This document shows, in pieces, positions 1 through 64,000 of a DNA stretch of 64,000 bases. Below the pieces are notes generated by a model that searched no databases, had not been told where the DNA came from, and saw only the letters and a list, made by a program, of their open reading frames with translations. How positions within the stretch are numbered: the stretch's first letter is position 1; each line of letters opens with the position of its first letter. Source of the DNA: Aquabacterium humicola (GTDB taxonomy: Bacteria > Pseudomonadota > Gammaproteobacteria > Burkholderiales > Burkholderiaceae_C); NCBI RefSeq assembly GCF_030167915.1, contig NZ_JARGNB010000002.1, forward strand, positions 496,001 through 560,000. Reading direction: 5' to 3'. A program made the position numbers and the translations under genes.

Positions 1-1
1 G

Positions 2-652
2 ACGCACGCATACGAGACGCTGTTCCTGATCCGCGAGCGCGAATCCGATGCGCTGCAGCTCGCGCGGCTGGCGCGTGCGCGCAGCGAAGCCGAGCTGGCG
101 GCGCTGAAGGCGCAGGTCGACCCGCACTTCCTGTTCAACGGGCTGAACACGCTGGGCCACCTGATCGGCCACGACGCGCGCGCCGCGCGCGAGTTCTGCG
201 ACTGCCTGGCCGAGGTCTACCGCTACGTGCTGGCCAACGGCCGCCGCACGCTGGTGCCGCTGGCCGACGAGCTGGCCTTCGTGCGCCAGTACGTGCGGCT
301 GCTCGAGCTGCGCTTCGGCGCCGGCGCGGTGCAGCTGGACGCGCCGGCGGCGCTCGGCACCGAACGACTCGCCGTCGTGCCGCTGGCGCTGCAGGTGCTG
401 GTCGAGAACGCGGTCAAGCACAACGCGGTGGCCGCCGACGCGCCGCTGCGCATCACGATGGCGCCGTGCGGTGCCGCCGATGAGCCGGCCCTGCGCGTGC
501 ACAATGCGCGCCGGCCGCGCGAGGGCGGCCTGCCGTCGGCGGGCGTGGGGCTCGCCAACCTCGACGAGCGCTGCAAGCTGGTCGCCGGACGCGGGCTGCG
601 CATCGACGACGGCGTGCAGGCCTTCGCGGTCGAGGTACCACTTCTGACATGA
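2..652 (+). CDS. Sensor histidine kinase, LytS/His_kinase type (5' truncated by window edge)
   Basis: C-terminal part of a LytS/YehU-type histidine kinase; the start lies before the window. The frame is open from base 2. The phosphoacceptor motif QVDPHFLFNGLNTL (bases about 113-154) is the hallmark of the His_kinase (PF06580) family, followed by the ATPase N-box LVENAVKHNAV (bases about 400-432) and a glycine box near GVGLANLDERC. Such kinases are normally membrane-anchored and phosphorylate a LytTR response regulator. The stop overlaps the start of the next gene by four bases (ATGA), so the two are translationally coupled and form one two-component system. The input domain is not visible, so the signal is unknown. 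Confidence 0.93.
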   Translation, partial: THAYETLFLIRERESDALQLARLARARSEAELAALKAQVDPHFLFNGLNTLGHLIGHDARAAREFCDCLAEVYRYVLANGRRTLVPLADELAFVRQYVRLLELRFGAGAVQLDAPAALGTERLAVVPLALQVLVENAVKHNAVAADAPLRITMAPCGAADEPALRVHNARRPREGGLPSAGVGLANLDERCKLVAGRGLRIDDGVQAFAVEVPLLT

Positions 653-1413
653 GACCGTTGCGCATCGTCATCGCCGAGGACGAACCGCCCGCGCTGGCGC
701 GGCTGGTCGAGGCCCTGCAGCGGGTCGCGCCGCAGGCCGAGGTGGTGGGCGCGGTGGGCACCGTGCAGGCGGCGCGTCGCTGGCTGGCCGAGCATCCGGC
801 GCCGGACCTGCTGCTGCTGGACATCCAGCTCGGCGACGGCCTGTCGCTGGCGCTGTTCGACGAGCCCGAGAGCGCGCCGGCCGCGCCGGTGATCTTCACG
901 ACGGCGCACGACGCCTTCGTGCTCGAGGCCTTTCGCTGCAACGCGATCGACTACCTGCTCAAGCCCGTCGCCGATGCCGCGCTGGCCGCGTCGATGGCGC
1001 GTTACGAATCGCTGGGCCGGCACTTCGCCGGCAATCTCGCGGGCCTGCGCGATGCGTTGCAGCCGCGCACGGCGCATCGCCAGCGCCTGGTGCTGCGCAA
1101 GGGCGCGGCCTTCGCCAGCGTGCGCTGCGAGGACATCGCGTGGTGCACGTCGGTCGACAAGCTGAGCTTCGTGCTGACGCACGCCGGCGAGCGGCTGCTG
1201 GCCGACGAGACCCTCGCCGAGCTCGAAGCCGCGCTCGACCCGCGCCGCTTCTTCCGCGCCAACCGCCAGACGCTGGTGCAGCTGGACGCGGTGAAGAGCT
1301 TCCGGCCGCACGGCAAGGGCCAGCTGAAGCTGGAACTGCAGCCCGCCGCCGACGGCGAGGTGCTCGTCAGCCAGGAGCGGGCGCGGGCCTTCCGCGAGTG
1401 GTTGCAGGGATGA
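649..1413 (+). CDS. LytTR-family response regulator
   Basis: 254-residue response regulator of the LytR/AlgR type. A receiver domain (residues about 4-120) has the acidic pocket AEDE near residue 10, phosphoacceptor D58 in LLLLDIQLG and the conserved lysine K105 in LLKPV. A LytTR DNA-binding domain (residues about 150-252) contains FFRANRQTLVQLDAV, the typical end of that fold. It is expected to bind promoter DNA as a phosphorylated dimer. It overlaps the upstream kinase (ATGA) and the downstream FAD oxidoreductase (ATGA), so the three genes are one coupled operon. Its target is not evident from the sequence. Confidence 0.95.
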   Translation: MRPLRIVIAEDEPPALARLVEALQRVAPQAEVVGAVGTVQAARRWLAEHPAPDLLLLDIQLGDGLSLALFDEPESAPAAPVIFTTAHDAFVLEAFRCNAIDYLLKPVADAALAASMARYESLGRHFAGNLAGLRDALQPRTAHRQRLVLRKGAAFASVRCEDIAWCTSVDKLSFVLTHAGERLLADETLAELEAALDPRRFFRANRQTLVQLDAVKSFRPHGKGQLKLELQPAADGEVLVSQERARAFREWLQG

Positions 1414-2708
1414 GCACCCTGCCGAACCTCAGCTACTACGAGGCGACCGCCGGCGAGCGGGCGACGCCGCAGCCGCTGGCCGGCCGCATCGACACCCACA
1501 CCTGCATCGTCGGCGCCGGCTTCGCCGGCCTGGGCACCGCGATCGGCCTGATCGAACGCGGCCAGCGCGACGTCGTGGTGCTCGAAGGCGAGCGCGTCGG
1601 CCACGGCGCATCCGGCCGCAACGGCGGCTTCGTCTTCGGCGGCTACAGCCTGGACAACGCCGACCTGCTGGCGCAGCTGGGCCCCGAGCGCGCGCGCGCC
1701 GCGTATGCGCTGACGCGCGATGCGCTCGGCACCATCCGGCGCCGCATCGATGCGCACGGCATCGCCTGCGACAAGGTCGAAGGCGGCGCGCTGCTCGTCA
1801 ACTGGTTCGACGAGCCCGCGATGCTGACCCGGCTGCAGCGGCTGATGCACGAGGCCTTCGGCGTCGAATGGCGGCTGATCGGCAAGTCCGAGCTCGAGGC
1901 CACGCACGTGCGCTCGGACCGCTATTTCGGCGCGCTGCTGGAGCCCGATGCGTTCCACTTCCATCCGCTGAAGTACGCGCTCGGACTGGCGCAGGCGATA
2001 GTCGCCGGCGGCGGGCGCGTGCACGAGCAGTCGGCGGTGCGCTCGGTCGAGCGCCGCGGTGCGGGCTGGGTTGTGCGCACCGGCGCCGGCGAGGTGCATG
2101 CGCGCGAGCTGGTGATCGCCGGCGGCGGCTACCTGCGCGGGCTGGTGCCGGCGCTCGAGGCGGCGATGCTGCCGATCGCCACCTACGTGATGGTCACCGA
2201 GCCGCTGGGCGCGCGCCGCGATCGGCTGATCCCGAGCCCGGCGGCGATCTACGACACGCGCTTCGCCTTCGACTACTACCGCGTGCTGCCCGACACCCGG
2301 CTGCTGTGGGGCGGCCGCATCAACATCCGCGACCGCCGGCCTGGCGATGTCGCGCGTTTCCTGAAGGCCGACCTGCTGCGTGTCTACCCGTCGCTGGCTG
2401 GCCTGAAGGTCGACTTCGCGTGGAGCGGGCTGATGAGCTACGCGCGCCACAAGATGCCGCAGATCGGGCGCCTCGCCGACGGCCCCTGCGCCGGCGCCTG
2501 GCACGCGATCAGCTTCGGCGGCCACGGCGTCGCGCCGACCACGGTGGCCGGCGAGCTGCTCGCCGCGGCGATCGCCGAAGGCCGGCCCATCCCCGAGTCT
2601 TTCGGCCGTTATGGCCTCGCGCGCACCTGGGGGCCACTCGGCCTGGCCGCTGCGCAGGCCACCTACAGCTGGTTCGAGACCCGCGACTGGTGGCGCGCGC
2701 GCGGCTGA
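1410..2708 (+). CDS. FAD-dependent amine oxidase-like oxidoreductase (DAO/PuuB family)
   Basis: 432 residues with the D-amino-acid-oxidase fold. The N-terminal dinucleotide-binding motif VGAGFAGLGTA (residues about 34-44) is followed by ASGRNGGFVFGG, which is typical of gamma-glutamylputrescine oxidase and related flavoenzymes that oxidise an amine or amino acid. The C-terminal FAD contact ISFGGHGVAPTTVAG is also present. I chose the ATG at 1410 because it overlaps the regulator's stop (ATGA) and the protein then begins just before the FAD domain; the frame is open further upstream but that part is antisense-like. The coupling to a LytTR system suggests co-expression with that sensor. The substrate cannot be told from sequence. 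Confidence 0.88.
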   Translation: MSTLPNLSYYEATAGERATPQPLAGRIDTHTCIVGAGFAGLGTAIGLIERGQRDVVVLEGERVGHGASGRNGGFVFGGYSLDNADLLAQLGPERARAAYALTRDALGTIRRRIDAHGIACDKVEGGALLVNWFDEPAMLTRLQRLMHEAFGVEWRLIGKSELEATHVRSDRYFGALLEPDAFHFHPLKYALGLAQAIVAGGGRVHEQSAVRSVERRGAGWVVRTGAGEVHARELVIAGGGYLRGLVPALEAAMLPIATYVMVTEPLGARRDRLIPSPAAIYDTRFAFDYYRVLPDTRLLWGGRINIRDRRPGDVARFLKADLLRVYPSLAGLKVDFAWSGLMSYARHKMPQIGRLADGPCAGAWHAISFGGHGVAPTTVAGELLAAAIAEGRPIPESFGRYGLARTWGPLGLAAAQATYSWFETRDWWRARG

Positions 2709-2854
2709 CGCGCCGGCGTGCCCGCGGACTGCAAGCAGGCGTTTCCGGACGGCCTGCATGTCGGGGGATGACGACCGGCCCGGCGCGTCCTAGTCTGGCG
2801 GCACTCACCACTTCGCAGGCCACGGCGGGCCGCCGCCGGGCCACAAGGGTCGCC

Positions 2855-3169
2855 ATGAACCATTCCTCGCTCACCGCCGGCGCTGCACACCGCGAGGTGC
2901 CCGCGCGACGCGCGAAGGATCGATCGGAAGCCATCGCCCGCCTGCGTGCCAGCAGCGGTCATGGCGCGGCGTGGGGCTCGCTCGGCTGTTTCGCGTCGGG
3001 CGCGGTGGTTGGCTGGGCCGCCGGGTTCGGCGGCGCCGCGCCGATCGCGGTGTCCGCCGCCGCCTGCGCGGCCCTGGCGCTCGCCGCCGTCGCGGTTCGT
3101 GAATGCCTGCTGCTGCGGCGCCGCGAGCAGGCGATCCTGCAGTTGCTGCTGGACGAATCCGCGCGCTGA
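2855..3169 (+). CDS. Small two-helix membrane protein, unknown function
   Basis: 104 residues. A polar basic N-terminus (residues 1-38) is followed by two hydrophobic segments, GCFASGAVVGWAAGFGGAA (about 45-63) and a second Ala-rich stretch (about 65-85), then a basic tail with RRREQ. This predicts a hairpin membrane protein with cytoplasmic ends. I do not recognise a family. GC-rich third positions and an ATG start support coding. It stands alone 146 bases after the FAD gene and converges with glnS, whose stop lies 39 bases further on. Confidence 0.6.
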   Translation: MNHSSLTAGAAHREVPARRAKDRSEAIARLRASSGHGAAWGSLGCFASGAVVGWAAGFGGAAPIAVSAAACAALALAAVAVRECLLLRRREQAILQLLLDESAR

Positions 3170-3208
3170 GCCGGTCGTCCCGCGCTTCGGTGTCCGCCGC
3201 CGCGGCGC

Positions 3209-5023
<1,815 letters not shown>

Positions 5024-5248
5024 CGTGGCTTGGCGGCCAGTCGATCCGGCCGCGGCAGGCAAAGGAGAGGATTCTAGGAGTCGGGTCGCCGCCAGCGGTG
5101 CGGCACGGTTTCGAGGCCCGGGTGCGGCGGGTCGGCCGCCGCCTCCATCCGGCATCGCACCCGCGCTTGATGCGCGTCAGATGCGCGGCCCGTGCGCGGC
5201 GTCTCGCGTGGCATCATCGCGCGTGCATCAGGGAGGCACAGACCGACA

Positions 5249-8548
<3,300 letters not shown>

Positions 8549-8557
8549 CGCGCGAAA

Positions 8558-8583
8558 GGCGCGGCCGGGTGGTGGCCCGCGCC
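8558..8583. terminator. GC-rich hairpin between convergent genes
   Basis: GGCGCGGCC (8558-8566) pairs with GGCCCGCGCC (8574-8583) with one bulged base and a 7-base loop. It fills the 40-base gap between two convergent stops and could end transcription from both sides. There is no strong T tract. Confidence 0.35.
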
Positions 8584-8588
8584 GCGGC

Positions 8589-9437
8589 TCACATGCCCTT
8601 GAACAGGTGCGCGTAGAGCCGGCTCGCGGTCAGCTTCTCGGGCCGGCCGCGCAGGGTCAGGAAGACCTTGCCCGACTCGTCGCGCAGCGCGGTGGTGATC
8701 GCCGACGCGCGCACGACGAGGCTGCGGTGCACCTGCCAGAACTTCTGCGCGTCCAGCTGCGGCAGCAGCTCGCGCAGCGACAGCCGGATCAGGTGCTCGC
8801 GGTCGGCGGTGATCACGCGGATGTACTTGTCGGCGGCCTCGAAGTAAAGCACCTCGTCGACCGGCACCATGTGCACCAGGTTGCCAACGCTGGCCTGGAT
8901 CACGTCCAGGCGCGGCGCGGCCGGTGCGGCATGCGCGCACAGCAGCGCGCGCAGCTGCTCCATGGTCTGGTCCAGCGGCGAGGACCCGTTGCCGCCCGGC
9001 TGGCCCAAGCCGTTGCCGTTGCCGCGCGCGACCACCGGCGCCCGGTCGTCCAGCCGCTTCTTCAGCCGCGCGACGCAGGCCGCGAGCCGCGCCGGCTCCA
9101 CCGGCTTCACCAGGTAGTCGACCGCCTGCGCGTCGAAGGCCTGCAGCGCGTACTGGTCGTAGGCGGTGACGAAGACAAGCAGCGGGAAGGGCGCATCGCC
9201 CTCGGGCCAGTCCTCGGCCAGCGCCTGCGCGGCTTCCAGGCCGGTCTGGCCGGGCATGCGGATGTCGAAGAAGCAGACCGTCGGCTGCAGCGCCAGCGCC
9301 TGCGTGACGGCGCTGACGCCGTCGCCGGCGATGCCGGCGACGCCGAGCTCCGGCCACAGGCGCTGCAGCTCGGCCTTCAGCCCGGCGGCCAGCAGCGGTT
9401 CGTCTTCGGCGATCAGCGCGGTGAGGGAGGTCGTCAT
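8589..9437 (-). CDS. LytTR-family response regulator
   Basis: 282 residues. Receiver domain with acidic pocket EDE (11-13), phosphoacceptor D58 in CFFDIRMPG and K111 in YLVKPVEP. A linker of about 50 residues precedes a LytTR DNA-binding domain (about 178-280) containing KYIRVITADREHLIR and FWQVHRSLVV. It is longer than the 254-residue regulator at the window start, mainly through a Gly/Asn-rich linker. It follows the sensor kinase gene by four bases on the same strand, so the two form a LytS/LytR-type pair. The DNA target is unknown. Confidence 0.95.
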   Translation of the reverse strand: MTTSLTALIAEDEPLLAAGLKAELQRLWPELGVAGIAGDGVSAVTQALALQPTVCFFDIRMPGQTGLEAAQALAEDWPEGDAPFPLLVFVTAYDQYALQAFDAQAVDYLVKPVEPARLAACVARLKKRLDDRAPVVARGNGNGLGQPGGNGSSPLDQTMEQLRALLCAHAAPAAPRLDVIQASVGNLVHMVPVDEVLYFEAADKYIRVITADREHLIRLSLRELLPQLDAQKFWQVHRSLVVRASAITTALRDESGKVFLTLRGRPEKLTASRLYAHLFKGM

Positions 9438-9441
9438 GGTG

Positions 9442-10587
9442 TCAAGGGTTCAGCGGCAGCGACACGGTGGCCAGCGTGCCGCCCGCGTCGTCGGGGGCGG
9501 CGCCCAGCGTGAAGGACGCGGCGGCGCCGTGCAGCGCGGCCAGGCGCTCGCGCACATGCGCGGTGCCGAAGCCGCCGCCGGGCGATGGCGCGCCGCCATT
9601 GAAGCCGACGCCGGTGTCGCGCACCGCCAGCAGCAGCCGGTCGCCGTCGCGGCGGGCCGACACCACCAGCTGCCCGGCGCCGACCTTCGGTTCCAGCCCG
9701 TGCCGGATGGCGTTCTCGACCAGCGGCTGCAGCAGCATCGCCGGCACCGGCACGTCGCGCAGCTCGTCCGGCAGCTCGAAGCGCGTTTCCAGCCGCGGGC
9801 CCATGCGGATCGCCATCAGCGCGAGGTAGTCGGCCAGGCGCGCGAACTCGGCGGACAGCGCATGCTGGGTGGTGCGCGAGCCGTTCAGCGAGGCGCGCAG
9901 GAAGGCGATCAGCCGGTCGAGCATGGCCTGCGCCGCGGGCGGGTCGATGCCGATCAGCACGCGCAGGTTGGCCAGCGTATTGAACAGCATGTGCGGCTCG
10001 AGCTGCGAGCGCAGCATGTCCAGCCGCGCCAGCGTCGCGTCCTGCTCGGCGCGCAGCAGCTGCGCCTGCTGCCACTGCGTCTTGCCGCGGTGGTAGTAGA
10101 AGCCGGAGATCAGCGCGCCGATGGTCGCGGTGATCGCCATGTCGCGAGCCAGGCTGCGGCGGCCCATCAGGTAGGTGTCGAAGGGCGAGCCGCCGTTCAG
10201 CAGCTCGCCGATCGCGTGGCCGATGATGAAGCCGCCCATCGTGCCGGCGGTGATCAAGAGCACCAGCCGCCAGCCCAGCGGCCAGCCGGTCTCGGTGTCG
10301 GGCCGCAGCAGGAAGCGGCCGAAGTCGATGCACAGCCAGCACGACAGGCCGATGCACTCGGAGAAGAGGATCTGCCGCAGGTAGTCGCCGCCGGCGACGA
10401 AGCCGAGCACCAGGCCGACGACGAGGTTGATGGCCGCCACCGTCAGCCCGTGGCGCAGCAGGTCGCGCCAGCGGGGCTTCGCTTCGGAGCACTCCACCGC
10501 GGCCGCGCCATCGGGTGCCGCCGGGGGCGGCCGGACCGGCGAGGGCGGCGACAGGGGCGGCAGCGGCGGCGTCGACATCGGCAGCAT
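9442..10587 (-). CDS. Membrane sensor histidine kinase, LytS/His_kinase type
   Basis: About 381 residues. A proline-rich cytoplasmic N-terminus (to about residue 30) precedes four hydrophobic segments between residues about 50 and 165, then coiled coil. The His_kinase domain has the phosphoacceptor motif LEPHMLFNTLANLR, N-box LVENAIRHGLEPK and G-box DTGVGFNGG and GFGTAHVRERL. There is no periplasmic sensor domain, so the stimulus may be sensed in the membrane. Two in-frame starts, 10587 (MLPM) and 10578 (MSTPP), are equally plausible; neither has a clear ribosome-binding site. It lies between a small membrane protein (17 bases upstream) and its LytTR regulator (4 bases downstream), which suggests a three-gene operon. 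Confidence 0.93.
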   Translation of the reverse strand: MLPMSTPPLPPLSPPSPVRPPPAAPDGAAAVECSEAKPRWRDLLRHGLTVAAINLVVGLVLGFVAGGDYLRQILFSECIGLSCWLCIDFGRFLLRPDTETGWPLGWRLVLLITAGTMGGFIIGHAIGELLNGGSPFDTYLMGRRSLARDMAITATIGALISGFYYHRGKTQWQQAQLLRAEQDATLARLDMLRSQLEPHMLFNTLANLRVLIGIDPPAAQAMLDRLIAFLRASLNGSRTTQHALSAEFARLADYLALMAIRMGPRLETRFELPDELRDVPVPAMLLQPLVENAIRHGLEPKVGAGQLVVSARRDGDRLLLAVRDTGVGFNGGAPSPGGGFGTAHVRERLAALHGAAASFTLGAAPDDAGGTLATVSLPLNP

Positions 10588-10604
10588 TGTCGGCCAGCGG
10601 GCGC

Positions 10605-11117
10605 TCAGGCCAGCGCCGGGCCGCCGCTGCGGGCGGTGGCGAGGATGCGCTGCGCGCGCCCGGCCATCAGCCCGGCCGGCAGCGCGTACAGCAGCGCGAC
10701 GATCGCCGCGAAGCCGAGGTCCTGCGCCCGCGCCGGCGCGATCGCCAGCATCACGTTGACCGCATAGCGCACGAAGAACACCGCCATCATCATTGCCAGC
10801 GGCCAGGCGCTGCCGGCGACGAGGAAGCGGCCGTCGGCCTGGGCCTGCGCGCGCGGCGCCGGCAGCGCGAAGCGGGCGATCACGAAGCCGAGCAGGCCGC
10901 CGGCGAGCCACGGCCCTTCGACCGCCGCGCGCAACCCGAAGGTGCTGGCGACACCGGCCAGCGACAGCACCGTCAGCACCACCGGCAGCAGGATCACCCG
11001 CTGCCGCGGCACGCTGCGCTGGCGCATCTGCGTCAGGCCCAGCGCGATCAGCGCGGCGAGCAGGAACCACACCCACAGCGGCGTGCGGCTGACGATGGCG
11101 ACGAGGTAGGCGGTCAT
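10605..11117 (-). CDS. Five-helix membrane protein (DUF6622-like)
   Basis: 170 residues with about five transmembrane helices: LWVWFLLAALIALGLTQ, a second beginning VILLPVVLTVLSLAG, one around GGLLGFVIARFAL, one around LAMMMAVFFVRYAV and a last around IVALLYALPAGLMAG. It resembles DUF6622-type integral membrane proteins of unknown function; that family name is from memory and unverified. It is first in an apparent operon with the downstream LytS/LytTR pair, so it may be a sensing accessory or simply a co-regulated target. Confidence 0.75.
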   Translation of the reverse strand: MTAYLVAIVSRTPLWVWFLLAALIALGLTQMRQRSVPRQRVILLPVVLTVLSLAGVASTFGLRAAVEGPWLAGGLLGFVIARFALPAPRAQAQADGRFLVAGSAWPLAMMMAVFFVRYAVNVMLAIAPARAQDLGFAAIVALLYALPAGLMAGRAQRILATARSGGPALA

Positions 11118-11217
11118 GCGGGGCTCCGTGGAAGTTCGATGAGCGGCATGGTGCGGTCCGGACGGCGCTGCCTCCAGCGCACGGCGACGAAACGCCTGCT
11201 GGTGTCGCGAAACGTCA

Positions 11218-11302
11218 GAACGCTCGGGCCGGCCGTGCACGCGCTGGAACGCGCGGCTGGCCGTGCGCGCGCTAGAACGCGCGGCTGGCCGTGCGCGCGC
11301 TA
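11218..11302. repeat. 28-base tandem repeat spanning a gene's stop codon
   Basis: Two perfect 28-base copies lie at 11247-11274 and 11275-11302, with a degenerate third copy at 11218-11246 and the beginning of a fourth at 11303. On the minus strand each perfect copy starts with TAG, and the TAG at 11302-11300 is the stop of the outer-membrane protein gene. The repeat therefore duplicates the gene's last codons and stop into the 3' untranslated region. It looks like slippage or unequal crossing-over. Confidence 0.85.
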
Positions 11303-12589
11303 GAACGCGCGCGTGGCCGCGATCACGACGCTGCGCCGCACCGGCAGCTGCGCGATCAGCGAGTCCGGCGGCCCGCCGGCGAAACGCAGCGCGGCGTAGG
11401 TGCGCCAGCGGTCGCCCTGCCATTGCAGGCTGGCGGTGAGCAGGCGGCCGCGATCGGCCGGCGTGATCAGCGCATCGAGCGCCCACTGCCAGGGCGTCGG
11501 CTGCCAGGACAGGCGCACGAACAGGTTGTCGCGGCGCAGGTTCGGCGAATCGAGCGGCGCCGCCTGCCAGGCCAGGTTGCCCGCCTTCGCGGCCGTCGGC
11601 ACCGGCGGGCTGGGCAGGCGGCGCAGCGCGGCGCTGCGGCCGTTCCAGCGGTCCCAGTCGGCATCGGACAGCGTCGTGCCGTCGTGCCAGTACTCGAGCA
11701 GCAGCCCCTGCTGCTGCGCCCCGGTCCAGCTGGCGCCGAGCAGCCACTGCGACGCGCGGCCCAGCGTCGCTTGCTGCCACGGGTTCGCACCGACCAGCGC
11801 GCCACCGCTGCCGGGCGCGAGGCGCCAGCCGTCGTGGCGCTCGAGCCCCCTTACCGAGCCATGCAGCTCGAGCTCGTCGGTGGCGACCCAGGCCAGCGCG
11901 GCGCCGGCACTGGCGCCGGTGTGCGCGCCGTGGCGCGCGAAGCCGAAGGCGTCGAGGCCGCCGAGACGGCGGTAGGCGCGCAGCGCGAACGCACTCTCGG
12001 CGGCGCCGCGGCTCGCAGCGTCGTCGGCGTTCCAGCGCTGCGGGTTGACCCACACCAGCGTCCACGCGCTGTCGGCGTCGAAGTGCTCCAGCTGCAGCAG
12101 CGGCCGGCCCTCGGGCGTGGTGGACAGCAGCGTGCGGCGGGCCTCCTGCTGCACGACGTCGTTCGGCCGGAAGCCGTGGCCGACGTCCCAGCCGATGACC
12201 TTCTTGCCGGCACTGGCCTGCCAGGCGCCGAAATCGGCCGACAGGTGCAGCTCGTTGACCCGCGCGTTGCCGTCGGACGCCCGGCCTTCGGCTTGGCTGT
12301 AGCCGAGCCACGCGTTGCCGGCGAGCGCCAGCGGCGTGCTGCCGAGCCTGGCACGCAGCGTGTGGCGCAGCTCGGCCTCCAGCAGCAGGCTCGACGGCGC
12401 CGGCGCTGCGATGCCGGGCTGCAGCGCGTTCGCCGCGGCCAGCGGGCCATGCGAGGCGGCGCCGCGATCGGTCCAGGACAGGCGCAGCTCGCCGGTCGGC
12501 GCGTCGCCTTCGGCCGCCTGCGCGCCGAGCGAGACGCAGGCCGCCGCCAGCACCCCGAGCACGAGGCGCTTGAACCGGGTGGCACGCAT
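11300..12589 (-). CDS. Predicted outer-membrane beta-barrel protein of the Lol-like operon
   Basis: 429 residues with an N-terminal signal peptide (LVLGVLAAACVSLGAQA, cleavage after about residue 25). The mature part is rich in alternating polar/aromatic stretches and ends in Phe (RAF), as many outer-membrane barrels do. The segment KKVIGWDVGHGFRPNDVV resembles DUF1302-like or porin-like envelope proteins, but I cannot place it firmly. Its ATG overlaps the stop of the LolA-like gene (TGATG), so the genes are translationally coupled and it is the last gene of the export operon. The likely role is as outer-membrane partner or cargo of the transporter. Its stop codon lies inside a 28-base tandem repeat. 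Confidence 0.7.
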   Translation of the reverse strand: MRATRFKRLVLGVLAAACVSLGAQAAEGDAPTGELRLSWTDRGAASHGPLAAANALQPGIAAPAPSSLLLEAELRHTLRARLGSTPLALAGNAWLGYSQAEGRASDGNARVNELHLSADFGAWQASAGKKVIGWDVGHGFRPNDVVQQEARRTLLSTTPEGRPLLQLEHFDADSAWTLVWVNPQRWNADDAASRGAAESAFALRAYRRLGGLDAFGFARHGAHTGASAGAALAWVATDELELHGSVRGLERHDGWRLAPGSGGALVGANPWQQATLGRASQWLLGASWTGAQQQGLLLEYWHDGTTLSDADWDRWNGRSAALRRLPSPPVPTAAKAGNLAWQAAPLDSPNLRRDNLFVRLSWQPTPWQWALDALITPADRGRLLTASLQWQGDRWRTYAALRFAGGPPDSLIAQLPVRRSVVIAATRAF

Positions 12590-13326
12590 CACTGCTCCAG
12601 CGCCGGATTGCGCGCCAGGAACATCGGGTTCAGCCAGGCCTCGGGCACCTGCTTCGCCTGCCGCGACAGGTAGCGCACGCGCGTCTCCTTGTGCGAGCTC
12701 AACTTGTCCGACAGCACCATCTCGCTGACCTGGCCGCCGGGTTTGTCCATCACGAAGCTGGCCAGCTTCGCGAGCTTGTCGGACTGCACGTAGAGCTCGG
12801 CCTTCAGCGGCTCGCCGCGCGCCCTGCCGACCCACAGCTCGATGCGGGCATAGGTCAGGCCCTTGCGCGCGGCCTGCAGCGAGAGGTGGGTGCACTTCTC
12901 CTTTTCGCACTGCTCCTCGCCGACCAGCGTGCCGGTGTAGTCCTCGGCCCAACTGAGCGTCGCGATGTCGCCGGTGGAGGCGTCGCCCAGCAGCTTCTGC
13001 GACGGCGTGATGCGCAGCGGCCGCTGGCTGCCGGGCAGCAGCAGCCAGAAGTCGTCGCCGAGCATCAGCACCTTCTGGCCGGCCTCGGCCGGCGAGCGCA
13101 TCAGCACCAGCGACTTGTGGTCGGCCTGCGCGAACACCGTGTAGCGGCGCTCCTTGTCGGGCGATCCGTCGCGGTTGAAGGTGGTGACCTGGGTCTCGAC
13201 CTGCAGGTTGTCGTTGCTGCCGGCGCGATACCGGTCGGCGGACTTCAGGAGCGCGGTGACGTCGGTCGTCGCCTGCGCGGCGAGCGCCGCGACACCCAGC
13301 GCCAGCGCGGTGAACAGCTTCTTCAT
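12589..13326 (-). CDS. LolA-like outer-membrane lipoprotein-sorting protein
   Basis: 245 residues. Signal peptide MKKLFTALALGVAALAAQA (cleavage about residue 19), followed by a LolA-fold domain with RYTVFAQADHKSLVLMRSP, DDFWLLLPGSQRPLRI and LSWAEDYTG, matching the family annotated as outer-membrane lipoprotein-sorting protein (PF17131, from memory). It contains an unusual Cys pair in EEQCEKEKCTH. Proteins of this fold carry lipids or lipoproteins across the periplasm. An AAGGA ribosome-binding site precedes the ATG. It sits 10 bases after an FtsX-type permease and overlaps the outer-membrane protein gene, so it is probably the periplasmic shuttle of this transporter. Confidence 0.85.
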   Translation of the reverse strand: MKKLFTALALGVAALAAQATTDVTALLKSADRYRAGSNDNLQVETQVTTFNRDGSPDKERRYTVFAQADHKSLVLMRSPAEAGQKVLMLGDDFWLLLPGSQRPLRITPSQKLLGDASTGDIATLSWAEDYTGTLVGEEQCEKEKCTHLSLQAARKGLTYARIELWVGRARGEPLKAELYVQSDKLAKLASFVMDKPGGQVSEMVLSDKLSSHKETRVRYLSRQAKQVPEAWLNPMFLARNPALEQ

Positions 13327-13336
13327 GGCAATTCCT

Positions 13337-14611
13337 TCAGACATGCGCCAGCGCATCGACGACCGGCTTGTTCACCGTGCGCCGCGCGACCAGGGCCGAG
13401 GCGATCGTGGCCAGCAGCAGCATCGCGGCCAGCGTGCCGAGGTACAGCGGCGCGTCGATCGCCACCTGCAGCGGGTAGCCGACGTTGCGGCCGGGCGGCG
13501 GCGGCATCTGCACCGGGAAGACCAGCAGACCCACCGCCACGGCCAGCGCGATCGCGGTGCCCACCAGCGCGCCGGCGCCGCCGAGCAGCAGCCCTTCGAG
13601 CGCGAAGCTGCGCACCAGCTGCGACGGCAGCGTGCCGAGCGCGCGCAAGGTGCCGATCTCGCGCGTGCGCTCGATGATCGCCATCGCCATCGCGTTGGTG
13701 ACGACGAAGACGACGATCACGCCGATGATCAGCCCGAGCGCACCGAAGATGCGGTTGTAGAGCGCCTTGACGCTGCGGTAGAAGCTGGCCTCGTCGATCC
13801 AGGTGCGCACCTGCAGCGCCGGCAGCACCGCACGCAACCGCGACTGCGTCGGGTCGGTCGATTCCATGCGGTCGAGGAACACGCCGAGGCTGGACACGCG
13901 CTGCGTCACCAGCAGCTTCTGCGCCGTGGCGATGTCGGTGTAGACGAGGCGCTTGTCGACGTCGGCGATGCCGGTAGCGAAGATGCCGGCCACGGTGACG
14001 TCGAGCGCGTTCAGCGCGCCGTCGGTGGTGCTGGCCAAGAGTGTGAGGCTGCTGCCGGGCGTGGCCTTCAGGCTGCGCGCCAGGCCTTCGCCCAGCATCA
14101 CGCGCAGGGTCTCGCCGCTGGCCAGCACCTGCCCCTGCAGCACCTTCAGGAACGGGCCCTTGACCGCGAACTCGGCGTCCGGGTCGATGCCGGTGGCCAT
14201 CATCACGGTGGACTTGTCGCCGTTGCTGATCAGCCCGGAGAACTCGATCTTCGGCAGCACCTGGCGCACGCGGTCGTCGACCAGCAGCTTGGCCTTCATC
14301 GCGGCGAAGTTGTCGAGGCCGTGCTGCAGCGGCGTGTCCTCGTCCTTCGTGAACTGCTCGGGTTTGGCGATCACCAGGTGGCCGGTCGAGCGCGCCGACG
14401 ACTGCGCAAGGCCCTCGTAGGTGTAGAGCGCGAAGCCGCCGGCGAGCAGGATCGCCGCGGTGCCGAGCGCGGCGATGGTCACCGTGACGGCCGAGCGGCG
14501 GCGGTTGCGCAGCGTATTGAGCCACGCGAACTTCAGCCACGGCCAGAGGGAGAACGTGCTGCCGTGCGCCGTGCCGAGCGGCAGTGCAGCCGCCATGCGT
14601 TGAGAGCTCAT
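13337..14611 (-). CDS. ABC transporter permease, FtsX/LolE/MacB type
   Basis: 424 residues. A first membrane helix (about 42-63), a large periplasmic MacB-type core domain (about 64-280), and three C-terminal helices in the FtsX domain (about 290-315, 335-365, 395-415; for example LIIGVIVVFVVTNAMAMAI). The sequence ERTREIGTLRALG after the second helix is the coupling-helix signature of FtsX/LolCE permeases. Such permeases do not transport through a channel but move cargo in or from the outer leaflet. The start overlaps the ATPase gene's stop by four bases. With the ATPase, the LolA-like protein and the barrel protein it forms a dedicated envelope export module. Confidence 0.92.
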   Translation of the reverse strand: MSSQRMAAALPLGTAHGSTFSLWPWLKFAWLNTLRNRRRSAVTVTIAALGTAAILLAGGFALYTYEGLAQSSARSTGHLVIAKPEQFTKDEDTPLQHGLDNFAAMKAKLLVDDRVRQVLPKIEFSGLISNGDKSTVMMATGIDPDAEFAVKGPFLKVLQGQVLASGETLRVMLGEGLARSLKATPGSSLTLLASTTDGALNALDVTVAGIFATGIADVDKRLVYTDIATAQKLLVTQRVSSLGVFLDRMESTDPTQSRLRAVLPALQVRTWIDEASFYRSVKALYNRIFGALGLIIGVIVVFVVTNAMAMAIIERTREIGTLRALGTLPSQLVRSFALEGLLLGGAGALVGTAIALAVAVGLLVFPVQMPPPPGRNVGYPLQVAIDAPLYLGTLAAMLLLATIASALVARRTVNKPVVDALAHV

Positions 14612-15279
14612 TGGATCCTCCCGTCCAGAAGGGCTATCGCGCGATCGCAGCGGCCGAGCAGCCGCGCGTCGTGCGTCGCGACGAGGAAGGCCGCGCCGTG
14701 CGCATGGCCCTGCTCGCGCATCAGGTCGAGCACCTGGTCGGCGGTGTGCGAATCGAGGCTGGCGGTCGGCTCGTCGGCGATCACCAGCGCCGGGCGCTTG
14801 ACCAGCGCGCGGGCGATCGCCACGCGCTGGCGCTGGCCGCCGGACAGTGCGTCGGGACGGTGATGGGCGTGCTCGTGCAGGCCGACCGCGCGCAGCATCG
14901 CCGCGACGCGCTCGCGCCGCTCGGCCGCCGGCACGCCGGCGATGAACAGCGGGTAGTCGACGTTCTCGGCCACCGTCATCACCGGCACCAGGTTGAAGCT
15001 CTGGAAGACGAAGCCGATCGCGTCGCGGCGCAGCAGCGTCGCGTCGGTGGTCGACAGCGCCGTCACCGGTTCGCCGCGCAGCCAGATCTGGCCGTCGTCG
15101 GGCGTGTCGATCAGCCCGGCGAGGTTCAGGATCGTGCTCTTGCCGCTGCCGGACGGGCCGGTCAGCGCGAGCATCTCGCCGGGCTGCAGGTCGAGGTCGA
15201 CGCCTTGCAGCGCCGGCACCACGTGCGCGCCGAGGCGGTAGGTCTTGTGGACCCCGCGCAGTGTGAGCGCCGCGACCAT
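14608..15279 (-). CDS. ABC transporter ATPase, LolD/MacB type
   Basis: 223 residues, the usual size of LolD-like ATPases. Walker A GPSGSGKST (41-49), Q-loop FVFQSFNLVPVMT (about 90-102), signature LSGGQRQR (145-152), Walker B ALVIADE (164-170) and the H-loop in VATHD. It powers the FtsX-type permease encoded next, whose start overlaps its stop. The gene's own start overlaps the stop of the preceding periplasmic protein (TGATG). The cargo is unknown. True LolCDE carries lipoproteins, but this system is a separate paralogue with its own LolA-like partner. Confidence 0.95.
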   Translation of the reverse strand: MVAALTLRGVHKTYRLGAHVVPALQGVDLDLQPGEMLALTGPSGSGKSTILNLAGLIDTPDDGQIWLRGEPVTALSTTDATLLRRDAIGFVFQSFNLVPVMTVAENVDYPLFIAGVPAAERRERVAAMLRAVGLHEHAHHRPDALSGGQRQRVAIARALVKRPALVIADEPTASLDSHTADQVLDLMREQGHAHGAAFLVATHDARLLGRCDRAIALLDGRIQ

Positions 15280-15953
15280 CACAGCTCCTTCAGCTTGGCT
15301 TGCGCCGCCGCGGCCTGCGGCGCGCCGCTGGCGACCACCTTCTCGAGCCACTGCCGCGCTTCGGCCGCGTTCTGCGACTTCGCCGCCTCCTGGCCGGCGC
15401 GCAGCCACACCGCGGCCTTGAAGGGCAGCGGCGCGCCGTCGAGCAGCGGGCTCTTCGCGACCTCGTCGAGCAGCTTCGCGCCGCGCGCGTTGCGGTTGAA
15501 CATCGACGGCAGCGCGAGGAAGGTGCCGGCGGCGGTGAAGCGCGTCTCCAGGCTGGCCGGCACGCCGCGGTAGCCGGGCGCGTCGTGCGCGGGCGTCAGC
15601 AGCGCCAGCGCCTTGTCGATCTGCGCCAGGCCGTCCTCGGCGTAGCCCATCTTCTTCCACGGCAGCATCGTCGTGCGCGCACGCATCGCGAGCGAGGCGC
15701 CGGCATAGGCGCGCAGCACCGGGTCGCCCGGTTCGGCCGCCGACAGCCTGCCGAACTGGTCGGCGGCCGAATCGATCGCGGCGTCACCGCCGTCGGCGGC
15801 GCCGCGCAGGAACTCGGTGAGCGCCGCGGCATAGGCGGCGGTGTCGGCGGCCTGGGCCGGTGCGGTGGGGCCGAGCAGCGCGGCGCCGATCAGCAGGGTG
15901 GCGGCAAGCGCCGGCAGGTTTCGCAGGGGGCGGGCAGGGCGGGTGTTGTTCAT
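15279..15953 (-). CDS. Periplasmic TPR-like protein heading the Lol-like operon
   Basis: 224 residues. A hydrophobic signal sequence (about residues 12-36, ending TAPAQAADT) is followed by Ala-rich helical pairs that read like degenerate tetratricopeptide repeats, for example DPVLRAYAGASLAMRAR and GLAQIDKALALLTPAHD, and a last one near AAVWLRAGQEAAKSQNAAE. It is probably periplasmic and mediates protein contacts. The start at 15953 has GAGG a few bases upstream. It is the first gene of the five-gene export operon and its stop overlaps the ATPase start. Function otherwise unknown. Confidence 0.75.
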   Translation of the reverse strand: MNNTRPARPLRNLPALAATLLIGAALLGPTAPAQAADTAAYAAALTEFLRGAADGGDAAIDSAADQFGRLSAAEPGDPVLRAYAGASLAMRARTTMLPWKKMGYAEDGLAQIDKALALLTPAHDAPGYRGVPASLETRFTAAGTFLALPSMFNRNARGAKLLDEVAKSPLLDGAPLPFKAAVWLRAGQEAAKSQNAAEARQWLEKVVASGAPQAAAAQAKLKEL

Positions 15954-16126
15954 CGCGAACCTCGTCGAGGCGGTGGAAGGTGCGCGCAGTCTGCGAAGCG
16001 CCGGCGCCGGCCGCCGCAAGGCGGCGACGAAACGCCGGGGAATGTCGCGAAAGGGGCCGGGGCGGCGCGAGATGCGGCGGCGCGACGGCGAGAAATCCAG
16101 CGGGCCGGCTTGCGGTCGCCGACCCC

Positions 16127-16621
16127 TCAGATCAGCAGCGTGCTGTCCGGGACCGCGCCGCGCAGGTAGATCAGCGCGCCGGTCTCGCTGTCGACCCGCC
16201 GGTGCAGCACGTCGCGGCGGCCGAGGTGGAAGCCGCCGGGGCCGACGACGAGGTCGCCGATGCGCAGCGTGCCTTCGAGCACCAGGCATTCCTCGTCGAC
16301 CGGGTGCCGGTGCGGCGGCAGCGCGGCGCCCGGCGCCAGCCGCACGAGGTACGACATGACGCCGCCCGACTCGTGCAGCACCTTGATCGTCAGCCCGGGA
16401 CCGAAGGGCTGCCAGGCGCCCTCGTCGGCGCGCACCGTCAGGTGGCGCCCGGCCTGCTCGTCGGCGATGCGCGCGAGCACGCGGCGCTTCACCCGCTGCA
16501 GGCTCAGCTGGTCGAGCGGCGAGGGCGGCGTCGATGCGGCGTCGTTCAGCAGCGCGACGAGCTCGGCGTCGAGCACGGCCGGCAGGTCGTCGTCGGGAAC
16601 CGAGCGGTGCGCGTCCATCAT
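16127..16621 (-). CDS. Cupin-domain anti-sigma factor, ChrR-like
   Basis: 164 residues. The C-terminal half is a cupin with metal ligands H104, H106 and E110 in PPHRHPVDEECLVLEG and a late His (H132 or H140), the same HxHxxxE pattern as the ChrR cupin. The N-terminal 60 residues, where ChrR has a zinc-binding HxxxCxxC anti-sigma domain, contain no cysteine. It starts with a double Met overlapping the stop of the sigma-factor gene (ATGA), the arrangement typical of a sigma/anti-sigma pair. In Rhodobacter ChrR releases its sigma factor on singlet oxygen; here the trigger is unknown. Confidence 0.8.
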   Translation of the reverse strand: MMDAHRSVPDDDLPAVLDAELVALLNDAASTPPSPLDQLSLQRVKRRVLARIADEQAGRHLTVRADEGAWQPFGPGLTIKVLHESGGVMSYLVRLAPGAALPPHRHPVDEECLVLEGTLRIGDLVVGPGGFHLGRRDVLHRRVDSETGALIYLRGAVPDSTLLI

Positions 16622-17280
16622 CCTTGTCCCGCGGTTTCGCTGGCCACGCCCATCAGCGCGCGCAGCTTCTGCTGCGCCCGCAGCAGCAGCGATTTCACGG
16701 TGCCCAGCGGCAGGCCGGTGGCCTGCGCGGTGGCGCTGTGCGACAGCTCGCGGAAGTACGCCAGCCCCAGCACCCAGCGCTCCTGCGGCGACAGCGTGGC
16801 CAGCGCGCGGTACAGCCGCGAGCCGGCTTCGGCCAGCGCCAGCAGGTCCTCGGGACCGGGCAGGTCGGACGGCTGCTGCAACTCGTCGTCCCCGCCGGAG
16901 CCGGCCGGCGGCGGCGCGGCGTCGTGGCGCTGCTGGCGGCGCAGGTCGATCGCGCGGCTGTGCACGCGGGTCAGCAGCCAGGTCACCGGGCTGCCCTTCG
17001 TGGCATCGAAGCGCGGCGCCTCGCGCCAGGCCTGGAAATAGGCCTCGGCGACCACGTCGTCGATGTCGCCCTCGCGCAGCAGGCGTCGCGCGAAGGCATG
17101 CGCAAAACCGATGGTCGCGTCGTAGAAGGCTTCGAAGGCCTGCGCATCGCCCTGGGCCGCGGCCTGCAGGCAGCCCGCCAGCCGGGCATCACGCGCCGCG
17201 CGCGCGGCACAGCGATCATCGGCGCCAGGGGCATCGGCGGTGATCGCGAAGGGCAGCGGTTCGGAGCGGGCAGGGTGCAT
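16618..17280 (-). CDS. ECF-type RNA polymerase sigma factor
   Basis: 220 residues. Region 2 contains FEAFYDATIGFAHAFARR and DIDDVVAEAYFQAWREA, and region 4 contains LSPQERWVLGLAYFRELSH and the recognition-helix segment LPLGTVKSLLLRAQQKLR. This is an ECF sigma of the RpoE/ChrR-linked type (ECF11-like is an inference). I chose the ATG at 17280; an earlier in-frame ATG at 17394 would add 38 residues with a hydrophobic stretch that is odd for a sigma factor. It is coupled to the downstream cupin anti-sigma by a four-base overlap and divergent from the SRPBCC gene, which may be a target. Confidence 0.92.
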   Translation of the reverse strand: MHPARSEPLPFAITADAPGADDRCAARAARDARLAGCLQAAAQGDAQAFEAFYDATIGFAHAFARRLLREGDIDDVVAEAYFQAWREAPRFDATKGSPVTWLLTRVHSRAIDLRRQQRHDAAPPPAGSGGDDELQQPSDLPGPEDLLALAEAGSRLYRALATLSPQERWVLGLAYFRELSHSATAQATGLPLGTVKSLLLRAQQKLRALMGVASETAGQG

Positions 17281-17559
17281 CGTCGCGCGGCCGACCCACC
17301 AGGCGAGCGCCAGGACGGCCGGCAGGCATCTTGCCAGACGGGGCCGGGCGCGCCCAGCATCGAAGCCGGGGGAAGCGATGGCGAGCGAGGTCATCGGCGG
17401 CGGGAACAACACGGTGGTGTGATGACTACGGCGCGAACCGTCCGCCGGATTCGCGGCGACGTTGCCGGTGCGGGTTTGCCGCGGCGGCGACCGCCGCATC
17501 CGGCCGGCGGGCTGCTGCGTAGACGCGGACATCCCCCCAGGCCACCGCAGGAGTCCGCG

Positions 17560-18045
17560 ATGCCCCGCTTCGTCGAAGTCAGCCACCCCGAATGGATCGC
17601 CGCGCCGCGCGCGACGGTGCAGTCGCAGTTCGCCGATCTGCAACACCACATCCGCGCCAACGTGCATCCGAAGCTGCGCTTCGAGGTGCTGGCGGCGGGT
17701 CCGCGCAGCGCCCGCTACGTGCAGCATGTGAAGCTGCTGGGCATCACGCAGCGCGACGTCTTCGAGCGCCAGCTGCATGCCGACGGCTCGATGGTCGACA
17801 CATCGGTCGAGGGCTTCAACCAGGGCGGCTCGATCACCGCGCACTTTCGCGACGAGTCGCGCGACGGCCGGCCCGGCACGCTGGTGACCGTCACGGTGCG
17901 CCTGCCGCTGCCGCCGGTGATCGGCGGGCTGCTGCGCCCGCTGCTGGAAAAGCAGATCCGCAAGGAGCTGACCGCCGCCACCGCCGAGGACAAGCACGAC
18001 CTCGAGCAGCGCGGCTACCCGTTGCCGGTGCTGCGGGCCGCCTGA
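17560..18045 (+). CDS. SRPBCC (START-like) family protein
   Basis: 161 residues with the pattern of a polyketide-cyclase/START-like single domain: PEWIAAPRATVQSQFADL at the N-terminus, central strands with VQHVKLLGITQRDVFER, and a C-terminal long helix around LRPLLEKQIRKELTAATAED. The fold forms a hydrophobic ligand pocket; the ligand is unknown. The gene is divergent from the ECF sigma operon with about 280 bases between, and its stop is one base before the stop of the convergent response regulator. A weak AGGAG ribosome-binding site lies at about 17548-17552. Confidence 0.75.
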   Translation: MPRFVEVSHPEWIAAPRATVQSQFADLQHHIRANVHPKLRFEVLAAGPRSARYVQHVKLLGITQRDVFERQLHADGSMVDTSVEGFNQGGSITAHFRDESRDGRPGTLVTVTVRLPLPPVIGGLLRPLLEKQIRKELTAATAEDKHDLEQRGYPLPVLRAA

Positions 18046-18046
18046 G

Positions 18047-18649
18047 CTATCGGGCGGCGGCCCGCAAGGCCTCGATGAACGGGGCCGGCTGCACCGGCTT
18101 GGCGACCAGCGTCACGCCCTCGGGCAGTCCGCCCAGGCCCGCGACCTGCTGCGGCGTGTGGCTGGACACCGCGAACACCGCGTGCGGCCGCACCGTGCTG
18201 CCGCCGCAGACGTGCCGCAGCATCTCGATGCCGTTCATGTGCGGCATCACGATGTCGGTGATCAGCAGCTGCGGCATCGCCTGGCCGATCGAGGTCAGCG
18301 CCTGGAAGCCGTTGTCCGCCAGCAGGATCGTGGCGCCGGGCAGCGCCTCCTCGACCAGCGCGCAGAGCACGTCGCGATCGTCCTCGTTGTCGTCGACGAT
18401 CATCACCGTCAGCGGCGGCGGCGCCTCGGCCGGCAGGTCCGCCGGCAGCCCCTGGCCGGCGATGAAGCGCTCGGCACTCTCGGCGTCGATGCGGCGGTGG
18501 CCGCCGAGCGTCTTCCAGGCCTTCAGATGGCCCTGGTCGACCCAGCGCTGGATGGTCGGTGCCGAGACGCCGAGCCGGCGGGCGAGCTCCGCGGGCGAGT
18601 ACGAGGCGGGCGCGGGCCGCACGGCCGCGGAGGGCTTGGACGAGGTCAC
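18047..18649 (-). CDS. Response regulator with N-terminal MerR/excisionase-type HTH and C-terminal receiver
   Basis: 200 residues. The N-terminus (about 16-65) is a MerR/excisionase helix-turn-helix: YSPAELARRLGVSAPTIQRW, then KTLGGHRRI. The C-terminus (about 78-198) is a receiver with MIVDDNEDD, phosphoacceptor Asp in LLITDIVMPHMNG and Lys in LVAKPV. This order (HTH then receiver) is the reverse of usual response regulators. The start is GTG at 18649, inside a four-base GTGA overlap with the stop of the hybrid kinase gene upstream, so kinase and regulator are translated together and probably act together. The DNA target is unknown. Confidence 0.9.
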   Translation of the reverse strand: MTSSKPSAAVRPAPASYSPAELARRLGVSAPTIQRWVDQGHLKAWKTLGGHRRIDAESAERFIAGQGLPADLPAEAPPPLTVMIVDDNEDDRDVLCALVEEALPGATILLADNGFQALTSIGQAMPQLLITDIVMPHMNGIEMLRHVCGGSTVRPHAVFAVSSHTPQQVAGLGGLPEGVTLVAKPVQPAPFIEALRAAAR

Positions 18650-20964
18650 GAATCCAGTGTACGCACTGGCCCGCGCGCGAGTTGGCGGGCCAGCGTCTGC
18701 AGCAGCCGCGCCGGCTCGAAGGGCTTGCCGAGGCAGTCGTCCATGCCGGCGGCGAGGCAGCGCTCGCGGTCCAGCGCGAGGGTGTGCGCGGTGACCGCGA
18801 TGATCGGCAGCCGGGCATGGCGGGCCTGGGCGCGGATGCGGCGCGCCGTTTCGCAGCCATCCATCGTCGCCAGCTGTACGTCCATCAGCACGACGTCGAT
18901 GCCGCCGGCGTCCAGCGCCTGCAGCGCCTCTTCGCCGGTGGCGGCCATCGTCACCTGCATGCCGGCGACTTCGACCAGCAGCTCGGCGGCGACGAGCCGG
19001 CTGACGTCGTTGTCTTCCACCAGCAGCACGCGGCGCCCGCGCAGCGCGGCGACCGCCGCGGCCCCGGCGCCGGCGTCACCGCTGGCACCGGACGCCTCGG
19101 GCGTCGACGACGGCTCGACGTGTTCGCGCTCCAGTCGCAGGCTGAAGCAGAAGGTGCTGCCGCGCCCCGGCGTGCTGGCGACCTCGATCGTGCCGCCCAT
19201 CGCCTCGACCAGCTGGCGGCTGATCACCAGCCCGAGGCCGGTGCCGCCGTAGCGCCGCGCGGTCGACGCGTCGGCCTGCACGAAGGGCTGGAACAGGCGC
19301 GCGATCTCGTCTGCCGACAGCCCGATGCCGCTGTCGGTCACCGAGAAGCGCAGCTGCGCCGACGACGGCTCGGCGCGCACGCAGTCGACGCGCACCACCA
19401 CCGCGCCGGCCTCGGTGAACTTGATCGCGTTGCTGCACAGGTTCAGCAGCACCTGGCCGAGCCGCGGCCCGTCGCCGACCAGGCGCTGCGGCACCTCCGG
19501 GGCGACCACGAACTGCAGCGCCAGGCCCTGTCGCTGCGCGGCCTCGCCGACCATCGCGCCGATGCGGCCCAGCAGCTCGTAGAGCACGAAGGGCGCCGGC
19601 ACCAGTTCCAGCTTGCCGGCCTCGAGGCGCGAGAAGTCGAGCACGCGGTCGATCAGCTCGAGCAGCGTGTCGGCGGCAATCTTCAGCTTGTCCAGGTAAC
19701 CGCGCTGGCGCGGCGACAGCTCGGTGCGCAGCGTCAGGTCCGCCAGGCCGAGGATGGCGTTCATCGGCGTGCGGATCTCGTGGCTCATGTGCGCCAGGAA
19801 GGTGCTCTTGGCCTGGCTCGCGGCTTCCGCGGCGGCCTGGGCGCGGCGCGAGGCCTCGCCGGCGTTGCGCGCGTCGAGCATCGCGTTGAACTCGGCCGCC
19901 AGCGTGCCGAATTCGCCCGGCAGGCCCTCGTCGGCGCGCACGTCGGTGGCGCCGCCGGCCTGCGCGCGCGCGCTGGCGGCCAGGCTCTGCAGCGGCGCAC
20001 TGAGGCGCCGCGCCGCCCACACCGCCGCGGCCAGGCCGCAGCCGGCCACCAGCAGCAGCGCGAGGGCGCTGCGGCGGAAGGCCTGCTCGCTGCGCGCGGC
20101 AACCTCGTGGTCCGGCGTGAGCGCGCCAACGCGCAGGCCATGGTGGGCCAGGTCGGTGAAGGCGTAGGTCGAGGCGACGCCCGCGTTCGACACCTGCCGG
20201 AACGTCCCGTCGCGCGCTTGAAGCGACGCCTCCTGCACCCGGGCCGGAAGGCGGCGCTCGCCGAGGTCCGGCAGCAGCGGGTCGCGCCCGAGCACGCGGC
20301 CTTCGCCGTCGAGCAGCGCGACGACGCTGCCCTCGGGCATGCCCTCGGTGCCCAGCGGCCCGAGCGCCAGCCGCTGCAGATCGATGGCGGCGGCGAGCAT
20401 GCCGATGCGGCGGCCGGCGGGGTCGCGCAGCGGCGCGACGACGTTGATCATCAGCTTGCGCGACACATCGCCCATGTACGGCCGGCTCAGGTGATGGCGG
20501 CCCTGCGCGGTGGCCGCCTCGGCGCCAGCGAACCAGGGCGCGTCGCGGTAGTTGCGCTTCGGCGCCTGGGGGCGCGCGGACAGGCACAGCAGGTTGCCGT
20601 CCAGGTCGACCGCGCCGATGTTCGCGAGCAGGGGGTCGACCGTGGCGATGCCGGCGATCAGCTGGCCGCAGCCGGGGCCGTCCAGCGCCTGCAGTTCCGG
20701 CCGCGCGGCCAGGAACTGCAGCATGCCATCGATGCGCGTGAAGGCGGTGTCGAGCGACAGGCGCGCGCGGGCGACCCGCGTACGCAGCGTCAGGACCGCG
20801 GCGTCCTCGTCGGCGGCCTTCTGCCGCAGCAGCAGCACGCCGTGCAGCACCAGCAGCGGGGCGGCGGCCGCGCAGACCGTCAGCAGCAGCTTGCCCAGGA
20901 AGTAGCTGCGCCGGCCGGCGTGGGTCTGGACGCGGGGGGCCGGTGCGGGGACGGTACTGCTCAT
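18646..20964 (-). CDS. Hybrid sensor kinase: Cache input, HAMP, HisKA, ATPase, receiver
   Basis: 772 residues. TM1 (about 18-40), a periplasmic double-Cache-like domain (about 45-285) and TM2 (about 292-312), then HAMP. HisKA carries H395 in [15 protein letters not shown]; the ATPase has LCSNAIKF and GGTGLGLVI. A C-terminal receiver (about 645-770) has VVLMDVQLATMDG and GKPFEP. Unlike the other hybrid kinases here it has no HPt domain. The start at 20964 follows AGGAGA; a longer frame to 21012 is less likely. Its stop overlaps the GTG of the HTH-receiver regulator, its likely partner. The promoter lies in the AT-rich island shared with the divergent chemosensory operon. Confidence 0.93.
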   Translation of the reverse strand: MSSTVPAPAPRVQTHAGRRSYFLGKLLLTVCAAAAPLLVLHGVLLLRQKAADEDAAVLTLRTRVARARLSLDTAFTRIDGMLQFLAARPELQALDGPGCGQLIAGIATVDPLLANIGAVDLDGNLLCLSARPQAPKRNYRDAPWFAGAEAATAQGRHHLSRPYMGDVSRKLMINVVAPLRDPAGRRIGMLAAAIDLQRLALGPLGTEGMPEGSVVALLDGEGRVLGRDPLLPDLGERRLPARVQEASLQARDGTFRQVSNAGVASTYAFTDLAHHGLRVGALTPDHEVAARSEQAFRRSALALLLVAGCGLAAAVWAARRLSAPLQSLAASARAQAGGATDVRADEGLPGEFGTLAAEFNAMLDARNAGEASRRAQAAAEAASQAKSTFLAHMSHEIRTPMNAILGLADLTLRTELSPRQRGYLDKLKIAADTLLELIDRVLDFSRLEAGKLELVPAPFVLYELLGRIGAMVGEAAQRQGLALQFVVAPEVPQRLVGDGPRLGQVLLNLCSNAIKFTEAGAVVVRVDCVRAEPSSAQLRFSVTDSGIGLSADEIARLFQPFVQADASTARRYGGTGLGLVISRQLVEAMGGTIEVASTPGRGSTFCFSLRLEREHVEPSSTPEASGASGDAGAGAAAVAALRGRRVLLVEDNDVSRLVAAELLVEVAGMQVTMAATGEEALQALDAGGIDVVLMDVQLATMDGCETARRIRAQARHARLPIIAVTAHTLALDRERCLAAGMDDCLGKPFEPARLLQTLARQLARGPVRTLDS

Positions 20965-21074
20965 CGGTGATCTCCTGGCCGGGCGCAAGGGCCGCGCATG
21001 CCGGTGCGTCATCTGAATGTCTATCGAACTATGGCATACCGACGATTAAAAACAAATAAAACTCTCATTTCTCT

Positions 21075-21101
21075 TAAATAGAAGGGGATGATGGCCGATA
21101 A
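21075..21101 (+). promoter_or_regulatory. Sigma-28 (FliA) promoter of the chemosensory operon
   Basis: TAAA (21075-21078), exactly 15 bases, then GCCGATAA (21094-21101). This matches the E. coli FliA consensus (TAAA-N15-GCCGATAA) at every specified position. It lies about 50 bases before the GTG of the first chemosensory gene, in a strikingly AT-rich island (about 21020-21095) within GC-rich DNA. It predicts expression late in the flagellar hierarchy. Confidence 0.85.
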
Positions 21102-21149
21102 GGTGTTGGTCAACCCGGCGCTCCAGGGCGTCGCCAATCCGAGAGACCT

Positions 21150-22301
21150 GTGAACCCAGCCCTCGCTCGAACCTTGTCCGATCACGCCGCGACCCTCGTC
21201 GCCGCCGCGGCCGCGCTCGCGCTGATCACCGCCGCCGGCCTGGCGTGGCTGCCGCTCGGCGCCGCCGCCGTGCTCCTGGCCCTGGCCATGGCCGCCGATG
21301 CCCACGGCCGTCGCGGGCGCCGCGGCCTGCAGGCCGACATTGCCGCGCTGCTCGCCGGCCAGCAGGGCCTGGGCGACGCGCTGGTGCCGGTGTGGGCGCA
21401 GCACATCGAATCGTCGCGCTCGCAGATGGAAGTGGCGGTCTCGGCGCTGGCCGAGCGTTTCTCGGGCATCGTCGCCCAGCTGCGGGCGCAGGGCGGCGAG
21501 CCGCCGTCCGGCGGCGCCGGCAACGGCCGGCCAGGCGCGGACGTCGATTTCAGTGGCAGCCGGGACGCGCTGGGTCGCGTCGCGCAGTCGCTGCGGGCGT
21601 CGCAGCAGGGCCAGGCGGCGATGCTGGCGCAGGTCGGCGCCCTGAGCGGCTTCATCGGCGAGTTGCAGGCGATGGCCGACGACGTCGCGCGCATCGCGCA
21701 GCAGACCAACCTGCTGGCGCTGAACGCGGCGATCGAAGCGGCGCGCGCCGGCGAACACGGCCGCAGCTTCGCGGTCGTCGCGCAGGAGGTGCGCGCGCTG
21801 TCGAACCGCTCGGCCGAGTCGGGCCGGCACATCCGCCAGAAGGTCGATGCGGTGGGCAGCGCGATCCGCGCGGCCTGCGCGGCGGCCGAGCAGTCGCTGG
21901 CCGCGGAGCAGGCGTCGACCGAAGCCTCCGGCGCCGCGATCGGCGACGTGCTGGACCGGCTGCGCGGCTCCGCCGAGGCGCTGGCCGCGCGGTCGCAGGA
22001 GCTGCAGGCCAGCCGCGCGCTGATGCAGCACGAGATCGCCGAGGCGCTGGTGCACCTGCAATTCCAGGACCGCATCAGCCAGGTGATGAGCCACGTCACC
22101 GAGAACATGGCGCGGCTGCCGCCGCTGCTGGGCCAGGGCCCCGAGCGCTGGACGAGCGAGGGCCGCCTGGTGCCGCTCGATGCCGCCGCGCTGCTGGCCG
22201 AGCTGGAGCGCAGTTATGCGATGGCCGAGGAGCGCAGCGCGCACCGCGGCGAAACCGTGGCCGCGGCGCCGAGCGCGGCCGACGAGATCACCTTCTTTTG
22301 A
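21150..22301 (+). CDS. MCP-like signalling protein with CheZ-like FQDxxxQ motif
   Basis: 383 residues. Two short hydrophobic segments (about 13-30 and 32-48) without a sizeable periplasmic domain lead to an MCP signalling hairpin with tip [20 protein letters not shown] (about 182-201). Beyond the hairpin, [14 protein letters not shown] holds D307 and Q311 in the spacing of the CheZ catalytic pair (FQDLTGQV in E. coli CheZ, from memory), and the protein ends in ADEITFF, acidic and aromatic like CheZ's CheY-binding tail. The start is GTG 21150 after GAGAGA. It is first in the FliA-promoted operon, directly before cheY, and no separate cheZ is present. It may be a receptor-like scaffold, a CheY phosphatase, or both. 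Confidence 0.85.
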
Positions 22302-22321
22302 ACGACAAAGAGGACACGCCC

Positions 22322-22690
22322 ATGGCCAAGACCATCATGGTGGTGGACGACTCCGCATCGCTGCGGCAGGTCGTCGGCATCGCGCTCGAAGGCGCCGGAT
22401 ATTCGGTGCTCGAGGGCAAGGACGGCAAGGACGCGCTCGGCAAGCTGACCGGGCAGAAGGTCCACCTGATCATCAGCGACGTCAACATGCCGAACCTCGA
22501 CGGCATCGGCTTCCTGAAGGCGGTGAAGGCGATGCCGGCCTACCGCTTCACCCCGGTGTTGATGCTGACCACCGAATCGGCCGAGGCGAAGAAGGCCGAA
22601 GGCCAGGCCGCCGGCGCGAAGGCCTGGATGGTCAAGCCCTTCCGCCCCGAGGCGCTGCTGAACGCGGTGCAGAAGCTGGTGCTGCCATGA
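22322..22690 (+). CDS. cheY: CheY-like single-domain response regulator
   Basis: 122 residues, a lone receiver. Acidic pocket D9/D10 (MVVDDSAS), phosphoacceptor D53 in ISDVNMPNLDG, Thr83/84 and K105 in MVKPFRP. The switch position before the lysine is Trp102 rather than the Tyr of E. coli CheY, so flagellar-motor binding may differ. It is encoded 20 bases after the MCP-like gene and overlaps the STAS gene by four bases (ATGA). It is expected to be phosphorylated by the CheA of this operon. Confidence 0.93.
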   Translation: MAKTIMVVDDSASLRQVVGIALEGAGYSVLEGKDGKDALGKLTGQKVHLIISDVNMPNLDGIGFLKAVKAMPAYRFTPVLMLTTESAEAKKAEGQAAGAKAWMVKPFRPEALLNAVQKLVLP

Positions 22691-22992
22691 ATGCCGGCCT
22701 GGTACCCACCGCCACCGCCGTCGACGGCGAGATGACGATCTACCGCGCCGCCGAGCTCAAGGCCCAGCTGCTGCAGGCGCTCGAGCGCGCGGGCCCGGTG
22801 CTGGAGCTGGACCTGTCCGGCGTCACCGAGATCGACATCGCCGGGCTGCAGCTGCTGCAGATGCTGAAGGCCGAGGCCGCGCAGTCCGCCCGCACGCTGC
22901 AGCTGGTGTGCGTCAGCGTGCCGGTGCACGAGCTGCTGTCGTTGCTGGAGCTGGTGGACCACTTCGGTCCGCCGGCGCTGGTGCTGAGCTGA
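22687..22992 (+). CDS. STAS-domain protein (anti-sigma antagonist-like)
   Basis: 101 residues, a single STAS domain: MTIYRAAELKAQLLQALE, then LELDLSGVTEIDIAGLQLL. The position that carries the phosphorylatable serine in SpoIIAA/RsbV is Ile51 (D50-I51-A52-G53), so it cannot be regulated by that phosphorylation and is closer to MlaB-like STAS proteins. It overlaps cheY by four bases and precedes cheA by 13 bases, so it is translationally part of the chemosensory operon. STAS proteins occur in some alternative chemosensory clusters; a direct role as a protein-interaction module is inferred. Confidence 0.85.
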   Translation: MNAGLVPTATAVDGEMTIYRAAELKAQLLQALERAGPVLELDLSGVTEIDIAGLQLLQMLKAEAAQSARTLQLVCVSVPVHELLSLLELVDHFGPPALVLS

Positions 22993-23005
22993 AGCGGAGG
23001 ACCGC

Positions 23006-25168
23006 ATGGACATCGATGCCGCATTGCAGACCTTCATCGCCGAGAGCCGCGAGCTGCTGGCCGACATGGAATCGGCGCTGCTGTCGATCGGCGCCGACGG
23101 CCAGCAGGCCGAGGCGGTGAACGCCGTCTTCCGCGCCGCGCACACCATCAAGGGCTCGGCCGGGCTGTTCGGCCTGGACGACGTGGTCGGCTTCACGCAC
23201 GCCGTCGAGACGCTGCTGGACGCGGTACGCGACGGCCGCGTGGCGATCGACGACGAGCTGGTCGTGCTGCTGCTGTCGTGCTGCGACCACATGACCGTGC
23301 AGGTGGCGGCGGTCGAGGCCGGCGTGACGACGGATGCCGCCGACACCGCGGCCCAGGGCGCGGCGCTGCTGGCGCAGATCGGGCGCTATGGAACGCCGGC
23401 TCCGGCCGCGGAGCCGCCGCACACGCCGCACACGCCGGACACGCCGGACGAGGCCGGCGCCGGCGCGGCCGAAGCCGGCGCCGCCGACCAGTGGCACCTG
23501 TCGCTGCGCTTCTCGCCCGACGTGATGCGCAACGGCTTCGATCCCGCGTCCTTCATCCGCTACCTGTCGACGCTCGGCCGCATCGTGCGCATCGTCACGC
23601 TGACCGACGCGCTGCCGCCGGCGGCGCAGCTGGACCCCGAGTGCTGCTACCTCGGCTTCGAGATCAACTTCGCCACCGCCGCCGACAAGGCGACGATCGA
23701 AGGTGTCTTCGAATTCGTGCGCGACGACTGCACGCTGCGCATCGTGCCGCCGCGCAGCCGCATCGCCGACTACCTGCGCCTGATCGACGAGCTGCCGGAG
23801 AACGCGCCGCGGCTGGGCGAGATCCTGGTGCGCTGCGGCAGCGTCACCGAACGCGAGCTGCAGGCCGCGCTGCAGGCGCAGGCCGCCGCGGCGGGCGCGG
23901 CGCCGAAGCTGGGCGCCATCCTGGTCGAGCAGCGCATCGTCGAGGCCGAGGTCGTCGAGGCGGCGCTGACCAAGCAGCGCCAGCAGCGCCAGGGCGGCGG
24001 AGAGGCGAAGGCGCGCGAGAGCCGCTCGCTGCGCGTCGATGCCGACAAGCTCGACCAGCTGATCACGCTGGTCGGCGAGCTGATCATCGCCGGCGCCGGT
24101 GCCGGCCTGCTGGCGCGCCGGCACGGCCACGCCGAGCTGGTCGAGGCCACGGCACGGCTGGATACGCTGGTGCAGCAGGTGCGCGACAGCGCGCTGCAGC
24201 TGCGCATGGTGAAGATCGGCGCCACCTTCGGCCGCTTCCAGCGCGTGGTGCACGACGTCGCGCGCGAGATCGGCAAGGACATCGTGCTCGAGGTCAGCGG
24301 CGAGGACACCGAGCTGGACAAGACGGTGGTCGAGAAGATCGGCGACCCGCTGCTGCACCTGGTGCGCAACGCGGTCGACCACGGCATCGAATCGCCCGAC
24401 GAGCGCGAGGCGCGCGGCAAGCCCGAGCGCGGCACCGTCCGGCTGAACGCCTTCCACGACTCCGGCAGCATCGTCATCGAAGTCGGCGACGACGGCGGCG
24501 GGTTGAAGCGCGAGCGCATCCTGGCCAAGGCCATCGAGCGTGGCCTGGTGCAGCCCGAGCAGCGCCTGAGCGACGACGAGGTGCATGCGCTGATCTTCGA
24601 GCCCGGCTTCTCGACCGCCGAGGCGGTGACCAACCTGTCCGGCCGCGGCGTCGGCATGGATGTGGTCAAGCGCAACATCGCCGCGCTGCGCGGCAGCGTC
24701 GGCATCCGCAGCGTCGACGGGCAGGGCACGACGGTGGTCGTGCGGCTGCCGCTCACGCTGGCCATCATCGACGGCTTCCTGGTCGGCGTCGGGGGTTCCG
24801 TCTTCGTCGTGCCGCTGGAGGCGGTCGAGGAATGCATCGAGCATGCCGCCGAGCCCGGCCATTCGTGGTGCAACCTGCGCGGCCAGGTGCTGCCGCAGGT
24901 GCGCCTGCGCGAGCACTTCGAGATCGACGCCCCGGCGCCGCGGCGCGAGAGCGTCGTCGTGATCCGGCACGGCGGCGAGCGCTTCGGCCTGGTCGTCGAC
25001 CAGCTGATGGGCGAATTCCAGACCGTCATCAAGCCGCTGTCGCGCGTCTTCGCGCAGGTCAAGAGCATCAGCGGCTCCACCATTCTCGGCAGCGGCGAAG
25101 TCGCGCTGATCCTGGATGTTCCCGCGCTGCTGGCCGACGTGCTGGCGCGTCAACGCGTCGCGCTCTGA
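23006..25168 (+). CDS. cheA: Chemotaxis histidine kinase CheA with MshEN-like tandem motifs
   Basis: 720 residues. P1 HPt with H46 in RAAHTIKGSAG; a central ferredoxin-like domain (about 160-260, WHLSLRFSPDVMRNGFDP); two tandem 24-residue motifs at 269-292 (RLGEILVRCGSVTERELQ and so on, ending LQAQ) and 301-324 (KLGAILVEQRIVEAEVVE and so on, ending LTKQ); P3/P4 with LVRNAVDHGIE, DDGGGLKRERI and GRGVGMDVVKRNI; and a C-terminal CheW-like P5 (about 590-718). It phosphorylates CheY, CheB and probably the REC-EAL protein under receptor control. The tandem motifs resemble the c-di-GMP-binding MshEN domain and are unusual for CheA. GGAGG precedes the ATG. Confidence 0.96.
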   Translation: MDIDAALQTFIAESRELLADMESALLSIGADGQQAEAVNAVFRAAHTIKGSAGLFGLDDVVGFTHAVETLLDAVRDGRVAIDDELVVLLLSCCDHMTVQVAAVEAGVTTDAADTAAQGAALLAQIGRYGTPAPAAEPPHTPHTPDTPDEAGAGAAEAGAADQWHLSLRFSPDVMRNGFDPASFIRYLSTLGRIVRIVTLTDALPPAAQLDPECCYLGFEINFATAADKATIEGVFEFVRDDCTLRIVPPRSRIADYLRLIDELPENAPRLGEILVRCGSVTERELQAALQAQAAAAGAAPKLGAILVEQRIVEAEVVEAALTKQRQQRQGGGEAKARESRSLRVDADKLDQLITLVGELIIAGAGAGLLARRHGHAELVEATARLDTLVQQVRDSALQLRMVKIGATFGRFQRVVHDVAREIGKDIVLEVSGEDTELDKTVVEKIGDPLLHLVRNAVDHGIESPDEREARGKPERGTVRLNAFHDSGSIVIEVGDDGGGLKRERILAKAIERGLVQPEQRLSDDEVHALIFEPGFSTAEAVTNLSGRGVGMDVVKRNIAALRGSVGIRSVDGQGTTVVVRLPLTLAIIDGFLVGVGGSVFVVPLEAVEECIEHAAEPGHSWCNLRGQVLPQVRLREHFEIDAPAPRRESVVVIRHGGERFGLVVDQLMGEFQTVIKPLSRVFAQVKSISGSTILGSGEVALILDVPALLADVLARQRVAL

Positions 25169-25198
25169 GGCGCCCCGGTTTCCTTCGAAAGGCACCCC

Positions 25199-26905
25199 AT
25201 GTTCAACAACGTTTCCCTGAAGTCCAAGATCCTGGCGCTGCTGGGAGTGGGCATCCTCGCGCTCGCGGCCGTGATCGTGATCGCATTCCTGGGCCTGCGG
25301 CGCGATGCCGAGATGCTCGACGAGGTCGGCCGCAACCGGCTGCCCTCGGTCAATGCGCTGCAGACGATCAACGAGGCGCAGACGGCGATCCGCTCGGCCA
25401 ACCGGTACATCGACAGCATGGTCGCCTACCCGGCGGACCTGAAGGACCTGGACCGTCAGCTGCAGCGCAAGGGCGAGGCCTGGCAGCGTGTCGACAAGGC
25501 CTGGAAGGTCTACGAGCCGCTGCCGCAGGAGGCCGAGGAGGCCCAGGTCTGGAAGCAGTTCGTGCAGCAGTGGGAGACCTGGAAGGCCGGCGATGCGCGC
25601 CTGACCACGCTCGCCAAGGAAATCGGCCGCAACGAGCAGCCGGCCCGGCGCAAGGAGCTCTTCGAGCAGTTCCACGCCCAGCTGGTCGGCGCGCGCGAGG
25701 ACTTCGGCAAGGCCGAGGCCAGCCTGGGCAAGCTCGTCGAGCTGAACACGCAATACGCCGACAGCGCGGTCAAGTCCGCCAGCGAGTCCTCCGCGCGGGC
25801 CCAATGGCTGATGTACACCGCCTCGGGCATCGCGCTGGCCCTGCTGGTTGCGCTGGGGCTGTTCATCCTGCGCGCGGTGATGCGCCAGCTCGGCGGCGAC
25901 CCGGCCTACGCGCAGCAGATGGTCGAGCGGGTCGCCGCCGGCGACCTCACGGTGGCCATCGCGCTGAAGCCCGGCGATACGAGCAGCCTGCTGGCCGCGA
26001 TGAAGCGCATGGTCGACAAGCTGTCGCATGTCGTCGCCGAGGTCGCCGGCAGCGCCAACGGCCTGGCCAGCGCCGCCGAGCAGGTCAGCTCCACCGCGCA
26101 GTCGCTGTCGCAGGCGGCCACCGAGCAGGCGTCGGGCGTCGAGGAAACCAGCGCGTCGGTCGAGCAGATGACCGCGTCGATCGCGCAGAACACCGACAAC
26201 GCCAAGGCCACCGACGCGATGGCCAGCAAGGCCGCCGGCGAAGCCACCGAGGGCGGCGAGGCGGTCAAGGCCACCGTCGCGGCGATGAAGCAGATCGCCA
26301 AGAAGATCGTGATCATCGACGACATCGCCTACCAGACCAACCTGCTGGCGCTGAACGCGGCGATCGAAGCGGCCCGCGCCGGCGAGCACGGCAAGGGCTT
26401 CGCGGTCGTCGCGGCCGAGGTGCGCAAGCTCGCCGAGCGCAGCCAGGTCGCGGCGCAGGAGATCGGCGAGGTCGCCGGCTCCAGCGTCGAGCTGGCCGAG
26501 CGCGCCGGCCATCTGCTCGGCGAGATGGTGCCCAACATCCAGCGCACCTCGGACCTGGTGCAGGAGATCACCGCCGCGTCGCAGGAGCAGAGCTCGGGCG
26601 TCGCGCAGATCAATGCCGCGGTCGCGCAGCTGAGCCAGACGACGCAGCAGAACGCCGCCGGCAGCGAGCAGCTCGCCGCCACCGCCGAGGAGATGAGCGG
26701 CCAGGCCGAGGAACTGCAGAACATCATCGGCTTCTTCAAGACCGCGTCGGATGCGGCCGCGCCGGCGACCAGCGCGCCGGAGATCGCCCGCAGCGCGCTG
26801 CGCCGGGCCGCGCGCGGCGCCGGCCGGCCGGCCCCGCGCGCCGGCGAGCAGAAGGTGGGCGCCGACGGCGCGCCGGTCGACGAGTCGCTCTTCGTCAAGT
26901 ACTGA
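25199..26905 (+). CDS. Methyl-accepting chemotaxis protein, four-helix-bundle type
   Basis: 568 residues, inner-membrane receptor. TM1 (about 10-30), a periplasmic four-helix-bundle sensor rich in Lys/Glu/Trp (31-195), TM2 (about 203-225), HAMP with [19 protein letters not shown], methylation helices and the tip [20 protein letters not shown]. The tail is Ala/Arg-rich and ends LFVKY, without the NWETF-type pentapeptide that tethers CheR in enteric receptors. It is encoded between cheA and cheW, 30 bases from cheA, and is the only full transmembrane receptor in the operon. The ligand is unknown. Confidence 0.95.
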
Positions 26906-26932
26906 GCACGGCCGCGTGAAGGACACCCTCAC

Positions 26933-27454
26933 ATGACAGCCCCCGTTCATGCCGCGGCCCCCGCGGCGCAGGACCCCGCGCAGTACCTGAGCTTCGTGCT
27001 GCGCGGCGAGGTCTACGCGATCGGCATCCTCGCGATCAAGGAGATCATCGAGTACGGCGGCCTGACCGCGGTGCCGATGATGCCGCCGGCGATCCGCGGC
27101 GTGATCAACCTGCGCGGCGCGGTGGTGCCGGTGCTGGACCTGGCGCTGCGCTTCGGCAAGCCGGCGGCCGAGCCGACCAAGCGCACGTGCATCGTCATCG
27201 TCGAGCTGGCGCTGGGCGGCGTGCACAGCGTCGTCGGCCTCGTCGTCGACGCGGTCAACGCCGTGCAGGAGATCGCGCCGGCCGACATCGAGCCGCCGCC
27301 GGCCTTCGGCACGGCGATCGCGACGCCGTTCATCGCCGGCATGGGGAAGGTCGACGGCCGCTTCGTGATCCTGCTCGACATCGACCAGGTGCTGGCGATC
27401 GAGGGCCTGGGCATCGCGGCCGGCGTCGAGGACGAGGCGGCGCTGCCGGCCTGA
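26933..27454 (+). CDS. cheW: CheW coupling protein
   Basis: 173 residues, one CheW domain (about 17-160): QYLSFVLRGEVYAIGILAIK, then IRGVINLRGAVVPVLDL, and late strands with FVILLDIDQVLAIE. It links the receptors to CheA in the array. The N-terminus is an Ala/Pro-rich leader of about 15 residues and the C-terminus is acidic. It follows the MCP gene by 27 bases and precedes cheR by 47 bases. Confidence 0.96.
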   Translation: MTAPVHAAAPAAQDPAQYLSFVLRGEVYAIGILAIKEIIEYGGLTAVPMMPPAIRGVINLRGAVVPVLDLALRFGKPAAEPTKRTCIVIVELALGGVHSVVGLVVDAVNAVQEIAPADIEPPPAFGTAIATPFIAGMGKVDGRFVILLDIDQVLAIEGLGIAAGVEDEAALPA

Positions 27455-27501
27455 GGCCGCAACGCCCCCGCCGCAACGCAGCCGATCACGCGAGCCGACC
27501 G

Positions 27502-28302
27502 ATGTCCGAGCTCACCGAACGCGAGTTCCGCCTCGCCCAGCGCTTCATCCTCGACGCCGCCGGCATCACGCTGGGGTCGGGCAAGCAGGCGCTGGTCAGC
27601 GGCCGGCTCGACAAGCGCCTGCGTGCGCGGCGGATGGACAGCTACACCGCCTACTTCGAACTACTGCTCCAGCCCTCCGAGGCGGCCGAGCGCCAGTGCG
27701 CGATCGACCTGCTGACGACCAACGAGACCTACTTCTTCCGCGAGTCGAGCCACTTCGAGCGCCTGCGCGGCTGGGCGCTGGCCGCGCGCCAGGCCGGTGC
27801 GCCGCTGCGCGTGTGGAGCGCCGCCTGCTCCAGCGGCGAAGAGGCGTACAGCATCGCGATGGTCCTGGCCGACGTGCAGGGCGATCTGCCGTGGCAGCTG
27901 CTGGCGTCGGACATCTCCGAGCGCATGCTCGCGCGCGCCCGCAGCGGCCACTACCCGGAGGCGCGCACCGAGGGCCTGCCGGACGAGTACCGCCGGCGCT
28001 ACTGCCGGCGCGGCACCGGTGCGCAGCAGGGCACGCTGCTGGTCGAACGGTCCCTGCGCGAGCGGGTGCGTTTCGAGTCCGTCAACCTGAACCGCGCGCT
28101 GCCGGCCATCGGCCGCTTCGACGTGGTGTTCCTGCGCAACGTGATGATCTATTTCGACCTCGCGACCAAGCGCGACGTGGTTGCGCGCCTGGTGCCGGCG
28201 ATCGAGCCGGGCGGCCACCTGCTGGTGGGCCACTCCGAGACGCTGGCCGACATGCATCCGTCGCTGCGCGCCGTCGCGCCGTCGGTCTACCGCAGGATCT
28301 GA
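27502..28302 (+). CDS. cheR: CheR chemoreceptor methyltransferase
   Basis: 266 residues. N-terminal all-helical domain with FILDAAGITLGSGKQALVSG, then an S-adenosylmethionine-binding domain: TTNETYFFRESSHFE, VWSAACSSGEEAYSIAMVLA and FLRNVMIYFD. It methylates glutamates on the receptors to set adaptation. I chose the ATG at 27502, which begins MSELTEREF; the longer frame is an overlap with cheW in another phase. It is seven bases from cheB. Confidence 0.96.
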   Translation: MSELTEREFRLAQRFILDAAGITLGSGKQALVSGRLDKRLRARRMDSYTAYFELLLQPSEAAERQCAIDLLTTNETYFFRESSHFERLRGWALAARQAGAPLRVWSAACSSGEEAYSIAMVLADVQGDLPWQLLASDISERMLARARSGHYPEARTEGLPDEYRRRYCRRGTGAQQGTLLVERSLRERVRFESVNLNRALPAIGRFDVVFLRNVMIYFDLATKRDVVARLVPAIEPGGHLLVGHSETLADMHPSLRAVAPSVYRRI

Positions 28303-28308
28303 GCGTCC

Positions 28309-29391
28309 ATGGGCATCAAGGTGATGATCGTCGACGACTCGGCCGTGGTGCGCCAGGTGCTGGGCGGGCTGGTGGCCGCCGATCCGGGCCTCGAGCTGCT
28401 GCACGTGGCCGCCGATCCGCTGCTGGCGATGGAGCGCATGAAGTCCGCGTGGCCGGACGTGATCGTGCTCGACATCGAGATGCCGCGCATGGACGGGCTG
28501 ACCTTCCTGCGCAAGCTGATGAGCGAACGGCCGACGCCGGTGGTGATCTGCTCGACGCTGACGGACAAGGGCACGGCGACCTCGGTGGAGGCGCTGGCCG
28601 CCGGTGCGGTGGCCGTGGTCGCCAAGCCGCGGCTGGACCTGAAGCGTTTCCTGCAGGGCAGCGCGGCCGAGCTGGTCGCCACCGTCAAGGCCGCCGCGCG
28701 GGCGAACCCGCTGCGGCTGGCGGCGCGGGCGTGCGCGCCGCCAGCGCCGCCGCGCTACAGCGCCGACGCGGTGCTGCCCGCCGCGCCGGCCCGGGCGCTG
28801 GCGCGCACCACCGACCAGGTGGTGGCGATCGGCACCTCCACCGGCGGCACGCAGGCGCTGGAACGCGTGCTGACCGCGCTGCCGCGCGTCAGCCCGGGGC
28901 TGGTGATCGTGCAGCACATGCCGGAGAAGTTCACCGCCGCGTTCGCGCAGCGGCTGCATGCGTTGTGCGCGATCGAGGTCCGCGAAGCCGCCAACGGCGA
29001 CCGCGTGCGGCCCGGCCTGGCGCTGATCGCCCCCGGCGGCCGCCACATGCTGCTGCGCCGCGCCGGCGCGCAGTACCACGTCGACATCGTCGACGGCCCG
29101 CCGGTGAGCCGCCACCGCCCGTCGGTCGACGTGCTGTTCCGCTCGGTCGCGCGCAGCGCCGGCGCCAACGCGCTGGGCATCATCATGACCGGCATGGGCG
29201 ACGACGGCGCGGCTGGCCTGCTCGAGATGCGCGGGGCCGGCGCGCGCACCGTGGCGCAGGACGAGGCGAGTTGCGTCGTCTTCGGCATGCCGCGCGAGGC
29301 CATCCGCCGCGGCGCGGCCGAGCGCTGCGTGGCGCTGGACGCGATCGACCGCGAGATCATGGCCCTGCAGGCCGGGCAGGGGCTGGCATGA
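28309..29391 (+). CDS. cheB: CheB protein-glutamate methylesterase
   Basis: 360 residues. N-terminal receiver with D55 in [13 protein letters not shown], a Pro/Ala-rich linker (about 135-168) and the C-terminal esterase with S177 in GTSTGG, H203 in VQHMPEKF and the aspartate in MTGMGDDGA (298/299). It removes methyl groups from receptors when phosphorylated by CheA. There is no cheD in the operon, so deamidation also rests on CheB. The stop overlaps the next start by four bases. Confidence 0.96.
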
Positions 29392-30599
29392 CCATCGCGC
29401 TCGTCGTCGAGGACAGCGGCGTGCAGCGCCGGCACATGGTCGGGCTGCTGGTCGACCTGGGCTACGAGCAGGTGCTGCAGGCGGCCAACGGCCACGAGGC
29501 CTTGCAGACGATCGACGCGGCCGCGCAGCCGTCGATCGAGCTGGTGGTCACCGACATCGACATGCCGGGCATGGACGGCATCGAGCTGATCGGCCGGCTC
29601 GCGCAGCGGCGCGACGTCGGCCACCTGATCGTCACCAGCGCGCGCGACCCGCGGCTGCTGGAGACCGTCGAGTGCCTGGCCGGCGCCCATCCGGCGATGC
29701 CGCTGCTGGGCGCGGTGACCAAGCCGGTGTCGCGCGAACGCCTGGCGCAGTTGCTCGAAGGCATCCGGGCGGGCCGCGGTCGCGCCCCGGCCGGCGCCAC
29801 CGTCGCGGCCGGGCTGCCGGAGATCGAGGCGGCGCTCGACGCCCGCCAGTTCGAGCCCTTCGTGCAGCCCAAGGTGGCGCTGGCCACCGGCCTGCTGCAC
29901 GGCGTCGAAGCGCTGGCGCGCTGGCGCCATCCCGAGCGCGGCGTGCTCGGGCCGGCGCACTTCATCGACGCCATCGAGGGCACGCCGCTGATGGCGCGCT
30001 TCACGCTGCAGATCGTCGAGCGCGCGCTGGCCCATTGGCGAAACTGGGCGCGGGCGCTGCCCGGGCTCAAGCTGTCGATCAACCTGTCGGCCGACGACCT
30101 CGTCGACCCCACGTTCGTCGGCCAGCTGATGGACCGCGTGCACCAGCACGGCGTGCCGCCGGCCGCGCTGATCTGGGAGGTCACCGAATCGATGCTGATG
30201 CGCCCGCCAGCGATGGGCAGCCTGGCGCGGCTGGGGCTGAAGGGCTGCGGGTTGTCGATCGACGACTTCGGCACCGGCTACTCGTCGATGCAGACGCTGT
30301 CGCGCAGCCCGTTCACCGAGCTGAAGATCGACCGCAGCTTCGTCGACGGCGCCAGCGAACGCGCCAACCGCCGCGCGATCCTCGACAGCGCGCTGGCGCT
30401 CGGCCGCCAGCTGGGCATCAGCACCGTCGCCGAAGGCGTCGAAACCGAGGCCGACTGGCAGCTGCTGCGCACGCTGCGCTGCGACCTCGCGCAGGGCTAC
30501 TTCATCGCGCGGCCGATGCCGGCGGCCGAGCTGCTGCCGTGGCTGCGCGCGAACCGCGCGCGGCTGCGGCAGCTGGCGCCGCCGGCGACGATCCGCTGA
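29388..30599 (+). CDS. REC-EAL response regulator, c-di-GMP phosphodiesterase
   Basis: 403 residues. N-terminal receiver with VVEDSG, D56 in [12 protein letters not shown] and K112 in AVTKPV. The EAL domain (about 143-395) has E174 in [50 protein letters not shown] and [11 protein letters not shown] see every catalytic residue expected for an active enzyme that cleaves c-di-GMP to pGpG. It overlaps cheB by four bases (ATGA), so it is an integral output of the chemosensory operon, likely activated by phosphoryl transfer from CheA. This gives the pathway a c-di-GMP arm besides CheY. Confidence 0.94.
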
Positions 30600-30652
30600 C
30601 GAGCGGAGCAGGGCGCCCGGAGATCGCGTGGTGCCCGGTTAGCATCGCCCTC

Positions 30653-33781
<3,129 letters not shown>

Positions 33782-33858
33782 CCCCAGTTGCGCCTGGTCG
33801 CGCCAGCTTTGCAATGTTTCACGTCAACGCCAACCCGGGTTGACCGCGTTGGTGCAGC

Positions 33859-34467
33859 ATGGCTGCCATGCGCTCCCGCCCCCTCTTTGCCGTGCCGGCC
33901 ATCCGCCGGTCGGTTTCCGCCGTGCTGCTGCTGGCACTCGGTGTCTCGCTGACCGGCTGCGTCGTCGCCCCGCACCGGGGCTACCACGGCTATCCGGCGC
34001 AGCCGCCGGCCACGGTGCCGGTGGCCTCGGCGCCGCTGTACTTCTACCCCGAGCAGAACCAGCCCGAGGCCATCCAGGACCGCGACCGCTACGAGTGCTA
34101 CCGCTGGGCCTCGGCGCAGACCGGCACCGATCCCGGCATGACACCGCTGCGCGTGCCGCGCGCGCCGGAGCCGCTGCCGCCGCAGCGCGACGGCGCCGAC
34201 GTCGTCGGCGGCGCGCTGACCGGCGCGATGGTCGGCGCCGCGGTGTCGCGGCCGCGCTACGCGGGCGAGAACGCCGCGATTGGCGCGGTCTTCGGGCTGA
34301 TCCTCGGCGCCATCGCGCAGGAATCGCGCGCGCAGGCGGTCGAGCGCCACCAGGCCCGCCAGCAGTCCAGCTACCAGAACGCGCTGAATGCCGCGCAGGC
34401 GCCGCACGACAACTTCCGCCGCGCGATGTCGGCCTGCATGCAGGGGCGCGGCTACCGCGTCGCATGA
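33859..34467 (+). CDS. Lipoprotein with glycine-zipper segment and YECxRWA motif
   Basis: About 202 residues. A signal peptide with lipobox LTGC (Cys about residue 34) predicts a lipoprotein. It has a motif DRYECYRWASAQTGTDP, then a Gly/Ala-rich amphipathic glycine-zipper segment (VVGGALTGAMVGAAV, later AIGAVFGLILGAIAQ) and a C-terminal CMQGRGYRV. Glycine zippers of this kind occur in envelope proteins such as SlyB/YMGG-type proteins. An alternative ATG at 33868 gives a shorter signal peptide. It is 10 bases before a gene sharing two of its motifs; the pair is likely an operon. Function unknown. Confidence 0.8.
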   Translation: MAAMRSRPLFAVPAIRRSVSAVLLLALGVSLTGCVVAPHRGYHGYPAQPPATVPVASAPLYFYPEQNQPEAIQDRDRYECYRWASAQTGTDPGMTPLRVPRAPEPLPPQRDGADVVGGALTGAMVGAAVSRPRYAGENAAIGAVFGLILGAIAQESRAQAVERHQARQQSSYQNALNAAQAPHDNFRRAMSACMQGRGYRVA

Positions 34468-34477
34468 GGAATCGACG

Positions 34478-35104
34478 ATGAACACCCCCTCCTGGCGGCG
34501 TGCCGCCATCGGCCTCGCGGCCGCATTCCTGGCGGCCACGGCGGCCGTCGCGCAGCCCAGCCCGTGGCGCGTGCCCGGCCCGCCGGGCGGACAGACCCAG
34601 TGGCGCGGCCACGGGGGCGGTTACTACAACGACCGCGGCCACAACTACGACCACAACTACGGCCACCACTACGGCCACGGCTACCGCGGCCCCCGCGGCG
34701 GCGTGTACTTCGACGTCGGCTGGCCGTACCGCTACGGCTGGTACGTGCACACGCTGCCAGCCGTCACCACCGCGGTGGTGATCGGCGGATTGACGTACTA
34801 CATCGCCGACGGCCTGTACTACCGGGCGCGGCCCGACGGCTACTACGACGTCGTGCCGCCGCCGGACCAGGCTCCGGCGCCAGTGCCCGCGCCCGCGCGC
34901 CAGTACACCTACCCGCGCGACGGCCAGACGCCCGCGCAGCAGGCGAGCGACGACTACGAATGCCATCGCTGGGCGGCCGGCCAGACCGGTTTCGATCCGA
35001 GCGCCAGCGCGATGGGCCAGTCCACCGGCGATGCAGCGCGACGCAGCGACTACGCGCGCGCCCGCGCCGCCTGCCTCGAGGGCCGCGGCTACACGGTGCG
35101 CTGA
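34478..35104 (+). CDS. Exported DUF6515-like protein, Gly/His/Tyr-rich
   Basis: 208 residues with a signal peptide (LAAAFLAATAAVAQP, cleavage about residue 25). A Gly/His/Tyr/Asn-rich stretch (about 43-75) is followed by YFDVGWPYRYGWYVHT and a hydrophobic segment (about 90-110), which reminds me of DUF6515 proteins (from memory). Like its upstream neighbour it has a YECxRWAxxQTGxDP motif (DYECHRWAAGQTGFDP) and ends CLEGRGYTV. GAGGA precedes the start. The shared motifs suggest the two proteins interact or bind a common partner in the envelope. Its His-rich part could bind metal. Confidence 0.8.
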   Translation: MNTPSWRRAAIGLAAAFLAATAAVAQPSPWRVPGPPGGQTQWRGHGGGYYNDRGHNYDHNYGHHYGHGYRGPRGGVYFDVGWPYRYGWYVHTLPAVTTAVVIGGLTYYIADGLYYRARPDGYYDVVPPPDQAPAPVPAPARQYTYPRDGQTPAQQASDDYECHRWAAGQTGFDPSASAMGQSTGDAARRSDYARARAACLEGRGYTVR

Positions 35105-35130
35105 ACGCCCTCGGGATCAGCCGCGCCGGC

Positions 35131-35189
35131 GCCGCCGAAGGACATCAGCCGCGGCGGCCCGCCGTCGAACGACATCAGCGGCGGCGGCC
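35131..35189. repeat. 30-base direct repeat spanning a gene's stop codon
   Basis: Two copies of a 29-base unit, 35131-35159 and 35161-35189, are identical at 26 positions and spaced by 30 bases. On the minus strand each contains TGA; the one at 35177-35175 is the stop of the HerA-like gene and the one at 35147-35145 is its in-frame duplicate 30 bases later. It is a second case in this window of a duplicated gene end. Confidence 0.75.
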
Positions 35190-36788
35190 GCCGCCGAGGA
35201 TCGAGCCGAGCACGCCGCGGATGATCTCGCGGCCGACCGCCGAGCCGATCGAGCGCATCGCCGAGCGCGCCGCCGATTCGGCGATGCCCTCGGTGCGCCC
35301 GCCGCGCGGGCCGGTGCGGCCGAACAGCACGCCTTTCAGATCGTCCATCACGCCGCCGCCGGCCGGCGCCTGCGCGGGCGGCACCGTGCCGGGCAGCGGA
35401 CGCCGCGCGGCGTCCGCCGCTTCGTCGGCCATGCTGCGGCCGCCGCCCGCGCCGCCCGCCGGGGCGCCCGCGCCGGCCGGTGCGCGGGCCTCGGCCCCGG
35501 CCATGCCACGCGCCACGTGGCCGCGCAGCTTCTCGTAGGCCGAGTCGCGGTCGACCACCTGCTCGTAGACGCCGGCCACCAGCGAGCTTGCGCGCAGCGC
35601 CTGGCGCTGCTCGGGCGTGATCGGGCCGATCTGGCTGCCCGGCGGCATCACGAACACGCGCTCGGTGACGCAGGGCCGGCCCTTGGCATCCAGGAAGCTC
35701 ACCAGCGCCTCGCCGACCGCCAGCTCGGTGATCGCGGCGGCGAGGTCGGGAATCTTCGGGTTCGGCCGCATCGTCTCGGCCGCCGCCTTCACTGCCTTCT
35801 GGTCGCGCGGCGTGAATGCGCGCAGCGCGTGCTGCACGCGGTTGCCCAGTTGCGCGAGCACGGTGTCGGGCACGTCGAGCGGGTTCTGCGTCACGAAGTA
35901 CACGCCCACGCCCTTGCTGCGCACCAGCCGCACGACGAGCTCGATGCGCTCGATCAGCGCCGCCGGCGCGTCCTTGAACAGCAGGTGCGCCTCGTCGAAG
36001 AAGAACACCAGCTTCGGCTTCTCGAGGTCGCCGACCTCCGGCAGCATCTCGAACAGCTCCGACAGCATCCACAGCAGGAAGGTGGCATACAGGCGCGGCG
36101 CGTTCATCAGCTGGTCGGCCGCCAGGATGTTGATGACGCCCTGGCCGTCGACGGTCTGCATGAAGTCGGCGAGGTCGAGCATCGGCTCGCCGAAGAAGCT
36201 GTCGCCGCCCTGCTGCTCGATCTGCAGCAGGCCGCGCTGGATCGCGCCGATCGAGGCCGCGCTGACGTTGCCGTACTCGGTGGTGAACTCGCTCGCGTTG
36301 TCGCCCACGTGCTGCAGCATCGCGCGCAGGTCCTTCAGGTCGAGCAGCGCGAGGCCATGGTCGTCGGCGATCTTGAACACCAGGTTCAGCACGCCGGCCT
36401 GCGTCTCGTTGAGCGCCAGCATGCGCGCCAGCAGCAGCGGGCCCATGTCGGTGATGGTCGCGCGCACCGGGTGGCCGTCCTTGCCGAACACGTCCCACAG
36501 GGTGGCCGGGCAGGCGCGCGGCTCGGGTTCTGGCAGGCCGCGCTCCTTGATCACCGCCGCGAGCTTCGGGCTCAGCGCGCCGACCTGGCTGATGCCGGTC
36601 AGGTCGCCCTTCACGTCGGCCATGAACACCGGCACGCCGATGCGGCTGAAGTTCTCGGCCAGCGTCTGCAGCGAGATCGTCTTGCCGGTGCCGGTGGCGC
36701 CGGTGATCAGGCCGTGGCGGTTGGCCAGCGCGGGCAGCAGTTCGCAGACGATGTCGCCGTGGCGGGCGATCGGCAGGGGGTCGGCCAT
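35175..36788 (-). CDS. HerA-like ATPase, DUF853/YjgR family
   Basis: 537 residues. RecA/FtsK-HerA-type ATPase with Walker A GATGTGKT (about residues 29-36), early strand [12 protein letters not shown] and Walker [13 protein letters not shown]. It matches the E. coli YjgR (DUF853) family, predicted DNA or nucleic-acid translocases of unknown role. The C-terminal 100 residues are a low-complexity Gly/Ala/Arg linker and a conserved last segment [20 protein letters not shown]. It is transcribed divergently from the N-formylglutamate amidohydrolase gene with 89 bases between. It ends within a 30-base direct repeat. Confidence 0.93.
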
Positions 36789-36877
36789 GGTGGAGACTTT
36801 GGTGGTGAGGGACTGCGGCGCAGTCTAGTGCCAAGGCGGCGCGCGGACGATCGCGCCGGCGCTGGCATCATCGACCG

Positions 36878-37741
36878 ATGGACCTTCACGTCGACCATCC
36901 CGCATTCACGCTGCGTCGTCCCGCCGCCGGCACCGCCGACCTGCCGATCGTGCTCGACTCGCCGCACAGCGGGACCGAATGGCCGGCCGATGTGCACGGC
37001 CTGCTGCTCGACGAACGCGCCCGCCGCGACGCCGAGGACTGCTTCGTCGACCAGCTCTACGCGCATGCACCCGCACATGGCGCGAGCCTGCTGGCCGCGC
37101 GCTTCCCGCGGCTGTACATCGATCCGAACCGCGCGCTGACCGAGATCGACGAAGACCTGCTCGATGCGCCGTGGCCCGGCCCGGTGACCGCATCGCCCAA
37201 GACCGCCCTCGGCTTCGGCCTCGTGTTCCGCCTGATGAAGCAGCAGCCGATCTACGCGCGGCGGCTGACGGTGGCCGAGGTGCAGCGGCGCATCGACACC
37301 TGCTGGCAGCCCTACCACGATGCACTGCGGCAACTGCTGGACGACACGCATGCGCGCCATGGCGTCCTGTGGCACCTGAACGTGCACTCGATGGGCGACG
37401 ACGCCTACCGCACGCTCGGCCTGCCCGAGAAGCCGCTGGCGGACTTCGTGCTGGGCGACCTCGACGGCACGACGGCCGACGAGCCGACCATGCTGCTGGT
37501 CGAGACCGTGCTGCGCGACCACGGCTTCGGCGTCGTGCGCAACGACCCGTTCAAGGGTGTCGAGATCATCCGCCGCTCGGGCCGGCCGGCCGAAGGCCGG
37601 CGCGCGCTGCAGATCGAGGTCAAGAAGAGCTGCTACATGGACCGCCAGCGCATCCAGCCGCACGAGGACTTCCCCCGCGTGCAGGCCGCGCTCGATGCGA
37701 TGCTCGCGGCGCTGGCGGATCACGTGAGGCACCACGCTTGA
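36878..37741 (+). CDS. N-formylglutamate amidohydrolase family enzyme
   Basis: 287 residues. The N-terminal [15 protein letters not shown] and the residues [10 protein letters not shown] (about 87-96) and [10 protein letters not shown] (about 167-176) fit the zinc-dependent N-formylglutamate amidohydrolase (HutG-like) family, which releases formate from formylglutamate or similar N-acyl amino acids. No hut genes are nearby, so the true substrate is open. It is monocistronic, between the divergent HerA-like gene and yebC 139 bases downstream. Confidence 0.88.
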
Positions 37742-37880
37742 GGGAGCGTCCGGGAAACCCCGACGGCTAGAATGCCCGGTTGCTTTAATCGCCGCCCCGC
37801 GTGATCCACGCCATCGGATGCACGCCCGATCCCTCGGACTTCCCGGGACGACCAAAAAGGCGACGCCAGGAGAAGACTGC

Positions 37881-38606
37881 ATGGCCGGACATTCCAAATG
37901 GGCCAACATCCAGCACCGCAAGGGCCGCCAGGACGAGAAGCGCGGCAAGGTCTGGACCCGCGTGATCCGTGAAATCATGGTCGCTGCACGCCAGGGCGGC
38001 GGCGACATGACCGCCAATCCGCGCCTGCGGCTGGCGGTCGACAAGGCCAAGGCCGCGAACATGCCGGCCGACACGATCAAGCGCAACATCGACAAGGCCA
38101 CCGGCAACCTCGAGGGCGTCAGCTACGAGGAGATCCGCTACGAGGGCTACGGCATCGGCGGCGCGGCGATCATCGTCGACTGCATGACCGACAACCGCGT
38201 GCGCACGGTGGCCGAGGTGCGGCATGCCTTCAGCAAGTACGGCGGCAACCTGGGCACCGAAGGCTCGGTGGCCTTCCAGTTCAAGCACTGCGGCCAGCTG
38301 GTGTTCGCGCCGGGCACCAGCGAAGACAAGGTGATGGAAGTCGCGCTCGAAGCCGGCGCCGAGGACGTGATCGCCGGCGACGACGGCTCGATCGAGGTGC
38401 TGACCCCGCCGGCCGACTTTGAGGCGGTGAAGAACGCGCTGGAGGCCGCGGGCCTGAAGGCCGAGATCGCCGAGGTGACGATGCGCGCCGAGAACACCAT
38501 CGAGCTCGCCGGCGAGGACGCGCAGCGCATGCAGAAGCTGCTCGACGTGATCGAGGACCTGGACGACGTGCAGGACGTCTACCACAACGCCGAGCTGGCG
38601 GAATAA
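37881..38606 (+). CDS. YebC/TACO1-family protein (PmpR-like)
   Basis: 241 residues, the usual family length, starting [18 protein letters not shown] with the full YebC signature. These proteins act in translation (relief of ribosome stalling) and some were described as transcriptional regulators. The family's acidic late segment [15 protein letters not shown] is present. Start 37881 is set by the conserved N-terminus and CCAGGAGA upstream. The gene is 14 bases from purD. A -10-like TAGAAT lies at 37768-37773, about 110 bases before the start. Confidence 0.96.
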
Positions 38607-38620
38607 GAGGCGCGGCGCGC

Positions 38621-39901
38621 ATGAAAGTCCTGGTGATCGGCGGCGGCGGCCGCGAACACGCGCTGGCCTGGAAGCTGGCGCAGAGCCCGCGCGTGCAGCG
38701 CGTCTACGTGGCGCCCGGCAACGGCGGCACGGCGCGCGATGCGCACCTGCAGAACGTGCCGATCAGCGACCCGCAGGCGCTGGCCGACTTCGCCGAGAGC
38801 GAGAAGATCGGCCTGACGGTCGTCGGCCCCGAGGCGCCGCTGTCGGCCGGCGTCGTCGACGTCTTTCGCGCCCGCGGCCTGCGCATCTTCGGCCCGACCA
38901 GGGCCGCCGCGCGGCTGGAAAGCTCGAAGGCCTTCGCGAAGGACTTCATGCAGCGCCACGGCATCCCGACCGCGCTCTATGCCACGTTCACCGAACCGGC
39001 CGAGGCGCATGCCCACGTCGACAAGGTCGGCGCGCCGGTGGTCATCAAGGCCGACGGCCTCGCCGCGGGCAAGGGTGTCGTCGTCGCGATGACGCTGGAC
39101 GAGGCGCATCGCGCGATCGACGACATCCTGGTCGCCAATACGCTGGGCGTGCAGCACAACGCCGACGGCGCGCGCGTGGTCATCGAGGAATTCCTCGAAG
39201 GCGAGGAAGCCAGCTTCATCGTGCTGGTCGACGGCCACGACGTGCTGCCGCTCGCCTCCAGCCAGGACCACAAGCGCCTGCTCGACGGCGACGAAGGCCC
39301 GAACACCGGCGGCATGGGCGCCTACTCGCCCGCGCCGGTCGTGACGCCCAACGTGCATGCGCGGGTGATGCACGAGATCATCCAGCCCACCGTCGACGGC
39401 ATGGCCAAGGACGGCACGCCGTTCAGCGGCTTCCTCTATGCCGGGCTGATGATCGACGCCAACGGCCATCCGAAGACGATCGAGTTCAACACCCGCCTGG
39501 GCGACCCCGAGACGCAGCCGATCCTGATGCGCCTGAAGAGCGACCTCGTCGACGTGCTGATGCATGCCACCGAAGGCCGCCTGGGCGAGGTCGAGCTGCA
39601 GTGGGACCGCCGCTTCGCGCTCGGCGTCGTGATGGCCGCGCCCGGCTACCCGCAGTCGCCGCGCAAGGGCGATGCGATCGTCGGCCTGCCCGAGGATGCC
39701 GAGGACGCGATGGTCTTCCACGCCGGCACCTCGCTGGACGACGGCACGCTGCGCACCAGCGGCGGCCGCGTGCTGTGCGTGACCGCGCTCGGTGATTCGG
39801 CCAAGCTCGCGCAGCAGCGCGCCTACGACACGCTGCGCACGATCCAGTTCGACGGTGCGCAATACCGCCGCGACATCGGCCACCGCGCACTGAAGCGCTG
39901 A
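38621..39901 (+). CDS. purD: Phosphoribosylamine-glycine ligase
   Basis: 426 residues, an ATP-grasp enzyme making glycinamide ribonucleotide in purine synthesis. The N-terminus [19 protein letters not shown], the central [16 protein letters not shown] and [17 protein letters not shown], and the late [10 protein letters not shown] are all family signatures. It sits between yebC (14 bases) and hemF (5 bases) in what looks like one operon. Confidence 0.98.
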
Positions 39902-39906
39902 ACCCG

Positions 39907-40818
39907 ATGGACATCGCCGCGGTCCGCGCGTACCTGCTCGACCTGCAGCAGCGCATCGTCGATGCGATGCAGGCGGCCGATGGCGGCAGCTTCCGCACCG
40001 ATGCATGGACCCGGCCCGCCGGCGGCAGGCTGGAAGGTGACGGCAAGACGCAGGTGATCGAGGACGGCGCGCTGCTCGAACGCGGCGGCTGCAACTTCAG
40101 CCATGTGAAGGGTGCGACGCTGCCGCCGTCGGCGACACAGCACCGGCCCGAGCTCGCCGGCGCCCCCTTCGAGGCGCTGGGCGTCTCGCTGGTCTTCCAC
40201 CCGCGCAACCCGTACGTGCCGACGGTGCACATGAACGTGCGCATGTTCGCCGCGCTGCCCGCCGGCCGCGAGCCGGTGGTGTGGTTCGGCGGCGGCATGG
40301 ACCTGACGCCTTACTACGGCTTCGACGACGACGCGCGCCATTTCCACCGCGCCTGCCGCGACGCGCTGGCCCCCTTCGGCGACGAGCTGCATCCGCGCTT
40401 CAAGCAGTGGTGCGACGAGTACTTCTTCCTGAAGCACCGCAACGAGCCGCGTGGCATCGGCGGCATCTTCTTCGACGACTTCAATGCGCTCGGCTTCGAG
40501 CGCAGCTTCGGAATGCTGCGCGCGGTGGGCGACGCCTTCCTCGGCGCCTACGCGCCGATCGTCGCGCGCCGGCGCGACATGCCCTACGGCGAGCGCGAAC
40601 GCGACTTCCAGGCCTGGCGTCGCGGCCGCTACGTCGAGTTCAACCTGGTGTTCGACCGCGGCACGCTGTTCGGCCTGCAGTCGGGCGGCCGCACCGAGAG
40701 CATCCTGATGTCGATGCCTCCGCTGGTGAAGTGGCGCTACGACTGGCAGCCCGAGCCCGGCAGCCCGGAAGCGTTGCTCGCGAGCCACTTCCTGGTTCCG
40801 CGCGATTGGCTCGGCTGA
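39907..40818 (+). CDS. hemF: Oxygen-dependent coproporphyrinogen III oxidase
   Basis: 303 residues, aerobic heme-biosynthesis enzyme converting coproporphyrinogen III to protoporphyrinogen IX. Signatures are [49 protein letters not shown] and [20 protein letters not shown]. It is five bases after purD, so co-transcribed. In many betaproteobacteria nadD follows hemF; here the next gene is rsfS after an 86-base gap. Confidence 0.98.
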
Positions 40819-40826
40819 CCGCTGGC

Positions 40827-40855
40827 TTGAACCCCGCCGCCCGTAGCGGCATATT
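40827..40855 (+). promoter_or_regulatory. Candidate sigma-70 promoter for rsfS
   Basis: TTGAAC (40827-40832), 17 bases, then CATATT (40850-40855), four of six matches in each hexamer, in the 86-base gap before rsfS. Optimal spacing and a local dip in GC make it plausible. Confidence 0.4.
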
Positions 40856-40904
40856 TCGACCCACTTCCACAAACCGCCTATTCGCAGGCGATCCCAGGAG
40901 CTGA

Positions 40905-41618
40905 ATGGACATTCGCAAGCTGCAACGCGCCATCGTCGATGGCCTCGAGGACGTGAAGGCGCAGGACATCCTGGTCTTCAACACCGAGCACCTGTCACCG
41001 CTGTTCGAGCGCGTGATCATCGCGTCGGGCGCGAGCAACCGGCAGACCAAGGCCCTCGCGTCGAGCGTGCGCGATGCGGTGCGGTCGCAGGGCATGCCGG
41101 TGCTCGGCATGGAAGGGGGCGACAACGGCGAGTGGATCATCGTCGACTGCGGTGCCGCGGTCGCGCACATCATGCAGCCGTCGATCCGCGAGTACTACCG
41201 CCTCGAGGAGATCTGGGGCGGCAAGCCGGTGAAGCTCAAGCTGGGCGACGGTGCCGCGCCCAAGGGCCTGCCGAAGGCGTCCGAAGGCTTCGACGACGAC
41301 GACGAGGACCTGCCGCCGCCCCGCAAGGCCACGCCGTCGAAGAAGGCCAGCGCGGCGAAGAAGGCCGCGCCCGCCCGGGCCAAGGAGGTCGCGCCCGCCA
41401 GGAAGGCCGCGCCGGCCGCGAAGAAGGCTCCGGCAGCGAAGAAGGCGGCGGCCAAGACCTCGACCGGCCGGGCCCCGGCGAAGACCGCCGCGAAGACGCC
41501 CGCCCGCAAGGCACCGGCCAAGACCGCGGCCAAGGCACCGTCCCGGGCGCCCGCCAGGGCACCGGCGAAGAAGGCGCCCGCGAAGACCGCCGCTCGCAAG
41601 ACCTCCGCGCGCGGCTGA
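40905..41618 (+). CDS. rsfS: Ribosomal silencing factor RsfS with long lysine/alanine-rich tail
   Basis: 237 residues, about twice the usual size. Residues 1-115 are a normal RsfS domain ([54 protein letters not shown]), which binds ribosomal protein uL14 and blocks subunit joining. After an acidic linker [11 protein letters not shown], residues about 142-237 are a low-complexity Lys/Ala/Pro/Thr/Arg tail of KKA and PAKT units, like the histone-H1-like tails of AlgP or Hc1. The tail is in frame and its gene overlaps rlmH by one base (TGATG), so it is not an annotation artefact. Confidence 0.95.
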
Positions 41619-42088
41619 TGCGCCTGGTGCTCGCGGTGGTCGGCCAGCGCATGCCGGGCTGGGTCGACACCGCGTACGAGGACTTCGCGAAGCGTTTCCC
41701 GCCCGAGATGCGGCTGGAGCTGAAGGCCGTGAAGGCCGAGCCGCGCAGCGGCGGCAGGACGGCGGAGCAGATGATGGCCGCCGAGGCCCAGCGCCTCGAT
41801 GCGGCGATTCCGAAGGGCGCGCGCCGTGTCGTGCTCGACGAGCGCGGCAGCCGGCTGACGACGCTGCAGCTCGCCGAGCGCATGCAGGCCTGGCGCCAGG
41901 ACGGACGCGACGTCGCCTTCCTGGTCGGCGGCCCGGACGGCCTCGACCCGGCGCTGAAGGCCGGCGCCGACGAGACGCTGCGCCTGTCCGACCTGACGCT
42001 GCCGCACGCCTTCGTGCGCGTGCTGCTGGCCGAAGGCCTGTACCGCGCCTGGTCGGTCAGCACCGGCCACCCCTACCACCGCGAATAG
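41618..42088 (+). CDS. rlmH: 23S rRNA pseudouridine(1915) N3-methyltransferase
   Basis: 156 residues, the standard size of the SPOUT methyltransferase RlmH, which modifies helix 69 of 23S rRNA. Family signatures are [26 protein letters not shown] and the end [14 protein letters not shown]. The ATG overlaps the last base of the rsfS stop. In this genome a large hybrid kinase gene follows where maf would normally come. Confidence 0.97.
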
Positions 42089-42158
42089 GGCGGCGCGAGC
42101 CTTCGTGCCGCGCGTTGGCTCGCCGCGCGCACGAGGTCGGTGGCAAGATGCAGTGCTC

Positions 42159-45100
42159 ATGGCGCCCCTGCAAGGCACGACCCCCGACGCGCGCTCGCGG
42201 CAGCGCCTGCGCCTGCTGGCCGTCCTGGCGGTGCTGTGGACCGCGCTGGTGGCCGCCGGCGGCTGGTGGCTGGTGAACCTGCGGGTGCAGGGCGAACGCC
42301 AGCAGACGCTGGCGCGCGCCGAAGCCCGGCTGGGTGCGGTGAAGAACGTGCTCGGCGTCACGCTGCAGGATTTCACGTCGCTGGCCGCGTACCTTGCGCG
42401 TCAGCCCCCCGCGCGCGAGTTCCTGGCGTCCGATCCGCTCGCCGGCACCCGGTTCACGGTCGAGCCGCCTCCGCCGGCGACGGTCGATGCCTACCTGGCG
42501 CGACCGCCGGTGCAGGCGGTCACCCGCTGGCTGGACCTGCCGCGGCGCGACTTCGGGCTGCCGGTGGTCGCGCTCGTCGACGTCGAGGGCCGCACCGCGG
42601 CGGTCGCGGTGGCGGCGCGCGGCCCGATGGCGCCCTGGCTGGCGATCAGCCTGCGCGAGCGCAGCTACTTCGTCGATGCGCTGGAGTCCGGCCAGGCGAT
42701 GCAGTTCGTCACCGGCCGGGTGACGCAGGTGCCGGGGCTGTTCTTCGCCCATCGCGTCGAGCAGGATGGTCGCCTGCTCGGCGCGGTGATCATCAAGCTC
42801 GATGCCGACCGGCTGAACCGCCTGCTCGGCGATGCCGGCAGCAACGAGACCTTCATCGCCGACGACCTCGGCGTGCTGATCCTCGGCAGCCTGCCCGAGG
42901 CGCTGCATCGCCGGCTGCCGCAGGCGGCCCCGCAGGCCTCGGCCGCGCGCATCGCGCGATATCGGCAGGAGCCCGAGACCGTCGGCTGGCGCTTCGGCGA
43001 GCTGCGCATCGGCGAGCGGCGGCTGGCCAGCGCCCAGCTCGGCGGCCGCCGCTACCTCGCGCTGGATGCGCCGCTGGAGGGACGGCCCTTCCGGCTGTGG
43101 GTGCTGGGCACGCTGCCGGAGGAGGAGGCGATCCTGCTGAACACCGGCCTCGGGGCATTCGCGCTGTGGCTGGCCGGCGGCACGCTGCTGTGGGCGGGCT
43201 GGCGCCGCTACCAGGCGCTGCAGGCCGCGCTGCGTGCGCGCCGCGAGATGTTCGAGCTCACCGGCGCGCTGCCGCTGACGGTGTTCCGCTACGTGCAGCC
43301 GCCGGACGGCGGCGGCCACTTCGCCTTCGTCGGTCACGGCGTCGAGGACCTGCTGGGCATCAGTCCCGGCGCGCTGACGCACGACCCCGACCTGCCGTGG
43401 CGGCTGGCCGGCAGCAGCGAGCTGCGCCCGCCGGTGCAGCCGCAGGAATTCGGCCTGACGCGCGCCGGCACGACGCGGCGCATCCGCGTGCACAGCACGC
43501 CGACGATCGACGTCGACGGCACCGTGACCTACAGCGGCTACTGGCTCGACATCTCCAGCCACCGCGAGACCGAGGCGCGCTTCGCCGCGGTCTACGAGCA
43601 CGCGCCCAACGGCTACCTGTTCTTCGACCGCCGCCGCGGCGTCACGCACTGCAACCCGGCTGCGCTGGCGATGTTCGGCGCCGAGCAGGTCGAGCAGCTG
43701 CTCGGCCGCATCATCTGGTTCCCGCCGCTGTCGCCGGAGCTGCAGCCCGATGGCCAGTCCAGCCGCGACAAGGCGCTCGCCGACATGCGCCGCCACCGCG
43801 GCGGCGGCCAGCGCGTGCAGACCACCGAATGGCGCTTCTGCAGCCTCGACGGCCGCTGCTTCGACGCCGAGGCCAGCGTGATCGCGATCGACTCCGGCGG
43901 CGAGCCGCAGTACTGCGCGATGGTCGAGGACATCACGCAGCGCAAGCTGGTCGAGCAGGCGATGCAGCAGGCGCGCGAAGCCGCCGAGGCCGCGAGCCAG
44001 ACCAAGTCGAGCTTCCTCGCCAACATGTCGCACGAGCTGCGCACGCCGATGAACGCGATCATCGGCATGACCCACCTCGCGCTCGAGGACGGGCTGCCGG
44101 CGAAGCAGCGCGACTACATCGAGAAGGCGCACGGCGCGGCGCGCAACCTGCTGCAGATCCTCAACGACATCCTCGACGTCTCGAAGATCGAGGCCGGCCA
44201 CATCGAGCTCGAGCAGATCGAGTTCGAGCTCGAGTCGGTGATCGACCAGATGGCCGACGTGCTCGGCCTGAAGGCCGACGAGAAGGGGCTGGAGCTGCTG
44301 TACAGCGCGTCGGCCGACCTGCCGCGGCGCCTGGTCGGCGATCCGACCCGATTGCGCCAGATCCTCGTGAACCTGGGCAGCAACGCGGTCAAGTTCACCG
44401 ACCGCGGCGAGATCACCGTCGGCATGGCGCTCGATCGCATCGACGGCGCGCAGGTCGTGCTGCACGGCTGGGTGCGCGACACCGGCGTCGGCCTCGACGA
44501 CGAGGCGCAGGCCCGGCTCTTCCAGCCCTTCGTGCAGGCCGACAGCTCGACGACGCGGCGCTTCGGCGGCACCGGCCTCGGACTGGCGATCTGCCGCCAG
44601 CTGGTCGAGAAGATGGGCGGCCGCATCTGGGTCGAGAGCCAGCCGGGGCAGGGCGCGACCTTCCACTTCACCGCGCGCTTCGGCCGCGTCGAAGGGACGC
44701 CGCTGGCCCAGCGCATCGCGGTGCTCGGCGGCCGCCGCGCACTGGTTGCCGACGACAACGACGCGGCGCTGGAAGTGCTGTCGCGCATGCTCGAAGGCCT
44801 GGGCGTGCGGGTCGACCGCGTGAAGAGCGGAGAGGATGTGCTGAAGCAGGTCGAGGCCGACCCGCAGCGCCACCACTGGATCCTGCTCGACTGGAAGATG
44901 CCGGGCGTCGACGGCGTCGAATGCGCGCGTCGCATCGCCGGGCGGCATCCGGACAAGGCGGCCTGCATCCTGATCGTCACCGCGTTCAACCGCGACGATG
45001 CGGCCCGCGCGAGCGCCGGGCTGCCGCTGGCCGGCGTGCTGCAGAAGCCGGTGACGCCGTCGAGCCTGTTCGACTGCCTGGTGCAGGCCCGGCCGGACGC

Positions 45101-46025
45101 TGCGGCGCGGCCGCTGCGCCTGCGCGGCCTGTCCGCTGCGGCGCCGGAGCCGATCGCCGCGCCGCGGGCCATGGGCCTTGCGGACGGGCTGCGGGGCGCG
45201 CGCGTGCTGCTGGTCGAGGACCATCCGCTGAACCAGGAGCTGGCCTGCGAGCTGCTGCGCCGCGCCGGGCTGGACGTGGTGGTCGCCGGGCATGGCCAGG
45301 AAGCGCTCGAGCGCCTGGCCGACGAGGGCCCGTTCGATGCCGTGCTGATGGACTGCCAGATGCCGGTGATGGACGGCTACAGCGCGACGCGTGCGCTGCG
45401 CGGCGATGCGCGCTGGCGCACGCTGCCGGTGATCGCGATGACCGCCAGCGCGCTCGCCGAGGACCGCGAGCGTGCCTTCGCCAGCGGCATGAACGCGCAC
45501 ATCAGCAAGCCGATCAACGTGCAGGTGCTGCTCGCGACCCTGACGCAGTGGATCGCCGGCCGCGACGCCGCCGACGCCGATGTGCCGGCGGTCGGGCCGG
45601 CCTGGCCGCCGCCGGGCGGGCCGATCGACACCACCGACGGCTTCGAGCGCTGCGTTCGCAACGAGGCGCTGTACCGCCGGCTGCTCGGAGGCTTCCGCGA
45701 GACCCAGCGCGGCTTCGCCGAGCAGGCCCGCGGCGCGCTGGCCGGCGGTCGGCCCGACGAGCTGCGCCGGCGTGCGCACGACCTGCGCGGGCTCGCGGCG
45801 ACGATCGGCGCCCGCGTTCTGGCCGCCGAGGTGCAGGCGCTGCACGCGGCGCTGGCCGACGACGCGGCGTTCGCCGACGGTCCCGACGCCGCGCTCGGCG
45901 CGGCGCTCGATCGTGTCGAGCTGTCGCTGCGCGCGGTGCTCGACCAGATCGACCGGTTGCTGGAGCGCGAAGGACTGGGGCAGGATGGCGACCCCGACCC
46001 TGACCGCCGCCCGCCGGATGCCTGA
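42159..46025 (+). CDS. Hybrid sensor kinase: Cache-like input, two PAS, HisKA, ATPase, two receivers, HPt
   Basis: 1288 residues, the largest gene here. TM1 (about 17-38), a periplasmic Cache-like domain (to about 320), TM2 (about 327-347), PAS 1 (about 360-470), PAS 2 (about 475-595), HisKA with H625 in [15 protein letters not shown] and ATPase with LGSNAVKF and GGTGLGLAI. Receiver 1 contains [12 protein letters not shown] and receiver 2 contains [13 protein letters not shown]. The HPt has H1207 in [13 protein letters not shown], which keeps the basic-Gly pair after the histidine. It sits between rlmH and maf, overlapping maf by eight bases. No partner regulator is adjacent. Confidence 0.93.
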
Positions 46026-46629
46026 CACCCTCTACCTCGCTTCGCAAAGCCCGCGTCGCCGCCAGCTGCTGGACCAGCTGGGCGTATCCCATGAACTGCT
46101 GCTGCCGGCCGCCGGCGAGGAGGCCGACGAAGCCGAGGCGCTGGAAGCGGTGCGGCCCGGCGAACTGCCGGCGGCCTACGTGCAGCGCGTCACCGCGCTG
46201 AAGCTGAAGGCCGCGCGCGAGCGCCTGCGCCGGCGCGGCCTGCCCGAGCGGCCGGTGCTGGCGGCCGACACCACCGTTGCGCTCGGCCGCCGCATCCTCG
46301 GCAAACCGGCCGATGCCGACGAGGCGCGCGCGATGCTCGCTTCGCTGTCCGGCCGCACGCACCGCGTGCTGACGGCCGTGGCCCTGTGGACCGGCCGCCG
46401 CACGCTGGCGGCGCTGTCCGATTCGCGCGTGCACGTCGCCGAGCTGCCGGCCGCTGCGATCGATCGTTATGTGGCCGGCGGCGAGCCATTCGGCAAGGCC
46501 GGCGCCTATGCGATCCAGGGCGCCTTCGCCGGCTGGATCACGCACATCGCCGGAAGTCACTCCGGTATCATGGGTTTGCCTCTCCACGAGACGGCCACGA
46601 TCCTGAGACAAGCGCACGTGAGCTTCTGA
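46018..46629 (+). CDS. maf: Maf-like nucleotide pyrophosphatase
   Basis: 203 residues. [18 protein letters not shown] is the Maf nucleotide-binding motif and [11 protein letters not shown] and [12 protein letters not shown] are conserved family segments. It hydrolyses non-canonical or m7G-type nucleoside triphosphates. I chose the ATG at 46018; an in-frame ATG at 45985 with GGGGCAGG just before it would add 11 residues and is also possible. Either way it overlaps the end of the hybrid kinase, which implies co-transcription. rng follows 37 bases later. Confidence 0.94.
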
Positions 46630-46666
46630 CGGTTCGCGGCGCGATCGAAAAGACCAAAGCGCCGCG

Positions 46667-48145
46667 ATGCACGACATCCTGATCAACTGGGCCCCGCAGG
46701 AAACCCGCGTCGCCCTCATCGAGAACGGCGCGGTGCAGGAGCTGCACATCGAGCGCGCGCTCGAGCGCGGGCTGGTCGGCAACGTCTACCTCGGCAAGGT
46801 CGCGCGCGTGCTGCCCGGCATGCAGAGCGCGTTCATCGACGTCGGCCTCGAGCGCGCGGCCTTCCTGCACGTGGCCGACCTGCACGGCGCCGGCCATCAC
46901 GGCGCACCGCGTGGCGACGTCGTCGTGCCGGTGCCGATCGAGCGCCAGGTCTTCGAGGGCCAGACGCTGATGGTGCAGGTCATCAAGGACCCGATCGGCA
47001 CCAAGGGCGCGCGGCTGTCGACGCAGATCTCGATCGCCGGCCGCATGCTGGTCTTCCTGCCGCAGGACACGCACATCGGCATCTCGCAGAAGATCGGCTC
47101 CGCCGAGCTGCGCGAGCAGCTGCGCGCGCGCATGCAGCGCCTGGTCGCGACGGCGGACGATTCGCCCACCGGCGGCTTCATCCTGCGCACCAATGCCGAG
47201 GAAGCCAGCGACGAGGAGCTGGCCGACGACATCGCCTACCTGCGCAAGGCCTGGGCCGCGATCAAGGCACAGGGCCTATCGCAGCCGCCGGGCACGCTGC
47301 TGCACCAGGACCTGAACCTCGCCGAGCGCGTGCTGCGCGACCTGGCCAACGATGGCACGCAGTCGATCCGCATCGACTCGCTGCTGCAGTTCGATGCGCT
47401 GAAGGCCTTCGGCGCGGCCTACACGCCGTCGTCCGCGGCCAAGCTCGAGCACTACAAGGGCGAGCGGCCGATCTTCGACCTCTTCGGCATCGAGGAGGAG
47501 ATCGCGCGGGCGCTGGCGCGGCGCGTGGACCTGAAGTCCGGCGGTTATCTCATCATCGACCAGACCGAGGCGCTGACGACGATCGACGTCAACACCGGCG
47601 GCTTCGTCGGCGCGCGCAATTTCGACGACACGATCTTCAAGACCAACCTCGAGGCGGCCGGCGCCATCGCACGCCAGCTGCGGCTGCGCAACCTCGGCGG
47701 CATCATCATCGTCGACTTCATCGACATGACGCGCGAGGAGCACCAGCAGTCGGTGCTGGCCGAGTTCCGCAAGCAGCTCAGCAAGGACCGCACGAAGATC
47801 ACCGTCTCCGGCTTCACGCAGCTGGGCCTGGTCGAGATGACGCGCAAGCGCACCCGCGAGTCGCTGGCCCACATGCTGTGCGAGGCCTGCCCCACGTGCC
47901 AGGGGCGCGGCCAGGTGAAGACCGCGCGCAGCGTCTGCTACGACATCCTGCGCGAGATCCTGCGCGAGGCGCGCCAGTTCAACCCGAAGGAATTCCGCGT
48001 CGTCGCCAGCGCCACGGTCGTCGAGATGCTGCTCGACGAGGAGAGCCAGCACCTGGCCGGCCTGTCGGACTTCATCGGCAAGCCGATCTCGCTGAGCGCC
48101 GAGCCGTCGATGAATCCGGAGCAGTACGACATCGTGCTGCTCTGA
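46667..48145 (+). CDS. rng: Ribonuclease G
   Basis: 492 residues. N-terminal S1 domain (about 35-125, LVGNVYLGKVARVLPGMQSA), RNase H-like and catalytic DNase I-like regions with LIIDQTEALTTIDVNTG and IIIVDFIDM, and the zinc-link cysteines in CEACPTCQGRG. It lacks the long C-terminal scaffold of RNase E, so it is RNase G, which matures 16S rRNA and degrades some mRNAs. It follows maf, the common order in betaproteobacteria. Confidence 0.96.
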   Translation: MHDILINWAPQETRVALIENGAVQELHIERALERGLVGNVYLGKVARVLPGMQSAFIDVGLERAAFLHVADLHGAGHHGAPRGDVVVPVPIERQVFEGQTLMVQVIKDPIGTKGARLSTQISIAGRMLVFLPQDTHIGISQKIGSAELREQLRARMQRLVATADDSPTGGFILRTNAEEASDEELADDIAYLRKAWAAIKAQGLSQPPGTLLHQDLNLAERVLRDLANDGTQSIRIDSLLQFDALKAFGAAYTPSSAAKLEHYKGERPIFDLFGIEEEIARALARRVDLKSGGYLIIDQTEALTTIDVNTGGFVGARNFDDTIFKTNLEAAGAIARQLRLRNLGGIIIVDFIDMTREEHQQSVLAEFRKQLSKDRTKITVSGFTQLGLVEMTRKRTRESLAHMLCEACPTCQGRGQVKTARSVCYDILREILREARQFNPKEFRVVASATVVEMLLDEESQHLAGLSDFIGKPISLSAEPSMNPEQYDIVLL

Positions 48146-48161
48146 TCCGCGGCGCGCGCCG

Positions 48162-48800
48162 ATGGAAGCTGCCGTCGGCCCGCTGCCACCGCCCGGCGCC
48201 GATGCGGTGCGCGACGACCTGCGGGCCGCGGGCATGGCCGCGGCGATCCTCGTCGAAGGCTGGAGCGATCAGGCCGCGCTGCAGGCGCTGGCGCGGCGCC
48301 GCGGCATCGACCTGGCGGCCGAGCGCATCGCGATCGTGCCCACCGGCGGCGTCACCAACATCGCGCACTTCGTGCGCGCGCTCGGCCCCGGTGGCCTGGG
48401 CCTGCGGCTCGCAGGCCTGTGCGACCGCGGCGAAGCGGCGTATCTGCTGCGCGCGCTGCAGCGACGTGGTCTGGACGGCGACAACGCGCCGGCCGACCTG
48501 GCTGCGATCGGCTTCTTCGTCTGCGACGTCGACCTCGAGGACGAATTGATCCGCGCGCTCGGCGTCGCTGCCGTCGAGCGCGTGATCGAAGCCGAAGGCG
48601 AGCACGCCGGTTTCCGCAGCTTCCAGGCCCAGCCGGCGCAGCGCGGTCGCGATGCGGCGTCGCAGCTGCGCCGTTTCATCGGCACCCGCGCCGGCCGCAA
48701 GATCCGCTATGGCGCGCGACTCGTCGAGACGCTGGACCTCGACCGCGTGCCGCGACCGCTCGACGCGGTGCTGGCCCGTGCCCGCGGTCAGCCGGGCTGA
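48162..48800 (+). CDS. Stand-alone OLD-type TOPRIM protein
   Basis: 212 residues with an OLD-nuclease-like TOPRIM pattern: acidic E32 in ILVEGWSDQAALQALA, then GLCDRGEAAYLL and FFVCDVDLEDELIRALG, in the order expected for the metal-binding acids. OLD nucleases are usually ATPase-TOPRIM fusions; here the ATPase half is absent and none is encoded nearby. Nucleotidyl transfer or nuclease activity on a nucleic acid is inferred. It is 16 bases after rng, so probably co-transcribed, and its end overlaps the convergent acetyltransferase gene by 13 bases. Confidence 0.8.
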   Translation: MEAAVGPLPPPGADAVRDDLRAAGMAAAILVEGWSDQAALQALARRRGIDLAAERIAIVPTGGVTNIAHFVRALGPGGLGLRLAGLCDRGEAAYLLRALQRRGLDGDNAPADLAAIGFFVCDVDLEDELIRALGVAAVERVIEAEGEHAGFRSFQAQPAQRGRDAASQLRRFIGTRAGRKIRYGARLVETLDLDRVPRPLDAVLARARGQPG

Positions 48801-49366
48801 GATGGCGGCTGCGTGTCGCCGGGGCCCAGGCTGCGCTGCATCAGCACCGTGTCGGTCCACTCGCCGAGCTTGAAGCCGACCGACCGCAGCGTGCCGACCA
48901 GCTCGAAGCCGGCGCTGCGGTGCAGGCCGATCGAGCCGGCATTGCCGCTGTGGCCGACGGTGGCCAGCATCTGCCGCCAGGGCCCGCGTTCGCACCGCGC
49001 GATCAGCGCGCGCAGCAGCGCCCGGCCGATGCCGCGGCCGGCGAGCTCGGGGGCGACGTAGACCGAGTCCTCGATCGTGTGCCGGTAGGCCGGGCGCGGG
49101 CGGTACGGGGTCGCGTAGGCGTAGCCGGCGACGCCGCCGTGGCGCCCGTCGAGCTCCGCGACCAGCCACGGCAGCCCCGAGGTCTGCACCGCGGCGAGGC
49201 GTCGGCGCAGCTCGTTCACATCGGGTGGCGCTTCCTCGAAGCTGGCGCGGCCGTGCAGCACGTGATGGGCATAGATCGCGGCGATCGTGGGCAGGTCGGC
49301 GTCGGCGGCATCGCGCACGACAACCGGGGCGTGAGGCGACGAATCGATCAGGGGCAGGGCGGACAT
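48788..49366 (-). CDS. GNAT-family N-acetyltransferase (phosphinothricin-acetyltransferase-like)
   Basis: 192 residues from the ATG at 49366. RDAADADLPTIAAIYAHHVL at the N-terminus, SVYVAPELAGRGIGRALLRAL as the acetyl-CoA binding motif (V-x-x-x-x-R-G-x-G) and GFELVGTLRSVGFKLGEW at the end match the phosphinothricin/methionine-sulfoximine acetyltransferase group. It transfers acetyl from acetyl-CoA to a small amine; the substrate is unknown. It is divergent from a LysR regulator with 74 bases between, a pattern suggesting control by that regulator. Confidence 0.88.
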   Translation of the reverse strand: MSALPLIDSSPHAPVVVRDAADADLPTIAAIYAHHVLHGRASFEEAPPDVNELRRRLAAVQTSGLPWLVAELDGRHGGVAGYAYATPYRPRPAYRHTIEDSVYVAPELAGRGIGRALLRALIARCERGPWRQMLATVGHSGNAGSIGLHRSAGFELVGTLRSVGFKLGEWTDTVLMQRSLGPGDTQPPSQPG

Positions 49367-49392
49367 GGCGGCAGTCTGCCGTTCGCTGGCGT

Positions 49393-49416
49393 ATAAGTGA
49401 AGCTCATCCGGCTTAT
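49393..49416. promoter_or_regulatory. Candidate LysR-type operator in divergent intergenic region
   Basis: Inverted repeat ATAAG (49393-49397), 14 bases, CTTAT (49412-49416), between the acetyltransferase gene and the divergent LysR gene. Placement and dyad symmetry suit an autoregulatory LysR site. Confidence 0.35.
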
Positions 49417-49440
49417 GCAAATCATCAGGGATTCTTTGAC

Positions 49441-50361
49441 ATGCACCAGCGCCTCAACCTCGACCAGCTGCACACCTTCTCGAGCGTCGTCGAGCACGGC
49501 AGCTTTTCGGCCGCGGCCGAGCGCCTGGGCCTGACGCAGCCGGCGGTCAGCCTGCAGTTGAAGCAGCTGGAGCGGCGCCTGGGCACGCCGCTGATCGAAC
49601 GCAGCGGCCGCCGCGCGCTGCCGACCGCTGCCGGGGCCGAATTGCTGGCGCACGCCGCGCGCATCGACGAAGCGGTGGACGCGGCGCTGGCGGCGGTCGG
49701 CCGCCATGCGAGCGGCGTGCTCGGCCGCGTGCGCCTGGGCACCGGCGCCACCGCCTGCATCCACCTGCTGCCGCCGCTGCTGCGCGAGTTGCGCCGCCGC
49801 TTCCCCGGGCTGGAGATCACCGTGGCCACCGGCAATACCGCGGACATCGTGCAGGCGATCGATGACAACCGGCTCGACGTCGGCTTCGTGACGCTGCCGG
49901 CGACCGGCCGTTCCCTGGAGATCACGCCGGTGCTCGACGACCCGTTCGTGGTGATCGCGCCGCGCGGGCTGCCGCTGCCGCCGCGGGCGACGGCCGCGGC
50001 CCTGGCGCGCCTGCCGCTGCTGCTGTTCGAGCCGGGGGGCCAGACGCGGCGCGTCGTCGACGGCTGGTTCGCGCGCGCCGGCGTCGTGCCGACGCCGGTG
50101 ATGTCGCTCGGCAGCGTCGAGGCGATCAAGGCGATGGTGGACGCCGGGCTCGGCTGCGCCGTGCTGCCGCAGATGGCGATGGCCGATGAACCCGCCGGGG
50201 GCCGCTTCGTCACGCAGCCGCTGGCGCCGAAGCTGGCGCGCCGCATGGCGGTGGTCGTGCGGCGCGACAAGCGCCTGCAGCGGCCGCTGGCCGAGGCGAT
50301 CCGTGCGTTGCTGGCCCTGAAGACCCTTCCGCGTGCAACGGGCACGGCGGCTGCCGGATGA
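49441..50361 (+). CDS. LysR-family transcriptional regulator
   Basis: 306 residues. N-terminal winged helix-turn-helix (about 5-64): LDQLHTFSSVVEHGSFSAAA and LTQPAVSLQLKQLERRLGTP. C-terminal periplasmic-binding-protein-like effector domain (about 90-295) with NRLDVGFVTLP and DAGLGCAVLPQ. It probably regulates the divergent acetyltransferase gene and itself. Its stop overlaps the start of the CAP-domain gene by four bases. Confidence 0.94.
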   Translation: MHQRLNLDQLHTFSSVVEHGSFSAAAERLGLTQPAVSLQLKQLERRLGTPLIERSGRRALPTAAGAELLAHAARIDEAVDAALAAVGRHASGVLGRVRLGTGATACIHLLPPLLRELRRRFPGLEITVATGNTADIVQAIDDNRLDVGFVTLPATGRSLEITPVLDDPFVVIAPRGLPLPPRATAAALARLPLLLFEPGGQTRRVVDGWFARAGVVPTPVMSLGSVEAIKAMVDAGLGCAVLPQMAMADEPAGGRFVTQPLAPKLARRMAVVVRRDKRLQRPLAEAIRALLALKTLPRATGTAAAG

Positions 50362-51116
50362 TGCCGGCCATGACCTGCCTGATCCGCCTGCTGAGGTGCA
50401 CGCTGCCCGTGCTGCTGGTGCTGCCCGTCGCCGCTTCGGCCGCCGGCGCCCCGCTGGTGCCGGCGCTGCCAGAGGCCGAGAAGCGCATCCTCGACGGCAT
50501 CAACCGCCTGCGCCGGGGTGCCAGCCTGCAACTGGTCGCGCGCAACGCGCAGCTCGACGCCGCCGCGCAGGGCTTCGCCGACTTCATGGCCCGCACCGAC
50601 CAGTACGGGCACCGGGCCGATGGCCGCCAGCCGGTGCAGCGCACCCAGGCGCAGGGCTACGCCCATTGCATGGTGGCCGAGAACATCGCCTTCCTGTTCA
50701 ATTCGGCCGGCGTGCGCACCGCGGAGATGGCGGCGGACTTCGTCAAGGGCTGGCGCGACTCGCCGCCGCACCACGCCAACCTGATGAACCCGGCCCTCAC
50801 CGAGACCGGCGTCGGCATCGCGCGCAGCGCGAAGAGCGGCCGCTACTACGCGGTGCAGCTGTTCGCGCGGCCGCAGGCGCTGCGCATCCGCTTCGAGATC
50901 GCCAACCGCGGATCGGCGACGGTGCGCTACACGCTCGACGAGCGGGTCTTCGAGCTGCAGCCGCGCATGACGCTGACGCACGAGCAGTGCGGCGCGTCCA
51001 CGGTGCTGGCGCTGCAGCTGCCGGACCAGGCCACGCCGGTGCGCATCGAACCCGGCGACGGCGAACGCTGGCGCGTCGAGCAGGCCGGCGGGCGCTGGCG
51101 GCTGGCGAAGGGCTGA
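50358..51116 (+). CDS. Secreted CAP (SCP) domain protein
   Basis: 252 residues with a signal peptide (VLLVLPVAASAAGA, cleavage about residue 29). A CAP/SCP domain (about 38-175) has the conserved His in QYGHRADG, AENIAFLF and the second half WRDSPPHHANLMNPALTETG. A C-terminal all-beta segment of about 80 residues follows. Bacterial CAP proteins are exported and of mostly unknown function. The ATG overlaps the LysR stop, so the two are coupled, but a regulatory link is only inferred. Confidence 0.88.
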   Translation: MMPAMTCLIRLLRCTLPVLLVLPVAASAAGAPLVPALPEAEKRILDGINRLRRGASLQLVARNAQLDAAAQGFADFMARTDQYGHRADGRQPVQRTQAQGYAHCMVAENIAFLFNSAGVRTAEMAADFVKGWRDSPPHHANLMNPALTETGVGIARSAKSGRYYAVQLFARPQALRIRFEIANRGSATVRYTLDERVFELQPRMTLTHEQCGASTVLALQLPDQATPVRIEPGDGERWRVEQAGGRWRLAKG

Positions 51117-51217
51117 GCGCGGCTTCAGGGCCGGTGGGCCGACCGTGTGGCGGGTGTTCTGCGGCTCGGCGATAATCGCCGGTTCGTTTCACCGCCACCC
51201 CTTCCGGAGCTCCTCTC

Positions 51218-51385
51218 ATGGGCAACAAGATCATCACCGAAGCCGACCGCCGCGCCACGCCGCGTCCCGCCCCCCTGCCGGGCGTCACGCTGACGACGCA
51301 CCGCGGCCAGAAGAGCAGCCAGGAACGCGGCTCGCACACCCGCAGCAAGAAGAACCCGGGCAAGCGTCCGCACAAGGGTGGCTGA
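51218..51385 (+). CDS. Small very basic protein, unknown
   Basis: 55 residues, missed by length cut-offs. It reads MGNKIITEADRRATPRP, then a middle with LTTHRGQKSSQERGSHTR and the end SKKNPGKRPHKGG. Codon use is strongly GC-ending, GGAG (51206-51209) sits eight bases before the ATG, and a -10-like GATAAT (51171-51176) lies upstream. The composition suits a nucleic-acid or ribosome binding peptide; it faintly recalls small ribosomal protein bTHX at the tail but I cannot assign it. A hairpin terminator follows about 40 bases after the stop. Confidence 0.65.
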   Translation: MGNKIITEADRRATPRPAPLPGVTLTTHRGQKSSQERGSHTRSKKNPGKRPHKGG

Positions 51386-51427
51386 TTCGGGGGGCAGATT
51401 CGGGCGGCTGAACGCCTGATCCCATCG

Positions 51428-51447
51428 ACGGGGCCGCGAGGCCCCGT
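51428..51447 (+). terminator. Rho-independent-like hairpin
   Basis: Perfect 8-base stem ACGGGGCC / GGCCCCGT with a GCGA tetraloop, followed by a pyrimidine-rich TCGTCCTTGT. It ends the small basic gene and lies just before the next gene's start. Confidence 0.65.
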
Positions 51448-51468
51448 TCGTCCTTGTCGGAGTTCCCT

Positions 51469-53127
51469 TTGCTGCGCATCACCGAACTGCGGCTGCCGCT
51501 CGATCATCCCGAATCCGCGCTGCGCGCCGCGATCGTCGAGCGGCTTGGCATCGCCGATGCCGAGTTGCTGGACGTGCACGTCTTCCGCCGCGGTTACGAC
51601 GCGCGCAAGAAGGGCGCGATCGTGCTCATCTACACGGTCGACGTCACGCTAGCCGACGAGGCCGCGGTGGCCGCGCGCTGCGCGGCCGACCCGCAGGTGC
51701 GGCCCGCGCCCGATACGCGTTATCGCTTCCTGGCCCACGCGCCGGCCGACTTCTACGCGGAAGGGCGCGCGCGGCCGGTGGTCATCGGCTTCGGCCCCTG
51801 CGGCCTCTTTGCCGCGCTGATCCTCGCGCAGATGGGCCTGCGGCCGATCGTGCTCGAACGCGGCAAGGCGGTGCGCGAGCGCACGCAGGACACCTGGGGC
51901 CTGTGGCGCCGCCAGGAGCTCAATCCCGAGTCGAACGTGCAGTTCGGCGAAGGCGGGGCCGGCACCTTCTCCGACGGCAAGCTCTACAGCCAGATCAGCG
52001 ACAAGCGGCACCTGACGCGCAAGGTGCTGGCGGAGTTCGTCAAGGCCGGCGCGCCGGACGAGATCCTCTTCGTCAGCAAGCCGCACATCGGCACCTTCCG
52101 GCTGGTGTCGATGATCGAGAAGATGCGCGCCGAGATCGAGGCGCTGGGCGGCGAGATCCGGTTCCGGCAACAGGTGACCGACCTCGTGATCGAGCAGGGT
52201 CACCTGCGGGGCGTGGTGCTGGCCGACGGCAGCACGCTGCGCACCGACCACGCGGTGCTGGCGCTCGGCCACAGCGCGCGCGACACCTTCGCGATGCTGC
52301 ATGGCCGCGGCGTGCAGATGGAAGCCAAGCCCTTCTCGATCGGCTACCGCATCGAGCATCCGCAAAGCCTGATCGACCGCGCCCGTTTCGGCCCGAGCGC
52401 CGGCCATCCGATCCTCGGCGCGGCCGACTACAAGCTGGTGCACCACGCGCGCAACGGCCGCTCGGTCTACAGCTTCTGCATGTGCCCGGGCGGCACGGTC
52501 GTCGCCGCGACCTCGGAGCCGGGGCGTGTCGTCACCAACGGCATGAGCCAGTACTCGCGCAACGAGCGCAATGCGAACGCGGGCATCGTCGTCGGCCTGA
52601 CGCCGGACGACTACCGCCAGGGCGAGTATGAGGGCCCGGTGAACCCGCTCGACGGCATCACCTTCCAGCGCTTCTGGGAGTCGCGCGCCTACGAGCTCGG
52701 CGGCGGCGGCTACATCGCGCCGGCGGCACTCGTCGGCGACTTCGTCAAGCGCCAGCGCTCCAGCGCGCTGGGCGACGTGATGCCGTCGTACAAGCCCGGC
52801 GTGTTGCTGACCGACCTGCAGCAGCCGGACCGCGGCAGCCTGCCGGACTACGCGCTGGATGCGATCCGCGAGGCGCTGCCGGCGTTCGAGCGCCAGATCA
52901 AGGGCTTCTCGATGCCCGACGCGGTGCTGACCGGCGTCGAGACGCGCACCTCGTCGCCGCTGCGCATCACCCGCGGCCGCGACTACCAGAGCCTGAACGT
53001 GCGCGGGCTGTACCCGGCCGGCGAGGGCGCGGGCTACGCCGGCGGCATCATGTCGGCCGGGGTCGACGGCATCGAGGTCGCCGAAGCGCTGGCCTCGGCC
53101 CTGATGGGCCTGCCGCCGTCGACCTGA
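51469..53127 (+). CDS. NAD(P)/FAD-dependent dehydrogenase, COG2509 type
   Basis: 552 residues from a TTG start at 51469, chosen because CGGAG lies six bases upstream and the protein then begins MLRITELRLPLDHPE, as homologues do; a TTG at 51454 would add five residues. An N-terminal ferredoxin-like domain (about 1-80) is followed by the FAD motif VIGFGPCGLFAALI. Other segments include ESNVQFGEGGAGTFSDGKL and the C-terminal GLYPAGEGAGYAGGIMSAG. This matches uncharacterised FAD-dependent dehydrogenases of COG2509. The substrate is unknown. It stands alone after a terminator. Confidence 0.88.
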   Translation: MLRITELRLPLDHPESALRAAIVERLGIADAELLDVHVFRRGYDARKKGAIVLIYTVDVTLADEAAVAARCAADPQVRPAPDTRYRFLAHAPADFYAEGRARPVVIGFGPCGLFAALILAQMGLRPIVLERGKAVRERTQDTWGLWRRQELNPESNVQFGEGGAGTFSDGKLYSQISDKRHLTRKVLAEFVKAGAPDEILFVSKPHIGTFRLVSMIEKMRAEIEALGGEIRFRQQVTDLVIEQGHLRGVVLADGSTLRTDHAVLALGHSARDTFAMLHGRGVQMEAKPFSIGYRIEHPQSLIDRARFGPSAGHPILGAADYKLVHHARNGRSVYSFCMCPGGTVVAATSEPGRVVTNGMSQYSRNERNANAGIVVGLTPDDYRQGEYEGPVNPLDGITFQRFWESRAYELGGGGYIAPAALVGDFVKRQRSSALGDVMPSYKPGVLLTDLQQPDRGSLPDYALDAIREALPAFERQIKGFSMPDAVLTGVETRTSSPLRITRGRDYQSLNVRGLYPAGEGAGYAGGIMSAGVDGIEVAEALASALMGLPPST

Positions 53128-53141
53128 GCCGCCTGTCGTGA

Positions 53142-53156
53142 CGCCGCCTTGCGGCG
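53142..53156. terminator. Short hairpin between convergent genes
   Basis: CGCCGC (53142-53147), loop CTT, GCGGCG (53151-53156), in the 45-base gap between two convergent stops. No T tract, so the assignment as a terminator is tentative. Confidence 0.3.
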
Positions 53157-53172
53157 CCCTGCGGATCCTGAG

Positions 53173-54018
53173 TCAGCGCCGGCGCTCGTTCCAGCGCGCC
53201 AGCTTCTCCAGCGTGCCGCCGGGCTCGGCGCGGTAGCGGTCGCCGGCGGCATCCCAGCGCCATGCGGCCTGGTAGAGCGTGCGCCGCACGGCTGGACGCG
53301 GGCGGCAGGCTTCGGTGTGCACCAGCGGCGCATGCACCACCTGCACCTCGGCGACGAGGCGCGGCAGCGCGCGGCCCTCGTCGGGCACGCTGCGCCAGCG
53401 CAGCGTCTGCTCGAAGGCCTTCGCGCAGCCGGCGAAGCTGCCGAGCAGGTCGATCTCGGCGATGCGCCGCAGGCGGCCGCCGCGCAGGTGGTAGAGCGCG
53501 TTCAGCGCATAGGGTTGGCCGGCGTTGGCATGGTGGTTGACCAGTTCGAAGGCGTCGTCGGTCGGCGACAGCGCCAGCACCGCCGGATCGGCGAAGTAGG
53601 TCTGGCGGTCGGTCTGCACCTCCGCGACGTCGATCGGCGCCGACTCGCCGGCGCGGAAGACCGCGAGCACGGTGACGTCGACATCGAAGCCGCCCGGCAG
53701 GCCCGCCCCAGGGCGCTCGCCGTGCCACATCAGCAGGTCGTGGGCGCGGCCGGCCTCGTGCACGCGGTGCGTCGCCTGCAGCCGCAGCCGCGTGCCGATC
53801 GGTAGCATCGCGCGCTCGCGGCTGGTGCCGGGCAGGCGCAGTCGCCTCGGCTCGAGCATCGTGCTGCCATCGTCGGTGGTCTCGAGCGCGCCGAAGACCG
53901 CACGCGCCCGCGCCGAGGTCAAGGCATCGGCGCCGGCATCGGCCCGCGCGCCGGTGGCCGCCTGCGCTAGCGCGAGGGCGGCCGCAGCGAGCAACGAGCG
54001 TCGGTGCAGGGTGTTCAT
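53173..54018 (-). CDS. Exported protein of unknown function
   Basis: 281 residues. The N-terminus has two arginines before a hydrophobic stretch ([17 protein letters not shown], cleavage about residue 26), so it could be exported by Sec or Tat. The mature part reads like a beta-rich domain with [36 protein letters not shown] and a C-terminal [18 protein letters not shown] do not recognise a family. It is divergent from tam with about 150 bases between, and convergent with the FAD gene. Confidence 0.75.
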
Positions 54019-54125
54019 TCGAGCCAGGTGGAGGGCGGGGCAGGCATGGGCGTGATGCTCGCCGCAGTGTGTTTCAACGCCGCTTCGCGCGCTGCATCGA
54101 GTTGTCAGCTTGGTTGAAAACCTTG

Positions 54126-54150
54126 AAGTCTTGTATAAGATATAAGACTT
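54126..54150. promoter_or_regulatory. 25-base palindromic operator upstream of tam
   Basis: AAGTCTT (54126-54132) and AAGACTT (54144-54150) with inner TAT/ATA half-sites form a near-perfect dyad. It overlaps a plausible promoter: TTGAAA (54114-54119), 16 bases, TAAGAT (54136-54141). The dyad ends 20 bases before the tam ATG, so a dimeric repressor bound here would block transcription. Confidence 0.65.
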
Positions 54151-54170
54151 CACCACGCCGGAGTCCGATG

Positions 54171-54944
54171 ATGAGTGACTGGAACCCTGCGCTGTACCGC
54201 CGCTTCGAGGACGAGCGCACGCGGCCCGCCGCCGAGCTGCTGGCCCGCGTGCCGCTCGAAGCACCGCGCTTCGTCGTCGACCTCGGCTGCGGTCCCGGCA
54301 ACTCCACCGAGCTGCTGGCCAGGCGCTTTCCGCAGGCCCGGCTGCTGGGCACCGACAACTCGCCGGCGATGATCGCCAGCGCCCGCGAGCGCCTGCCCGC
54401 GGTCGACTTCGAGCTGAGCGACATCGCCTGCTGGCAGCCCGCCACGCCGCCCGACCTGATCTACGCCAACGCGGTGCTGCAGTGGCTGCCCGACCATGCG
54501 ACGCTGCTGCCGCGCCTGCTGTCGCTGCTGGCGCCGGGCGGCGTGCTCGCGCTGCAGATGCCGGACAACCTCGACGAGCCCTCGCATGTGGCGATGCGCC
54601 AGACCGCCGCCGATGCACGCTTCGCCGCGGTGATCGGCGATGCCGACAAGCTGCGCGCCCGCGTGCTGCCGGTCGCCGGCTACTACGACCTGCTGGCGCC
54701 GCGGGCCGACGTCGATGTCTGGCGCACCGCCTACCAGCACCCGATGGCAGATGCCGCGGCCATCGTGCAGTGGGTGCGCGCGACCGGGCTGAAGCCCTTC
54801 GTCGATCCGCTGCCGCCGACGCTGCAGGCCGAGTACCTCGCCGACTACCAGCGGCGCATCGACAGCGCCTACCCGGCGCGCGCCGACGGCCAGCGTCTGC
54901 TGGCGTTTCCGCGCCTGTTCATCGTCGCGCGCCGGCGCGATTGA
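54171..54944 (+). CDS. tam: Trans-aconitate 2-methyltransferase
   Basis: 257 residues. The first residues, [20 protein letters not shown], match E. coli Tam almost exactly, followed by SAM motif [16 protein letters not shown] and later [17 protein letters not shown]. The enzyme methylates trans-aconitate, a toxic by-product of the citrate cycle, using S-adenosylmethionine. A second ATG lies three bases earlier (54168). The gene has its own promoter region with a strong palindrome and ends at a bidirectional hairpin. Confidence 0.95.
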
Positions 54945-54953
54945 CGGCGCCTC

Positions 54954-54973
54954 GAGCGGCGTACTGGCCGCTC
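54954..54973. terminator. Bidirectional hairpin between tam and the aldo/keto reductase gene
   Basis: GAGCGGC (54954-54960), loop GTACTG, GCCGCTC (54967-54973), a perfect 7-base stem in the 39-base gap between convergent stops. Confidence 0.5.
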
Positions 54974-54983
54974 ACTTCGGAGG

Positions 54984-55856
54984 TCAGGGAACCTCGTGCC
55001 CGGCCGCCGCGGTCCAGATGCGATACCAGCGCTGGTTGTCGAGCCGCAGGTCCAGCGCCGCGACCGCTTCGCGCGCGGCCTCGAGGCGCCGCGACCCGAG
55101 GATCGGCAGCGGCCGGCTCGGGTGGCGCAGCAGCCACGCGAACACCAGCGTCGTGATCGTCGTGCCCAGCTCGTCGGCCTGGCGCTGCAGCTCGACGCGC
55201 ACGCGGCGCGCCGCATCGTCGTCGCCGGTGAAGATCCGGCCCTGCGCCAGCGGCGACCAGATCATCGGCCGCAGACCCAGGCGCTGGCACTGGTCCAGCG
55301 TGCCGTCGTGCAGCACGTCGAGCTTCAGCGGCGACAGCTCGACCTGGTTGGTCACCAGCGGACAGCGCGCATGCAGCAGCTCGAGCTGCCACGGCATGAA
55401 GTTCGAGACGCCGAAGTGGTGCACCTTGCCTTCGCGGCGCAGCGCGTGGAAGGTGTCGGCGAGCTCCGACGCGTCCATCAGCGCATCCGGGCGGTGGATC
55501 AGCAGCAGGTCGACGTGGTCGGTGCGCAGCGCGCGCAACGAGTGTTCGACCGAGGCGCGCACATGCGCCGCCGAGGTGTCGTAACAATGGAAGCCGTTCT
55601 CGGGCCGGGCGTCCGAGCGCAGCCGGATGCCGCACTTGGTGACGATCTGGATCTGGTGGCGCAGCGAGGGCTGCAGGGCCAGCGCCTCGCCGAACAGCGT
55701 CTCGACCTGGTAGCCGCCGTAGATGTCGGCATGGTCGAAGCTGGTGATGCCGAGCTCGACGTTCTGCTCGATCCAGCGCAGGCGCTGCTGCGGATCGAGC
55801 TGCCAGTCTGCCATGCGCCAGGCGCCGGCGACGATGTTCGAGAGCAGGTGGTTCAT
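54984..55856 (-). CDS. Aldo/keto reductase (YdhF-like)
   Basis: 290 residues. TIM-barrel oxidoreductase using NADPH: catalytic Asp/Tyr in FDHADIYGGYQVE, Lys in IVTKCGIRLR, His in VDLLLIHRPDALM, and cofactor loops SPLAQGRIF and LPILGSRRLE. It resembles E. coli YdhF, an aldo/keto reductase of unclear substrate. Its ATG overlaps the stop of the AhpD-like gene by four bases, so the two enzymes are coupled. Confidence 0.94.
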   Translation of the reverse strand: MNHLLSNIVAGAWRMADWQLDPQQRLRWIEQNVELGITSFDHADIYGGYQVETLFGEALALQPSLRHQIQIVTKCGIRLRSDARPENGFHCYDTSAAHVRASVEHSLRALRTDHVDLLLIHRPDALMDASELADTFHALRREGKVHHFGVSNFMPWQLELLHARCPLVTNQVELSPLKLDVLHDGTLDQCQRLGLRPMIWSPLAQGRIFTGDDDAARRVRVELQRQADELGTTITTLVFAWLLRHPSRPLPILGSRRLEAAREAVAALDLRLDNQRWYRIWTAAAGHEVP

Positions 55857-56449
55857 TTCGCGTCGGGCTTCTTCTCGCGCGGCAGGCGGCCCATCAGGTA
55901 GAACTGGTCGTTCGGCCGCATGCCGGTCAGGTTGGCCATGCGGTTGGACAGGCCGAAGAACGCGGTGATCGCCGCGATGTCCCAGACGTCCTCGTCGTCG
56001 AAGCCGTGCGGGCGCAGCGCATCGAAGTCGGCCTGCTCGACGGTGTGCGACGCGGTGCAGACCTTCATCGCGAAGTCCAGCATCGCGCGCTGGCGCGGCG
56101 TGATGTCGGCCTTGCGGTAGTTCACCGCCAGCTGGTCGGCGATCAGCGGCTGCTTCTCGTAGATGCGCAGGATCGCGCCGTGCGCCACCACGCAGTACAG
56201 GCACTGGTTGTGCGCCGAGGTGGCGACGATGATCATCTCGCGCTCGCCCTTGCTCAGCGAGCCGGTCTCCTTCAGCAGCAGCGCGTCGTGGTAGGCCATG
56301 AAGGCGCGCCACTCGGCAGGCCGGTGCGCGAGCGCGAGGAAGACGTTGGGCACGAAGCCGGCCTTGTCCTGCACCTCGAGGATGCGGGTGCGCATGTCCT
56401 CGGGCAGGTCGGCCAGGTCGGGCACGGGGTAGCGGCTGATCGCAGGCAT
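55853..56449 (-). CDS. AhpD-like peroxidase-related protein
   Basis: 198 residues. CMD/AhpD fold with the redox pair C-x-x-C in HNQCLYCVVAHGA and the helix KGEREMIIVATSAHN, as in uncharacterised peroxidase-related enzymes. The late NLTGMRPNDQFYLMGR is a family segment. An ATG nine bases earlier (56458) is an alternative start. It is the first gene of a coupled pair with the aldo/keto reductase, a plausible detoxification unit for peroxides or reactive carbonyls (inference). Confidence 0.88.
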   Translation of the reverse strand: MPAISRYPVPDLADLPEDMRTRILEVQDKAGFVPNVFLALAHRPAEWRAFMAYHDALLLKETGSLSKGEREMIIVATSAHNQCLYCVVAHGAILRIYEKQPLIADQLAVNYRKADITPRQRAMLDFAMKVCTASHTVEQADFDALRPHGFDDEDVWDIAAITAFFGLSNRMANLTGMRPNDQFYLMGRLPREKKPDAK

Positions 56450-56499
56450 GGGGGGCATCGCTCGAGGGCCGGAGGGGCCCGCAGCATAGCGCGCGCGGG

Positions 56500-58062
56500 C
56501 TACAGCAGGCGTTCGGAGACGAACAGCGACTGCCACCAGAGCTTGAAGCGCAGCCAGGTGCTGCCGTCGGGCTCGTCGCGGGTCACGGTGATGCGGCCGT
56601 CGCCGTCACGGCCGATCCACTCGACGCTGCGGTCCTCGGCCAGGCGCAGCTTGAGCATCGGCGCCAGGCCCTGGCCGCTGACCAGCCCGGCGAGCCCGCC
56701 GGCCAGCGCCGGGCTCTCGATCACCACGCCGAGCTCGGTATTGCCGATCGCCGAGCGGCCGTCGAGGTTGACCGACCCGACCAGCAGCAGCCGGCCGTCG
56801 ACCGTCGTCACCTTCGCATGCAGCCGCGGCACCGATTGACCGAAGCCGCCGAAGCGCTGCGAGCGCCGCGCCAGCACCGGGCTGAACTCGTAGAGCTCGA
56901 TGCCCATCGCCAGCATCTCGATGCGGCGCCGGCTGTAGTGGTCGTGCACCAGCGGCTCGTCGGTCGAGCCGAGCGAGTTGGTGACCACCAGGAACTTCAC
57001 GCCGTGGGCGATGCCGTGGCGCATGCGGTCGAGCGCCGCGTCGTTGGGCAGGAAGTACGGCGACATCATCGTGATCTGCCGGCGCGCGGTCTGCATCGCG
57101 TCGATCAGGCCCTGCATCGCCGCGGTCGGCTTGCTCAGCAGGCCGGCGTCGGCGGCCTTCTCGGGCGGATCGGCGTGCACCTGGGCATGGGCCCAGGTCA
57201 GCGCGAGGCGGCCCTCGGCCAACTGCTCGCCGACGGCCGTGTGGCCGAGCGGGTCGCTGCGGTAGCGCGGCGGCGCCGGCTGCGCGTCCTGCACCGCGGC
57301 GTCGAAGGCGCTGCGCGCCCGGGCCGCATCGTCCGCGCGCGGCAGCAGCGCGTGCAGCGGCCACACGACCTCGCTGTTCCAGTAACGATCGAAGACCGTG
57401 GAGAGCTCGTCGACGATGCGCCCGGTCGACAGCAGGTCCATGTCGACGAAGTTCGCCTCGCGGCTGCTCATGAAGTACTCGTCGCCGATGTTGCGCCCGC
57501 CGTAGATCGCCGCCGCGTTGTCGGCGATGAACAGCTTGTTGTGCATGCGGTGGTTGAACTGCTGGAAGCTGCCGGGCGACAGCAGCAGCCGCACCAGCGG
57601 GCTGCCGTGGCGCAGCGGCAGCGGGTTGAACAGCCGCAGCTCGACGTTTGGGAACGCGGCCAGGCCGAGCAGCAGGTCGTCGATCTCGGCCGCGTAGAAG
57701 TCGTCGAGCAGCAGACGCACGCGCACGCCGCGCAGCGCCGCGTCGCGCAACTCGCGCAGCAGCATGCGGCCGGACTGGTCACGCTGCAGGTGGTAGCACT
57801 GCAGGTCGAGCGACCGTTCGGCGCGGCGGACCAGCGCGATGCGCGCGTCGAAGGCGAATTCGCCGGTCGGCAGCAGGCGGAAGCCCGAGGGCGCTGCGGC
57901 GTCCGCCGGCCGGCTGGCCTCGGCGATGCGCGCCAGCGCGGTGGCGCCGGTGTCGCGGTAGGCGTGGCTGGTCTGGACCGGGCCACGCGGCGGCAGGCCC
58001 GCGCAGGCACACAGCAGGCTCACCAGGCAGGCGAGGGACAGGAGTCGGCAGATTCGGTTCAT
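56500..58062 (-). CDS. Phospholipase D family lipoprotein (cardiolipin synthase-like)
   Basis: 520 residues. Signal peptide with a lipobox-like LLCACAG at about residue 19, then two HKD motifs: HNKLFIADN (about residue 170) and HAKVTTVDG (about residue 409), each H-x-K-x4-D with a following GGRN or GSVN. These form the active site of phospholipase D/cardiolipin synthase enzymes, acting here probably at the outer membrane or periplasm. Catalysis may be phosphatidyl transfer or hydrolysis; sequence alone cannot decide. It follows the MsbA-like exporter gene by 40 bases on the same strand. Confidence 0.9.
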   Translation of the reverse strand: MNRICRLLSLACLVSLLCACAGLPPRGPVQTSHAYRDTGATALARIAEASRPADAAAPSGFRLLPTGEFAFDARIALVRRAERSLDLQCYHLQRDQSGRMLLRELRDAALRGVRVRLLLDDFYAAEIDDLLLGLAAFPNVELRLFNPLPLRHGSPLVRLLLSPGSFQQFNHRMHNKLFIADNAAAIYGGRNIGDEYFMSSREANFVDMDLLSTGRIVDELSTVFDRYWNSEVVWPLHALLPRADDAARARSAFDAAVQDAQPAPPRYRSDPLGHTAVGEQLAEGRLALTWAHAQVHADPPEKAADAGLLSKPTAAMQGLIDAMQTARRQITMMSPYFLPNDAALDRMRHGIAHGVKFLVVTNSLGSTDEPLVHDHYSRRRIEMLAMGIELYEFSPVLARRSQRFGGFGQSVPRLHAKVTTVDGRLLLVGSVNLDGRSAIGNTELGVVIESPALAGGLAGLVSGQGLAPMLKLRLAEDRSVEWIGRDGDGRITVTRDEPDGSTWLRFKLWWQSLFVSERLL

Positions 58063-58102
58063 CTCGGCGACGGGGTGCGGCCGTGCGCGGCCGCTTCTTC
58101 GA

Positions 58103-59827
58103 TCAGCTACGGAATTGCAGCGCGTGCAGCCGCGCATAGATGCCGCCGCGCGCCAGCAGCTCGGCATGCGGCCCCTGCTCGACGACGCGGCCGGCGTCGA
58201 GCACGACGATGCGGTCGGCATGTTCGATGGTCGACAGCCGGTGCGCGATGACGATGGTGGTGCGCCCGCGCATCAGCTGGTCCAGCGCCTCCTGCACCGC
58301 GCGTTCGCTCTCGCTGTCGAGCGCCGAGGTGGCTTCGTCGAGGATCAGGATCGGCGCGTCCTTGTACAGCGCACGCGCGATCGCCAGGCGCTGGCGCTGG
58401 CCGCCGGAGAGCTGGCTGCCGTTGTGGCCGACCAGGCTGTCCAGCCCCTGCGGCAGGCCATCGACGAAGTCGAGCAGGTTGGCGCCTTTCAGCGCCGCGC
58501 GGGCCTTCGCCCGGTCGACGTCCTGGCCGAGCGCGATGTTGTGCAGCACGCTGTCGTTGAACAGCACCACGTCCTGGCTGACCAGCGCAAATTGCCGCCG
58601 CAGCGCATCGACCTGCCAGTCCGGCAGCGGCACGCCGTCGAGCAGGATGCGGCCGGCGGTCGGCTCGACGAAACGCGGCAGCAGGTTGATCAGCGTCGTC
58701 TTGCCGGCGCCGGACGGGCCGACCAGCGCCACCGTCTCGCCGCGATGGATCGCGAGGTCCAGGCCGTCCAGCGCGGGGCTCTGGTCGTCGCGATAGCGCA
58801 GACCGATGCCCTGCAGCGAGATGTCGCCCGCCGCGCGCCCGGGGTCGTGCGTGCCGCCGCGCTCGGGCGGGCTCTGGTCCATCAGCTCCAGGCCGCGCTC
58901 GATCGCCACCAGCCCGCGCGTCAGCTGCGCCGAGACGTCCGACAGGTGCTTGATCGGCGCCACCAGCATCAGCATCGTCGTGACGAAGGCGACGAAACTG
59001 CCGACGCTGGAGCCGCTGGCCTGGCTCTGCCACAGCGCCAGCGTGACGACGGCCGACAGCGCCAGCGCGGCGAAGACCTGCGTCAGCGGCGTGATCGCGC
59101 CGCCGGCGGCGGCGATCTTCAGCAGCACGCGGCGCAACTGCACCGCGTGGCGCTCGAAGCGGCCGGCCTGTGCCGGCTGCGCGCCGTGCATGCGCACGAT
59201 GCGCCAGGCCAGCGCGTTCTCCTCGACCACGTAGGCCAGCTCGTCGACGGCGGTCTGGCCCTCGCGCGTCAGCCGGTGCAGCCGCTTGCCGACCACGCGC
59301 ATCACCCACGCGACGGCCGGGAACAGCACCGCGACGAAGAGAGTCAGCTTCCAGTTCAGCCAGAACAGGTAGCCCAGCAGCGCGACCAGCGCGAACGAAT
59401 CGCGCACGGTGGTCAACAGCGCGCTGACCAGCAGCGTCGCGCCCGTCTGCGCTTCGTAGACGAGGGTGTTGGTCAGCTGGCTGGTCGAGCGCAGCCCGAA
59501 CATCGCGGGCTCGGCGGTGAGCACGCGGTCGAAGAGCTGCTGGCGCAACTGCTGCAGCGCGCGCTGCGCCGACCACGACAGCCCCAGCTGCGCGACGAAG
59601 CCGGCGACGCCGCGCACGGTGAACAGCCCGACGATGGCCACCGGCACCGCCCACATCGGCAGCGTGCGGTCCTGGAAGCCGGAATCGAGCAGCGTCTTCA
59701 GCAGCTGGCCGACCATCGGCTCGGTCGCAGCGCCGATCAGCGAGCCGATCAGCGCCAGCGCCAGGCCCAGCCGGGCTTGGCGGAAGTAGGGCAGGAGGCG
59801 GCTCAGGCGCTGCAGCAGGGATGGCAT
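58103..59827 (-). CDS. Lipid A/lipid exporter ABC transporter, MsbA type
   Basis: 574 residues, an ABC half-transporter that works as a homodimer in the inner membrane. Six transmembrane helices in the first 320 residues are followed by an ATPase domain with Walker A GPSGAGKTT, signature LSGGQRQR and Walker B ILILDEATSALD. It matches MsbA, which flips lipid A-core. The start MPSLLQRLSRLLPYF at 59827 is chosen; the longer frame lacks similarity. Downstream is a phospholipase-D-family lipoprotein, so the pair may concern envelope lipids. Lipid A export is likely but not proven by sequence. Confidence 0.9.
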   Translation of the reverse strand: MPSLLQRLSRLLPYFRQARLGLALALIGSLIGAATEPMVGQLLKTLLDSGFQDRTLPMWAVPVAIVGLFTVRGVAGFVAQLGLSWSAQRALQQLRQQLFDRVLTAEPAMFGLRSTSQLTNTLVYEAQTGATLLVSALLTTVRDSFALVALLGYLFWLNWKLTLFVAVLFPAVAWVMRVVGKRLHRLTREGQTAVDELAYVVEENALAWRIVRMHGAQPAQAGRFERHAVQLRRVLLKIAAAGGAITPLTQVFAALALSAVVTLALWQSQASGSSVGSFVAFVTTMLMLVAPIKHLSDVSAQLTRGLVAIERGLELMDQSPPERGGTHDPGRAAGDISLQGIGLRYRDDQSPALDGLDLAIHRGETVALVGPSGAGKTTLINLLPRFVEPTAGRILLDGVPLPDWQVDALRRQFALVSQDVVLFNDSVLHNIALGQDVDRAKARAALKGANLLDFVDGLPQGLDSLVGHNGSQLSGGQRQRLAIARALYKDAPILILDEATSALDSESERAVQEALDQLMRGRTTIVIAHRLSTIEHADRIVVLDAGRVVEQGPHAELLARGGIYARLHALQFRS

Positions 59828-59950
59828 CTCGGCGTGGGGGGCAACGCCGGCGAGGGGAGACAGCGCAGCGCGACGGGCATTATCGGGGCGTGATCCGTGC
59901 AAAAGGACGGCCCGGAGGACCTGGCGCCGCGGGGGCTCGCTTGCCACGAT

Positions 59951-59970
59951 GACTGTATAAAACTACAGTA
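59951..59970 (+). promoter_or_regulatory. LexA (SOS) box at imuA
   Basis: CTGT-N8-ACAG (59953-59968), extended as ACTGTATAAAACTACAGTA, a strong match to the LexA operator TACTGTATATATATACAGTA. It overlaps the first base of the annotated ATG and lies within TTGCCA (59941-59946)-N17-TACAGT (59964-59969), a plausible promoter. It predicts DNA-damage induction of imuA-imuB. Confidence 0.88.
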
Positions 59971-61013
59971 TGTTCGTGAACCTGTCGCCGCCGCTGACGA
60001 AGAACCTGTCGCTGTTCGACGACGAGCCTGCAACGGCCGTCGCCCCGGCGGACGGGCAGGTCGCGCGAGTGGCGCCGGGTTCCCTCGTCGACCCGCCACC
60101 GGCGCAGAGCGCCGACCCACCGCCGGCGCAGAGCATCGAACCGCGGTCCACGCCGACGCGCGATGAGTCTTCGTTCGACGCAGCGCCTTTGACGATGCCG
60201 GCCGGCGAGCGCCTGCCGACGGCGCCCCGGGCGCCGCACCGGTCGCCGGCCCCCGAAACCCTGCACGCCGCGCTGTGGCGGGCGCACCAGCTCGGCGGCG
60301 GCCGCATCGTCACCACCGCCAGCGGCTTCGCGGCGCTCGATGCCGAGCTGCCCGGCGGCGGCTGGCCGCACCGCATGCTGACCGAGCTGCTGCTGCCGCA
60401 TCCCGGCGTCGGCGAATTGCGCCTGCTGTCGCCGGTGTTGAAGACACTGCTGGCGCCACGGCCCCCGGTGGGCGAAGCCGCCGCCGATGACGGCCGCTGC
60501 GTGATGCTGTTCGATCCGCCGGCCGCGTTGTGCGGCTGGGCGCTGGCACAGCTGGGCCTGGATGCGCGCCGGCTGGTGGTCGTGCATGGCCGCGAAGGCA
60601 CGCGCGGCGCAACCTACCTGCGGCATCTCCTGCCCAGTGCCGACGTGCTGTGGGCGCTCGAGCAGTCGCTGCGCAGCGGCCACCTGGGCGCCGCGCTGGC
60701 GTGGCTGCCGGCGCGGCTGTCGGTCGACGTGCTGCGCCGGCTGCAGCTGGCCGCGCAGGCGCACGACGGGCCGGTGTTCCTGTTCCGCGAGCCCGAAGCG
60801 CGCCACCGTCCCAGCGCGGCGCCGTTGCGGCTGTCACTGCAGCCGGCGGGCTTCGACCGCCTCGCGCTCAAGCTGCTGAAGCGTCGCGGGCCGCCGCTGC
60901 TGCAGACGCTGCAGCTGCAGCTGCCGCCGGTGCTCGAGCCCGAGCTGCGCGGCCGCACGCCGGCGCAGCTGCTGCGCCCGCAGCGCCTGGCGCGCCCGTC
61001 CGAATCCGCCTGA
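59970..61013 (+). CDS. imuA: ImuA, SOS mutagenesis protein (RecA-like)
   Basis: 347 residues as drawn. The core (about 92-330) begins ETLHAALWRAHQLGGGRIV and contains LDAELPGGGWPHRMLTELLL and VMLFDPPAALCGWALAQLG, the ImuA/SulA-like RecA fold. The N-terminal 75 residues are Pro/Ala-rich with a tandem 8-residue repeat (DPPPAQSA/DPPPAQSI). The ATG at 59970 abuts the LexA box, so either the mRNA is leaderless or the real start is later, for instance ATG 60195 (272 residues). With ImuB and DnaE2 it makes the translesion-synthesis mutasome. Confidence 0.9.
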   Translation: MFVNLSPPLTKNLSLFDDEPATAVAPADGQVARVAPGSLVDPPPAQSADPPPAQSIEPRSTPTRDESSFDAAPLTMPAGERLPTAPRAPHRSPAPETLHAALWRAHQLGGGRIVTTASGFAALDAELPGGGWPHRMLTELLLPHPGVGELRLLSPVLKTLLAPRPPVGEAAADDGRCVMLFDPPAALCGWALAQLGLDARRLVVVHGREGTRGATYLRHLLPSADVLWALEQSLRSGHLGAALAWLPARLSVDVLRRLQLAAQAHDGPVFLFREPEARHRPSAAPLRLSLQPAGFDRLALKLLKRRGPPLLQTLQLQLPPVLEPELRGRTPAQLLRPQRLARPSESA

Positions 61014-61068
61014 TCCACGGTGGCCCGATCCCCCTGCCGGACAGGCCGCTGCTCTTGAACGTCATCCC

Positions 61069-62622
61069 ATGTTGTGGATCGGTCTGCACCTGCCCTGGCT
61101 CTCGCTCGAGACCTTTCGCGCGACGCTCGTGGCCACCGATGGCCCGCCGCGTCCGATCGCCCTGGTCGCCGACGGCCGCATCGTGCAGGCAGACGAGCCC
61201 GCGCGCGCGCTCGGCATCCGCCCGGGCTTCAAGCGTGCCACCGCGCTCGCGCTGTCGGCCGAGCTGCTGCTCGGCCAGGCCGATGCGCACCGCGACGCGA
61301 TCGCGCTGCAATCGGTGGCGCAGGCGGCGCTGGCCTTCACGCCGGCAGTCACCCTGGGTGACCACGGCACGACGGTGCAGCTGGAGGTGCAATCGACCTT
61401 GCGCTACTTCGGCGGCCTGCAGAAGCTGCTCGACCGCCTGCGGCAGGCGATGGCACCGCTGGGCCATCGGCTGCAGCTGGCCACCGCGCCGACCGCGCGC
61501 GGCGCCGCGCTGCTGGCGCGCTGGCGCCCGGGCTTCGAGATCGGACCGCACAGCAGCGAGCTCGCGCAACTGTGCCGCCTGCTCGATGACGCACCGGTCT
61601 GGCTGCTCGGCCCGGGCCGGGAACACTGGGACGCTCTGCAGGGCATGGGCCTGCACACGCTGGCCGACCTGCGCGCGCTGCCGCGTTCGGGGGTTGCGCG
61701 GCGCTTCAGCCCCGAGCTGCTCGACGAGCTCGACCAGGCCCGCGGCCGCGCGCCCGAGCCGCAGCGCTGGATCGTCGCGCCGCCGCGCTTCCATGCCCGC
61801 ATCGAGCTCTTCACCCGTGCCGACCGCAGCGAGCAGGTGATCGCCGGCGCGCGTGTGCTGCTGGCGCGGCTGGTGGCCTGGGCGCAAGCCCAGCACGGCC
61901 GCATCGGCCGCTTCACGCTGGTGATGCACCATGAACGCCGCCACCGCGCGGACGACCGCACGCCGCCGATGACGATGCTTCACATCGAGCCGGCCGCCGC
62001 GTCGGCCGATGTCGCGCACCTGCAGATGCTGCTCGCCGAGCGCATCGGCCGCCTGCCGCTGGCCGCGCCGGCGCTGGAGCTCAGCGTGCATTGCGACGCG
62101 CTGGTGCCCGGCGCCGCGCCGAATGCCGAGCTGTTCCCCACCCGGGCCAGCGAACGCGCCGGCCTGACGCGCCTGATCGAACGGCTGCAGGCGCGCCTGG
62201 GTCGCGAAGCGGTGCAGTCGCTGGCGCTCGCGCGCGATCACCGCCCCGAACGCGGCACGGTGACGCGTCCGGTCGACGCCGCGCGTGCCGGAGCCGCGCC
62301 GCCGTCGGAACCCGCGATCGAACAGCGCATGGTTCAGTCCGCCGCGAATGCCGCCGCCGACGTGCTCGACCGCCCCGCGTGGCTGCTGCCCGAACCGATG
62401 CCGCTCGCCCAGCGCGACGGCCGTCCGCTGCTCGACGGCCGCCCGCTGCTGCTGCTGGCCGGCCCCGAGCGCATCGAGACCGGCTGGTGGGACGAGGGCC
62501 TCGTGCTGCGCGACTACTACGTCGCCGGCTGCGCCGACGGCACCCTGGTGTGGCTGTTCCGGCCGCGGGTGGCACCGGTCGAAGACGACGCGGTGTGGTT
62601 TCTGCAGGGGCGCTTCGGCTAA
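61069..62622 (+). CDS. imuB: ImuB, catalytically degenerate Y-family polymerase
   Basis: 517 residues. Y-family fold, starting LWIGLHLPWLSLETF where active polymerases have the first catalytic aspartate (HVDMDCF in DinB, from memory); that acid is missing, as is usual for ImuB. Palm, little-finger-like parts and the C-terminal region with RIETGWWDE and VRDYYVAG-type sequence (LVLRDYYVAGC) are present. It is thought to be the adaptor that links ImuA, DnaE2 and the beta clamp. It follows imuA by 55 bases. No dnaE2 follows; the next gene is convergent and overlaps the imuB stop. Confidence 0.94.
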   Translation: MLWIGLHLPWLSLETFRATLVATDGPPRPIALVADGRIVQADEPARALGIRPGFKRATALALSAELLLGQADAHRDAIALQSVAQAALAFTPAVTLGDHGTTVQLEVQSTLRYFGGLQKLLDRLRQAMAPLGHRLQLATAPTARGAALLARWRPGFEIGPHSSELAQLCRLLDDAPVWLLGPGREHWDALQGMGLHTLADLRALPRSGVARRFSPELLDELDQARGRAPEPQRWIVAPPRFHARIELFTRADRSEQVIAGARVLLARLVAWAQAQHGRIGRFTLVMHHERRHRADDRTPPMTMLHIEPAAASADVAHLQMLLAERIGRLPLAAPALELSVHCDALVPGAAPNAELFPTRASERAGLTRLIERLQARLGREAVQSLALARDHRPERGTVTRPVDAARAGAAPPSEPAIEQRMVQSAANAAADVLDRPAWLLPEPMPLAQRDGRPLLDGRPLLLLAGPERIETGWWDEGLVLRDYYVAGCADGTLVWLFRPRVAPVEDDAVWFLQGRFG

Positions 62623-63332
62623 CGAACAGAAGACTCGGCCAGGCCCAGCCGCACCCCCAGCGCGATGAAGAGCGCGCCGACGCCGCGCGTCAGCCACGTG
62701 GTCCAGCGCCGTGGCCCGGCGCCTTCGCGCGCCAGCTTCGCGCGCAGCGCGGCGATGACCCACGCGAAGCCCAGGTTCACCAGCGTGCCGTTGATGTTGA
62801 AGACCGCGCCCAGCACCAGGAAGGCCTGCGCCTTGTGCGCCGTGCCGGCGTCGATGAACTGCGGCACGAAGGCGAGGAAGAACAGCGCCACCTTCGGGTT
62901 CAGCGCGTTGGTCAGGAAACCCTGCAGGAAGACACGGCCGAAGCCGGCGGCCGCAGGCCGTCCGGTGGCCGCGGCCGGCGCGGCGGCCGGTTCGCCCGCG
63001 GCGGGCGTGGCGCCGGCGCCGATCGAATCCCGCGGCGGCATGCGCGTGCGCAGCATCGAGAGGCCCAGCCACACCAGGTAGGCGGCACCGATCCAGCGGA
63101 TCACGTCGAAGGCCAGCGCCGAGCCGGCCAGCAGCGCCGACAGCCCCAGCGCCGCCGCCACCGCATGCAGCGTGCAGCCGGCGCCGACGCCCAGCGCCGC
63201 GGCGGCGCCGGCACGGAAGCCGTGTGCACCGGCGCGTGCGGCGATCAGCGCGACGTCCGCGCCGGGCGTGAGGTTCAGCAGCAGGCCGGCGGCGATGAAC
63301 AGCGGCAGGTCGTGGATGCCGTCGAGCAGCAT
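62619..63332 (-). CDS. LysE/RhtB-family amino-acid exporter
   Basis: 237 residues with about six transmembrane helices. N-terminal FIAAGLLLNLTPGADVALIA is the LysE/RhtB signature and FLTNALNPKVALFFLAFVPQ the second conserved segment. It has an Ala/Pro/Gly-rich insert of about 30 residues in the middle loop. It exports an amino acid or derivative across the inner membrane; the substrate is unknown. It is 16 bases after the chromate-transporter gene, so it may share its operon, and converges with imuB. Confidence 0.92.
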   Translation of the reverse strand: MLLDGIHDLPLFIAAGLLLNLTPGADVALIAARAGAHGFRAGAAAALGVGAGCTLHAVAAALGLSALLAGSALAFDVIRWIGAAYLVWLGLSMLRTRMPPRDSIGAGATPAAGEPAAAPAAATGRPAAAGFGRVFLQGFLTNALNPKVALFFLAFVPQFIDAGTAHKAQAFLVLGAVFNINGTLVNLGFAWVIAALRAKLAREGAGPRRWTTWLTRGVGALFIALGVRLGLAESSVR

Positions 63333-63348
63333 GGGGGTCCTTCTTCGT

Positions 63349-63939
63349 TCAGCCGGTCAGCCCGGCCATGCCGGCAAGCGCGCCGGCGGCGATCAGCCAC
63401 AGCGGGCTGAGCCTGGTCCAGGTCATCGTCGCCGCCGTCGCGGCGATGACGGCCCAGGTGCCCCAGTGGCCGCGCGTCGGCGCCGTCAGCACCCAGCCGG
63501 TGGCCAGCAGGAGCCCCAGCGTCAGCGGCACCATGCCGGCGGTGAAGGCGCGCAGCACGATCGAATCGGCGCGGCGGTGGCCGAGGCGCCCGACCACCCA
63601 TGCGGTCAGCGACGAGGGCAGCATGATGCCGACCATCGTCGCGACCAGGCCCGCGAAGCCGGCGACATGCAGCCCCAGCAGGCCGACGAACAGGATGTTC
63701 GGCCCCGGCGCGGCCTGCGCGATGGCCACCGACGCGGTGAACTGCGCGTCGCCCAGCCACAGCTGCTGCTGCACGAGGTAGCGGTGCATGTCCGGCGCCG
63801 CGGTGATCGCGCCGCCGACGGCGATCATCGACAGCAGCATGAAGTGCAGCATCAGCTGCAGCAGGTCGTCCCAGCCGAGGCCGTGCAGGCCCCACAGCTC
63901 GGCCGCAGCCGCCAGGGTGCTTGCGTCCGGCCAGCTCAC
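63349..63939 (-). CDS. Chromate transporter, second half-size subunit
   Basis: 196 residues from GTG 63939, one CHR domain with about six helices: MLLSMIAVGGAITAAPDMHR, then ASVAIAQAAPGPNILFVGLL and GIMLPSSLTAWVVGRLG. This is a short-chain chromate transporter (ChrA half) that works as a pair with the upstream gene. The GTG overlaps the preceding stop (GTGA), which supports the start over a longer frame to 63972. Physiological cargo may be chromate or another anion. Confidence 0.88.
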   Translation of the reverse strand: MSWPDASTLAAAAELWGLHGLGWDDLLQLMLHFMLLSMIAVGGAITAAPDMHRYLVQQQLWLGDAQFTASVAIAQAAPGPNILFVGLLGLHVAGFAGLVATMVGIMLPSSLTAWVVGRLGHRRADSIVLRAFTAGMVPLTLGLLLATGWVLTAPTRGHWGTWAVIAATAATMTWTRLSPLWLIAAGALAGMAGLTG

Positions 63940-64000
63940 GCCGTTCTCTGCTGCGCGCGGATGCGCCACCAAGCCAGCGCCATCGACACGCTGCCCAGCC
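63936..64000 (-). CDS. Chromate transporter, first half-size subunit (3' end only)
   Basis: Only the last 21 codons are in the window: LGSVSMALAWWRIRAQQRTA then TGA at 63938-63936. The position, the four-base overlap with the next ChrA half and the hydrophobic end with a basic tail suggest the paired chromate-transporter half. The identification is mainly from context. Confidence 0.55.
   Translation of the reverse strand, partial: LGSVSMALAWWRIRAQQRTA

Follow-up and report, generated by a model that had tools for sequence, protein, structure and literature searches.

A predicted c-di-GMP receptor domain of the MshEN_N type between P2 and P3 of a CheA kinase from Aquabacterium humicola

The CheA encoded at 23006..25168 (forward strand, 720 aa) of the window, as the whole 64,000-nt stretch of A. 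humicola DNA analyzed will be called, carries at residues 269-324 the N-terminal half of an MshEN domain (MshEN_N), located in the arm that joins its P2-like domain to P3. Membership in this family is accompanied by the corresponding predicted fold, by conservation of the ligand-contact positions, and by a clustered, seemingly old inheritance among related kinases. The best reading of the segment, and a moderately probable one, is an MshEN_N-only receptor that tunes the kinase from its position between P2 and P3. Binding of c-di-GMP by the segment is itself quite likely, to judge from the residues retained. An effect on the kinase, of either sign, through autophosphorylation or phosphotransfer, has just over an even chance of being real.

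CheA domains and the two motifs

The protein has the domains of a CheA in the correct order, with Pfam matches to Hpt (residues 7-94), H-kinase_dim (339-398), HATPase_c (447-584), and CheW (590-711), all four above their cut-offs. Between the first two of these lies a P2-like domain (about residues 162-247; 23489..23746, forward strand), recognized from an AF2 model, Foldseek, and weak PF07194 similarity. It has a predicted ferredoxin-like fold (block pLDDT 81-94 in a model of residues 158-352), and its top Foldseek rows are ribosomal protein S6, SbtB, and such proteins; the P2 model PF07194 gives weak matches in 16 of 60 related CheAs (best E 0.0031). The P3 dimerisation domain (24020..24199, forward strand; H-kinase_dim) begins shortly C-terminal of the MshEN_N segment. 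The overall order is Hpt (P1), P2-like, MshEN_N, P3, HATPase (P4), and CheW-like (P5).

The first-pass annotation of this DNA had described two 24-residue motifs separated by eight residues, and this description is exact. Motif I, RLGEILVRCGSVTERELQAALQAQ, occupies residues 269-292 (23810..23881, forward strand), the spacer AAAAGAAP residues 293-300 (23882..23905), and motif II, KLGAILVEQRIVEAEVVEAALTKQ, residues 301-324 (23906..23977), with residue 269 starting at 23810 and residue 324 ending at 23977. Compared with the consensus given in the published text, RLGxx(L/V/I)(L/V/I)xxG(L/V/I)(L/V/I)xxxxLxxxLxxQ (PMC5013675), motif I fits except at position 11, where it has Ser instead of L/V/I. 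The L...L..Q spacing that had been quoted for both motifs holds in motif I but not fully in motif II, where position 17 is Val. Lys1 of motif II had been noted correctly, while its Arg10 (for Gly) and Val17 (for Leu) had been overlooked. All six contact residues (R1, L2, G3, L17, L21, Q24) are present in motif I and four in motif II, the exceptions being Lys1 and Val17.

Family models, profile searches, and predicted fold

The NCBIfam model NF053729 (c-di-GMP_motif, MshE-related) matches the whole CheA at residues 269-324 (E 4.7e-9), with a score of 35.9 bits, about 2 below the curated cut-off of 38; CheA segments taken alone reach 42.7 and 43.7 bits, above it. It also matches all 60 aligned related CheAs at E ≤ 1 (best 3.4e-14). 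Chance similarity was rejected as a source of these matches, none being obtained at E ≤ 10 when the segment was reversed (one copy) or shuffled (eight copies).

The profile named in the first-pass annotation as a check, PF05157, behaved differently: it has no match to the window's CheA at E ≤ 10 and none in the 60 related CheAs at E ≤ 1. A control ATPase from the same genome shows what the two models cover, with PF05157 at residues 285-371, behind the motifs, and the best NF053729 stretch at 201-254. PF05157 models the C-terminal MshEN subdomain (MshEN_C) and NF053729 the ligand-binding N-terminal one. PF05157 is silent on CheA because MshEN_C is absent, and since it covers the other subdomain its result is uninformative about the CheA motifs. 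Judged by these matches, residues 269-324 are an MshEN_N only, without MshEN_C. The models for two MshEN glycosyltransferases, NfrB and PRK15489, match the CheA fragment as well (E 2.8e-4 and 1.8e-6, at scores far below the whole-protein cut-offs of both), the difference being that these proteins are glycosyltransferases.

A profile of 59 CheA segments, including that of the window, was compared with the sequences in the PDB. The best 14 of 17 matches are PilF, PilB, or MshE, with E-values of 9.8e-21 for PilF, 1.5e-9 for PilB, 3.6e-6 for the MshE-c-di-GMP complex 5htl, and 5.6e-5 for PilF GSPII-B (8pdk). With a longer 60-row CheA alignment, all 14 matches are MshEN proteins. The top sequence match of the CheA profiles in the PDB is PilF GSPII-C.

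An AF2 model of residues 158-352, built with 60 sequences, folds the P2 part as a ferredoxin-like domain and the segment as four helices (mean pLDDT 81.4; block pLDDT 84-93 across the MshEN_N segment). A Foldseek search with this two-domain model had no MshEN protein among the best 50 of 1553 matches and none at E ≤ 0.001, and the segment was therefore modeled alone (residues 256-334, 59 sequences), again giving four helices (mean pLDDT 75.7). As a 79-residue query this model has 12 PDB matches, 10 of them MshEN-type domains. The first six are c-di-GMP complexes of PilF GSPII-B or MshE (8pdk, 8pfa, 5htl twice, 9gl5, and 9glg), with rmsd 1.0-1.4 Å over 57-59 columns, TM 0.63-0.68 on the query, and probability 1.00, at Foldseek E-values that are weak (0.11 and up) and with a fold that AlphaFold may have learned from these same PDB entries. 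The structural overlay that had been suggested as a check places a four-helix bundle on the MshE and PilF complexes, if at weak E-values, and together the family model, the PDB profile search, and the predicted fold support the MshEN-like identity first proposed for the segment.

Conservation of the contact positions

A scan with patterns from the P2-like domain yielded at least 582 confirmed relatives, including Burkholderiales, Azoarcus, Thauera, Gallionella, Thiobacillus, Methylobacter, Halorhodospira, a Shewanella MAG, and others. Both motifs are found in all of the best 80, which were aligned. These loci were picked with a domain-containing query and are therefore no measure of the domain's frequency. 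An alignment of 60 CheAs was made from the window's own and 59 of the 80, the other 21 being dropped by hand to keep the list short.

All 60 have Gly3 and Gln24 in both motifs, in a set whose ranking by similarity to a domain-containing query favors conservation. Both residues are ligand contacts in MshE, where the contact positions given in the text are 1, 2, 3, 17, 21, and 24 (PMC5013675). Motif I also has Gly10, Thr13, Glu16, and Leu21 in every sequence and Leu17 in 59 of 60; its position 11 is Thr, Ser, or Ala in 54 of 60. Motif II is looser. Ala19 is invariant (60/60), Val17 is found in 55 and Leu21 in 49, position 1 is Pro in 32, Lys in six, and Arg in six, and position 10 is Gly in just 28. 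The spacer between the motifs ranges from 5 to 28 residues.

Mean entropy is 0.57 bits at the contact positions vs. 1.27 for all 48 motif positions. The permutation p for this is 0.002, or 0.0002 without position 1, on 59 rows (one locus fewer than the alignment) and with the kinship of the rows ignored. The contrast is strong in motif I (0.31 vs. 1.76 bits for the remaining positions) and milder in motif II (0.83 vs. 1.53). The invariant Gln24 residues adjoin variable positions, as would be expected of a ligand contact.

Comparison with known MshEN domains

The MshEN domain of Vibrio cholerae MshE (5htl), as described in the text of PMC5013675, resembles the CheA segment in its two 24-residue motifs and in the four-helix bundle, which in CheA is predicted. 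Leu2, Gly3, Leu21, and Gln24 are shared in both halves, and Arg1, Gly10, and Leu17 in motif I. The CheA differs in its spacer (8 vs. 5 residues), in Ser11 of motif I and Lys1, Arg10, and Val17 of motif II, in having no MshEN_C, and in being a CheA rather than an ATPase. The isolated MshEN_N of MshE is described in the same text as binding c-di-GMP without MshEN_C, with a KD of 0.35 µM (PMC5013675), so the missing subdomain is no bar to binding by CheA.

Parallels for most of the other departures are found in PilF of Thermus thermophilus. According to the text of PMC11731258, its GSPII-B, with Lys at position 1 of motif I, has a KD of 6 nM, and its GSPII-C a KD of 324-460 nM, ascribed from ITC on truncations. 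Read from the profile alignment, motif I of GSPII-C carries Lys11 and motif II both Pro1 and Val17, with seven residues between them. The spacer and Val17 of motif II recall the window's CheA, and most departures of the CheA subfamily thus have a counterpart there. PilF (8pdk, 6f8l) differs in being an ATPase; its GSPII-C has three motifs and keeps Gly10 in motif II. The spacer of eight in CheA departs from the five residues cited for the domain, a length that is evidently not strictly defining, since GSPII-C has seven. Both this spacer and Lys1 look tolerable, given Lys1 in motif I of GSPII-B and the spacer range in related CheAs.

The counterexample is XpsE, whose domain, in the published text, keeps the fold without binding, the changes blamed being G11V, I19R, L29R, R38G, G40L, L54H, L58C, and Q61V (PMC5013675). 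CheA keeps five of these eight positions and differs more mildly at three (I19 to Ser, R38 to Lys, L54 to Val). In motif II, Gly3 and Gln24 are both gone from XpsE and both present in CheA. Beyond the eight, CheA has Arg for Gly47 (motif II position 10), which has no precedent among the binders compared.

Distribution and history of the domain

In a search of 150 genomes of the family, 44 gave matches to the combined P2-like and MshEN region (E ≤ 1e-3); the weakest of these extend over just the MshEN part and apparently belong to other proteins. Thirty family CheAs were read, including that of the window: in 16 the domain follows the P2-like domain and precedes P3, and in 14 it is missing. One of those counted as lacking it (L026) may hold a decayed remnant. 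As for the two other genomes of the genus in this search, the domain is missing from all three CheA loci of one (G011), and the second (G143) is without any match. Conservation of the motif in CheA homologues, which had been proposed as a further check, is complete at Gly3 and Gln24 of the 60 aligned CheAs; the domain itself is not present in every CheA of the family sample.

Across the phylum, 148 of 398 genomes match. Of 28 further loci read there, one was mis-extracted, leaving 27. Eight have both motifs and both Gln24 residues, in one His replaces Gln24 of motif I, and three lack the domain. The remaining 15 all come from outside the class and are shortened: their motif I stops short of Gln24 and the spacer is gone, so the module can persist without the full site.

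A tree was built from 75 kinase cores (P3-P5, excluding the domain's own columns), using 19 of the 80 named loci. The full domain is present in 42, 17 have none, and 16 have the form without Gln24 of motif I. Domain state changes seven times on the tree, against a mean of 29 in shuffles. The tree is a quick one with long branches, 31 of its 72 inner branches being open, and only a coarse statement is drawn from it: the domain seems clustered and old in this CheA subfamily, with gain and loss indistinguishable.

Proposed role and alternatives

In MshEN_N, each 24-residue half would hold one guanine, contacted by the backbone amide of Gly3 and a cluster of residues 2, 17, and 21, with Gln24 reaching the ribose and phosphate, so that one c-di-GMP would clamp the two halves together. 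In CheA such a clamp could stiffen the arm carrying P1 and P2 or change its orientation to the P3-P4 core. A stiffened arm might in turn change the phosphorylation of P1 by P4, or transfer to CheY, CheB, and perhaps the REC-EAL protein encoded nearby. In its widest form, the proposal is that c-di-GMP directly controls an old beta- and gammaproteobacterial CheA subfamily by way of an MshEN_N clamp between P2 and P3, and so sets array gain at the kinase instead of at receptors, CheR, or CheY-like proteins, with a closed loop between kinase and messenger wherever the operon includes a REC-EAL gene; this is put at somewhat less than an even chance.

The main alternative is that the MshEN fold has been kept and nucleotide binding lost, as in XpsE, leaving a rigid spacer or a dimer contact in the P2-P3 linker. 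Such a fate is documented, XpsE being described in the text of PMC5013675 as a non-binder with this fold, and it would suit the irregular motif II (Arg10, Val17, variable position 1), the Ser at core position 11 of motif I, and the persistence outside the class of CheAs whose shortened form lacks Gln24 of motif I. It is nevertheless unlikely. Both Gly3 and both Gln24 residues are kept in all 60 aligned CheAs while motif I is free to vary at positions 14, 15, 19, 22, and 23, and it is Gly3 and Gln24 of motif II that XpsE has lost. Nor is the domain needed as a spacer, since it is missing from 14 of 30 related CheAs.

Less probable again, and by a good measure, is a domain that mainly docks another protein, such as a PilZ-type partner (compare PilB-PilZ), with or without c-di-GMP. 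Foldseek matches 7-10 are indeed complexes of the PilB N-terminal region with PilZ (7lkm twice, 7lkn, and 7lko), but they are weaker (rmsd 1.7-3.4 Å) than the c-di-GMP complexes, and it is the nucleotide contacts of MshE that are conserved. That an Ala/Leu/Gln-rich helical linker fits the pattern by chance is barely credible. CheA linkers are Ala-rich, and the NF053729 score falls just below cut-off on the whole protein; against this, both motifs are found in each of the best 80 of at least 582 relatives, the contact residues are invariant in the 60 aligned, and MshEN proteins are the best 14 of 17 matches in the PDB profile search. The preferred reading remains a c-di-GMP receptor of MshEN_N type that tunes the kinase.

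The MshEN-CheA combination was published in 2016, when Wang et al. gave "chemotaxis protein kinase CheA" as an entry in their list of MshEN partners (PMC5013675). Their fusions have the same domain combination as the CheA here; where it deals with MshEN fusions, the text gives neither the species nor the position in CheA and names no CheA as tested (PMC5013675). The literature matches listed include no binding test or other experiment on an MshEN-CheA. The "CheA" matches in the text of PMC12943098, PMC10519070, PMC10333796, and PMC7288161 are author names in reference lists. New here are which residues are kept or lost, the place of the domain in CheA, and the finding that it escapes PF05157 searches. 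The known links from c-di-GMP to chemotaxis run through PilZ adaptors acting on CheR, through receptors, or through CheY-like proteins. A messenger-binding kinase, if the reading is true, would move the control point to the head of the phosphorelay. The idea is directly testable, because the domain is small and is missing from natural sister CheAs.

Gene neighborhood and c-di-GMP in the genome

The CheA gene is part of a run of genes in one direction, all on the forward strand (21150-30599). These encode an MCP-signaling-domain protein (21150..22301; Pfam MCPsignal), a CheY-like receiver (22319..22690; Response_reg), a STAS-domain protein (22687..22992; STAS_2), CheA, a chemoreceptor with a 4HB sensor and an MCP signaling domain (25199..26905; 4HB_MCP_1, MCPsignal), CheW (26933..27454; CheW), CheR (27490..28302, approximate start; CheR), CheB (28309..29391; CheB_methylest, Response_reg), and a REC-EAL protein, a putative c-di-GMP phosphodiesterase (29388..30599; EAL at E 1.3e-64, Response_reg). 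The translation of the last shows EALAR, NLS, EVTES, DDFGTG, KID, EGVET, and QGY, which we take to be the usual catalytic motifs of an EAL domain.

The genome yields 55 GGDEF matches (two domains, found as pieces, count twice), and c-di-GMP is therefore very likely made in this host. It has three CheA-type kinases, and the window's CheA is the only one that NF053729 matches at E ≤ 1. With a REC-EAL gene in the operon, a GGDEF-rich genome, and this CheA the only one matched, a loop is possible in which CheA acts through REC-EAL on c-di-GMP, which in turn acts on CheA; that the loop is in fact closed through the phosphodiesterase is doubtful.

Neighborhoods of CheA loci with and without the domain were compared, using the window plus 17 loci hand-picked from the 150-genome family search and 20 domain-less loci likewise hand-picked. 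A same-strand downstream EAL gene was found at 4 of 18 loci with MshEN vs. 1 of 20 without (Fisher p 0.17), and any c-di-GMP enzyme gene nearby at 7 of 18 vs. 4 of 20 (p 0.29), neither difference being significant in sets where motif patterns served to call the domains, contig ends cut some flanks short, and some genomes contribute two loci. In the 80-locus set, the 40 loci with at least 5 kb on both flanks include 10 with a same-strand downstream EAL gene and 16 with any such enzyme, a count that has no matched control, leaves aside the other 40 loci, and partly repeats the 18- and 20-locus sets (e.g., L147, L041).

The operon had been described as ending with a phosphodiesterase. The REC-EAL gene does close the series of che genes, but a hybrid histidine kinase gene (30653..33781; 4HB-like, GAF, PAS, HisKA, HATPase, REC, and Hpt domains) follows on the same strand 53 bp further on.

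MshEN forms in distant CheA proteins and in the same genome

The MshEN domain is present in a shortened form in 15 CheA loci from the search of 398 genomes of the phylum (L130-L139 and L141-L145), all of them outside the class. Motif I ends ahead of Gln24, the last motif position and a ligand contact in MshE, the spacer is absent, and motif II keeps its Gln24. This form is possibly a degenerate, non-binding descendant.

The genome containing the window (G000) encodes other proteins that match the MshEN-related model NF053729. The usual domain is a pair of motifs, whereas a PilB/GspE-like ATPase (minus strand, L001 1-2262; G000:C1:19023-19361) has a longer array, with four MshEN-like motifs arranged head-to-tail, separated by six-residue spacers and followed by PF05157; these four motifs yield three overlapping NF053729 matches. 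A protein with a ParA/CbiA-type nucleotide-binding domain, which we take to be possibly an EpsG-like tyrosine kinase, has a match to the same model (44.3 bits; G000:C3:58977-59132, locus L003) N-terminal to that domain.

CheA and neighboring genes

The P2-like domain of CheA (23489-23746) is strongly conserved in an alignment of relatives from its subfamily, with a ferredoxin-like fold predicted by modeling; the Pfam P2 model gives only weak matches to it, found in 16 of the 60 relatives. In the operon, a gene for a STAS-domain protein (22687-22992) separates CheY from CheA; its frame, as taken, shares four bases with the CheY gene end. Elsewhere in the window, domain matches identify a protein (18047-18649, minus strand) that starts with a MerR-type helix-turn-helix at its N-terminus and continues with a receiver domain, its gene adjoining that of a dCache hybrid histidine kinase (18646-21012).
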